From NCBI RefSeq assembly GCF_000203815.1, contig NW_004457624.1:558001-622000 (forward strand): 64,000 nt of DNA. The letters run 5' to 3'. This DNA is from Cavenderia fasciculata (taxonomy: Eukaryota; Evosea; Eumycetozoa; Acytosteliales; Cavenderiaceae). A program made the position numbers and the translations under genes. Below, one piece after another: positions 1-64,000 of the stretch (position 1 is its first letter; the number at the start of each line of letters is the position of its first letter). The notes beneath the pieces were generated by a model, which was not told the origin of the DNA, ran no database searches, and was given only the letters and a program-made list of their open reading frames with translations.

Positions 1-513
1 AGAGTTGTGAACTGGAATAGAAGGAATAGGAATTAGTTGTTCATTCTAATAATAATAATAATAATATTATATATAATTATTACAAAGTGTGTATTGTATT
101 GTATGATTTCATTGTAAAATTTATTATTTCAATTGACAACCCGCTACTACCTCGACATATACAACCAACATAACCATTACACATACATACATCAAAAAAA
201 AAAAAAAAAAAAAAAAAACGAGTTATTTTTAAATCCACCAACAACCACAAACAAACCAGACCAGACAATACAATACGATAGACTGGAAAAAAAACTAACC
301 AACTTTTTTTGATTTAAATATAGATATAATTTAAATTATACCTTTCCTATAATACACACACACACACACAAACAAAAGACAAGACAGAGAAGAAATATTA
401 TATTATATTATCATTTATAATTTTAATTAATTGCGACATTTGACTCTTGTTTTGCTTGCTTGATTGCTTGTATTAAATTAATTAATTAATTAATCAATTT
501 AAAAGTGGAAGGG
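1..513. other. Gene-free stretch upstream of the ankyrin-TBC gene
   Basis: No gene is visible. The stretch is AT-rich, with a run of about 24 A at 195-218, an (AC)n tract near 355-370 and (TTAA)-like repeats just before the start codon at 514. It presumably holds the promoter and 5' leader of the next gene. Confidence 0.6.
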
Positions 514-2257
514 ATGGCAGATGCCATCGTGCAACAACAATCGATATCGTTTGGATTAGTAAAAAACAACATACAAAAGAATAGTCCTCATCCACTACAA
601 GATTATTCAAGTAGAAGTACAAGCAGTGATTTAATTAGTTCCAACATGGAATCCATATCCATCAACCAAAATAGCAGCAACATGGACAGCGGCGACGACT
701 TTTCATCCTCGACCAGCGACACACACAGTAATTCATCGTATTCGTCGTCGTCGGCCACAAGCACCTCCAACAATATAAACTTAAGCAGCGCAAGCATCCA
801 ATCCTCGCACCTCTCCAACTCGGTCGGCAGCTCCACCACGGCTCCCTCCTCTCCTTCACAACAACAACATCGCCAGCCTTCGACCCCTCATTCACCCGTA
901 CCTTCCTCCTCCTCCTCTTCCTCTATTATATCGACTCCCAAGCCATTCCCACTTCACGAAGCAGCGTTCAAGGGAGAGTACGACAAGCTCGTTTCACTTC
1001 TTTTATTCACACAAGGTGGCAAAAACCAACCAACAGGAGGATCGACAATGTTGCAAGGATCAGTTGGCGTTGCCAATGGCGGTAGTTCCAAATCGTCGTC
1101 ATTGGCCAACAGCCCCATGTATACGCCTGCAGGTGCCAGCGGAGCATCGACGGCTGAATACGTAGGTGTCAATAGTTTGGACGATAAAAAAACAACACCA
1201 TTGCACCACGCCGCCTTTAACGGTCACAAGCAATGTGTCAAACTGCTACTTGCATCGGGTGCCTATCCCGATGTCGCCGATATTGATGGATGCACACCAC
1301 TTCACAACGCAGCATTCAATGGATACAAATCGGTGATGGTCATGCTCATTGATGCCGGTGCAGACTCGAATTGCATCGATATTGATGGCAACTCTGCACT
1401 GCACAAGGCCACGTTTAGCGGGTTTCACAAGTGTGCCGAGTTGCTCCTCAACAATGGTTCACAGGTCGATGCTCGCGATAGCTATGGAATCACTCCCCTA
1501 CTCAAGGCTGCCTCCAACAAGCACCAGAAATGTCTCAGTCTGTTGATCGAGCGTGGAGCCGATGTAAATAGTCGCGACAATGCCGAATCGACGGCATTGC
1601 ATCAGGCATGTTACAAGGGTAGTGATAAGGCAATCAATCTTCTCATCCAAAAGGGTGCCAATGTAAATAGTATCGACAAGGAAGGTTATTCTCCGCTCCA
1701 CAACGCTGTTTTTAATGGATTCGAAGAATGCAGTAGGATACTCCTCGATAAAGGAGCTATCATTGATCAACGTGCTCTAGATGGATGTACTCCACTTCAT
1801 TATGCATCTTCAAATGGTTTTGATCAATGTGTTTCTTTATTAATTCGTCGTGGTTGTAAATTAGATATAATGTAAGTGAAAAACAAAAAAAAAAAAAAAG
1901 AAATAGAAAAAGAGAGAGTAGAATTTGTTTGTTAACCTTTTTATTAATATTTTTTTTAGGGATCTTAAAAGAGGAAGAACACCATTACATTATGCAGCAA
2001 ATAAGGGACATTTAGTTTGTGTAGAATTATTAATTAAAGCAGGTGCTGAAACAAATATTAAAGATAATAATGGAAAATTACCAAAAAATTTAACAAAAAA
2101 TCCAGAAATTATTACTTTATTATCTGTTGAAGAGTATGTAAAAACTAAAAAAAAAGTAAAATATATATATATATATATTCTAATATTGTTATTTATTTTT
2201 ATTTTTTAGTAAAAAGAAAACAAAAAAATCAAAATCAAAAAAAGAAAAAGAAGATAC

Positions 2258-2299
<42 letters not shown>

Positions 2300-3631
2300 A
2301 ATTGAAGAATTAAAAGTAGAAAATATTAATATATCAGTTGTAGAGGTGGTTCCACAACAACCACAATCACCATCAACAAATAATAGTAATAATAATCTAA
2401 ACAGTAGTAATAATATAACAAATAATAATAATCAACAACAATCACCAAGTGTTGGATCAACGGGTTCAAGGTCAGGATCAACAGATTCAATGTCAGCTGG
2501 TGAAAAGGAATCACCAGAGACAACACCAAAACTTGATATATATGGGTTTGTCAAGACCAGTTCAACAGTAGAAGCTGAAGTTAGAACTAAAAAGACAGAC
2601 AAGTTGGAAAAGAAATGGGCCAAGATGTGTAAAAACTGGCCCAAGTTTTCCAAATCGGCCAAGCTACGTGAACGTTTACCAAAGGGTATCCCAAGTTCGG
2701 TACGTGGATTTGTATGGCAACGTTTGGTCAATATCCAAGAGATCAAAAACAAAAACTCAAATGTAACCTATAAACAATTGCTTGAAGCCCAACCAGTACC
2801 AGCCATTGCCGCTCAAATCCAACGTGACCTCAATCGTACCTTTCCAAAGCACAGCTTCTTTGTCGAAAAGGGTGGATTTGGTCAACAGATTCTTTGTAAC
2901 ATTTTAACAGCATTTTCAATTTATAATCCAGAGGTTGGATATTGTCAAGGCATGGGTTTCATCACTTGTCTACTTATTATTTACATGGCCGAAGAAGACG
3001 CTTTCTGGGTGTTGGTACAATTGGCTGAAAAATATGGCATGGCTGGTATGTGGATGCCTGAATTCCCATATCTCCAAACTTGTTTTGGTATCTTTGATAC
3101 TCTATTAGAAAATTTATTCCCACAATTATTTGCACATATTGTATGTAATAGAAAAAAAAAAAAAAAAAAAAAAAACAGAGTAAACAAATAATAGTTTACT
3201 AATCAATTCCTTTTTATTTATTTATTTATTTTTAGCATAAACAAAATGTATTTACTCCATTGTTTTCATCACAATGGTTTATTTGTTTATTAATCTATAA
3301 TTTACCTTTTCCATTGATCGTAAGAATTTGGGATCTTTTCTTGTACGATGGTTTGATTGTTGTTTTTGCAGCAGCCTTGTCATTGTTTAAGATGTATGAA
3401 GACCAAATCCTCAAATCAGAGTTTGAGGAGATTCTTTCCATCCTCAAGTTTTCAGGCTCGGAAGACAAGGGACTCCGTCTTGAGGTGTCAACATTTATGA
3501 AAATGGTGGTTCATTACAAGCACAAAATCAAACATATTGTAAAAGAAGGACTCATCAAAGACCCAAACAACCATAATAGTACAACTGCTACCACGACTCC
3601 AATTAGTAATAATAATAACGAAAAACATTAA
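514..3631 (+). CDS. Ankyrin-repeat and TBC-domain protein (predicted Rab GAP)
   Basis: Predicted Rab GTPase-activating protein of 952 aa. Exons are 514-1871, 1960-2133, 2210-3140 and 3236-3631; all three introns have GT..AG ends and keep the frame. The first ATG in frame is 514. After a Ser/Thr-rich N-terminus, about nine ankyrin repeats (TPLHNAAFNG type) run over residues 145-510, the first split from the rest by a Ser/Gly insert. An Asn/Gln linker follows, then a TBC domain at about 665-905. Both catalytic fingers are visible: the IQRDLNR (IxxDxxR, arginine) and GYCQG (YxQ, glutamine) motifs, so the GAP site looks active. TBC proteins speed GTP hydrolysis on Rabs and control membrane traffic; the Rab target cannot be read from the sequence. 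The ankyrin array probably binds a partner. Confidence 0.9.
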
Positions 3632-3782
3632 ACAGACATGGTATTCAATAATAATAAATTATACAATTATATTTCAAACCACAAATCTCATATTTATTAA
3701 CACAAGACTTTATAAAATTTGGGGTATGTTAAATTGAGCTAAAAGCATAATATTTTATGTTATTTAATTAATACAATCAAAC

Positions 3783-4349
3783 ATGTCCTCCAAAGATAAT
3801 AATAATCAGTTAAATCAACCCAGACGACTTCACGATTTAATGAACAAACTAAAATTGAGAGAGACAGACGAAAAGGAGTGGTTTTTTCTTTGGAAAGATT
3901 TACAGGAGTGGTGCAAAGAGTTCAGACAAGTAAACAAATTGGCAGTTAGAGAGTTCTTTATTGTGTGCGGTAAACCAGAGAGACCATCATTCTCTAAACT
4001 TTTATCAAAAGGAGGGATAAATCACAACCCATCATCAAAGCCATCAACCATTGGAAGAGAACTTCGTGATATAGTCGTCGAGGCTAAACAAACACTACCT
4101 TTGTTGAGCAATCTCTCCTTTCAAGACAAATTGGCAATCACCGAAGAGAGGCTACGCCAACAAGAACATATACCAGTATCCGTCGGTATAAGAGTACAAA
4201 CAAACCAACCATCCGTGCTCTCTGAAACAGAACTAACCGATATCGAGAAAGAGACTATATCAAAACATCTCAAAGCCATGGAATTAGAAGATACTCCACT
4301 ATTTACAGTCTTTAACCAAAGCTCATCAACTATGAAACTTGATGGATGA
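3783..4349 (+). CDS. Hypothetical protein, 188 aa
   Basis: I do not recognise this family. It is an intact single-exon frame starting at the ATG at 3783, with an AT-rich leader typical of the region. The protein is hydrophilic with no signal peptide or membrane segment. The N-terminal half is rich in Trp, Lys and Glu (a WFFLWKDLQEWCKEF stretch near residues 33-47) and looks helical. A basic Ser/Pro linker follows at about 75-95, then a Glu-rich helical part. It lies 150 bp after the TBC gene in the same direction. Codon use resembles the neighbouring genes, so it is probably real. A palindrome and a coding-like scrap follow its stop, so the gene may once have been longer. Confidence 0.6.
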   Translation: MSSKDNNNQLNQPRRLHDLMNKLKLRETDEKEWFFLWKDLQEWCKEFRQVNKLAVREFFIVCGKPERPSFSKLLSKGGINHNPSSKPSTIGRELRDIVVEAKQTLPLLSNLSFQDKLAITEERLRQQEHIPVSVGIRVQTNQPSVLSETELTDIEKETISKHLKAMELEDTPLFTVFNQSSSTMKLDG

Positions 4350-4395
4350 TGAGGACAAAGAAAATACTATTTCACAGGAATGTCGATCAAAAATG

Positions 4396-4434
4396 GACGC
4401 TTCCTGATGTAATTCAATTACATCAGGAAGCGTC
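4396..4434. repeat. 39-nt near-perfect palindrome
   Basis: Two 19-nt arms, 4396-4414 and 4416-4434, are exact reverse complements around one central C. The arms are mixed sequence (GACGCTTCC...), not simple AT repeats. It sits 46 bp after the stop of the 188-aa gene. As RNA it would form a long hairpin almost without a loop. It could be a terminator-like or processing element, or the trace of an inverted duplication. Confidence 0.85.
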
Positions 4435-4437
4435 AGC

Positions 4438-4545
4438 ATGAATGGTGTAATCTGTGGTTTAAAAAATGGTGATATCATAGATACTCATGAAAACTACTTT
4501 GTGATTGGCTCTGGTGCATTAGTGGTAGATGGTAATTCAAAATAG
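4438..4545 (+). pseudogene. Coding-like scrap of 35 codons
   Basis: An ATG at 4438 opens 35 codons (NGVICGLKNGDIIDTHENYF, then VIGSGALVVDG). Their composition is typical of globular protein rather than of the surrounding AT-rich DNA. It begins directly after the palindrome and ends at a TAG. It may be a short gene, an exon of something unrecognised, or the remains of a gene cut up by the rearrangement that made the palindrome. I cannot assign a family. Confidence 0.3.
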
Positions 4546-4631
4546 TGTCGATGATAAATGCTTCTCCATCAAACATTCATTTTTATTTGTTGTGACTAAT
4601 TATTTCAGACTATATTTCCATCTTTTTATTT

Positions 4632-7283
4632 TTAGGATTGATTAAAATGATTAACAATTGATAAAAGGATGGGATACATGTAATGATATTCCTTTTCACC
4701 CTTTTTGTTGATAGTTTGGACATAGAGATCTAGTATCTTTCGTAGCAACAAAATATAGGTACTGTCTAGTGGATGTTCATCCATCCATCCAATGACATAG
4801 TTGTTGATTCCCAGATTAAGGGCTTGGTGTGGAAGTAACATGTCTTTGGGTGATCGAGCTATAAGGTTATGTACAATGATTGGAAGTGGTAGTAAATGGA
4901 AATCAACTGGTGATGAAGATTGGACAGAGCTGGCTGTAAAATCTTTAAACATAAAATGACGATAATTTCTCATCCACTGGTAAGGTGCTCCAATCTCTTT
5001 GATTCCTTCTGGTACCAATGCAGTGAGTGAGAATTCCAAATGAGTGAGATCATTGGCCAGACGAAGTGTCCCCTTTTCAGACATTGGACGGAGTAGAGAT
5101 ACATGTCTGAGGAATACAGTTAGGATACGAGCTGCAATTCTCTTGCTCTGTGAAAGTAATTGGGAGGATTGGTATTTGGAGAGATAAAAGGTGTGAAAGT
5201 GGGTGATGTGTTGTTGGAGGTGTTCAATATAGTCAGAACATTGCTTTTGCTGTGGTGTTGCTTGTATATTCCAATCTTCTCCGTGCATCTTGAGTGCTAT
5301 CTGCTCGACTCCGCTGAGGAATATGTCGATGAGTGGTGATTGTATATAGTCGGCACTTTGACGCAGACGCAAGAGTGATCGGTCGATATCCTGGATTGCC
5401 TCTCTTGGCAAAGAGGTGTGTGACGACACGAGCGATTGCACCGAGTTGAGCAGCTGCGACGTGCAGTTAAAGAGACTGCAGTTGATGAGCTGAGCCTGTG
5501 TTGGACGACTCCCTGTGATCAACTCGAGTGCTGCCGGTCCCGTCTGTACCAATGACTCGATCTTGCCAGCAAACAAATCCAATATATCACATACAACCCG
5601 TGTTACCTTGCACAGCAGACTAGTATCGTCGTTTACAATCACCTCAATCTCTGACCAAATCGTTCGGGATAGATCGACCAACTGCTTGGATGTTGGTAGA
5701 ATGGGTGCTGTGCCACGTCCAGACCACGATGCGCTTTGTGGGAATAGAGATGCAACCACATTGATCATCTTGCTCTTGCTTCGCTCTAGATACCCCTTTT
5801 CAAACACACCAATCACCTTGAACAATAGGTGATGGTCGTCTTGGGTGATACCAACTGCAGCAGCCGTACCTTGTTGAATATCACAATAGTTTTGCAATCT
5901 CTTTGCAAAGTCATGAAAACATCTTGATATCTTTGGATACTCTAATATAAATGTATTTTCAATGATGGTCGATGATTTGGCTGCAACCAATAAATTAGTT
6001 TCCAATACTTTTGTTATTGATTTCCAAAATGTATTTATAATACTTTCTCCTTGGGATCCAGATACAGTAGTATTTCCACCATTTGATGTTGATGGAATAC
6101 TTGTATTTGATGATTTAATAATATCCATTAACGTTTTATGAGTTGAAGGATCTCTAATTTTTGATAATACACGTTGTAATTGAATAACTTGAATACAAGA
6201 TGTATACAATGTATCCATTACACTTTCAATCTTTGTCCAAATTGATTGTTTTTGTTGTTGGTGTTGATTATGTTGTTGTTGTTGTTGTTGTTGTTGATCA
6301 ATTACCAATTTGTTTACATTTAACATTAATTTAATACTTTTTGTCACCTTTTCAGTGATATTGTTTATGATTTGATTCACCTTTTCAACCAATATACCAA
6401 GATTGTAAAACACCTGTAATGAACTAGCAACCTCAGATTGATTTTGTGAATTCATTCCTTGCATGATTAAATTGGATGAAGTTACAATAATCTGTTCTCT
6501 ACATTGATTAATCCATTCTGTTTGTGTATCAACTATTTCAATTCCTTTTAAATCATATTCATTTTTTAATTGATCTAAAAAGTATAAAAAGTATAAAGTA
6601 GTTAATACATTAAATTGTATCTATATTCTCTTACTCTATTTTTCTACTCTACTCTATTTTTACATACTTATTTCATGTATAGATTGAGCAGCTTTTGATA
6701 GATCACGACCATCATGAAGATGAGTCTTTAACTTTTTAACTTGTTGTAGGTATCGAATGATGACACGTAACAATTCACATGAATCTTGAACACGTTTCAA
6801 TTGAGTGATCTGTGAATTGACAATATTATAAGGTTCGGATATTTCATGTTTCATATGTTGTATCGATGACTCTAGATTCTGCAGACCAACTTGTAATTCA
6901 TTCATCTCTTGATCGAAATCTTTAATATTGATAGCTTGATTAAACAAGTCTTGATAATTTGATGTAATCTAAAATGAAATATATATATTAGTAATCATCA
7001 TCATTGTTCCTTTAGATTACTACTATCGCCATACCTTTTCATTCAACTCTTGAGTGATTTCACGTTTACCAATTGATAACTTCTCAAGTGATGTAGGTAT
7101 TGATGATATCTTTAATACATTGCTTGTATAATGTGTAACGTTAAAGTCATCACTTTGAAATTGTTGATAACTCTGATCTCTTTCTAATATTGATATAGAT
7201 TTATGACCACCTCCACCATCAACTTCACTACTACTATCTATATCATGATGAGGTTGTTGGATATCTCCATTTATATTCTTCAT
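4632..7283 (-). CDS. cog5: Conserved oligomeric Golgi complex subunit 5
   Basis: Subunit of the COG tethering complex, which holds retrograde vesicles at the Golgi. The product is 830 aa, close to the family size. Exons in transcript order are 7283-7035, 6968-6668 and 6574-4632, all with canonical splice ends and matching phase. Recognised by eye from family signatures: the N-terminal DFNVTHYTSNVLK segment, the EPYNIVNSQITQLKRVQDSC coiled-coil region, DLSKAAQSIHEI, ASSLQVFYNLG, and near the C-terminus the LIRPMSEKGTLRLANDLTHLE equivalent (seen here as LLRPMSEKGTLRLANDLTHL). A Gln run near residue 280 is a local insertion. It is followed in the same direction by TAF7, with 246 bp between them; no shared function is implied. 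Confidence 0.93.
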
Positions 7284-7529
7284 GTCCTATCCTTTCTTCT
7301 TCCTCTTCTTCTAATCTGACACATTTAAATTGAAACGGTTTGACCATCACAAATTAAGGTAGCTTGGGCAAATGACTTGTTTGAAGTTCGGATTATTCCC
7401 AAAAGATGGTTTGGTTGAATTTTACATGAAAATCTTAATACATTATAATAGTTACCATATATATATATATACCTATTTCTATTTTAATATAATATCATAA
7501 TATAATAAATATATTTATTATAGTTAAAT

Positions 7530-9854
7530 TTAACTATATTTATTTTGGGAGATTGAAGTTTCTAATCTTTCAATCTCCTTTAATAGAGAACTATAGGATG
7601 CAACCATCTTGTCAATCTTTTCTTGGTGTCTATCACGTTGGATCTTGTTGAGAATGGAACTACTGGCTGCTTGAGCATCCTCGATTTTCTTTTTAAGTGA
7701 ATCTGCTTCTTGTTGAAGTTTTCTAAGAGTTGATACTGATTGTAAAATAGAGGTTGTTGAATCGACTGCAGCGACACTGTTGTTGTTCGATGACATCGTC
7801 GTTGAGGATGTTGATGTTTGAATTAAAGGTGGTGTTTCAATATTAAATGATGGTGGCGTAATTGGTAATGGTGGTGGGGGAGGTGTATTAACAATATTTG
7901 CAATTGGTTGTGGTTGTTGTTGATATTGTTGTTGTTGTTGTTGTAGTGGTGGTGAAGAAACCTCTTGCATAATAGGAGGTGTATCTATTTGAATTTGAAT
8001 ATCTTGGAGTGTTGGAGTTGATACTTGAGCGTGTTGCTGCTGATGTGTTGGAGGTGATGATATACCTCCATGTAAATTGGGTATTTTGACAATGATTGAT
8101 GGTGTAGATGTAGATGTGAATGCATCGGTTGGTGAGAATGGTTCGTGTTGATCAATATGGCCACTACCATGACCATGACCACTACCGTCACCACCACTGC
8201 TTCGGTGATCTCTTTCTCTACGTTTCTTTCGTCGTTCACCACCTTCTGATGGAGATCTCTCTTTTCGATGTCGGTGTCTGTCTTCGCTCGACCCCTCCTT
8301 TTCCTTTCTCTTTTTTCTTCTCTCTTCATCTCCTCCTCCTCCTCCCACTCCTCCTACCGATGTCGTCGATGTCGTTGTTGTAGTACTAGTAGTACTAATT
8401 ATTGTTGGAGAAAGGGGAGAGTTTGAACTGTGTTGTGTAGATGTGCCTGGAGACATGACCGATCTCCGTTCCTCGGGAATACGGAATCCATCCGTATCAA
8501 GATGTACATCTCCAATCGACGGAGACTGTGGGGGTATAGTAGCGACTGCTGCGCCTGATCCCGTCAGCGACGACAATGGTAGCTTGATCTTGAGTCCGCC
8601 ACCACTACTCAATGGCGCAGCCGAGGTTGGTGCACCCGACGGTGTGGTTGGTTGATTCCCATGGTATAGGTGTTGGTTGGCCACCTTGAGGTGATGCGGC
8701 ACTCTCTCTTTACCCTTGTCGCTACGTGTCTTTCTCTCCTTTTTAACGGGGATAAAGTCACCGTTTGCATTGATGATGCCACTGGGAGACTTTTCAGAAT
8801 CGAGTGGTGACATTGATGAAGGACGTCCAGGCGACGGGCCCGTATGCGTCAATCTTCGAGGAGGAGGAGACGGTCTATCGTCGAAATCGTCGTCGTCAAA
8901 CCCTCCAATATCGCGTCGTGTCATTGCATTTGGTTTGGTCTTGATCTTGAGTGTCATGAATCCATTCTCATTGTCTTCGTCGTGATCGATATCGTCTCCA
9001 CTATCCTCCTCGTCCAATGCGACCTGATCATCAGCTCTCTCCTCAAATATGATCGTCTCGGTCGACCCCGCTGCAAACATCTCTGTACCATACTGCTCAC
9101 GCAGCTCTTCCAACGTTACAAACTCTGCTTCTTCTTGTTCATTATACCCTGGTTTAATTAATCTAATAACCTCTTCTTCAATCTTTGCAATATCCAATAC
9201 TTTCTACAAACATACACACACACATATGTTAATACATTGTATCTTTAATATTAATTAAATTATGTCTTTGTATAGCATACATACCTCTTTAGATGCTTCA
9301 ATGAATCTCTTTTTTACAATGTCTTTGGTTGGTGGAGTGATACCACTTGTTGACTTGAAGTCTTTTGGTATGTCTTCGATAGTTGTTGGGTATTCGTTGT
9401 TATTGTTGTTATTGTTGTTATTGTTTGGGTCATGGTTATCAAACACTTGTATAATCTGTCCGACGTCGCCCGTCTTAAAGTATGAGCTCTTGTCCAATGT
9501 CTTGTGTGACTCTAGTACACATGGTAGATCGAGTAGTGCTGCGTTGTACTCTTCTTGACCAAACTTGAATTGTACCTGTCTCCCATCCTTGAAAGAGAGA
9601 TCGATTGGTGTATCTATATGTTTCTGCTTGATCATCTTTCTGACTCTATCTGCGAGTTGTGGTGGCAGTCTAAGTATCAACTGATCTTCACAGTTGAGTG
9701 GTCTACCAACACCCATTAATTGATTAGGTTGGTGTCCACCCTGTATTTGTTGTTGTGACTGATTGAGTGACATTGAAGATGTTGATTGTTGTAATGGGTA
9801 TCCCCCTCCTCCACCTCCACTCTGATGTGAATTGTTGTTATTATTACTATTCAT
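7530..9854 (-). CDS. taf7: TFIID subunit TAF7
   Basis: Transcription initiation factor TFIID subunit 7, 747 aa. Exons are 9854-9285 and 9203-7530, joined in phase 0. The TAFII55 N-terminal domain is clear at residues 50-150: EDQLILRLPPQLADRVR, then LLDLPCVLESHKTLDKSSYFKTGDVGQI, and later ITPPTKDIVKKRF. In animals TAF7 binds TAF1 and restrains its acetyltransferase activity. The second exon is unusually long and of low complexity: acidic, then Pro/Ser-rich, then an Arg/Lys/His block (RHRHRKERSPSEGGERRKKR), Gln runs, and a coiled coil at the end. This makes the protein about twice the length of human TAF7 (about 350 aa). Divergent from CNOT10. Confidence 0.93.
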
Positions 9855-9855
9855 T

Positions 9856-10164
9856 ATATATCTTCGATAGATATATGTATGTATATGTATATCTATCTAT
9901 CTATCTCTCTTTCTTGAAAAGATAATAAACTATTATTCATCAAGAATGCAAGAGACAAGAAGCTTTAACATTTTGAAAATTAATTTTTTGAATTATTATA
10001 TGTGGAGGTCGACCTTGAATGATCATCAACTGCATGTTCATTTTTTGCAAGTTCAACAAACAACACTCTTCTTTCAGATATCTTTGTATCCTATACTATC
10101 TCTCTCTATCTTATTTATTTATCTATTCTATCCGATCGATCAGTTTGACTAATAGCCAAGAAGA
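9856..10164. promoter_or_regulatory. Shared intergenic promoter region of TAF7 and CNOT10
   Basis: 310 bp separate the two start codons, which face away from each other, so both promoters must lie here. The stretch is AT-rich with (TATC)n next to TAF7 and T/C-rich tracts next to CNOT10. I see no named motif. Short ORFs here are chance. Confidence 0.45.
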
Positions 10165-10908
10165 ATGGAAGAGATACAGAACTTGGCGATTAGAGCAGCA
10201 ACGCATTTCAACAAGGCCGAGTATGACAAGGCGTCACAGTTGTTTTTGGAGCTCAAGCAAAAGACGACAAACAATAAAGAGGTGTTGATGAACCTGTCGA
10301 TATCAGATTACTATCAGCGTAGTTGCAGCAACCCTGCTAAACTACTCGACGAACTATCGTCACTCTATAAAGCTACATTGGTCAAAGACAAGCAACAACA
10401 ACAATCAGACAGTAAAGACAAAGACAAAGATGTCGGATCGTCATCTCCAACATCCGACCTATCACCCAACACATCACCAGTATTAACTGCTCAGCAGTCA
10501 AACAAATCTGCTGCTACTGATTCTCCATCCTCTACCTCTCCACCTCCACCAACTGCTTCATTGTCATCTCCTACAACTACAACTGAATCATCATCATCAT
10601 CATCATCATCATCAACATCATCAACATCAATTGATAGTGAACAAGCCATTCTTTTATACAATCAAGCTGTGTTATTACATGCGACTAAACAACATGGATC
10701 TGCATATGAACATTTAGAATTACTCTACCAAAATATGTTGTTTCTAGACGACTATATTGCCATTCGTGTCTGTTTGTTGATGATCAATGTAGCCATCACC
10801 GTGCAAATGTACGACAAGGCATATTCGGTACTTCTCAACCTCGAACAAAGCTTTTCACATCTATACTACAACAATAAGGATGTACCACCGACTATTGATG
10901 ACGATGAC

Positions 10909-10983
<75 letters not shown>

Positions 10984-11504
10984 CTCTCATCCTCTTCTTC
11001 TTCTACTACTACCTCTTTTGAATCATCATCTGCTGCTGCTGCTGAAAATTGGGCAAACACAATGATGACACCAATCGAATTTAGATTCATCATTCATGTT
11101 TATAAAGCCAAACTATATCTCCTTTCAAATTCAAATGATTATCTTTATCTTGCCAAAGAAGAAATTAAAAATGCAATTTCAAAAGGTGTAAAGGTAAGTA
11201 AACCAAGCTAGCTAAACTATCATCCATCGGTCAGTCTCCAACATATTAATATGTTGAATCCTTTTATTTTGTTTAGATTAATTACAAGTTATTACCATCA
11301 TGTCATTTATTAAAAGCAAATTATTATAATAACCTTGGATCAAATACAAGCAAGATGGTTCAATTTTTAAATCTTTCAAAGGATGGTATCAATGAAACCC
11401 CAAATGAACCAACTACTCCTCCAACTACAACTACAACAAATGTCGCTCCTCCTCCAACTACAACGTCGACAAAAGCAAAGAATTCAAAACAACAAAAACA
11501 ACAA

Positions 11505-11535
<31 letters not shown>

Positions 11536-13126
11536 AACAACAACAATTGCAGCAGCAACAAATTAATCCATTATCATTTGGAGTTGATTTATTTATTGAA
11601 GATATTACACCACAAATTTATTTTAATAATCTTGGTTGTTTACATTTTGATTTACATAAATATACATCATCAATATTTTATTTTACAAAGGCATTAAAAT
11701 CTTCAACTCCAACAACTACTTCAACAACACCTTCAAATAATAATAATAATGGCAAATCATCTAATAATTCATCTTCATCGGCAGCAAATATAACAGTTGA
11801 TCCAAAATCAATTGAACATGACAAGAGAACAGAAATATTTTATAATACTGGATCATTATTATTGTTGACTGGAAAACCAGAATTGGCATTTTCATGTATT
11901 CAAGAAGCTTGTTTACTTTTACACAACAATCCATTGGTTTGGTTACGATTGGCTGAATGTTGTATCATGGCACATGTCCAAAGATGTCGAGAGGATGACA
12001 AATCAAATCAAACAAACTCGATTCAAGTGTTTGATAAAGATGATCAATACAACAAACGTATCCTATTACCAAATCAATCAGGTCTTCATAAAGGTTTACA
12101 AATTGAAGATAGTGATGTTCATTCAACTTTAGTGTAAGTCAAATTCATAAAAGAAGAAATGAATGAATAGAATAGAATAATAATAATTATTAATCATATA
12201 TATTATATTTATAATTATTTAGTGATGAAAATGATGAATCAAGTAGGTTAGGTACATTATCATTGGAATTTGCAGCCAAATGTTTAAGAAATTCATATTA
12301 CATCCAAAAGAAAGTTTTAAAACAATGTAAAATCAATAATAATAATCAAAATAATCCAAAGAAATCTGCTGCCTCTGCTGTATCTTCTTCCTCTAGTACA
12401 AATAATAATAATAGTAATCCATCAACTACATCTTCTCCACCATCATCATCTACATCTACTATGCCATCAACAACTTCCAATAATATACCATCGGGAGTTG
12501 ATTTATACCACCAAAACGCCATTGAATTAATGTTGTCCATTTTGTCATCACAAGCATACATTGCATTGTGTACTTGCAACCCAGTGGTGTCACTTACAGC
12601 CTCCAAGGAAATGTTGGCTATTTGCAATGAATATCCAACCGGTCAATACGATAAACACAAATTCTACGCTCATTTATATGCAGCTGAATCATGCATCATG
12701 TTGAATGCTCCAGATGAAGCAATCTCATTCCTACCACCACAATTCATAGATTCAATTGGTAGTAGTGGAGCTGTAGGAGGAGGAGGAGGTTTGTCAATGG
12801 GTGGTGCTGCAAGTAGTGTAAACTCTCCACTCAGTACATCAGACTATCAAAATATATTCTATACCAATCTTGCGATTGCCTATCTTGTCAAAGATAATAT
12901 CCAAGATGCATTAAAATGTATAGAAACCATTTTAAATGATAAACAAAATAATAATAATAATAATAACAATAATAATAGTAGTAGTAGTAATAATAGTATG
13001 ATGAATGATTTCGATGGTAAACTTATATTATTACAAGTGTATATAGAAGTAAGAGCAGGTAGAAAATTAAGCGCACTTTCAATATTATCAAAACAAAGAC
13101 CGGTACCAATTATATTTTCTTCTTAA
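10165..13126 (+). CDS. cnot10: CCR4-NOT complex subunit 10 (TPR protein)
   Basis: CNOT10 of the CCR4-NOT deadenylase complex, which shortens mRNA poly(A) tails in the cytoplasm; in animals CNOT10 forms a module with CNOT11. Exons are 10165-11193, 11277-12133 and 12223-13126, phases matching, 929 aa. Family landmarks: ILLYNQAVLLHATKQHGSAY (TPR), a NNLGCLHFDLHKYTSSIFYF block, NPLVWLRLAECCI, LEFAAKCLRNSYY, and FYAHLYAAESCIMLNAPDEA. Low-complexity inserts break the TPRs: a 26-residue Asn run coded by (AAT)n at 10912-10983, a Gln run at about 11493-11550, and Ser/Thr/Pro tracts. Human CNOT10 is about 740 aa; the extra length is nearly all in these inserts. Confidence 0.93.
10912..10983 (+). repeat. 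(AAT)n microsatellite coding for poly-Asn in CNOT10
   Basis: About 24 AAT triplets in frame code for an Asn run between two TPR segments. The repeat opens all reading frames locally, which explains poly-Ile and poly-Leu shadow frames. Length variation here would not break the frame. Confidence 0.9.
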
Positions 13127-13309
13127 ATTCAAATACACATCAATAATAATAATAATCATGACAATAACAAACCATACCAATCTACGAGTATCTTTTAGAA
13201 TAATAAGATGGATAAATAAATAACATTTTCTCGAACGACGGAGGAGAGAAATATAAATATATATAATTTAAATGGGAGATATTTATTTATTTATTTATTT
13301 TTTGGAGGA

Positions 13310-15017
13310 TTATTTAACATTCTTTAAGACAAAAACATAGGCATAATTGGGGTAACCTGTTGGTGGGAGGCTTGGCAACTTGATGCTGAATCCACTACCG
13401 GCCTTGTTGACAGTATAGGATAGAGTGTTACAGGCGGTTGATGGAGTACATCCAAGGAGGAATACCTGGGTGGATGAAGAGGCAAGTGGCTGGGTAAGAG
13501 AAAGAATACCATTGGTTGGCCAGACAAAAGAGATACAATAGACATCCAAAGTGTTTGGATTGGTAGTATACCAGATTTGTTCTTCGGCAGTATCGTTTTG
13601 AGCTCTCCATGGAATAGTATCATAGATGGCAGCATTGTTGACATCCATCCAAGCACCAATTTGGAGTAATCTTTCTTGCATGATCCATGGAATCAGACCG
13701 TCTGGAGTGGGACCAACATCAAGCAACAAGTTACCACCACAACTGACAGTACTGACCAATTGGTAGATAATATCGGTGGCCGATTGGAATCCAGAGAATG
13801 GTTCGTTTTCATTGTAACCCCAATTTTGACCAATGGTATAACAGTTCTCCCATTTATGACCAATTGATTTACCTGGATTGTATCTATCGTATGGTGTAAA
13901 ATATCCACCATCCTTCATTGGACATTCAGCACCCCAACGATCATTGGTTACAATTTCATCCTTGACTGTACTATTAGTATACAACCATGCCAAAAATTCA
14001 GTACTCTTCCAGTATGCTGAATATCTAAAAAGATAGAAAATAAAAAAAGAATGGATGATTAATATATTTGAATAAAGAGTATATACTTATATAATTTGAT
14101 TTAAACTTACTGTTCCCAATCACCATCAGCCCAAATAACAGATGGTTCATATTTTTGAATAATGTCGTAGAGTTGTGGTAACATGATTTCATCGACATAT
14201 TTGGATTGAGTTGGTGGTTGACCGGTAGCCTTGTCAGCGTCATATATTGGATTGTACCATTCATAGAGTGAGTGATAGAGACCCATTTTAAGACCAGCCT
14301 TTCTAACAGAGTTGGTAACCATTGCAACCAAATCTTTGTTTGGACCCACGTCGACACTATTCCAACCCCATGATTGTGGACTTTGCCATAAACAGAAACC
14401 TTCATGATGTTTTGATGTTAATACAACATACTTGGCACCAGCTTTTTTGAATAAATCTGCCCATTGATCTGGGTCAAAGATATAAGCATTAAAGTTTTCA
14501 GCGAATTTCTAAATAGATTATAAAGAATAGAAATCAAAAAGATAGAATGTTAATTAATGTGTAAAAGAGATATAGGACTTTATATTCTAAAATGGTCACT
14601 TACTTGATATTGGAAATTTGGACCAAAAGAAGTGTTATGGAATCTTTGAGTTGCACCACCATCTTCTGATGGGTTGTTATAATTATACCAGTACCACTCT
14701 GGGAGAGCAGAACCATAATGGGGAACAGAGTAGACACCCCAATGGATAAATATACCAAATTTACTTTGATCATACTAAATAGATAGATATTAAATTAAAT
14801 AATTTTACAAAAAAATATTAATAATTAGAATGGAGAATAATAATAATATTTGGGGATTATTCTAGAGGTGGAGGAGGAGGAGGAGGATACTAACCCAAGT
14901 TGGTAAAGGACGACTATTTATAGAAGCCCAAGTAGGTTCATATGTTTTATCAGCTGCATAGATACCAATCGATAGAGACAATGTAGCAACTATTATTGAT
15001 AGTGCCAGCCTCATCAT
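13310..15017 (-). CDS. alfA: Alpha-L-fucosidase (GH29), secreted
   Basis: Glycoside hydrolase family 29 enzyme that removes alpha-L-fucose from glycans, most likely lysosomal or secreted. Exons are 15017-14895, 14774-14604, 14508-14111 and 14024-13310; the total is 468 aa, normal for the family. A signal peptide is clear ([20 protein letters not shown], then AADK). Family blocks: [41 protein letters not shown] (the Asp of this block matches the family nucleophile region), [22 protein letters not shown] and [17 protein letters not shown]. The first three exons are easily missed, because only the last gives a long open frame. The C-terminus ends in a beta-sandwich-like part. It converges with CNOT10 on its 3' side. 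Confidence 0.94.
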
Positions 15018-16000
15018 CTTTTAATATGTAAGAGTTTGTTATAATATGTTTAGATATAAATTAAATATATTAAAAATATATAAAAGATAAGATGAACTGA
15101 ACAGTTATTAATGATGATGAATATAGAATGAATTGATTGATTGATGGATAAAATGGAGAGTCGATCAAAAAAGAAAAAGAAACAGATTTAATCCTAAATC
15201 AAATAAAATTGAATTCAAATTGTCAAATCAAAATATGGTAACTTGACTTGTTGATTGTCTACCTACCTTCCAACCTACCACTCTTGCCCATTACATCCAT
15301 ATCGTCAAACCAAAACATGTCCGAGTGAGGGTGGTGTTATTTATGAGGGGTGTGTTTGGATATTTTTTTATACGAAACAATCCAACCATCAGCCATGGAT
15401 AGTCAATTGTGTGTGTATGTGTTGGTGTGTGAATAGATATAATTGTCTCTTTTTGATCTACTACCCCTCTTCAGCATTAATGTCATCTACCCTCCTACCC
15501 AAGCATAAAAAAAAAAAGCAAACAGACTTTTTGAAAAAGATATGGTTGGTTGCTTTCCAACAACTTGTTTCTTTTTTCTATTCCATCCTTCCAATCATAA
15601 GCCACTTGATTTACCAGGGTCATCCATGTCTATATAGACCTGACGTGATTCAATCATGCAATCCAACTGAACCTTTAAATGGGTCAACCAATCTAATCGA
15701 ACCAATATTAAAATTTATGTAATCTTTTCATCATGAGATCATCTCCAAAGAAAAAAGAAGTAAGAGATGATATTGGTATTATTTATTATATATTTACCTT
15801 ATTTAAATATATATGAATAGATAGATGGGATAGATACATGTCTCAAATTAAATTGATCGACCTTCATGAATTTTCAGTATTAAATTAATTGTGAATGAAA
15901 AATACGATCGATTGAATCGTGTGAATCATATGATTGTTGTTCATTGTAATAGAGATCTATCTGTGGAGAAGAAGTAGAGTAGATATTTAGAATTTATAGA
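15018..16000. other. Gene-free stretch between fucosidase and QNG1
   Basis: 983 bp between divergent start codons, so it should hold both promoters. A frame at 15255-15722 opens without an ATG and has no protein-like features. The middle part (about 15250-15720) is less AT-rich than the edges, with GTGTGTGTATGTG-like text. I see no RNA gene here. Confidence 0.5.
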
Positions 16001-17052
16001 ATGGATGTATTAGAATTAATTCGTAGTAGTACAAAATATGTTAGTGATCAATCAAAACATGTAACGATCAATGAAGATGCACTCGCAAAGGAGTGTGATT
16101 TGTTCTTGGAGGAGAATAAAAAGAAGAAGCATAAGGAGATCTGGGCAGACAATGAATTCCACTATTGCGATGTTGATAGAACACAAAAGGATGCGAATCA
16201 CGAGACCTACTATTCAGAGTCAACTGCACAATATATCATCGTTATGGACGCACTCAACCATTGCTTTTGGCCTGACGAATCACTCGAATACCATCATTTG
16301 GCACGTGGACTCAAACAAGCTATTGAAAAGGATGCACATGTCTTTGACGCAGCACGTCTCTCTCAAGTGACACCTGCAACACTACACCAATGGTTTGGTC
16401 GTGAACTACCAAACATCGAAGAACGTTGTAGACTATTACGTGAAGTTGGTGATGCTCTCACACAACATTTTGGAGGTAGCATTAAAGAATTGATTCTATC
16501 TGCTAATCATAATGCTTCATCTTTAGTTGATGTATGTCAATCAATCAATCAATCAATCGATCACATCACATCACATACTTACTCTTTTCTATTTTCAAAT
16601 TGTAGATTGTATCAAGATACTTTTGGGGATTTAGAGATACAAGTATATACAAGGGTAGACAAATATTCCTTTACAAGAGAGCACAAATCTTTGTTGGTGA
16701 TTTGTGGGGAGCCTATGAAGGTAAGGGGTTGGGCAAATTCAAAGATATCGATCGTTTGACCATGTTTGCAGATTACCGTGTTCCACAGATCCTTCGTCAT
16801 ATGAATGTATTGCAATACTCTGAGGAATTGTCTGCATTGGTAGACTCTAAAAAGGAGGTTGCCGTCGGATCAGAGATGGAGTTGGAAATCCGTGCCGTCA
16901 CAGTTCAAGCCGTCGAACGTATGAGAGACATCTTTAACAAAAATCATTGTTCATTATTGGCACTCGAAGTAGATTGGATGTTATGGGGTCGTGGTGAAGC
17001 AATGCTTGATACTTTACCTCCACATCATCGTACATTTACCATTTTCTATTAA
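16001..17052 (+). CDS. qng1: Queuosine 5'-phosphate N-glycosylase (queuosine salvage, DUF2419)
   Basis: Member of the Q-salvage/DUF2419 family (human QNG1, formerly C9orf64), which frees queuine base from queuosine 5'-phosphate so that it can be put into tRNA. Eukaryotes cannot make queuine, so an amoeba that eats bacteria would gain from this. Exons are 16001-16531 and 16606-17052, phase 0, 325 aa. Family blocks: VMDALNHCFWPDESLEY, LLREVGDALTQHFGGS, SRYFWGFRDTSIYKGRQIF, YKRAQIFVGDLWGAYEGKG and ITMFADYRVPQIL (seen as LTMFADYRVPQIL), then EIRAVTVQAVE and a C-terminal HHRTFTIFY. A GGTAAGG inside GAAGGTAAGGGG (near 16721) is not used as a splice donor, because the conserved frame reads through it. 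Confidence 0.92.
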
Positions 17053-17346
17053 ACCAACAAATAATAATACAAATAACAATATTAACAATACAAACCAAAC
17101 TACTTGTTTGTTTTTTTTAATTTTTTTCTTTTCTTTTTTATTTTTTGTTTGTTTTTAATATTCTCTCAACAAGGTAATTATTGGGAGAATTTAATATTAT
17201 TATTATTATGATTATTGATTTGTTATTATTACCAAGTGATTGTTGTTGTTGCTGTTGTTGTTGTTTTTTCAGGGGTGTGTGGAGTGGTCGTTTGATTTGG
17301 ATGAATCTACTACAACTACTACTCTTTTGGATTGGGGGTATTTAGT

Positions 17347-19459
17347 TTAGAAATAAATAGTTTTTAAGGCACCTTCGAATTTGAGAACAGAATTGATGAA
17401 AGAGTCGGTTTCCTTGGCGTGAATACGGTTGTCAATGTGGATCATATCTTGATCGATGATAAAGTCGATATCGTTGTGATTGGTCCATTTGTTGTGGTCG
17501 CCCTTGCCCAAAACGTTGACCAATTTATGTTTGTAGCAGGTGAGCTTGATACGGAGCTCGGTGGCGTCCATTTGGAGGAGACTGGCGAGCTTGGCAATCG
17601 AGATGGAGCTGTAGAGGGTGATGTAGGAACGGATGGTGGTGAGCAACGATTGTTGTTGGACCTCCTCGATAAAGAGGGCTTGTTGGAGACGGGATGGGTC
17701 AAAGACGGTTTGGTTGAGACCGGAAATGTACGGTGAGACTGGACCGACACAACGTGGTGAGGCAAACGAGAAGAGCTCTTCGTAGACGCTGATCTCTCCC
17801 TTTTGCATACGCAAAAGCTTCTCGCCAAACTTCTCCTTGAGGTGGCTGCTGACATTGTCGTCAATCTTGCTTGGACTCAACGATTGGCAGATAGCGAGCA
17901 AGGCGTACATCTTGTCAATCTTCTTTTGGTTGTGGTCGCTTTGGAAGTTTTGGATACGCGACTTGGACGACACCGAGATGAGAATGGTGTTGAGTGCCTT
18001 GTTGGCTTCATTATAACGACGGGACATCAAATAAGCAAATCCTAAATAATAATAAAGTGTGATATGACAAGCTGTAACAAATGTATACATTGCCTAAAAA
18101 TAGAAAAAGGAAACAAAATAAAAAGTTAGAAATTTGAAATAAAAGAAATGGTCATTGATTTGTTTTGTGTTTTGTTTCCAACATACTCTTTTACCCATAT
18201 CAATGAGTTCCAAAGTCTTGAGAGCAAGTGTATAATCTCCCAATAAACATTGAACACGAACTAAACAGATAATACTATAGTAACCCAACATTTTATAAAC
18301 TGGATGTGAACAGAAATCATCCATTGAATTTTCATTTCTACAAAAAAAAGAAAAGAGAAATAAAAAGTTAGTTTCTATCTATTATTATTATTAAATAAGT
18401 ATAATTTAGATTTCTTACCCAACAGAGTTACTGTCAAAGATTTGTGATTTTCTAATGAGCAAATAAAGGTATTGAATGACAGAGGTGGTATCCCAGATGT
18501 CTGGATTTTCGGCGAGGAATTCAACGTCGGCCTTTTTAAGCTTGGCCTTTGCAAATGTGTGATATTGGTATACAAACTCATCGACAATATCCCATACCCA
18601 GGCATTTGGAAGATCTATTTCAACTTCGGCTGGTGATTGAGCATCCAAAAGGGTGTTGAAGATGAGGGCATAGTTTTGCCATGATTCAACACAAACATGG
18701 ATATTTGGTTGAGATACACGAGCATAGTAGTAACGGTAGTAGATTTCCTTGTACAACAAGATAAAGAATTTATCAGTGACTAGAAATGATTCAATAAAAA
18801 ATAATTGTTTGATTAGTTTGATGTGTCTCTTTTGTGTAATCACTAGACTTATTTGTTTCTTTCTTACAATTATTTTCATCAATCTTGTCACCCAACAAAG
18901 CAACAAAGACATCGACAGTTGGAAGGGCACAGTTTGGATAGTAGAGCTCACATGAACGGAAAAAGTTGTCGTATGAGAGCAAGATATCTTGATGCGATTG
19001 TGACTTGAAGTTGTTGAGGAAGTTGATCATGTAGTTGATGACTGGTGTGTAGAGGGCGGTAGCTGGTGGCAAAAAGTTGGCTTGGAAGTTGGTACCTCCG
19101 AGCTTTTGTTGAGCTTCAAATTGTTGGTGTTGGTGGAGCTGCATTTGTTGTTGTGGAGTCAAGTTGATTGGGAATGACTCGACATTCGAGGGTGGCTTAC
19201 GGCTGTGCTTACCACCACCACCACCTTGTTGTTGTTGTCCTTGTTGTCCTTCACCTTGTTGTTGTTGACCCTTGTTGTTGTAGTTTTTACCTCCACTACG
19301 TTGTCCTTGGCCTTGTCCACCTTGTTGGTTGTTTCCTTGACCCTTGTTGTTGTAGTTCTTTTGACCACTGTTGTTGTTGTTGTACTTCTTTTGACCACGT
19401 TGTTGTCCTTGTTGGTCGCCTGAAGATGAAGCAGTTGATGATGTAGTAGTTCCTTCCAT
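17347..19459 (-). CDS. eif3L: Translation initiation factor eIF3 subunit L
   Basis: eIF3L, a PCI-type subunit of the eIF3 complex that loads the 40S ribosome. Exons are 19459-18868, 18779-18419, 18337-18187 and 18093-17347; phases agree and give 616 aa. The first about 110 residues are an Asn/Gln/Gly-rich tail (YNNKGQ-type repeats) absent from animal eIF3L. Family blocks follow: [75 protein letters not shown], the MRIDE-like and [20 protein letters not shown] segments, and [11 protein letters not shown] at the winged-helix end. It diverges from eIF3A, another subunit of the same complex, across 436 bp. Confidence 0.95.
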
Positions 19460-19895
19460 TTTTGGGGGGTTGTGTCTGATTCTTATAAACTTCTTTAATT
19501 AAATCACTACTAGGTCTCTATACTAACTATCTATATTATGTGTTGTGAAGTGAATCTGTTATGAACGACAAAAACACAACTACTACTTATTAATCTGGTT
19601 AAAAACTAATAATAAGAGAGAGTAAAAGAGATAAAGAAGAAGTATAAGGGGCGGCGCTTCTTGACTTCACTCTCTGTCACAAAAACGATCATGCGCAGAG
19701 CTGAGAAAAAAATTAAAAAAAAATTACAAAAAAAACTTCAAAAACAAATGAGACGAGGGAGACGTCTCCTATCCTCACGCCCTAACCTTACGATTCTTTG
19801 TGAACTCACAATCATTATCATCTTTACTTACTCTCACTCTTATAAAGTATTTATATAACATCATAGTTTTATATCTATCTAGATAGAGTAGTAAA
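19460..19895. promoter_or_regulatory. Bidirectional promoter between eIF3L and eIF3A
   Basis: The two start codons face away from each other, 436 bp apart. The centre (about 19647-19800) is clearly richer in G/C than other intergenic DNA here, with GGGGCGGCGCTTCTTGAC, CATGCGCAGAGCTGAG and CTCACGCCCTAACC. A perfect 12-bp palindrome GGAGACGTCTCC with an ACGT core lies at 19758-19769. The frame at 19661-19858 in this stretch has no protein-like features. Confidence 0.6.
19758..19769. promoter_or_regulatory. GGAGACGTCTCC palindrome, possible factor-binding site
   Basis: Perfect 12-bp palindrome with an ACGT core, inside the G/C-richer centre of the eIF3L/eIF3A promoter, 127 bp before the eIF3A start. 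Symmetric ACGT sites are typical of dimeric bZIP factors, but no binding data are visible in sequence. Confidence 0.3.
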
Positions 19896-22800
19896 ATGTC
19901 ACAATATTTGATATTAAATGAGCAATGTCTCACTAAAGCCAATGGTATGTAAAACATTAATCAACTGATCAAAATATAATCAATCTCTATTCTCTACTCT
20001 ACAAATACATAGATATAGATATAGAGATAGATATAGATATATAGATTTATATGTAGGATGTAATATGTTTACTAATCATTTTGATTTACTTTTACTTTTT
20101 AGATTTGGTACAAATGGGACAAATCACACAAGCTCTTGATACAATTAGAGATTTGTTGTTGTTCCGTAATGTATGGCACGCATCTTTGGAGAATGTGATG
20201 TCACTTTACATCAAGTTGGCTGTAGAGATTCCAATCAACAATGAACAGATTCTTTACATCAAGGATGGTTTGCATCAATATCGTGGTAGTTTGACTGCCC
20301 AAAAGGAGTACAACTACACTCCACTCGACAACATTATCCGTTTGTTGGTGTCTTTGGTCGAAGCCAAGCTCGAGCAAACCAACAAGGAGGTTGCCGAGAA
20401 CCCATTACCAGTTGCTGAAGGTGCCGTCGACGAGCGTCTCGCCCCAGTCCTCCGTCTCATGTCTGACTGTTTCCAAATCATTGTCGATATTCTCAAGTAC
20501 CCCAAGCTCGAAGTGTTGTACCTCAAGTACACCACCCAAGCCTTTGCCTTTATCGCCAAGTACGACCGTAAGAAGGAGATGTACCGTTTGGACGAGATCA
20601 TGCGTTCCCACGTCGAGAACTTGCTCAAGAGTCAAAACACCTACCTCACCCCCGAAACTGTCTATGCTCACGTTGACGCCCGTTTCGGTCAACTCAATAC
20701 CGCCATCTCTATGAATCTCTGGCAAGAGGCTTTCCGTGCCGTAGAAGACATCAATACTTTGTTTGGTATGCTTGCCAAGCCCAAGCCAAACGTATTGGCC
20801 AACTACTACCAAAAGCTTGCTCAAATCTACTGGGTGTCTGGCTCTCATTTGCTCCATGCCTACGCCTTGTACAAGCATCTCTTTTACAACAAGTCCTACA
20901 ATACTACCTTTGCCAACGAGGATTCGGAAGCCTATGGAAGTGTGTTGCTCGTCGCTGCCTTGTCCTCGCCACTCAACGAGACATCATCGACCAAGTCATT
21001 GTTGCATTTTGACAGCCAAGCTCAACGTAACACCAACCTTGCTGCTTTGCTCGGTCTCCCAGCCTTCCCAAAGCGTGATGCTTTCTTGTCGGACGTCAAG
21101 CGTCTCGTCGGAACCAGCAGCCAACCAGAGCTCGTCGACTTGTACGAACACCTCGAGGAACGTCCAGGCTCGCCACTCGTCATGGCCAAGACACTCGCTC
21201 CAGTCCTCGAGTACATTGCCAACTCGACCAACCTCTCGGTCTATCTCCGTGCCATGCAACGCACCGTCTTTGTCAAGACCGCCATCCAAGCCTCCAAGGT
21301 CTACGAAGTCGTCCGTCTCGACCAATTCGCCGCTCTCGTCCCATTCTTTGAGAGTCGTGAGATTGAAAAGATGTTGCTCGACGCCATCAAGAAGCGTCTT
21401 GTCGGTGCCCGTATCGACCATCGTGCCGGCGTCGTCCGTTTCGGTCACTATGACTTTGACAGCGCCAAGATTGGTGACCAGCTCTCTGGACTCGCCAGCG
21501 GTCTCCGTCGCGCCCTCTCGATGATCGACTCGCAAAAGAAGGACACCAAGTCGGTCAGCGACAAGCGTGAAGTGTATGTCCGTATCATCAACTCGCTCTC
21601 TGACGAACACCGTCGTATCCTCGCCCGTAAGGAGGTTATCGAGCGTAAGAAGATCTACACCGAGCAACAAGAACGTATCAAGCGTCAACGTGAGGAGGAG
21701 GAGCTCGAGCGTATCGCCGCCCAAAAGGCTGAGCGTGACCAACAACGTATGCGTGAAGATATGGAACGTCGTGAAAAGGAACAAAAGGAAGCCGAAAAGG
21801 CCGACAAGATCATCAACCTCACCATCACCAACGTCGACAAGGCCAAGGCCGACATGGCTGCCAAGGTTGCCATCCTCTCCAAGGAGCTCGAGTACACTGA
21901 ACGTGCCTTCCGTCACGAAGAATTGCCAATCTACAACGAATCACTCAACAACAAGACCAAGGAAGACAAGGAATACTTTGAACAACGTCAAGCCGAGGCC
22001 AAGAAGCACCACCGTGAATCGTTTGAACGTGCCATCTCTGAAAAGATGCGTCTTGCCCGTCTCACAGAAGACATTGCCATCTTTACCGAGCGTGTCCTCG
22101 CCGTCCGTCAAGAACAATTGCCAGCCCTCCAAGCCCAACAACAAGCTAGATTCCGTAAGTTTGTCGACGACGAACGTCAACGTCTTGCCGAAATCCGTGA
22201 AAAGAGACGTGAAGAAAAGAGAATTCAAGATGAAAAGCAAAAGAGAGAAGAAGAAGAACGTAGACAACGTGCCAAGGAAGAAGAAGAACGCAAGGAACGT
22301 GAGGAACGTGAAAGACAAGAACTCATCAAGAACGAGACCTTTATGCAAAAGAGAGAAAGAGAAAGAAGAGAAGCTGCTGCCGCCGGTAATGGCCCAGCTG
22401 CCTCTTCAACTGGTGGTTTTGGTGACGACGACAAGTGGAACCGTGAAATCACTCGTAATGATGGTGACAAGTGGGGTCGTGATGCTCCACGTAGAGACGA
22501 TGGTGACAGATTCCCACCACGTAGAGACGACGGTGGTGACAGATTCCCACCACGTAGAGATAATGGTTTCGGTGGTGATGCTCCACGTAGAGACGACGAT
22601 GGTGGCAGATGGGGTCGTGATGCTCCACGTGATGGTCCTCGTGACGGTCCTCGTGATGGTCCACGTAACGACGGTGGTGACAGATACGTTCCACCACGTA
22701 GAGACGGTGGTTTCGGTGGTGATGCTCCACGTAGAGATGGTGGTTTCGGTGGTGATGCCCCACGTAGAGATGGTTTCGGTGGTCCACGTGACGGTCCACG

Positions 22801-23254
22801 TAGAGATGGTGGTTTCGGTGGTGATGCTCCACGTAGAGACGACGATGGTGGTAGATGGGGTCGTGATGCCCCACGTAACGATGGTGGTTTCGGTGGTGAT
22901 GCCCCACGTAGAGATGGTTTCGGTGGTCCACGTGACGGTCCACGTGACGGTCCACGTAGAGATGGTGGTTTCGGTGGTGATGCTCCACGTAGAGACGACG
23001 ATGGTGGTAGATGGGGTCGTGATGCCCCACGTGACGGTCCACGTGATGGCCCACGTGATGGTCCTCGTGATGGTCCACGTGACGGTCCACGTGACGGTCC
23101 ACGTGACGGTCCACGTAGAGATGGTGGTTTCGGTGGTGATGCTCCACGTAGAGACTTTGGTGCCCCAAGAGACAACAACAACAACGCCAATAAGCCACCA
23201 GTCAAGAACCAAAAGGATGACGATGGATGGACCATTGTTGGAAAGAGAAAGTAA
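19896..23254 (+). CDS. eif3A: Translation initiation factor eIF3 subunit A
   Basis: eIF3a, the scaffold PCI subunit of eIF3. Exons are 19896-19944 (only 49 nt) and 20103-23254, giving 1066 aa; the short first exon supplies MSQYLILNEQCLTKAN, which aligns with the usual eIF3a start (ALKRANEF in man). Next come the helical repeats and PCI domain (about residues 1-500; RLDQFAALVPFFESREIEKM is in it), then a long charged coiled coil (about 540-780: ERIKRQREEEELERIAAQKA). The tail at about 795-1035 is a tandem array of Arg/Asp/Gly units (RRDGGFGGDAP, RRDDDGGRWGRDAP, DGPRDGP). Mammalian eIF3a also has a DDDRGPRR-type repeat tail, so the feature is ancient although the units differ. It ends in DDDGWTIVGKRK. 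Confidence 0.96.
22460..23160 (+). repeat. Tandem DNA repeats coding for the eIF3A tail
   Basis: Repeated words GGTCCACGTGACGGTCCACG, CCACGTAGAGA and GGTGGTTTCGGTGGTGATGC alternate many times. Units near 22735-22995 and 22930-23150 are nearly identical at DNA level, which points to recent expansion or gene conversion. The repeat keeps all three reverse-strand frames open for several hundred bases; those are shadows. Confidence 0.9.
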
Positions 23255-23424
23255 ACATTTACTCAAAAAGATGAATCAAAGATCAAGATCAACGACTATA
23301 CAAAGATTTCCTCTCTTTTCAAGATCACATTAATAATAATTTCAAAATAAATATTACCAATATTAAACAATAAGAATATGAAACCTCAAGTAATATGATA
23401 AATATTAAAACTTTATTACAGTAT

Positions 23425-25865
23425 TTAATTTGGCGTAGTTGTTGTTGAAGATGTTAAAATGGATGAATTTGATAATTGATTTTGTTCATTATTATTATTA
23501 TTATGATTCATTTCTTCTTGATGTTTCATTTCTTCTTCTTCTTTGAGAGCAATTTCATTTGTTTTGTTTGTAAGATTTGGATCATCAACGATATCATCTA
23601 AATTAATGCTACCTGATCTTTGGATACGAAGGAGAATACCATTAAAGATAAAGTTTTGGTTGATCTTTGTTCCTAAAACTTGACGAGCAATCTTGGCATC
23701 CTTGTGAGCTGGCAGTCTTCTAAAGAATACAAGCCATAGACACCAAAAGGCGTAGACTACGATCAACGATGCAATGAAAAACAATAGAGTATAGTTGAAT
23801 TTGGCAATGCTTCTAAATACACCTTGGAAACCAAGAAGAGTGGTATCACCCTCTTCTCCCTGGTTAATGTCATGAACAGCCTTGATTAAAACACCTCCAA
23901 ATGCACCAAAAAACATTGATCTACCAACAGCTCCAATTCTAGCAAATCCCAACGACGTATAGTATAGTGGGCGCGTCATTCTTTCCGTTGACAATTCTCT
24001 CTTGAATTTGTTTGGTACGATGAAATAGAACAAATAAACAATTGATACTACAAAAAATGTTACACCCAATACACAAACTATAATTTTACCAACTATATTT
24101 TTGTATAATAATGTTAATATCTAAAGAAAAAAAAAGAAAAATAAATAATAGTTAGAAATGATAGATTTTGTTTGGTTATCTATTCTATTTTGTTTATGAC
24201 TTACCTGTTCAGTACCTTCTTTATCACCTCTAGTATGAGATAAAACTTGAATGGCATTGACACCTAAAACAAAATAAAAGCCTGAAGAAAAGATACGACC
24301 AAATCTCTTGAGAATGGCACCAGCCGACGCACGGCCCAATTGATCGATATCAAAGATGACATAAAAGACACCCCAACATCCATAACACCAAAGTCCAATA
24401 ACCAAAAGGAAGATGAAACCACTACTGAGCATCTCTTGCAACTCTTCAAAAGCTGCAGCTGGACCCAATGGATCACGCTTCTTGTCGACGGCCGCCACCA
24501 TCGAAATGAGTCCCAACGTTAAATATAAAAAGAATTTGGCTACAAAACCAATACGTGTGATAAACTGTGCAGCCAAATAGAACCTAACGTTGTTCTTGAT
24601 ATCCCACCGATACTCGTTCTTTTTGTACAAGTATTTGAAATATGCCCACCGACTCTTTTTCTTTGCCTCTTGTCCACGTCTTTGTTCTTCATAGACATCA
24701 TTAATATTACCCAATTCTGGGTCAATCGTTTGTCTTGTTGCTGAAAATGTTGTATCATCATCTTTATCATTATCATTATTATCTCCGCCAGGTGTAGTTG
24801 TACCACTTGAACGACCTGGTAAATGATCATTTCTATAATCTAAATATTTGTCAACATCATATGTATCTTTCTTTCTAACTGGTTCATCATAATGCATTTC
24901 AATGGCTGTTGATTTTGGTTCATATATTATTCCATTTCTATTCAAATATTGGTTATCTTCTTCATCATCTTCATTAAATTCTTCCAATTTAGATGATGAT
25001 TTATTCTTCTTGGTATCTTCTATAAAAAGAGATAAAGATAAAAGTTAATATTTACACTTCATTTTAAAAATAGATAGGGTCTTAGATAAATAAACAATAA
25101 ATAAATAAATAAAGTACCATTATTATTTGGAGTTGATTGATTTATGGAAGTAGATGTAGTTGTAGTAGTAGAAGATATTAAAGAATTATCATTAATATTA
25201 TTATTGTTATTATTATTCTTGGTTATTTCATTATTCTCAGCAGGAGTTGTAGATATATTAATAATTGGTGATAATGGTGCAGATGTATTATACTCTTCTT
25301 CTTCTTCATCTCCTTCTCCTTCTCCTTCCTCTCCTTTAACATCCTTCATTTCATTTGAAGAAGTAGAATCAGTTAAAGAAGAAGAGGAAGCATGTGAATG
25401 AGACAATGAGTTTAATTCATTGATAGATATTTCAACCGAATGAATTATCTTGCTGCTACCAAGTGATGACTGTGATGCTTTTAGTCTTTTTGTAGAAGGT
25501 GTATCTATCTTTTCTACTTTATCTTTATCATCATCATTATTACCATTTTCATTTGTATTGGTAGTTGTAATAGATGGTATAGGAGTAATATTATTTTCTA
25601 TTATGGTGGTTGTATTCTTATCCTCTCGACTGTCATTATTATTATTATCGTTATCGTTATTATTATTATTTGTATTATGAGTTATTTCAGATACACTACT
25701 CTTTTTTTGAACAAGAGGGGACTTGAATTCTTCTTCAACACTTTCCTCTTCCTCATTAATGAGATATTCTGTGCTATCTTTCAATTCTCCTGGGTTATCA
25801 TTATTTTCTCCTTCTTCTTCTTTTTGATTATTGTTATTATTATTGTTGGGGTAAGAGTCCACCAT
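23425..25865 (-). CDS. Multi-pass membrane protein with DUF1206-like repeats
   Basis: Exons are 25865-25118, 25019-24205 and 24120-23425, phases matching, 752 aa. The first about 270 residues are an acidic Asn/Ser/Thr-rich cytosolic-type region. After residue about 350 come at least six hydrophobic segments arranged as repeated pairs. Each pair opens with a similar motif: RIGFVAKFFLYLTLGLI, RFGRIFSSGFYFVLGVNAI and RIGAVGRSMFFGAFGGVLI. That three-fold pattern (Arg-hydrophobic-Gly, aromatic, small residues) resembles the bacterial DUF1206 membrane repeat, whose function is unknown. No catalytic motif is seen. The C-terminus is again acidic and Asn/Glu-rich. Assignment to DUF1206 is by eye and should be taken as probable; membrane topology is certain in outline. 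Confidence 0.7.
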
Positions 25866-26035
25866 TCTTTTTTTTTAGTATTATTATATTATTATTAGTA
25901 TTATTATATTTATATTAATATTATATTTATTTGGTTGGTAAAGTTGAGTATGGTGGAAATTATTATTATTATTATTATTATTAGATTTTTTTTTTTAAAA
26001 TAATAAAAGAGGAAATATTTAAATTAGATATCGAG

Positions 26036-26072
26036 TTTTAGGTTTTAGGTTTTAGGTTTTAAGTTTTAAGGG
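26036..26072 (+). repeat. Telomere-like TTTTAGG tandem repeat
   Basis: Five heptamers in a row: three TTTTAGG followed by two TTTTAAG, then GG. The tract stands out from the surrounding (AAT) and (TATC) repeats. It could be a short interstitial telomere-type seed or simple slippage. Confidence 0.7.
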
Positions 26073-26929
26073 TAATAAATAAATAAATAAATAATGATAT
26101 ATATATATAAAAAGATGAATGAATGGATTATATAATGAAATAAATCTATCTATCTATCTATCTATTTTTAAAAACATATATATGTGTGAGCTGGCTGCTG
26201 TGAAATTACTAGATTTAAAATAATCTTTTCAAAAAATAAAGATATTTAAAACTTGAATGAATAATTATATTTATAAATTATAATAATAATAATATAATTT
26301 ATATATAAATCTTTGATGTCTCTCGTTGTGTCAGTGTCTGTCTGTTTGTTGTTGCCTATTCTTTCGGTTTATAGTGATTTTTAAATTTCGAACCAGAAGA
26401 AGAAGCTAAGGGTTATAGAGAGAGAAGGTGTGGTGTGTAACGAAAAAAAGTGAAGTGGTGGTGCACCGAGAATTGTGAGTTTGCGTATTGATTCGCGATT
26501 GACTGTGTGTTGATGATGATTCTTTTTGATCCACTTCGAAGACTGTGTATGTCCTGGTACTGAGTGAGGTGGTGTGAATGATAAATTAAACTTAAAGTGG
26601 AAGAGATAATAAAACCTAATGGTTTAGTGTGATGTTCAAAAGAAAAATAGGGCGTGTCTCCTCACTGTACTTGTCTTTTTTAAAAAAAATAAATTAAATT
26701 TAAAATAGTTCGCGAACAAGTGAGAGGTAGGGAGAGAGGGATATTTGTGTGTTTGGTTCTTTTGTCTAAAAATTTATTGAAGACATAAACATACTATACA
26801 TACATTTAAAAAAATTAGTATTATTTATGTGATATATCACTCTCTTATATTATATATTACAAAAAGACAATAGATCTCTCATTATAATGAATGGGTTTTA
26901 AAAAGAAGAAGTTGTCGTTGTTTTAAAAC

Positions 26930-27060
26930 TACTGCCTCTTTGAGGTCTACTAATGCTAAAGTGTGAGTTACAGGGGTCGGTCTGAAGATCCGACCTTGTC
27001 GTCATGGTTCGAAAAAAAAAACCGAAAAACTCCCGTTTAGGAAACTGTAAGACAATGCAG
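26930..27060. ncRNA. Possible structured RNA or regulatory block
   Basis: Within AT-rich DNA this block has higher G/C and several consecutive small inverted repeats: CCTC-TTT-GAGG (26935-26945), a six-base stem GGTCGG / CCGACC (26975-26980 with 26990-26995), a GGTT..AACC pair near 27006-27023, and GTTT-AGG-AAAC near 27034-27044. No protein frame covers it. A GGTTCGA word resembles a tRNA T-loop, but no cloverleaf can be folded. Strand and boundaries are unknown. Confidence 0.2.
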
Positions 27061-27747
27061 CACCGACAATTACAATGAGTATCACCACATGACGACGACG
27101 ATCAGAATCTCTCTAATCATTGTATGCTCTTTAGATTCAGTTACAGAAATAGGTTGGTGAATAAGATTCAATTTCATCATCAAAAAGAGCTTATTATTAT
27201 TGGTTAGTAGTACTAACAAATTTCAAAAAAAAAGATAAATTTATACGGATTGCATACTATTATGAACTTTGGTTGAAAGAAAATAAAATATGTTTGGTCT
27301 AGCTCTATACATGGTACTAGTGATCACTTTAGTGAGTTGGATAAAAAAAAACTATGCCAAAGGAGCAATGTGTCACGGTACAGCCACCATTGCAATTTGT
27401 TGAGCAGAATGAATAATATAATATAATACAAACGTATTAAATATTCAATCAAGCAATCATCATCATCCTCATCCTCTTCATCATCTCTATCACTATATCA
27501 GATTGGGTCAACACAAGAACAAATAAAAAATAATAACTAAAATAAATAACAAATAATTTATCGAGAGGATATTACTTACAGTATTAATTATTATAACTAT
27601 AATAATAATAATATTAAAAGATATTAATATTAAAAAGAATAATAAATATATAATTTCTTATTCATATTTAAAATAAAATATGTAATTCAAATTTCATGAC
27701 AAGCGATACAGAACAGTGACGCTTTGGACTGGAATTGTTTATTTCGA

Positions 27748-28149
27748 TCAGACATTTTCACATCCAAAGTTTGCAGCAACCAAATAAATACAACGTTGGA
27801 TAGAAACGGGGATCGGGTAGCTACTTCCAGCGTCCAGAGATACCCGACGGAATGATTCTATGCAGCTATCAACAGCAGCCATTAATATAATATCGCATGA
27901 TCTTCCTTGACTACAGAGGGTGCCATTTTTGTCAGCAAATGAGTTTGCACATGTTCCGGGAGATGGCCAGTTCCCAGTATTGAAGGGATTGTATTTGATA
28001 CATTTAACTGCGACATCATCGCAAGTGAGGGTGATATAGGGGCGGGGGATAGTAAGAGGAGGTGGTAGCATATTCATTCCACTTGGGAGTGCCATCACAC
28101 AAGTGACGACCAGTAAAACTAAAAATAATAGGGCTTGTTGATACTTCAT
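27748..28149 (-). CDS. Small secreted cysteine-containing protein, unknown
   Basis: Single exon, 133 aa, starting at the ATG at 28149. A signal peptide is clear: MKYQQALLFLVLLVVTCVMA, then LPSG. The mature part of about 113 residues has eight Cys (TCDDVAVKC, GTCAN, TLCSQ, RSCD, DSC, QRC and FGC, with the last near the C-terminus), an even number suiting disulphides, and one NGT glycosylation site. I do not recognise the family. The mature chain has no repeats and no membrane segment, so it is probably released or in a vesicle. It lies alone between two gene-free stretches. Confidence 0.75.
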   Translation of the reverse strand: MKYQQALLFLVLLVVTCVMALPSGMNMLPPPLTIPRPYITLTCDDVAVKCIKYNPFNTGNWPSPGTCANSFADKNGTLCSQGRSCDIILMAAVDSCIESFRRVSLDAGSSYPIPVSIQRCIYLVAANFGCENV

Positions 28150-28699
28150 GACTTGTGAATATATAAATATATATTATTTGTTGTGTTGTGTTGGTGAGTG
28201 AATCAATAGAAAATATGAACATCAATTTTGGTTGTCTCGAATCAAAAATAAGAAAAAAAAAAAAAGAAATTTTGTGATCAAGATCCCGATGTCGAGCATG
28301 CTTTTGATCCCAAAAAGGAAAAAAAATATGGAATGGTTGTCCAACTCAACCGATACCATCCCTAACACCAAACCCAGTACAAAATAATAAAATAAATAAC
28401 AAATAATCAATTAATTACTTTAATAATATTAAAATCATGAATCGTCGCGGTGGTGGGGATTTAATTGTTGAATGAATCTATCAACTAAAATTTTTTTTAT
28501 GTTTATACCTAAAGATATATAATGCGACCATGGGTTACTATGATAAATAACAATATCAAGATACGACGGCTAAAGAAGGAAAAGATTTAATAGGTGCCAG
28601 TCAAGTTAGATAGATTATAATCATCTTCGTCAATCAACCAATGGTGAAACAACCAACACCACATTTTAAAATGTAAAGTAAAGTAAAGTAAGTAGTAAA
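28150..28699. other. Gene-free stretch
   Basis: No gene seen. It holds a poly-A run (28252-28265), the promoter side of the secreted protein, and near 28672-28695 an (AAGT)n tract just before the duplicated exon. Confidence 0.5.
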
Positions 28700-28873
28700 A
28701 TGAATAATAGTAGATTCAAGTTAGAGAATACTCGCAGTACTACTAGGGGTAGTCACTGGTTTGTCGTATTAATAATAGTGACACTACTACTACTACTATT
28801 ATGTTATATTTCATTATCAAATGCACAGCAACAAACTATTCCTGATGATGAACGTATAAAGAATAATAAATAA
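28700..28873 (+). pseudogene. Stray duplicate of exon 1 of the ComC-like gene
   Basis: An ATG at 28700 opens 57 codons that match exon 1 of the gene starting at 29095: both begin MNN.., share a central hydrophobic signal-anchor stretch ending in CHYHISLTNAQQ or CYISLSNAQQ, and end in QQTIPDDER. At the place where the real gene has the donor GTATGT, this copy has GTATAAAG and soon a stop, and none of the later exons follows. It is either a relic of a tandem duplication or a tiny secreted or membrane peptide. DNA identity is highest at GTGACACTACTACTA and CAACAAACTATTCCTGATG. Confidence 0.75.
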
Positions 28874-29094
28874 ATAAATAATAGTCATTTAGGGATTTTT
28901 TTTAAACAGTGAATTATAGATCTGATATCGAACCACTAAATATCTAATATTTTAGTTTAAACCCAACCCGTTCACTATGATTTTCTAGTCCGTTCCTTGA
29001 TATTTTGTGGCCCGATATCCACCATGGCAACACCATTACTTACTTCTTTGATCATCATCAGCATTATTGTGATATTGAAGTTAAGTTATAAAAC

Positions 29095-32000
29095 ATGAAT
29101 AACAATAATAATAATAGTAGAAGTATGTTTAGGTTCGAGACTACTCGGTACAGTCGTAGTAGTAGCAACCGTTACTATCTAGTGATGACGATAGTGACAC
29201 TACTACTATGTTGTCATTATCATATTTCACTAACAAATGCACAACAACAACAAACTATTCCTGATGATGAACGTATGTATTGTATTCTTATATGAGTTTA
29301 ATATAACTAACCCAACCAACCAACCAACCAAATTGGGTAACTAACCACCAACTAACAAACATTATTTTCTTTCAATTATTCTATCTATCTATTATTTATC
29401 TATCTATTATATCGATACTGTATATTATATATATCGAAGTTCAATCAGCTATTTTTTTAATAAGGTATAATAATAATTATAATTATTATTCTTTTTTTTT
29501 TATCCGACCAAATTAGATAGCTAACAAACACTCTTCTCTTTTTGTTATTTAGACAATATGGACTACCACTACCACAAAATCAGTCTCTCTGTGATCAAGG
29601 ACCAAACTACTCATTTGCAAGATTTGTTTGTCGAAACAGCACATTTGATGGACAATATCGTATCGTTGAAGTGTATGTGCGAAAGAAATATATATAGATA
29701 TATCACTCACACTCAAATTGCAATTTCTTTCTTTCTTTCTTTCTTTCTTTCTTTTCTTTAATTATTTCTTTAGGTATTTCAAATCATATAATTTTACAGA
29801 TGGTGGCAACCCATCAACTTCTTTGACGACATTATCGATGCCTGCTCTAAGATTTGTCAATTTCAATATTGGTCAAGGAGGTGTTATCAATCGGTCAATC
29901 AATCTGTTAGAGTTGCTTAAATCTGCTAAAAGGTTATACCAAGTTCTAATATCCAATGATACATCGATCAGTTACATTCCAAACGATTTTAATAACTTTC
30001 CCGATCTTATGAATTTGGGCATAACCCTCGACCAACCATTAAGTGTACCTCGTACATTTTTAAACAACTCTGTCAGTATTCAATCAATCGATATTCGATT
30101 GCCAGTTTCATCGATTACGATAGACGATTCTCTCTTCTTTCCTTCTCTCCTTTCCTATGAGTTTTATTCCAATTGTACCTATGGATCACATCGTATCAAT
30201 GTAACCGCTCGATCATTTCCAAAGCTCTTTGAGTTGTAAGTTTATAGATCTATCATAAACATAGCTACACTATAATTTAAAATTATTCTATAAAGACTAA
30301 TAATAATAATCATTCTACTTAGATTCATCACCATTCTTCCAGGATCAAATACCACTGTCTACTTTAATCCAAAAGATACCAAAATACCTTCGAACCAAAG
30401 ACCGGTAGTGTAAGTGTGTTTTGAAGAATATTAACATCAAGTCTCCCAATATTAATATTAATTTAATTTATTTTTACAAACATATGTAGACATTGTTACA
30501 GTCCTATCTTTAACAACTCCCAGTGCCATTTAACAATCGGAAATCCATCCAATATATACGAAATGTAAGATTTATATTTATCTATAAATATATAGATAGA
30601 TAGATTGATATACATATAACACTTTTATTAATACCAATTCATTTATTATTTATTGTTGTGACTTTTATAACCAAAAGAGCGATCACTGGATATCAATCGA
30701 CAGTATTCCCATATCCTGGTGGTTCTAGTTCTTCATTGTATTCAAACCTTGATACTTTACGGATGCTCGGAATGGGACTTACCTCGTTTTCATCCATCCC
30801 TCCACAATTGAATGATCTGTATGATTGATAATGTTACTCATATATTTTGTTGTCAATAATGAAATACTAATCTTATAATAATTTATTTTATTTTCCAAGA
30901 GAGTTGAGTCATAATAACATCCAGAACTTCCCAACTACAAACTTTCCATCCTTTTTTAGATATTTGCATCTTGATAATAACTTTAACTTCAATGGCCCCA
31001 TTACTGAACCATTTTGTGGCATAACTGATTTGGACATCCGAAACACTTCAGTTACATTACTTCCAGATTGTGTCTGGTGTTACAAGGATCCTTCAGAGAG
31101 TCATGTTGTCAAAACAGATTTAGTGGTACCTCCGGGTTTTAGTTGTAATGGTTTGTATCTATATATCTATCTATCTATCAACGTCGTTGGTTTTAGTACT
31201 TGTCATACTTATTATTATTATTCTCAAATTATTTAAAAAAGTTACTATTAGTAACAAAAATAATCTTTTAGTTACCAATCAGAATATTGCTAATATTAAA
31301 GGTATGTAAACTACTATCTATCATAGATTCAACTAGGAGCTAATGATTAATTAAATTAATTACATTTTTATAAATAACCTATATATATATATATATATAT
31401 AGGTAACAACATTGGATATGGATATAGACAATCAAATTATTCTATCGTCCCAGTAATACCAAACAAAGATTTGGCATTTGCATATTTGGGGGGTTCAACA
31501 ATACCATCTATTCCAACTCAAGTTACAATCAATTTGAATCCACACATCGTTCAGATGATGATGGTCAATGGTGATATCACTATTGGACAACTGACTAGTT
31601 TACAAATCAAAAACAACATCACCTTCAATTTGATTTTGCTATTTAACTCATATTTTAATCACACAGTGACAATTGATAATCAAAATAGTGTTGCATGTAC
31701 CAATCTAACAAATACTTCTTCAACCCAATTTCAATGTACAACACCTCTTTTATCGAGTGGAGATCATCAATTAATAGTTTCAAACTCATACACAGCTTCA
31801 CAAAAGTCATTTACATTTTATTCATTTGCCTATCTCTGTCAACAATCAACCAACAATTGTCATGGGAATGGAAAATGTGATGTTGATGGTATATGTTTAT
31901 GTAATAGTAATTCATTTTATAATAATTGTTCAAAACGTATGTAATTTTAATTAATTAAACTATTCAATCACCAATTAATATATTAACTATTTTATTATTT

Positions 32001-33405
32001 ATATTTATTTATAATCCTAACCATAACATTTATTATTAAATAGCATACCCAATTATCAGTTCAGGAAATTATAACTCAACAAACAATAAGAATGTTGAGT
32101 TGAATGGTGATTTTGGTCCATCCCTCATTTCAAATGTATCAATCATGATTAACAATACAATCGAATGTGTTGTTGAATCAGTATCACAATTCCAAATCAA
32201 TTGTATACTTGATCAACAACCATCATTTGGATTAGCTTCTGTTCAACTGAAATTGAATAATCATTTAAATACAATGGCAAAAGATATATTAAATCTTCAA
32301 TCTCCGTCACAACCATCACAACCAATATCAAAATCAGAATGTGAAAAGATTACATTTAATTGTTATGGTCATGGATATTGTGATGATAATGGCAAATGTC
32401 AATGTCAAGATGGTTACAGTGTTATTGATAATTGCTTGACAAAATGTATGTATTAAAAGATAAATATTTAAATAATTAAATTAATTATTTTATTATTATT
32501 TGCAGATATCAACACAACAATCACACCCAATACAACCGATCCAACAGTATCATTTGATGTTGATGGACTTGACTTTGATTTTCTATTTGAAATATTTTCA
32601 GTTCAAGAATTGGATTTAGATGATCAAGTTATCAAGGAGCTATTTATATCCAATTACACTTGGAATGTAAATGCATCCACCATCAATAATAATCAAACCA
32701 CTATTATCAACTATCAATTGAATACTACTTTATCCTCTTCAACATCATACCAACCAGCCCAAGTACAATCAACAATATCATTCTCTACACTTGCAAGAAC
32801 GGTTGAATTTGGAGGACAACAACTATTAATCAACCCCAACTCTATCAAACTAGAGGTCAATATCAGCAAATGGCAATATTCATCAAACCTATCAACACTT
32901 CGAGTTGTATTCCAAAACATTGATCAACAACAACCAATCTATCCAATATGATTGTATCGACAAAGATATCTCAACATTTAGTTATGATTCATTATCATCG
33001 TTGCAATATCTCAGAGTAGTCAAAGACGGTATCCAATTCAACGGTCGATTCATTGATGTTGCAATGTCTGATGGAAGACCAACCTATTCACCAACTCAAC
33101 TCATATCATCAACACCGATCAACGATGAACAATCAATTGTCAAGATTGGAATTCTATTTCCACAATGTCAAGAGTGTATCCTCGATCCAGATTTCAGTGC
33201 ATTGATTGTAGACACCAACAATAGTGGTAGTCAATGTGACAATGAAGATTCAAACGATAGATGGAAGATGATTACTGGAATAGTTGTTGGAATAGTTGGA
33301 GCTGTAGTTTTATCAATCATCGCCTTTTATGGTATTAAGAGATTTAAGAGACACTTGATATTAAATCGTGAATCAATCTCCATGTCAAAATTAGATAATC
33401 AATAA
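29095..33405 (+). CDS. LRR / TIG / EGF surface protein, ComC-like, with apparent frameshift
   Basis: Type I surface protein of the dictyostelid ComC-like family. Twelve exons: 29095-29272, 29440-29464 (25 nt), 29553-29672, 29774-30235, 30323-30409, 30490-30564, 30678-30818, 30900-31150, 31272-31301, 31403-31936, 32044-32445 and 32506-33405. All introns keep phase. Order: N-terminal hydrophobic signal; Leu-rich repeats (LELSHNNIQNFP); a TIG-like domain; EGF-like CHGNGKCDVDGICLC; a second TIG-like domain; EGF-like CYGHGYCDDNGKCQC; a ComC-type beta domain; one membrane helix (GIVVGIVGAVVLSIIAFYGI) and a short basic tail. Many Asn-X-Ser/Thr sites. In the last exon the frame that starts it meets TGA at 32949, while the continuing homologous frame is one base over (IQYDCIDKDIS onward); an extra C in the CAACAACAACC stretch near 32930 would explain it. 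So this may be a pseudogene, a null allele or a sequence error. Related proteins act in cell adhesion and signalling. Confidence 0.75.
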
Positions 33406-33561
33406 AATTAATAAATAAATTAAATTAATTAAAATAAATATCCTCTGTCATGGATCGTACTTTCTCTCATATTCAACAAATCTTTCACAACCATGTTATT
33501 GAATCTATATACTCCAAATCAATTTATTAATTTAAAAAGAATACTTTTTAATAATTAGTTT

Positions 33562-33891
33562 TTACATATCACTTTGCTGAGGATTGGACTGTGGACTGCT
33601 TGTAGCCTGGACATTGGTCATCCTTTGATATAAATTTCCCTCAAAAACAAGTATGTCGGGGCTCCAAGGAGCACGGACAACAGGGTATAGAGGACTCCCA
33701 TCCCCGGGTGGATTGTTAGGAGGATGGTTAGGAGGATAATGGGGTGGAGGGGGATGGTAAGGAGGATGAGGAGGATGGTAGTGAGGGGGAGGAGGTGGGT
33801 GTGCAAAGGGAAGCAATGATGTCTGGGGAGACATATAGTAATTTGAAATCCCAATATAATTTATATTCCTCTTACAAGTGCACTGCTGCAT
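33562..33891 (-). CDS. Possible Pro/His-rich small protein
   Basis: A 109-aa frame with an ATG at 33891 and a plausible stop. The middle is a run of Pro, His and Tyr (PPPHYHPPHPPYHPPPPHYP), followed by a normal-looking tail (APWSPDILVFEGNLYQRMTN). The repeat part is biased in base composition, so an open frame is partly expected by chance, but the tail is not repetitive. No family recognised. Confidence 0.4.
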   Translation of the reverse strand: MQQCTCKRNINYIGISNYYMSPQTSLLPFAHPPPPPHYHPPHPPYHPPPPHYPPNHPPNNPPGDGSPLYPVVRAPWSPDILVFEGNLYQRMTNVQATSSPQSNPQQSDM

Positions 33892-34654
33892 TTTGGTGCC
33901 TTTTGTTTGGACACATACAAAGAAAGAAAACTAACTTGTTGTGATTTAGAAAATGAATAATGAAGAACACATGCCACAAGAGCCTCCTCCTCCTCCTCCA
34001 TTAAGTTTACAAGAAGAGGGGGCGGTAACATATGTTATGGATGATGAGGATGGAAGGGAGGGGCCTTGATTGGCCCACCAATACGTATGTCGCTAACAGA
34101 TTTTTTTATAAAAGTTTGCTTAATTGGATCTGACCGCTTGTCGATTCGTATTGGCAACCAACCCCGTTCAGTTTTAGTGTTGACGCAATCGGTGTCACGG
34201 CTCCAAATTGGGATGATACCATTATAGATCTTCCACTTGACACTCTCTGGTTGATATCGCGACACCGACACCGTACCACGCTTTGTTGAACAAACAAACA
34301 ATCAATTTGTACAGATGTGTTTGCTGGGCTCTATCTCTAAATTGTTAAGGAATTCTAGATTATCTTGCATTTGAATATATTACTGCTTACTAATACTACA
34401 ACTACAAAGGTTGATGAAGAATAAATATCATGAATGAAAACAAACAATATCTCTCTTTCCTTTTATCTTTCTAGAGCCAATAGATGTAAGAGATCCTCAT
34501 TATCTCTGTCCTCTCTTTCCTCACAACGTATTTTTTTTTTTTTTTTTGTTTTTCTTTTTTTTTTTTCATTCCTCTCACACTCTGAGTGTGCTGTGTTTTC
34601 AATGATGGTGATCATTAGACTACTTTATCATCATACATTAAGTAAAGAAAGAAG
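33892..34654. other. Gene-free stretch with a coding-like pocket
   Basis: At 34035-34300 the DNA is richer in G/C and its minus strand reads as about 75 protein-like residues (KRGTVSVSRYQPESVKW, then IIPIWSRDTDC). It has no ATG in frame and a stop just upstream, so it may be a gene relic or an unplaced exon. On the plus strand a 38-codon frame starts at 33953 (MNNEEHMPQEPPPPPPLS). The remainder is T-rich, including T runs at 34530-34566 before the next gene. Confidence 0.35.
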
Positions 34655-35693
34655 ATGCAATTTTTACGTACTGCTACTCGTGTATTCTCAGCTACCCAAC
34701 CATTAGCTGCCGTTCAAGGTTCAAGGTATGTGTCTAGTACAAAAGTAACAGCAACAAAGCAGTAGTAACAGAGACAACAACGACAACAATCAGATCAGAT
34801 CAGAACAATCGATTCATTCATTCCACCACTTCACAACAAAAAACGACAGTGGTTGATCATAGACAACAGATTCATTCAATTAGCATTAGATCTTGTATAC
34901 AAGTTGACATTATGCATCTTTACATTTGCAGATATGCGCAAGAATGATCAATCTGTACTGTGCGACAATCACACAACGAAAATTGGTCATAAATAATGAA
35001 GAATTTAAAAAGTCACTATTCAATCATGTATTGACAAGATAGAAGGATAGATAGATAGATAGATACAAACAAACAAGATCAATCGATAATAGACGTAGAC
35101 GGACGGATAGATAAAACCGCCAACAATTTAGATGAAAACATCAACCAAATATGATGATCATCATCAATGTCAGACCATTCTACAACAAAAAAACTCCTTA
35201 CTACAACAACAAAGATTAGATCGAATAATCTAGACAGACATAGTTGAAAGATCTTTGAAACTTTAACACAATTATTAACACATTACCACTTTTATTACAT
35301 ACCAATATAATATTATATAGAGGTTACTTTAAGAAGTTCCTCTTCCCAACTGAAAGACAATTGAGAACCGAACAACTCCACGAAAATGGTATCTTCCCAG
35401 GTAACCCAGCTTTCGATGCTTTCTATGACAAGCTCGAACAAACCCAAGTATCAAAGGATCTCAATATCCCAGATGCCTTGTTGGACGATCCACTCCTCCA
35501 CGTCTCTGTCATCAAATACAACAAGCACGTCGTCGAAAAGTACAACTTATCCCCAGAGCAAGAAAAGTCTCTCTTGGAGGAATACGATCTCTCATATGGT
35601 GACTCGTCACTTGAATATATCCTCCCACTTCCAGTCCCAGAACACAACTTTGAAGAATTACCAGTCATCGTTCGTTATGATGGTGAACACTAA
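34655..35693 (+). CDS. Small probable mitochondrial protein, unknown
   Basis: Exons are 34655-34725 and 35321-35693, joined in phase, 147 aa. The N-terminus MQFLRTATRVFSATQPLAAV is basic, hydroxylated and lacks acids, like a mitochondrial import signal; the first intron follows just after it. The mature part is acidic, with RGYFKKFLFPTERQLRTEQL, then NLSPEQEKSLLEEYDLSYGD, and a C-terminal EELPVIVRYDGEH. Codons are strongly biased to C-ending forms, as in highly expressed genes here. I suspect an accessory subunit of a respiratory complex, but no family was recognised, so this is a guess from targeting and expression signs. The 595-bp intron is by far the longest in the window. Confidence 0.75.
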
Positions 35694-35943
35694 ATAATTC
35701 AAATCAACACTCTCCCCCATGTTTTGTGATGATGATAAAAAAAGCATTACAAATCTGGATCATTAATAATAATAACAATAATAATAATAATAATATAAAT
35801 ATAAAATATAAATAGGAAGAAAAAAACTTTAAATTATTTGTAAAACCCACCATTCAATTGATTAATTACACTGTGCAGTGATATTTTGGTAATAATAATA
35901 ATATTAAATAATCCTATCTATATTTAGGATTTATTTACTTTTA

Positions 35944-38900
35944 TTAAGTTGAATTCTTTGTAGATTTTGAAATGGAACTCAAAATTGTTTTAAAAGTTTG
36001 AATTACATTAAAACCTGATGGACTAGTTGGTGGGGAGGAAATACTTTGTTCGATACATTCACGAACCAAATCCAACAACTCGGAATGGATTCTTAATAAT
36101 TCCTCGATGGATTTGAATTTTGATTGTCTAACCATATCTGTAATGAGATTTGTTTCTTCATCATCAAAGTCTACACCAGTGCCAACATTGATTTGAGAGT
36201 TTTTGTACCATTCTTCGATTTGAAGTGTTTCAGCTTCTTGTTGTTCTTTTTCCTTGGCCTCTTTTTCCTCTCTTTCTTGTGTTTCTCTTTCCTCTCTTCT
36301 TTCCTTTTCCTCTCTTTCCTCCTTTTCATTTTCATCTTCAACCTCTACAACACCATTTTCTTGGTCTTGACTCATTTTCTTGTCACCATCTTCATCGTGA
36401 TGATCTTTTCCATTTTCTTTCATCTTTTCATCTTGACTATCATCATGATCCTTATGAATACCATTTCCATTCATTAAAGTAGATGTTGTAGAAGTGGTTG
36501 AAGTAGTTGAAGTGGTAGAAATAGTAGTTGTAGAAGTAGCAGTGGAAGTAGTTTCGTCATTTTGATTCTTTTCTTCTCCATCTTTTTCTTTTTCCTTTTC
36601 GAGTTCATTTTCATCTTTTTCTTTATCAGTTTCTTCTTGACTTTGTTGTTGTTGAGTAGTTTCTTTATCCTTGTCAACAGAGACTCTCTTTTTACGTGGT
36701 CTTCTTAAAAATGAATCCATCATTTCCTGTGTAATTTGGGTAGGTGTTTCACCACGGAGTCTTGCACTTCTAGTTGCCATTCTTGGTTCTGGACCATTAC
36801 CATTTAATTTTGCCAAACTTGATGATAATTGTACACTATTTACATGTTTATATTTTGGTGTAGGGATTGGTGGTGAACCCATAACATTATTACCATTACT
36901 ATTACCGTTATTATTATTATTATTATTATTATTGTTGATATTTCTTTTTGGTAATTTTTTAGCAATTGTTTCACAAGCACTAACAAGACTTGGATCAAAT
37001 TGTTCAACCATTTGTAATACTTCATCTTGTAATTGTTTGGCTCTTGAAATGGATTTGGCAGCATCGATTCCATCTGGATCATGGTGATTATAATATTCAA
37101 TAGTATTGAATACAATAAGATCAATGTCATTCAAGAATGCTGAAAGACATGAATATTGATGATTCTCTAAATTACTTGAAACTCTATATAAACTCATAGG
37201 TGTTTCAATTAATTCATAATATTCTGGACATAATTCAATATTCTAAAAAAAAACAAATAAATAAATAATTTCTTTTTTTTGTTGTTTTTTTTTTGTTTTT
37301 ATACTTACAACATCTCTAAAGAAAATTGCATATCTTCTATCATAAATAATCTTTGAAAGTGTTTCTCTTAACAATATTCTAATTTGTCTTAATAAATGTT
37401 CTTCACGTTTAACATCTCTTTGATCACCGGTCATCATTGGTACGATTGGTAAATTTTCCAATTCTCTTTTCTTTTCAATTTTCTTTTGATAGATTTGATA
37501 TAATGAACTTTTAATTTCCTTGAACATATTTCTATAAAATTGTAATAATTCAATCTATAATAAATAGAAAGTAAATATATGTACTTGTATATTCATTGTT
37601 TCTTGTTACTTACATCTTTTGGATAATCAATTATAAATACACCCTTTTTCTTTGTACTAAACATTTCCAAGAGATCAGTTGGAATTGTATCCTTTGGTTG
37701 TTCAATGGTAGCAATGACAAAGATTGGTTGATCAGAATCCATATTGTGAAGATAACTAGAGAGAGTATTGGCAAGTGATGTTATTTCCCACCACTTGTCA
37801 ATGTTGCAAAGATAGAGGACACTGGGAGCAACCTTTTTAGCTTCACTAAGGATTCTACAGCAAGACTCTTCGATTGATTTTGATGATGCATCTGATAGTA
37901 GGGTACAGATATCGATTGAAAAGGTTGGGAAATCTTCGAGGTTGTACAACAATGCATTGGCGAGTTGTATTTGACACATTCCCTTGTCTCCACCAATCAA
38001 TAGTCTAGGACGATAGATAGAGTTGGTGGTCATTGTAAATGTAAACTTTTCCTTTTCCGGTAGTTGGTTGTTTTGTTCGAGTTGGGTGGTTTGTTGTTTC
38101 GACGCCACAGTAAGTTTGGCGAGTTGTGATTTGGGAAAGATGGCGGGTACGTAGGAATCGACCAAGTTCTTGAGATAGGGTTCGAGCAGTGGTTTGATGG
38201 TCGACGAGAGTGGAGCCGAGAATGACGACACGGAACGACGCGACGTGGGGACAATAGTACGCATCGATTCGATAAAGTTGTGTCGTTGCACGGTGATGCT
38301 GTTGACATTGAGCAGAAACTTGGAGCTGCCGTCACCGCTGTAGATCTGGGGGTAGGCAGATCGCAGTGCACCGAGGACTGACTCGGAACAGAGTGCTTTA
38401 ATGTCTGCACCGCAGTATCCCGATGCACGCTCTGCCACCTCTTGAATGGTCGATTCGAGCAAGGGAGGTTTCCAGCTCTTTGTGTGGATCTCCAAGATAC
38501 GCTTACGCGCGGATGCGTCGGGTAGGGAAAACATGAGCTCGCGGTCGAAACGTCCGGGACGTCTGAGCGCGGGGTCGATCGAGTCGACTCGGTTGGTGGC
38601 ACCAATCACAATGACCTGTCCACGCGAGTCGAGCCCGTCCATCAATGCGAGCAGAGTAGATACGAGCGAGCTGTGGATCTGGTCCTGACGACTGCTTCGC
38701 ACGGGTGCCAGCCCGTCAATCTCGTCGAAAAAGATGATCGACGGCTGCATCGACTTGGCCTGCTCAAACAGGATACGCAGCTGACGTTCGGCCTCACCCA
38801 CCCACTTGCTCAGACAATCCGCACCCTTTCGCATGAAAAATGAGATGGGGCGATTACCCCCGGCAATCTTGTTGCACTCGTTGACAAGTGCACGTGCAAC

Positions 38901-40533
38901 CAATGTCTTGCCTGTGCCTGGTGGGCCGTAAAACAGCACACCTTTGGGTGCCGATATATCAAACTTTTGGAATACCTCTGGGTAGACCAATGGAAGCATC
39001 AGCATCTCCTTGAGCAGACGAATGTGTCCGTCCAACCCACCGACACTGTCAAAACCAACCGTCGTATCTATTTGCAGTGGTTCGGATCCCGTCGCGGTAA
39101 TGTCGCCACCACCATTATTATTATTATTGCTCGGATTGGATAGGTTGAAATTCATGGGAATATGTCCCCCCTTTGGTCCAAACGATCGTCCGGCCACACC
39201 GTTGATTGGAGTGACGGGGGTATCTGGTTCATTGTCGGAATTGTCAGTGTCTCGCGACGACGATCCATTTCGTCGTTGGGGTGGTGGTGGAATGTACATC
39301 TTGCCACCCGACACTCCTCTTGCCGAATGTTTTGGTGGGTATTCTTTGGTTGGATCATATCTACTTGTTGGAATACGTGTTCTTCTAGAGTTAGTTGGTG
39401 GTAGATTCTGTGCCCATGATGCACCTCTTGTCGTTGTTTTCTTCTTTTCAACCAAATCACCATTTTCATCCAATGGTGGTGTTGTATCTCCAACACTAAT
39501 CGCATCTATATCTTCCTCCTCTTCTTCCTCTTCTTCTTCACCTTCTTCTTCTTCTTCTTCTTCTTCCTCTTGATCACTATGTTTTGAACCTTCTTGTTCT
39601 TCTTGTTCCTCGACAAGTTGTTTTCTCTTTCTCTTTCCAAATGCATTTAAACTAAGATCAAGTGTATTCAAATCAATAGTTGATGTACTTCTTGTTCTAG
39701 TGGTTGGTAGATTACTATTATTATTATTATTCGACGATATTGATTCTCGTTTAATTGGTTGACGCATTACACGTTGGTATGGGTTACTATTGTATTGTGA
39801 ATCATCATCTGATTTTCTACCATTTCTAGTCGGTGTATGACTCTCCTCCTCTAATGTATCATGATAGAATCTTGGTTTCTTTATAGTTCTACCTGCTCTT
39901 GATTGTACCTATCATAACAATCAATCAATCATTAAACAGTTAGTTAATTGTCAATCATATCAATAGATTATCCTTTATACATACCATTGGAGGTGGAGAT
40001 TGTTGTTGTGGTTGTTGTCTACCATAATTTGATCTACGAGTCGTTGTAGTAGTCGAATATCTCTTTGTGACTCTTCGTTGTTGTTGTTGTTCTTCTTCCT
40101 CTTCTTCCTCTTCTGAATCATAATCATCTTGATAAAGTTTCTTGACTGGTCGTCTTGGTCTAAGATTAAACTTTTTCTTTCTTGCTTCATCTTCCTCCTC
40201 CTCTTCATCCTCTTCATGATATTCTGAATATTCTTCTTCTTCTTGTTGTTGTGGTTGTTTCTCTTCTTCCTCTTCTTGTGTCTGATCCTCTATCTCTAAT
40301 GGTTCTTCTTCTTCTTCTTCATTGTTGTCTTCTTGTGTATGTGGCTCATCATCTTGATCGACGCCGCTATCATCTCTAACTTGTTCCTCCTCTGTTTGAA
40401 CCTCTTCTTCTTCCTCTTGTTGTTGTTGTTGTGATGGTTGACCTCTTCGTCTAGCTGATAAAGGGGTTGATGGCGCTGATTGTTGGAGTGCCGCAATCAG
40501 CGATGCTGATCTGCTTCTTCTTGTGAATGTCAT
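35944..40533 (-). CDS. AAA-ATPase with bromodomain, ATAD2/Yta7-like
   Basis: Chromatin protein of the ATAD2/Yta7 family, which acts on histones with an AAA motor and a bromodomain. Exons are 40533-39985, 39908-37614, 37554-37309 and 37242-35944, all phase 0, 1462 aa. After an acidic Glu/Gln-rich N-terminus comes AAA-1 at about 460-700: Walker A GVLFYGPPGTGKT (near 503), Walker B SIIFFDEIDGLAP (near 575), and IDPALRRPGRFDRE with arginine fingers. A degenerate second AAA follows. The bromodomain at about 965-1110 reads CPEYYELIETPMSLYRV, then DIDLIVFNTIEYYNHHDPDG, split by two introns. The tail is a Glu/Lys-rich charged region. Family assignment is firm; the individual orthologue name is not given. 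Confidence 0.92.
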
Positions 40534-41443
40534 CTAATCTATATCTACTTGTATATCATGTGTATATATCCAACTCTTTAAAGTGTATATCTCTATCTCT
40601 ATTTGTGTCTAATGAAAATCAGATCAGTGATCGATGATTGAGTGTCAGTGACAGTGGTTTGTTTTCTTTGAAGAAGTGTCAAACGAAATGAAATGAAATG
40701 AGTCCGTCGTCTTTGTTTCGTCGTTCCTGATCGCAATTTAACTTTCAAAGTTTAAATGACACAATACAAATACCAAAAGAGAGAGAGAGAATGAATATAT
40801 AGATATAGTAACTAAACTATGATATATTATACAAATAATAATAATAAACAGATAAGTATTAAACACACACACACACACAGAGAAATGTAAGTGAAAGAAA
40901 GAATGATTGGTATTTTGCTCTTTATCTCATATATATTAAAAATATTTATAAAATTTTTAATTAATTAAATGATTTTGAATGTCTCTTTGACTCTTTTATT
41001 TATCTGATGAATACATATGAGATACTCGAGTACAATACAACGCACTAGAACAACATTTTTTACTCTATCAATCCTACCTCGATTACAATAGATAGAGCAG
41101 GCAATGAGAGAATAAAAAGTTGTGTTCTAAATGGGTTGTTATCGTGATCGCCGTTCATGTCAAGAGGTGATGCTAGAAATCTCCCAATCTTATTTGTTTC
41201 TGAGGGTTTTTGGTCAATTGTCGAAACAAAAGACAAATGATACTAGTTCAAGACAAACGAGTAAAGTAGAGAGTCGACTCTGAGTAAATTAAATTCAAAA
41301 AAAATAAAAAAAATCAATTTTTGGTGATCTCTGCACTGCAGCCACTATTCTCTGAGACTGTGAGTTTGATCTTATTGAGCAGTAGTCGACTTCTACCATC
41401 TATCTATCATTGTATATTAAATTAAAGAGAGAAAAGAGATAAG
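40534..41443. other. Gene-free stretch between divergent ATAD2-like and NDUFA13 genes
   Basis: 910 bp between divergent start codons. It holds an (AC)n tract near 40865-40880, (AAT)n near 40830-40850 and AT-rich repeats; the part at 41140-41400 near NDUFA13 is more mixed (GTTATCGTGATCGCCG). No RNA gene recognised. Confidence 0.5.
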
Positions 41444-42133
41444 ATGACAATCGATTACAGACAAAGATGGGTACAAGATCTTCCACCTCCAGGTGGTTAT
41501 GAACCATTACCATTCGGTAGACAAACACCAAAGATGGTTAGCGGCTACAAAATATTTGCTGGTGTTGGTTTGGTCATCTCTATTGGAACTTATTTATTCA
41601 TTAATCAAAGACTTCAAGATTTGTATGTGTGATACATCAATCAGATTCTTATCATCATCAACGCATCATCATCGTTGGTTGCGTGATAAATGAATGAATC
41701 ATTCATTCATTCATTCATTCATTCGATACTTGTACAAATACTAATACCAAATACTATTACAACTAATTACCCTTGCATTACAACTACAAACTTTAACAGG
41801 AGAAACGAAGAAGAAGAAAGAAGAAGATTAACAAAGATTTTACCTATTATTCAAGCTGAAAACGATATTATGTATGTGTTTATAGATAGATAGATAAACT
41901 GAAACACAACAGCGACAATATAATCAATGGATGTGATGACAATGAATGAAAACAAATGATGATTAACATATATTTGACAATGTTGCTATATTATTAGGTT
42001 CCTTGGATCAGCACATGAAAATGTATATCATACTAGATGGATGCCACCTTCAATCGATAGATGTGGTGCTTTCAAGATCATTCCACAGTCATGGGTTGCT
42101 GAAAAGAAGCAACACCATGGTGGTCACCACTAA
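41444..42133 (+). CDS. ndufa13: NADH dehydrogenase accessory subunit NDUFA13 (GRIM-19)
   Basis: Accessory subunit of mitochondrial complex I. Exons are 41444-41622, 41800-41871 and 41998-42133, phases matching, 128 aa, near the usual 144. Landmarks: QDLPPPGGYEPLPFGRQTPK at the N-terminus (the PPPGGY motif is typical), one membrane helix (SGYKIFAGVGLVISIGTYLF), a basic-acidic helix RRNEEEERRR-like stretch (seen as LRNEEEERRRLTKILPIIQA), then a tail with HTRWMPPSIDR. A (CATT)n tract lies in intron 1. The middle exon of 72 nt is easily overlooked. Confidence 0.93.
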
Positions 42134-42374
42134 TTCATTTCAATTAGTGACCTAAACTAATAATAATAATATAATGATCTAGACAATAATAACAACCCAG
42201 TAATAATAATAATAATATACAAACCCTATTTTTTAATTTAAATAATCCATTGGTGGAATCAGACTAGATTGGTGATTTATATACAAACGTTATATATTCA
42301 ATAATTTATTTACAAGTATTATATTTAGGGGTTGTTGGTTCTGTTTGGATTGGTTAGATTGATGATCCATTCAT

Positions 42375-43355
42375 TTAATGACTAATGGATAACTTGTAGA
42401 ATCGAATTGCATTGTCGTAATAGATATTTTGTTGTTCTTGGGGAGAGAGATGTTGGAATGCTCGATGTGTAAGGACTAACCATTCCTGATACTCTTCAGA
42501 CGTGTGAACAGGGAAATCACTGCCCCACAAGAGTCGGGTGGATGGGAAACAACGGAGAAGATGTTTGATGTAGGTGAGAATCATCTGATTGGCACTATCG
42601 GCAGATGAAGGAGATGACGAAGGTGACGACGACAATTGAGAGGTAAGGGTAGCAGAGGCAGGGGAGGAGGATGAGGATGGTTTGTATTGGTTGTACATGC
42701 CAGAGACCTTGCATACTACATTGGGGGCATTCTCACCAAACCATTGCATATCAAGACTCCACTGAGAAAAGTCTGGTGAGTTGGCAGAGATGGTTGGTTT
42801 GGCAGCATGGTCAATTACAATTTTAAGATGTGGGTATCGTTCAACCAGTGTTTTGAGGTGTTTTAAATGACGTGGTTGTACTAAAGCTTCAAATACAATC
42901 TCTTGGGCTTGTAGATACTCCAAGACTTGGGCACCCTCTTTCTGTAGTATCCAATCATCTTGTGCAATGTCTTGGAGCATTGGTCGTACACCCAATAGCA
43001 CCTGAGAACCGTCACCATCACGACTGGGGTGTTTGGCAGATCGAATGTGTTTGAGCCATGCAACAGACTTTTCTCCACCCATGACATCACACCATCCCAC
43101 CACTCCTCTGACCAAAGGTTCATTTTTGGCAACGTCAATAAGATACTCTGTCTCTTGCTCTGTAGGTGCAGCATTAACCAATATAATGCCATCGACATGA
43201 TGAGTGTGATATTGGTTCATATTGACTGCCTTGTAATCAGACACTGAATAGTCTCTATACAATCTTTCAAGTGCAGGTGTTAACCATCCATAATCACCTC
43301 TTGCAATTTGCCATACATGTACATGTGTATCAATTAATGATGTTTGGTCATACAT
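42375..43355 (-). CDS. Amidohydrolase, fuconolactonase-like (COG3618)
   Basis: Metal-dependent TIM-barrel hydrolase of the Amidohydro_2 / COG3618 group, whose studied members open sugar lactones such as L-fucono-1,5-lactone. Single exon, 326 aa, ATG at 43355. Motifs: LIDTHVHVWQ (metal HxH) near residue 8, HHVDGIILVNA, VRGVVGWCD, LLGVRPMLQD, LKIVIDHAAKP, VVCKVSGMYNQY, and LLWGSDFPV with the late Asp. A Ser/Ala/Pro-rich insert at about 228-260 looks like a loop expansion. Cytosolic by lack of a signal peptide. Exact substrate cannot be told by sequence; fuconolactone or another sugar-acid lactone is likely. Confidence 0.82.
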   Translation of the reverse strand: MYDQTSLIDTHVHVWQIARGDYGWLTPALERLYRDYSVSDYKAVNMNQYHTHHVDGIILVNAAPTEQETEYLIDVAKNEPLVRGVVGWCDVMGGEKSVAWLKHIRSAKHPSRDGDGSQVLLGVRPMLQDIAQDDWILQKEGAQVLEYLQAQEIVFEALVQPRHLKHLKTLVERYPHLKIVIDHAAKPTISANSPDFSQWSLDMQWFGENAPNVVCKVSGMYNQYKPSSSSSPASATLTSQLSSSPSSSPSSADSANQMILTYIKHLLRCFPSTRLLWGSDFPVHTSEEYQEWLVLTHRAFQHLSPQEQQNIYYDNAIRFYKLSISH

Positions 43356-43880
43356 TACTATATTTAAATATTTATCTCTTTTGATATTATTATTATCTCT
43401 TGATTTATTATTTTAGTATAATTACAATTGAAACAGCTGTGAAAAAAATAAAGAATGAACTCATTGAATGATTTGGGGTTGGTTAGGACAAAATCAAATC
43501 AAATTCCAAAAAAGGAAGTTTTTCTTTGGGTTGTTGGAAAAAAAATATTGAATCATCATTTATTTATTTTGATATATCGTAAAATATGTACAGGAATCTT
43601 TTTATTTTAAAAAGTTAATGTTCTTCTGTTTGGTTAATTAGGTTGTTTGTTGTTATTAATATTATCATTGTTGTTGTTGTTGTTGATGGACTGAAAAAAA
43701 AGTATTTAACAAACGCGATTATTTTAAATACTTTGGAATTGTTGTTGTTGTTGTTGGTTTTGTTGACTATAATATAATAAATTATTATTAAAAGGTATGA
43801 TGATTGGTGGAAAGAGAGAAATATGGCGGTAGTTTTAATATAAAATGTGATGGAATGTAATGATTAGATTGATGGTCGAC

Positions 43881-43914
<34 letters not shown>

Positions 43915-43930
43915 TAATTAATTATTATTA
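43356..43930. other. Gene-free stretch between amidohydrolase and kinase
   Basis: Promoter side of the amidohydrolase and 3' side of the kinase, both on the minus strand. Contains (GTT)n tracts near 43670-43690 and 43740-43755 and an (ATT)n run at 43881-43911. No gene seen. Confidence 0.5.
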
Positions 43931-46900
43931 TTAATTATTTGAAGAAAGTGAATTGGAAGAATCCATTGATAGACATTTACTAGTTTCATCTTTAAGGTTC
44001 AAGATGTCATCCCAAAGGACACGATTTTCAATGTATGATTTTTCGCATTCCGTTAGTACGTCGATTGCTTCGATACAGGTGGGTCGAGTGGTAATATCCT
44101 TGTCCCAGCAGGAGAGAATGAGGTCTTTAATTTGTTGGGGTGCATTGTGTGGGATAGTTGGACGTAGGTTCTGATTGGATGTGTACAACATAATCTGGAA
44201 CTCATTGAGCTTCTTGTATTCACCATAAGGATGTAGGTAGCGACCGTTGACAAGAGCAAAGGCAAGCTCCCAAAAGACGACTCCGAGTGAATAGACATCT
44301 GACTTTTCCGAGTACTCTTTACCCTGGAAGACTTCGGGTGCACAATAGGCTGATGTACCACGTGTCTTGTTGAGCGTCATCTGGTTGGACTTGGTGTTGA
44401 ACCGAGACAGACCGAAATCGGCTACTTTGATGCGCCAGTCCCGTGTCACGAGGAAATTGAGTGATTTGACGTCACGATGCACAATCTGTGGCGACGACTG
44501 GTGCAACGTGGAGATACCGCGCAGCAACTGGCTGGCAAAGCTAAAGAACCGCTCCCACGTCATCTTTTCAGAGTGTAGTACCTGGTAAAGCGACCCTCTT
44601 GCACAATACTCCATGACGAGACAGATACGTGGTTCCAAAACGACACCATACAGCCCGACAATCATATTGGACTGAAGTGACGCGAGCACATGGAACTCTT
44701 TGAGAAACTCTTCACGGTTGTGTGCTTCGTCGGCAGATTTGAGCACTTTAATGGCGACTTCACGACCGCGATACAGTCCTTTATACACTTTACCAGAGAT
44801 ACCCGAGCCAATCTTGTCAGTGTACTCGAGTTCGTGTTGAGGGATGATCCAACGTCCGTTTTTAATGTCCATGTTTTCGAGTTCTTTGAGCAGGTCGATT
44901 GCACCGGGTGTGATGGCTGGCATGGTCGTGCCGCTGGGAATACGCTTGTGCTTGAGTGAGAGGAGTAACTTCTTTTGGTCTTCGTCGTAGCAACCGATAC
45001 GCACCATCATACTGTCATCCATACGCGACAGCGACCCCTCTTGCGACAACTCTTCGAGTATCAACGCCATACGGAACTGTGTCAACTGACACATGACGAG
45101 CGAGTTGATGATGATCTCGAGTCGACGCAGCAGGTCGATGATCTCTGGTACCAGACAACTGGGTTCTTCGGCCAGCATCAACGGCGTCTTTTTCTCGGCA
45201 GTCGAGATGAGTGTCGGGTCGGCACCAGCAGTAATCAACGTCTTGAGCACGTCGATACGTCCGAGACGCACCGCATAATGCAACGCACTCTCACCCTTTT
45301 TATTGACCAGGTTGACGTTGGCGTTGTTTTTGAGCAGTACATAGACCATCAAAAGTCGGACGCTATTATTAAAGATCGCCTTGTGAAGAGGGGTCTCCCC
45401 ATTATTGTTTTGCTCGTTGACATTGGCACCGCGCTCGATCAAGATCTGTGCAATCTTTTGGCATTCGGGCGACCGGTACTTTTGGCAAAAATAGTGTAGT
45501 GGTGTGTTACCATCAATGTTGCGTTCCTGGACACGTGTGTTGGGGTGGCGGATCAACTGCACCAGCATCGTGTCGGGAATGTCGCTAACCACAGCCACAT
45601 GTAGCGGTGTGTATCCCTCTTTGTCGGGATGGTTGACTTCGTCGGATTTCTTGGACGTGTAATACTCGAGCAGGATCTGCATCATCTCTGCCTCGCCCGA
45701 CTTTATCACGCTGATCAGTGGCGGATCCTCCGACCGACCCGGACGCAACGTGTTGAAAATGTTGCTGTTGTTGGTCGCCGCCGTCAAGTCCAAACTAGCA
45801 CCCCGCGACTTTCGATGTGGCTTGTTGGCCGTGACCAACTCTCTACTCTTTCTCTGATTCAATGCCTGTTTTAATCCATCCACATTCTTTTGTGTTATAC
45901 TCTCTGATAATAATTGTTTTTCTTGATGTAATAATAATGCCTCTATAATTTCAAATGCTTCTTCTTTATGAATAAATAAACAAAATTGATACTAAATGGA
46001 AAATTAAAAGTAAGTTAATATCTTTAAAAGTTATGATTATTATTATTTGAAGACATACATCTCTTTCATCAGTTTTAATTAAAATTCCATTTGGAGCTAA
46101 ACCAGATTTCTTTTCTATACTTTTTATCGATGAAAAAGATATAACTTTTTGTCTCTGTTTGGTTTTATCAAAAACCAAATTATCATAAAAACATAAATAA
46201 TGTTCAGTTAAATATAATTTACCATATTTTAATACAGATCCTTGATATCCACAACTATAATCTAAAAAATAAAATAAATAAAATAAATAAATGTTAATTT
46301 TCTTTAATAATTAATTGGTTTGTTTTTCTTTTTTTTTTTTCCTTTTTTTCTTACAAGTATAAACTTTTTCATCAAGTGGTACAAGAGATTTAAATAATTG
46401 TTGAAATTCTTTGGTTGCAGTATCAACACTACTTCTTCTAGATTTTGGAGTTGTCGATGTTGTTGTTGTCGTTGTAGTGGTTGAGGTGGTTGATGAAGTA
46501 GATATTGATAGACTGGAAGATAGACTTGCACTACTACTTGATAAATCAGCAATGGTTGCTGGTGATGAAGGAGAAGGAGAACTATGACTATTCTGTAGTG
46601 TGGTGCTTGAATGACTATGATGGATATTGAAATGTTGGTTTAGCTGTGGAATGTGACTAGTACTCATACTAGTATTGAGCATCGTCGGTGTGTAGGATCC
46701 TGCACTGTAGCTATGAGAAAGATTAAAACTACTACTATTCAATATTTCACTAGTGTTTGGTGTACTATTATTTTGATTATTATTATAATGACTACTATGA
46801 TTGAGTGTTGGTAGACTGCTTGCAAGCAATTCTTTTTCCAAATTGTTGTTGGTGTGATGATGATGATGGTGATTATTAGATTGCATGATCTCTGTGGGTG

Positions 46901-48569
46901 TGGAAATTGCCAAATTTGTCGGTGTCGTTGTCGGTGTGGTTGTGGCCATTGGTGATTTACTACTGCTACTTTGAGTGTCTTTGATGGGCAGACTGGAACA
47001 CGAGTGACTGATCTTGGTGGAACAGTTTTTGTGTGCGGCAAACCCGCAGTCTTTGCAAAGCAGCCCTTGCTTGCCCATGACGCCCGTGATAAACTGCTCG
47101 CACAGCGTGCACCGTGTTGGCTGTGTAAAATACTTGGATTTGAAGTGATGCGCCTTGAGAATAGGCGAGAGCGAGGACATGTTGAGCGCGTCGCTGCCGT
47201 TGGGACTGTGCACCCCCATGAGCAGGTTGAGCGCGCTGCTGGCCGACTCGCACTCGGACAGCGGGGTGGACGTGGCGACCAGGTTGCCGCTGCTGCTGTT
47301 GTGGCGTATAGGTGTGGTGATGGTGGTCGTGGTGGTCGTGCTCGTCGTCATTGCAATGTCGTCGACCGACACGTGTGGATGCTGCTGCAGACTGTGGAAC
47401 AACTCGGCGCGCAAGACCGACACGGACCCGGCGTCGGTAGTATTTCCGGCAGCCGCGGCAGCGTTGATGGCGAGCGACGACGTCGACGACACTGATGACG
47501 ACAAACTGGGTGTGCTGTTGGTGAGGTAGCTGAGCTGCGGGGCAGATGGGAGCGGGGGGAGGGGTGGAAGACTAGACGACACCATCATGGGGACGGGTGG
47601 TAGTGGTGGATAGACAAGCGGCGAGCTGTGCTTGTTGATCGCGCCGCCCGTTGAAAAGAGCAGCTCGTTACAACTCTTGGTCTGCTTTTGCTGCATCTTG
47701 AGTTGTTTGGCAACATCGCCAATCGAGCTGTGTGTTGGTACGTCACCACCATTGGCAACAATTGCCGGTAATGGTTGTGGTTGATGAATCTTTACAAATT
47801 TTGATGATGTCGTAGACATTCTACTTGTATTATTATTAATATTATTATTATTATTGTTAGTTTGAACGATCAATCCATTTCCATTGACTGCGCCAGATGA
47901 TGGCTGCAAATGTTGTACAACCACTACACTCTCTTCCAATTGTTGTAGTTGTTGTAGTTGCAAATTGTTGCTCTCAATGATCAGCACTTTGTTTAGTATC
48001 TCGTCCACGTCGTCGGTGGTTGTCGTCGAGCTGCTTCCATTGCTGCTGTTGCTTCCATGTTTCTCGAGAGCTGGTGGTTGCTGCTGCTGCTGTTGCAAGA
48101 GTTGTCGTGTCGAGGTGGCCGTGCTGAGGGAAGGTGGTTTGGGGAGTGGCACGGGTGTGTTGCGCATCGACGACGCTGTCAACGTGCTGTTGCTGCGCAG
48201 GTTGGCCATGTTGCTACTCGACACTGATATATGATTGTGGTAGAGTGCGTCGACATCTTCCCCGACACTTCCACTTTTTCGCAAATGTCCAAGCAAGTCA
48301 GATTCTGATTGTGACGATGCAGACAGTGTAGGCGATTTAACCGACATGATTTTACCACCTACAATTAATCTAGTCTGATTGATATTATTATAACTTTTAC
48401 TATTACTAATTTTAGGTATAATATTATTATTATTTTGGTTATGACTATATGAAAAGTTTGAGTGACTATTATTTATATTATTATTATTTGTTGAGTTGTT
48501 ATTATTTGAATTATTACTACTACCACTATTACTACTAGGGTGTTGATGGTTAGGCGAACTGTCGATCAT
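43931..48569 (-). CDS. C1-GRAM-ankyrin-TKL protein kinase
   Basis: Predicted serine/threonine kinase of the tyrosine-kinase-like (TKL) group. Exons are 48569-46355, 46261-46059 and 45991-43931, phases matching, 1492 aa. Order of domains: a long Ser/Thr/Asn/Gln-rich N-terminus; a C1 (phorbol-ester/DAG type) zinc domain at about 470-525 (HHFKSKYFTQPTRCTLCEQF ... CKDCGFAAHKNCS); a GRAM-like lipid domain at about 735-830, coded across the intron-flanked middle exon (GKLYLTEHYLCFYDN); four to five ankyrin repeats at about 885-1090; kinase at about 1190-1450. Catalytic motifs are intact: GSGISGKVYKG, VAIKVLKSA, HRDVKSLNFL, DFGLS and GTSAYCAPE. Two membrane-binding modules suggest recruitment by lipid signals. 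Diverges from RPA1 across 3.8 kb. Confidence 0.93.
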
Positions 48570-51500
48570 TGTTTTAAAAAGAAAATAATAAATAAATAAA
48601 TAATTAATTTTATAAAAGTTAGTTTTTGTTTTGTGATCGTTGCAATTTAAATAATATTAATATGTGTGTGATATATTGATTATGGAAAACAATGTGATAT
48701 ATTGGTATGGTATGGTATGGACAAAAGAGGGGGTATGGATGGAATAGGTATGAGTGAACAAAGAAGAAGAGAGAGGATTTGGAAAATGAAATAAATAAAA
48801 ACAAAAAAATCAAACAATCAAAAATGATTGTTGATTATTATTTCTTGTTCTATCTCTTCTCTCTCTCTCTCTGTTTGTGTGTGTGGTTATGGTTATGGTT
48901 ATGGTTTAACTTGGATTGATGATGATGACTAACAAGACAAGCAAAGATGTTTGTTGTTGTTGTTCCGTGACTATTTTTCTTTGTTTGTGTGTGTATATAT
49001 ATCGTTCTATTTCTCTCTCTCTCTCTCTCTATTTTTATCTATTGTCAAATCTAATGATTTCTACTTTATTCTAATTTCTCCAACCAATTATTATTATTAT
49101 TATTATTTATATTTATATGTTTGTTCTCTATCTATCTATTAATTATTATTTCTATTATTGGTTGTTCTCGCTTTGCTGCTGCTAACTTGCAAGTGCCAGC
49201 CTCTTCTCTCTCTTTTTATTATTATTATTATTGATGGTTGTTGGTTTATTAAAATTAATATTTTAATTTTAATTTTTGTTAAGATGATGATGATGATGTT
49301 GGTGATGGTAATAGTGATGATGATAAAATAATAAAAATAATATAAAGTGGAACCTTTTTCCTTGCTTGCTTGCTTCTTTACTAGTAGTGTTCTTTGTTTG
49401 TTTGTTATTATTGCTTGCTTGCTTGCTTCACTCCTAACAAACAAACAATTATAACATAACACAGGCAGTCATACAGGCAGGTAGGTAGACAGACAGTCAA
49501 CAAACTAATCATTCACACAATATCAATACTGGTGAATAAATATGTGTGTGGTTGATTGATGGATGGTGTTAAAATCATATAACAAAAAAAAAAAAAAACC
49601 AAAACCAAACATCCAATCAATCACTACGCTACACTACGGTACTGTATGTTTTTTGTTGGATAGTGATGATAGAAAATACTACTACTACTCCTCCTCCTCT
49701 GTCCTACTAAACTTTTTGTTTCCTTTCCTGATTGATTGGTGGAAACACCGTCACGATGTTTTTCCCAATTATTTATATTCTTCTTCCTTCCTTGTCCTGT
49801 CCTGTCTGTCCTTTATTATCTTGTCCTGTCCTATCCTATCCTATCATATCTCGCATCATTCATACAAAAAAAAAAAAAACTATTGTGACAGAAAAAAAAA
49901 AAAAGAGGGAAAATCTTTTTTTTTGAAGAAAATCAATCATGTACCTGTTTTGTATCTGTATTGTACTATTCTATATTTTATATATCTCTAAACTCTCTTA
50001 GAATGTGTGTTTAGTTTAGTTTTCTTGTTTATGAATAAACATACTCTGTTATTGTTATTGTTGTTGTTGATGTTGTTGGACGTTGTTATTTTTGTTTGTG
50101 TATTTTGAGGAAGAGGAGAAGGTGATCTATATTTTCAACTCTTTTCTCTTCTCTCTCTCTTGTCTGTCCTGTCTGTCTATCTTATTCTTGTTGTTGTTGT
50201 TGGTAGTATATTATATATAATTTTTATAATATGTATACATAAGGAGGATGGAGAACAAAGGATAGAGGTGGAATAATATTATTCCAAAAAAAGCATCCAT
50301 AAAACCCATGCTGGGAAAGCTTTAGAAAACAACCACCACAAATGCATATCAATTGTGAATCAAACAATTTTTTCAATTATAGAGGGTGGGTTACTACTAT
50401 CTACCACCACCACCACCACTACCAAAAAGTCTACAATAGATATAAGTGATGGTGGTGGGTGGGTAGGGGAACGTGTGATTTGATTTGTATATAATATTGC
50501 CAAAAAACAGCAACAGTGAGTGGATGGAGAAGTGAAGAGAAGAGAAGAGTGTGGTGATGTTGGTTGGTTGGTTAGGTTGGCTGATCAATCGATTTCACCA
50601 CCACATAAAAAGCATCAAACAGTGTGAACCAATCGTGTTGTTGTTGTTGTTGTTGAAAAACACCATGGTGTGATGGTGGTGGTGGTGGTTGAAAAAAAAT
50701 GGGATACTACTCACCAGCAGCAGCAGCAGCAACAAGTTCATTGTCTATAGACAACAACAACTACACCAACTACACTACCCGTCGAGGTTGACAAAATCAC
50801 TTGATTTCACAAACTTGGCAGAGAGATATTCGTTTTTCTGTCACAACCCTTCCTTGTCTTCCCATCAACGACATTCTAGAATCGGATCCGTGCTGCACAT
50901 GTGTCATGTGTTGTTGTTGAGAAGGAAGGGGAGGGAATGATGGGGATGATTCGTTTAAAGGGATAGTTCGTCCCCCCCAAACGAGCGAGATAGGGTGTGC
51001 TCACAAGTATATAGATAACTGTACTACCTGATGTTATAATTGGTGATTTCCACCATCGATGGATTCTACTTTAGAAATAAGTAGTAGTAGTAGTTCCAAA
51101 AAAAGAACAACAACCAAAAAGAAGATCAAGATGGCGATGGCGATGATGATTGATGATGAAGCATTTAAAACGATGATATTCGGTGTGGTTGAGATGATTG
51201 GTGTTGTTGTTGTTGTTGATGATCGTCGATCAATAAAGATTATGTTGACAAATCAAATCAAATCTAATCTAAATATAATCTAATCTTACCCTGCAAAGTT
51301 AAAGTTATGGATGAATAAACGATGATGATCAACCAAATCTCTGTCTCTTTTAATGAATGTTTATAGTCTATAACTTTCTTTCTTTCTTTACCTGTTGTTA
51401 ATTCAATCAACTAACTATTGATATTAATGAAAAGCATCATCACAATATAACTATTGTACTTACACATTTAAATTTAATGGTAACAACAACTATTAGGGCA

Positions 51501-52406
51501 ACACAAATTATTTAATACATATCCCATCTGTGGGGTTGTTATGGTTGGTTGGTTCGTTCATTGACCATCACCACACTCTATTCCCCTAATCTTGATCGTA
51601 CGTATAACATTAAATGCATATTCCGCGAATGATAACCAAATAAAGATAACACTTTGAATTCGATCGATAACACACAAACAAAACAATGAAGTTCATTCAC
51701 CTTGGAGTTTTTTTGATTATTATTATAAATATACCTAATTTAATAAATATTATATAATCTAATCAAAAGGTGAAACTTAACTCACTACATTGGCAGATTT
51801 TAAAGGACCAAGTTAAGTCATTGTCATGATGCAGTTAGTATATTGGGTTACAGTCACTTTATACTTGTCGTCTATTCAAATGGATGTATCACTCAATCAA
51901 CAATCAAACAATTCCAAAAAAATCATTGGTCCTTCCCAAAAAGCTATAATCATCTGTAACCATATCTCAATGTATAAAGTAATTATGGACCTATATATCA
52001 ACAAGGTTTTTGAAACTGACTCTTTCCATTTGATAACAAATTTTTAAATTTATTTTTTATTTGTAAAATTAAATTAAATCAAAAAAATCAATCATCCAAA
52101 ACAAAATTCCCAGAATATTAATATTAATATTAATATTTAAATTTAATACTTATCCAAATATATTCCCACTTTTATTTAATAATATAATGTTTTATTTATT
52201 TTAATTTCTCCAACGATTTATTTTCGAGGAAATTTGAATTTTTCCCTCCATTTTTTTTTTTATAGGTCGAGTTTTTGGAGGGAGTTCATTTCATTAACTT
52301 TTTTTTATCTCAAATTTTGTACAAAGATAACTTTATTTTATATTATTTCACATTACTTCTTCTCATCATTACAGTCACTCATACATACAAATAGATAGAT
52401 CAGAGA
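48570..52406. other. Gene-free 3.8-kb stretch
   Basis: The longest gene-free stretch in the window. It lies between divergent start codons of the kinase and RPA1, so it holds both promoters and perhaps long leaders. It is made of simple tracts: (CT)n at 48855-48870 and 49013-49031, (GCTT)n near 49360-49435, A runs near 49584 and 49865, GTT and GGT triplets near 50637-50690. At 50690-51010 the G/C content rises (CCCGTCGAGGTTG, GGATCCGTGCTGCAC, and a C7 run at 50972). Short ATG frames at 51059-51283 and 51826-52047 lack protein character. No tRNA or snRNA recognised. Confidence 0.5.
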
Positions 52407-52884
52407 ATGGCAAATACACCAGTAAAGGGATGTTTGGAAAGATTTATTCAAGATGCAAATGGTAACACCAACTTGAATGAACCCAACATTATTGTTCAAA
52501 TCTTTCAGATCAAAGTTAAAGATGGCAAATATACGTAAGTATTGAAAGATATATAGATAGAGTCAAGAGATTATTAATATTGCTTATTATTATTTATCAA
52601 TTTATAATCATTTCTAGTGCAGTGATAACTGATGGAGCTACCAAGTTCCCAACAGTATTACCAAGCAACAATACACTCAGAGAATTTCAAATCATCCGTC
52701 TCAATTCATTTGCTGTGATGCAGGGCAAAAGATACGTGCAAATCTTCAACTATGATGTACTTGCAGATCTCCAGAGTTTGATTAATAACAACAACCTTAC
52801 CTACCATACCGTCTACTCTGCTCAACAACAACAACAACAGCAACAAAAGCAACAAATTCAACAAACTGGTGGTCAACAACAACC

Positions 52885-52919
<35 letters not shown>

Positions 52920-54578
52920 ACCAACAACAACGAAATAATAATAATAATAATAATCAATATAACAATAATAATAATAATAACTATAATAATAATAACTATA
53001 ATAATAATAATAATGGTGGTAATTATAGACAACCACAAGTATCATCATCACAAGGTAACAGTAATCAAAACAATATATGTGATATTGATGCATTGTCTGA
53101 GGGAATGGGTTCATACACGATTTGTGCAGTAGTCAAGAACAAGTCAGACATCAAGGAGTGGAAGAATGTGACAAGTAGTGGAAGATTGTTTTCGGTCGAG
53201 TTTGCCGACGACAGTCCCTCGACATGCAACACGATCAAGGCGACCGTGTTTGGCGACCCCTACTGCGCCTCTTTGCATCAACAACTAGAGGCTGGCAAAA
53301 CTTACATGGTATCTGGTAGTGGTGGTGTGCGCAAGAACTCGCAAAAGTTCAACAATACCAAGCATCAGTACGAGCTGACCCTTGGACGAGACACCACGAT
53401 CACCCCCGTCACCGACCAGTCGCAGGTGATCAAGTCGGCTGGCGTTGTCAAGTTCCAATTCACCCCCATCAACTCGTTGGTCTCTCTCGGCGCCAACATG
53501 ATGGTCGATGTACTCGGCGAGGTGACGAGCGTGTCCACTCCAATCGACATCACAACCAAGGCTACAGAGAGGGCCAAAAGCAAAGTTCTGCCCAAGTGGG
53601 CCATTACCATCCGTGACAACACCAACTCGGGCATTGAAGTGTCGTTTTGGGGTGATGACGTCGCCAAGTATCTCAACCAGATTACTGTAGGCATGATTGT
53701 CGGTATCAAGAATGCCAAGCTCACCCAATTCAACGGACACTCGCTCAGCTTCGGGTACTCATCCGAGATTGTCTTGGATCCACGTCATCTCGACCAATAC
53801 GAGGGGTTCCGTCAATGGATCGCCCACAACAGCGGCACAAACTGCGCCAGTCTCACCCAACGCTCGACCTTTACTGGCAACAGCACAAACAAGGACGCAC
53901 CTGTCCTGACCGTCGCCGAATTGCTCGCAATCCAAACCGAGCCTTTCGATGCCAACAACAACCCCAACCAATACGTTGTCCATGGTACCATTCGCCGTGG
54001 TGCTTTTGCCAAGGAGATCTCCAGAGACAACGGTCCAACTGTCAGCACATGTTGGTACGAAGGATGTGCAGGTTGTTTCAAAAAAGTTTGTGGAGGTCTT
54101 CCTAAATGTGAAGCTCCACGTATGACCAATATGTAAGAAAAGAAAAGAATAGAAAGAATAGAAAGAAAGCAAATAAGAATCTCTATAGACAACAAACAAA
54201 CAAACTAACATATTTTTCTTTTTCTTTAACTATAGTTGGAAACTACCAATTAAAATAGCAGATGATACTGGAACTCTCAGCAACGTTGACTTGTTCCAAT
54301 CTATTGCCCTCCCTATTTTGGGCCCTATCAGTGATTATGAACATTTAGATTCCACTGCATTCATTGCCAAACTTGACAAGGAATTAGGTTTTGAAGCCAA
54401 AGTTGTTGTAAAGTACTCTCAAACTACCGGAAATGCACCTGCAGGTGGTGATGGAACAACAACTTATCACCGTTACAGTGTACATCAACTCGAACGTACC
54501 ACCGGAGCACATTTACAAAATATTGCTCGTGATCTAGCCTTTGCACTCACTTCTGTTGTCATTCCAGATGAACAATAA
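52407..54578 (+). CDS. rpa1: Replication protein A large subunit (RPA70)
   Basis: Single-stranded DNA-binding protein of replication and repair. Exons are 52407-52534 (128 nt), 52618-54132 and 54236-54578, both introns phase 2, 661 aa. Domains: RPA70N at about 1-110, a Gln/Asn-rich linker at about 120-200, DBD-A at about 215-330, DBD-B at about 345-450, DBD-C at about 470-655. The DNA-stacking aromatics have counterparts: Phe in GRLFSVEF and SQKFNNTK (DBD-A), Trp in VSFWGDD and Phe in LTQFNGHSLSFG (DBD-B). A Cys cluster CWYEGCAGCFKKVCGGLPKC fits the DBD-C zinc ribbon. First of three tandem RPA70 genes and the only one with all parts, so the canonical copy. Confidence 0.95.
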
Positions 54579-54874
54579 TCATCCACTCTTATAAATATAT
54601 ATATTACTAGAATTCAAAGATCAAACCTATCATTCTTTTCTTTTTCATCAACAACAACAATTGTTTAAAAATTAAATTAAATATTCAATTATAATTATAC
54701 CCATTTTTATTTTAAAATAAATAAACTTTACTTTCTTTTTTTTTTAAAATAATAAATTATTTATCATTCCAATAAAAAAAGGGTTGAGCTTCAAGTTCAA
54801 GAGTTTAGGGTTTATTATTAATCTTTTTGGATAATAATAGAGAAAAGAATATATGTGTATTTGTAGAGACAAGG

Positions 54875-56733
54875 ATGATGATGATTGATGAACCAATTAA
54901 AGGGTGTATGGATCAATACATCAATTCAGAGTATACAGGAGAAAGGATAAAAGATGATGATATAGTATTACAAGTTCAAAGATTAAAACCAACAAATAAA
55001 TCGTATGTTATATCTCTATTTCTTCATTTCTTTTAATATTTGTAATACTAACTCTATTCCTCGATATATATAATATATATCTATAGATCATACATTCAAT
55101 TATATCTATCAGATTCAATTCATTTGTTTACATCATTGTATCGAATCAAAAAGAAACATGATGACGACGATTATGATGTCTATGATGATGATAATCTTCT
55201 TCCACCAAAATGTAATGAATTGATTAGAATCAAATCATTAACATTAACAAAAGAGAAACATATTGTTATTAAAGAGTTTGAATCACTTGGTATTCTTTCA
55301 ACACTGATTGGTCGACCTAAACTTCATATGGTCTATCAACCTCTTGTACAACGGTACATAACAGTCAGGAATCTTCAAAAATATAGTCAACCTAAACCAT
55401 CTTCAGTATCAGAGGATCATGACAAACAATATGGAATCACAAGTTTAAAAGATTTGAAAGAGGGAGTCTCAGACTATCACTTGACCGTATGTGTATTGGT
55501 TAGAATGAAATCAGAGCTTAGAGAAGGACCAAGAGGTAGTGTATTTACATTAGAGTTGGTCGATACCAAAACACATGATTGTGTGCCGGCAGTATCATTT
55601 AGTCAGGAAATGTATGGCAAGCTTGAACAAGACAAGACATACTATATATATTTGAGACCTTCAAATTATACTGCAATTCATCCAGGATTTCCAAGGAATA
55701 ATAACTCAAAATTTCAATTGGTCATTGACAAGACGGCCAAGGTATTAGAGGTACCTCCTCAACAAAGATTACATCAAGATGCATGGACCAAATTCAATTT
55801 TATAAATATCGATCAGTTGGGCCCAACTGCAATCCCTATCGAGACTGTCAATAGAGATTCAATATTGGTAGATGTAATTGGTAAAATATTGTCTATATCA
55901 GATATATCATCAATCGAATTGCGTAATGGTGGTATTGTCCCTACTCTATTAGTCAATATTTTCGACACTTCAAATACATCGATCGATATTACATTTTGGG
56001 GAGAACATGCACTTAGCTGTCAACAACAATTAAAAGTTGGTGATATTATAACTCTCTATCAAGTTAAATTGACCAATTACTCTGGTAGATCACTTTCATT
56101 TGCAACGTCTCGTCTTGATATCAATCCATCAAACTTTCCTCAATATCAACAACTTTTGGCATTTATCAATCATCCAACTACTATAGAGAGTAAGATATTG
56201 GAACCAAAAAACCTTTCATCCAACAAATCCCCAGACAAAGCAGATATGCATCCACCAATAACTGCTAAATACCTCCTTTCAAATCCAAATTTTGAAGATT
56301 ATAAAGAAGGAGCTACAAATATCTATGTACTCAATGGTATATTTATCAAAGATCCAGTTCAACCAATCACAAAATCTTATAGGTATGAATGAAATACTCA
56401 ATCAATCAATTATTATTATTATTAATTAAATTATTATTATTAATTTTTCTTTTTTTTTTCTTTGTTTCACAAAGCCAAACACATCGAAAATATATATTTA
56501 CAGATGAAACTGGGTCAGTCAATATATCTATTATTGGATATTCTGAATCCAAAGTATTTGGTCCAAATGTCCAACAAGACAACAACACCACTAGTTCTTT
56601 ACGAATGATGATTAAAAAAGAAAGACCTTCAGATGGTGAACATCATCAGATTTCAGGACCAGCTTTAAATTTCTCAATTGTCGGTGAAAACCTCAAATTA
56701 TATGTACATAATATAAATACTCTAGGACTATAG
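54875..56733 (+). CDS. Divergent RPA70 paralog 2, no zinc ribbon
   Basis: 560 aa. Exons are 54875-55002 (128 nt, same length as in RPA1), 55087-56382 and 56475-56733; both introns are phase 2 and at homologous places. Start chosen at the ATG triplet MMMIDEPIKGCMDQYI, since the longer frame opens with a TTG. An RPA70N-like domain (KGCMDQYINSEYTG against KGCLERFIQDANGN), DBD-A (GSVFTLELVD with its Phe; NSKFQLVID) and DBD-B (ITFWGEHALSC with its Trp; LTNYSGRSLSFA with Tyr for Phe) are kept. The region of the zinc ribbon is cut short and has no Cys pairs, though the final beta part survives (RKYIFTDETGSVNIS). Probably still binds ssDNA; role unknown. Confidence 0.88.
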
Positions 56734-56906
56734 GAAAATAAACTAGTAAGAATATATTTCCAAGAAAAATGAAATTCAATTTTCCGATTGCTTGTTCAAG
56801 ATTTGAGTACAAGCTAAAGTGTCTCTAAATGTAAAATATGATATTAAATTAAATTTTGTATATTTAGACAAGTAGGTAGAGTTGTATAAACTTTTGAAAA
56901 GACACA

Positions 56907-58163
56907 ATGACAACGACGATATTAGGAAGCTTGATCAAGTATATGACAGATGAGGATAGTATTGGAACGGTTGTACATTTCAATGTTGGTATAAACGTTC
57001 ATATTGATTCGATCACACCATCTATATCGTCTATTACCTCTGATAATGAAGATAATAATGAAGATAATACATACAGGTAAGAAGAAGATGAAGAAGATGA
57101 AGAAGAAGAAGAAGAAGAACGGAAAAGAAACGTCCTTCTATTATTATTATTAATATAATATAGTTATAGTGCAGATATATATGATAATTTCTTCAAATAT
57201 AAAGCAAAGTTACATTGTGATAGTGGTGGTTTACCAATTAACAATCAAACCATCAAGATTGTCAGACTCAAGGTTTCACTATCCGACCGACATGTACATA
57301 TCTATCAATACTTGAGAATGCCAACAATGCCACTAAGAGACAAACAATACATTTCATATCATCCCGCTTACATTGAAGCGAAATCAACAACACCCTCTTA
57401 TTCAAATATTGAGTATCTAGCAACTGGTCAAACAGTCTTTGCCATCAAGGTTCGTGTCAATAGAAAGACAGTGTCTGTAGACGGAATATTTCACCGTGTT
57501 GAATTGGTTGACAATAGTTCATCTACTCTCAATTCCATCGTTGCACTCATTCCAGCCAAACTCTCTGGCGATTACCTCTTTAATCGATTGCAAAAAGGTA
57601 AAACTTTTTCCATCGAGAGTGGACCTGGATGTAAAGTAAATACTTGGCCTACATTAGAGTCCAATACACCATGGTACGTGAATACTAGCTATTTTATAAA
57701 CTGTTCCAAACAAAATCCTCTCTTTCTCCATTTGACAATCAACGCCATCATAACCAAGATACCACCACAACAATTGACAGAACCTCCTCAACCATTTTCA
57801 GGTCCACCAACCAAAAAACTTGTACTCCAGGCTATCTATTTTGCACCGTTTATGTTGGTCGATATCCTGGGTGAGGTACTCAGAGTACATCAACTTAGAG
57901 TGATCACCAAAAGAAAAAGAAATTATATCAAACAAATTCCTCATTTCTCTCTAGAACTTAAACGTGGCAGCGAAGCCATTGAAGTTGTATTTTGGGCAAA
58001 AGATGCATTGGCCTATTCAAAGATGGCTATCGAACCTGGTGATACTCTCTATATTACCAAACTTAAATGTGATCATCATCATGGAGGTTCCGTACTTTAT
58101 TTTTTATCCATTTCTGATCTCGTCAAACAAACAGATAAAGATGTTGAAATGTATGACTTTTAA
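56907..58163 (+). CDS. Divergent RPA70 paralog 3, lacks DBD-C
   Basis: 389 aa. Exons are 56907-57076 and 57164-58163, intron phase 2 at the same place as in the other two RPA70 genes (between YR/S and YSAD, matching KYT/AVITD). The first exon is lengthened by a Ser/Asp/Glu/Asn insert. DBD-A-like (DGIFHRVELVDNSSSTLNS) and DBD-B-like (EVVFWAKDALAY, Trp kept) domains are present; the last stacking residue falls in CDHHHGGSVLYFL and is not aromatic. The protein ends right after DBD-B, so the trimerisation and zinc part is missing. The RPA heterotrimer forms through DBD-C, so this one should act outside RPA. Confidence 0.85.
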
Positions 58164-58184
58164 AAAACAAATGTAAATAAGATC

Positions 58185-58309
<125 letters not shown>

Positions 58310-58323
58310 TTTATTTATTTATT

Positions 58324-59110
58324 TTAGAATTGAGTTTCTGGACGGTTCTTGAGGTATTCAGCAATTTGTGGAATTTGAGAAAACTTCAAGGCAAATGCTT
58401 CCAAGGTTGGGTATCCTTTGATTTGTTCACCAAAACCTAACTTTTTAAGATACTCAAAACCAAAATAGATTGCAATATCTCCCCATGTATATTGTTTTCC
58501 AACCTAATTTAATACAAAAAAAGAAATAAATAAAAAGGTTAATTTTATAAATATTTTTTTTAATATGTTTCTCTAGTTTACTTACAAAATGTTGACCTCC
58601 ATTCTTGATTAATAACTCTTCTAATTTGGAAACAAACTTTTGAATGGTTTCATCTTTAAACTTTTGGAGCTTCTCTGGGTTGTCACGTGAAGAAAAGTAT
58701 GGCGATAAAATATCCCAAAGTGAATCAGCAACACCATCAATCAAGGCACTTTCCAAGTCGGTAGAGCCAGCTAACCCATGTTGCTTGGCAACATAACGAG
58801 CAATGGCATAGGATTGAGAGATTCTGACATCATTGTCTTCATAAAAAGGTAATTGACCAAAAGCAAGCTTTTCAGATAATCCTTGAGTCTCTTTGATTGA
58901 CTTTACTCTTTGATCATCAAACTTGACATTGGCAAAAGTTAAGATTAATCTAATAAGTTCACCACGACCTTGACCGTTAAACTATTCAATCGAAATAATA
59001 AAAAGAAAGAAAGAAAGAGAAATAAACATTAATATAATGTCGTACTTGTACTATTTAATATACTACATGAATGAATGAATAAATCATACATAATATAAAG
59101 TTGGAGACAT
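58324..59110 (-). CDS. Glutathione S-transferase
   Basis: Cytosolic GST of the alpha/mu/sigma-like group, 198 aa. Exons are 59110-59090 (21 nt, MSPTLYY), 58981-58586 and 58503-58324, all phase 0. The short first exon gives the N-terminal strand ending in the Tyr expected at the catalytic site (PTLYYFNGQGRGELIRLI). Other landmarks: FGQLPFYEDNDVRISQSYAI (Gln-Leu-Pro and the Gln-Ser that bind glutathione), RYVAKQHGLAGS, and in the C-terminal domain YTWGDIAIYFGFEYL. It conjugates glutathione to electrophiles. Convergent with RPA70 paralog 3 across the AAT repeat. Confidence 0.92.
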
Positions 59111-59467
59111 TGTAGTATATTGATATTTGTTGTTGTTGTTGTTGTTGTTATTGTTGAGATAATTTGAATGAATGAATTACCAAACCATGGTTCAAGTATA
59201 AATAGTTTATGAAATTTCAAAATAAATGAATTTAATGTAATAGAATTAGAATCTAATCTCGTGATGAAAGATACTATTTTTGTTCACCACATTCCTCGGG
59301 TTTTCAGACCATTCTATTTCACCAAAATCATCATGATGTAAACAATTTTGATTATCAATGAGTTTTCAATGTAATTCTCTCTCTGCGGAATCTTGGTTAT
59401 TATTATAATAATTGATTTGTTTTTTTTTATATAACATTTTATTTTTGATATCAATTTTTTTTTTGTT
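59111..59467. other. Gene-free stretch between GST and cullin
   Basis: 357 bp: (GTT)n near 59128-59152, (CATT)-like repeats, AT-rich DNA. A frame beginning MKFHKLFILEP at 59220 resembles a GST start by accident but cannot be spliced in frame. Confidence 0.5.
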
Positions 59468-62492
<3,025 letters not shown>

Positions 62493-62616
62493 GATTTGAT
62501 GATGATTTATGTTCTTATCTTTGTAAAGATAATAATACTAATGATGATGATGATGGTTATTGAGTTTACTAATTATATATGACTGATTATTGATTGCTAT
62601 TGTTATGAATAATGAT

Positions 62617-62618
<2 letters not shown>

Positions 62619-62662
<44 letters not shown>
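62619..62662. repeat. (TATC)n microsatellite
   Basis: About 11 uninterrupted TATC units just upstream of the cullin gene. Confidence 0.9.
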
Positions 62663-62664
<2 letters not shown>

Positions 62665-63232
62665 ATCTATCTTATTACAATCGGGTAATAAAAAGAGAGA
62701 AAAGGAAGAAGAAAAAGAGGAAGAGGAGGAGGAGGAGGAGTTTGGTTGTTAATTAAAAGATAGATTAGAGAAGTAAGTATAACAACAGTAGTAGTATAGT
62801 AATTGATGATTGATGTTATGAGTGAGAGTGTAAGAGTAGGAAGAAGAAGAGTGTAAACAGACAGTGCTGAGCAAATATACAAGTAATAATAACAAAAAAA
62901 GTATACAACAACCACTATCAAACAACAATAATAATTCATTCATTCAATCCAAGCAAGTTGTTTGCAAAGAAAAGTGGGGGTCAGCAAAAAATTGATTCAA
63001 AACTTCCAAAATTAGAAAGAAACATGAATTGTTTCTTGTTTTGACAACAACAAGGAATTTTTAGTCTTATCTTTGTGATGAGTAAATAAGAATATTTTTA
63101 GATTGATTATTTATTTAATATTAAATGTTCTAATGAGTCAGTATAACTTGACTGATAGATATTTTGATTTATCAAATCAAATAATAAATCATTTTCATTG
63201 TGGTTCAAAAAAAAAAATAGATTGGTTGATCA

Positions 63233-63253
63233 CCCCCCCCCCCCCCCCCCCCC
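63233..63253 (+). repeat. Poly-C run of 21 bases
   Basis: Twenty-one consecutive C, preceded by CA and followed by ACCACAC. Long C runs are very rare in AT-rich genomes; A and T runs elsewhere here are common. Confidence 0.9.
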
Positions 63254-63331
63254 ACCACACTCATCCCATTCCGATGAACTACCATTATTATTATATTGTT
63301 ATATCTATATAGATATAACTATTAGTCTAAT

Positions 63332-64000
63332 TTATTGATTTATCCAACGACATTGTTCAAAGAATTCTAATATTTTTGATATTTTAGATTGATCCAATTC
63401 AATTAGTTTAGAGATATTGGATAATTTGATAAGTGGTTGTTTGGTTGGTGGTGGTTGTTGTTTGGATAATTTAGTTGATTCTGCTAAGATGGTTTCTTTG
63501 ATTAATAAATATTGACGTGGAAGTATACGAATAGATGAACACAGTTGTTTCTCTTTAATCGATAGTGCATTGGCATTGGGTATACCTTCAAATTCGAGAT
63601 CGACATTTTTCTTTAGTTTGGTTGGTTTCCTATCTTGATGGTTTTTGATACCCAAAAACGTGTCCTCTCGGTCTTTGACCAACTCTGACCTCGATTTATA
63701 CACTGTTGGCTTTTCAGCATGATATGATGTCAATTCACTCTTACTCTTTCTAACACTCTTTTCTTGTTCACGTTTTCTCTTGTCTTCTTCAAATTGATTT
63801 GCTTCTTCAAATGTTCTAATTCCATTTGCTCTATATTCCTGTATTTGTTTAATTCTTGTCATTAAATTCTTTTCAGCTAAAAGAGTAAAATAAATAAATA
63901 AATACAAAAGTAAATAAATTATATTATATTATATTTATATTTATGTATCTCTCTCTACTTACCAATGACACCATTTACCAATTTTTCATGATCTTCTTTG
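63332..64000 (-). CDS. ada2: Transcriptional adaptor ADA2, 3' part (runs off the window)
   Basis: C-terminal part of ADA2, which links GCN5 acetyltransferase to the SAGA-type complexes. Exons seen are 64000-63963 (cut by the window edge) and 63876-63332. Across the splice it reads KEDHEKLVNGVIAEKNLMTR, then IKQIQEYRANGIRTFEEANQ, as in ADA2 (EHE..VN.LI.EK..R.RI..LQEYR..GI.T..EA). A charged linker follows, then the SWIRM domain: LSIKEKQLCSSIRILPRQYL, LIKETILAES, and a final KLIELDQSKISKILEFFEQC. The ZZ and SANT domains must lie beyond the edge. Confidence 0.88.

Follow-up and report, generated by a model that had tools for sequence, protein, structure and literature searches.

An RPA70 locus with two diverged tandem paralogues, putative accessory single-stranded DNA-binding proteins, in Cavenderia fasciculata

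The DNA analysed here, referred to as the window, is a stretch of 64,000 nucleotides from Cavenderia fasciculata (contig NW_004457624.1, positions 558,001 to 622,000 of the forward strand). Window positions 52407-58163 contain three intact plus-strand genes, which encode products of 661, 560 and 389 residues. An earlier note on this DNA had described three same-strand genes of RPA70 type in tandem, and the cluster is confirmed as one RPA70 gene followed by two diverged paralogues with intact frames. The genes and their introns are as follows, in window coordinates.

52407..54578, plus strand: gene 1, RPA70/RPA1; exons 52407-52534, 52618-54132 and 54236-54578; domain order N-domain, Q/N-rich linker, DBD-A, DBD-B, DBD-C
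52535..52617, plus strand: gene 1 intron 1, GT-AG, phase 2
54133..54235, plus strand: gene 1 intron 2, GT-AG, phase 2, within DBD-C
54875..56733, plus strand: gene 2, diverged RPA70 paralogue; exons 54875-55002, 55087-56382 and 56475-56733; domain order N-domain, short linker, DBD-A, DBD-B, C-terminal region without a cysteine cluster
55003..55086, plus strand: gene 2 intron 1, GT-AG, phase 2
56383..56474, plus strand: gene 2 intron 2, GT-AG, phase 2, in the C-terminal region
56907..58163, plus strand: gene 3, shorter and more diverged paralogue; exons 56907-57076 and 57164-58163; domain order weak N-domain, DBD-A-like, DBD-B-like, no DBD-C
57077..57163, plus strand: gene 3 intron 1, GT-AG, phase 2; an alternative acceptor six bases downstream is possible

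Intergenic gaps of 296 and 173 bases separate the genes, and all five introns are of the GT-AG type and in phase 2. Fusion of genes 2 and 3 into a single gene was considered and rejected, because the two have separate start and stop codons and separate intron patterns. A perfect (AAT)n microsatellite of about 40 units lies directly 3' of gene 3 (58185-58306). The minus-strand neighbours downstream are a glutathione S-transferase exon and a cullin neddylation domain (58457-58981 and 59471-59797). Elsewhere the window carries an eIF3a-like gene with a PCI domain (20081-23251), which has a long, repetitive R/D/G-rich C-terminal tail and across whose length further frames are open on both strands. 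An AAA ATPase with an acidic N-terminal region and an ankyrin-repeat protein kinase occupy the minus strand (37596-39767 and 43934-45883).

Judged by sequence, gene 1 encodes the RPA70 (RPA1) of this 31-Mb genome. Its product matches human RPA70 (E 1.3e-26), REPA_OB_2 (56 bits) and TIGR00617 (E 9.6e-57; 192.8 bits, below the model cut-off of 334.2), and the TIGR00617 match spans from before DBD-A into DBD-C. The earlier note had called this gene canonical. The RPA70 matches agree with that description, but near-canonical is as far as it can be taken: the N-domain reaches 20.5 bits against a Pfam cut-off of 26.7, DBD-C searched alone against Pfam matches no RPA model, and the fourth zinc ligand is missing. 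Five cysteines are present in the zinc ribbon of DBD-C (54050-54118); the usual last ligand is absent, and C-E-A-P stands in place of C-x2-C, putting proline at this position. The ligand was placed by the human spacing. Without it, even the main RPA70 looks unusual here.

Gene 2 is also a member of the RPA70 family. It matches human RPA70 (E 3.6e-9), REPA_OB_2 (49.8 bits) and TIGR00617 (E 7.3e-18; 64.4 bits, below the cut-off), the last of these matches stopping with DBD-B. Gene 3 is tied to the family via gene 1, with E 3.9e-5 in a genome-wide protein search. Its N-domain match is marginal and it ends after DBD-B. The earlier expectation that profile searches would place both paralogues in the RPA70 family holds for gene 2 and fails for gene 3, which passes no Pfam or NCBIfam cut-off. 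Similarly, the DBD-A- and DBD-B-like domains claimed for all three genes are present, but the RPA70N-like domain claimed with them is marginal in gene 3. The likeness to RPA70/RPA1 (TIGR00617; Pfam REPA_OB_2, Rep-A_N) is one of sequence; it lies in the DBD-A/DBD-B tandem common to genes 1-3 and in the N-domain, which is sub-threshold in gene 1 and recognised in gene 2 through gene 1. The differences from RPA70/RPA1 are that neither a DBD-C zinc ribbon (C4) nor a trimerisation helix can be recognised in genes 2 and 3, and that the last of the usual zinc cysteines is missing from gene 1.

The C-terminal region of gene 2 comprises about 130 residues without a cysteine cluster. In a shuffle test, no alignment of this region with DBD-C of gene 1 rises above the shuffles. 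MAFFT gives the two C-terminal regions 31% identity through free gap placement, a value left unused because it is insignificant in the same test. Neither a zinc ribbon nor a C-terminal trimerisation helix is recognisable in the gene 2 sequence. The trimerisation core thus appears to be lost stepwise: gene 2 has an unalignable C-terminal region without the cysteine cluster, and gene 3 stops after DBD-B. This graded loss is a new point beyond the earlier note. For gene 2, the apparent loss of DBD-C rests partly on undetected similarity; since Pfam misses even DBD-C of gene 1, a strongly diverged yet working trimerisation domain is possible.

Protein searches of the whole genome (31.0 Mb, 21 contigs) with each of genes 1-3 return this locus and one chance-level match (E 1.9). 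REPA_OB_2 finds genes 1 and 2 only, and within the window a tblastn search with the three proteins gives no additional site at E up to 1. In this genome the protein searches reveal genes 2 and 3 as the sole paralogues; the genome searches were exon-wise and scored best candidates only, so further, very diverged paralogues may exist. Intron 1 falls at codons 43, 43 and 57 of genes 1, 2 and 3, within a single gap-rich part of the N-domain alignment, which bears out the earlier report of a phase-2 intron at a matching place after the RPA70N start. Intron 2 of genes 1 and 2 lies 12 and 13 residues, respectively, ahead of the G in a D-D/E-T-G motif. The corresponding introns and the tandem order point to duplication at the DNA level, with genes 2 and 3 as tandem duplicates of RPA70. 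The copies are less than 30% identical, and the strong protein-level divergence described earlier therefore stands. A recent duplication is rejected by a direct-repeat search of 52000-58330, in which simple repeats and short two-copy matches alone were found, and by third codon positions near chance between gene 1 and either paralogue. Alignment scores (gene 1-human 280, gene 1-gene 2 254, gene 2-human 157) do not decide between a dictyostelid and an older duplication.

In the same two comparisons with gene 1, codon positions 1 and 2 lie far above chance. Between genes 2 and 3 the identities are 0.36, 0.57 and 0.39 at the three positions against chance values of 0.26, 0.27 and 0.30, so that the third exceeds the first; throughout, identities at positions 1 and 2 are inflated, since protein similarity guided the choice of alignments. 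No stops occur in the genes. Neutral decay to 27% identity, simulated in 100 runs with indels ignored, would leave 4-20 stops in every 255 codons (mean 13). Both paralogues are apparently under constraint and held by selection. Codon usage was compared with 12 reference ORFs of the window, hand-picked from 24; those left out are the three RPA frames, five other frames in the eIF3a-like gene and four more. GC3* is 0.468 in gene 1, above nine of the 12, and falls to 0.218 in gene 2 and 0.299 in gene 3, below 11 and 10 of them. Such AT-ending codons and low codon bias suggest that expression of genes 2 and 3 is low or stage-limited.

The human residues F238, F269, W361 and F386 are taken here as the base-stacking aromatics of DBD-A and DBD-B. 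Gene 1 retains all four (F, F, W, F). Gene 2 has F, N, W and Y, which makes three of four if Y is counted for F386; the remaining position is alignment-dependent, with a Phe near the N. Gene 3 has P, F, W and H (two of four). Because gene 2 keeps the DBD-A/DBD-B pair and most stacking aromatics, its product should still bind single-stranded DNA (ssDNA). Lacking a recognisable zinc ribbon and trimerisation helix, it should be unable to stand in for RPA70 in the heterotrimer with RPA2 and RPA3. Gene 3, without DBD-C and some of the stacking residues, probably binds DNA more weakly, or uses its OB folds for protein contacts instead. The two AlphaFold models, built for genes 2 and 3 from three-row alignments, are poor overall, with a mean pLDDT of 46 in one and 42 in the other. 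The sole partly confident part is an OB fold in the DBD-A region of gene 3, and its likeness to RPA carries no independent weight, the alignment having included the sequences of genes 1 and 2. In the VIA-align structure matches most of the aligned part is model residues 72-205, and other OB-fold proteins, namely BRCA2, CST, telomere end-binding protein and HIN domains, come within about 2 Z units.

The preferred explanation is that RPA70 was duplicated in tandem at the DNA level and that two copies changed role. Both would have been retained by selection as low-expressed accessory ssDNA-binding proteins outside the RPA heterotrimer, acting beside RPA as accessory or competing factors in one area of DNA metabolism. 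Candidate areas are repair, macrocyst meiosis and telomere ends, and the sequence does not choose between them. An RPA70 locus with two duplicates that have turned accessory in this way is, on balance, probable. The narrower proposal of a dictyostelid-specific, RPA2/RPA3-free ssDNA-binding set devoted to macrocyst meiotic recombination or TTAGGG telomere maintenance is distinctly unlikely. RPA is essential, and the subunits of the complex are as a rule preserved whole. With a working RPA70 beside stepwise-reduced copies, the locus would show how a general ssDNA-binding subunit can become a specialised protein. Genes 2 and 3 also provide two simple knock-out targets for private dictyostelid ssDNA-binding roles in repair, meiosis or telomere care.

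Several other roles and origins can be weighed against this explanation. Alternative trimers have reportedly been proposed for plant and ciliate RPA1 paralogues, and genes 2 and 3 might likewise assemble with RPA2 and RPA3 or paralogues of these, DBD-C of gene 2 being strongly diverged. The C-terminal region kept by gene 2, with a phase-2 intron placed as in gene 1, is consistent with such assembly, as are green-algal RPA1B-like proteins without a conserved zinc finger in a passage of PMC4731521; even so, it is unlikely. Specialisation for meiosis or macrocysts, comparable to that of MEIOB, is quite improbable. Low codon bias fits narrow expression, D. discoideum reportedly lacks SPO11, and a passage of PMC9198077 counts in favour. 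Excerpts of PMC4830875 place MEIOB in animals, Capsaspora and some fungi and report none in amoebozoan genomes. They also describe MEIOB as an RPA1 paralogue departing from the RPA1 domain set, and here the likeness ends: MEIOB has no N-domain and keeps its cysteine motif, whereas genes 2 and 3 show the reverse. The MEIOB Pfam model gives a sub-threshold match on gene 1 and none on genes 2 and 3 at E up to 1. Decaying duplicates, or young pseudogenes, would account for the poor codon bias, the shortness of gene 3 and the lost key residues, but are highly improbable given frames and splice sites that are intact at under 30% identity, where the simulation expects the stops stated above. Some Helitrons and viruses carry RPA-like genes. 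Delivery of genes 2 and 3 by such an element is scarcely credible and was rejected, since they are single copies in tandem head-to-tail order with introns that match the resident RPA70 in phase and place, and alignment A3 has no IMG/VR relative.

A telomere-specific RPA70 paralogue, similar to ciliate Teb1 or to a POT1 helper, would act on TTAGGG ends. Arrays of this repeat occur on five contigs (C1, C2, C6, C8 and C18), within 2 kb of the contig start on C1, C6 and C8; the search was for four repeats of T(T/A)AGGG, and among the matches listed the unit is TTAGGG throughout. A passage of PMC6759168 gives TTAGGG as the telomere repeat of D. fasciculatum and TAAGGG as that of P. pallidum. DBD-B of gene 2 has a sub-threshold match to POT1PC (E 2.1e-5; 24.9 against 27.2 bits), and in Foldseek the AB domains of Teb1 come second among the matches of gene 3's model and sixth among those of gene 2's. 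Such matches are expected from the OB-fold kinship of Teb1 and POT1 with RPA; moreover, RPA70 itself outscores both in these searches, and the scores of many further OB-fold proteins are not far behind. No POT1 domain match lies above cut-off, gene 2 reaching 15.6 against 29 bits for POT1 and gene 3 giving none at E up to 1, and a D. discoideum POT1 candidate is named in the same part of PMC6759168. A telomeric role of this kind is very improbable.

The earlier note had put the family forward as something undescribed. As a kind it is not: in the portions of the literature consulted, RPA1 paralogues are an established kind in plants, ciliates and animals (PMC4731521, PMC5312943, PMC6562869, PMC4830875). 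Passages of PMC4731521 describe plant genomes that likewise have several RPA1 genes, some with an altered zinc motif. The plant set analysed there has all four domains; the copies here are in tandem and less than 30% identical. Putative plant orthologues with a DBD-C deletion are mentioned in the same passages, so that an N-A-B set without the trimer core has precedent. Teb1 of Tetrahymena telomerase is an RPA1 paralogue whose AB domains, as noted, rank high for both models. According to an excerpt of PMC6562869 it works with Teb2 and Teb3, whereas genes 2 and 3 have OB-fold similarity only and no recognisable partner-binding C-terminal domain. RADX, an OB-fold protein that, going by the title of PDB 8u5y, forms a trimer with itself on ssDNA, ranks ninth for the predicted gene 2 model; it is longer than the gene 2 product, and the likeness is one of structural rank. 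According to PMC5312943, Oxytricha has eight RPA1 paralogues, of which five show preferential expression during macronuclear development. The accessible parts of the RPA1-paralogue literature contain no other case in which an intact RPA70 is accompanied by diverged tandem copies with stepwise loss, and no title or abstract opening among the matches listed concerns dictyostelid RPA70 paralogues. RPA is absent from the main text of PMC8529158, on D. discoideum DNA repair, and the term RPA70 from that of PMC3627910. A passage of PMC5114724 includes a protein 'rpa1' in a set of 47, ambiguously either replication protein A or an RNA polymerase subunit.

Genome searches with the Rep-A_N, POT1 OB1 and RPA3 models gave no match; these models match none of 14 control genomes either, so their silence here shows nothing. 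Rep_fac-A_C, which matched two of the 14 controls, also gave no match. The exon-wise family search of the genome located neither RPA2 nor, with its equally silent model, RPA3. One sub-threshold RPA_C match (L017; E 0.17, 17.2 against 22.6 bits) lies on the minus strand of contig C8 at 293719-293922, in an open frame of 470 residues, and may be a lead to RPA2 or a chance match.
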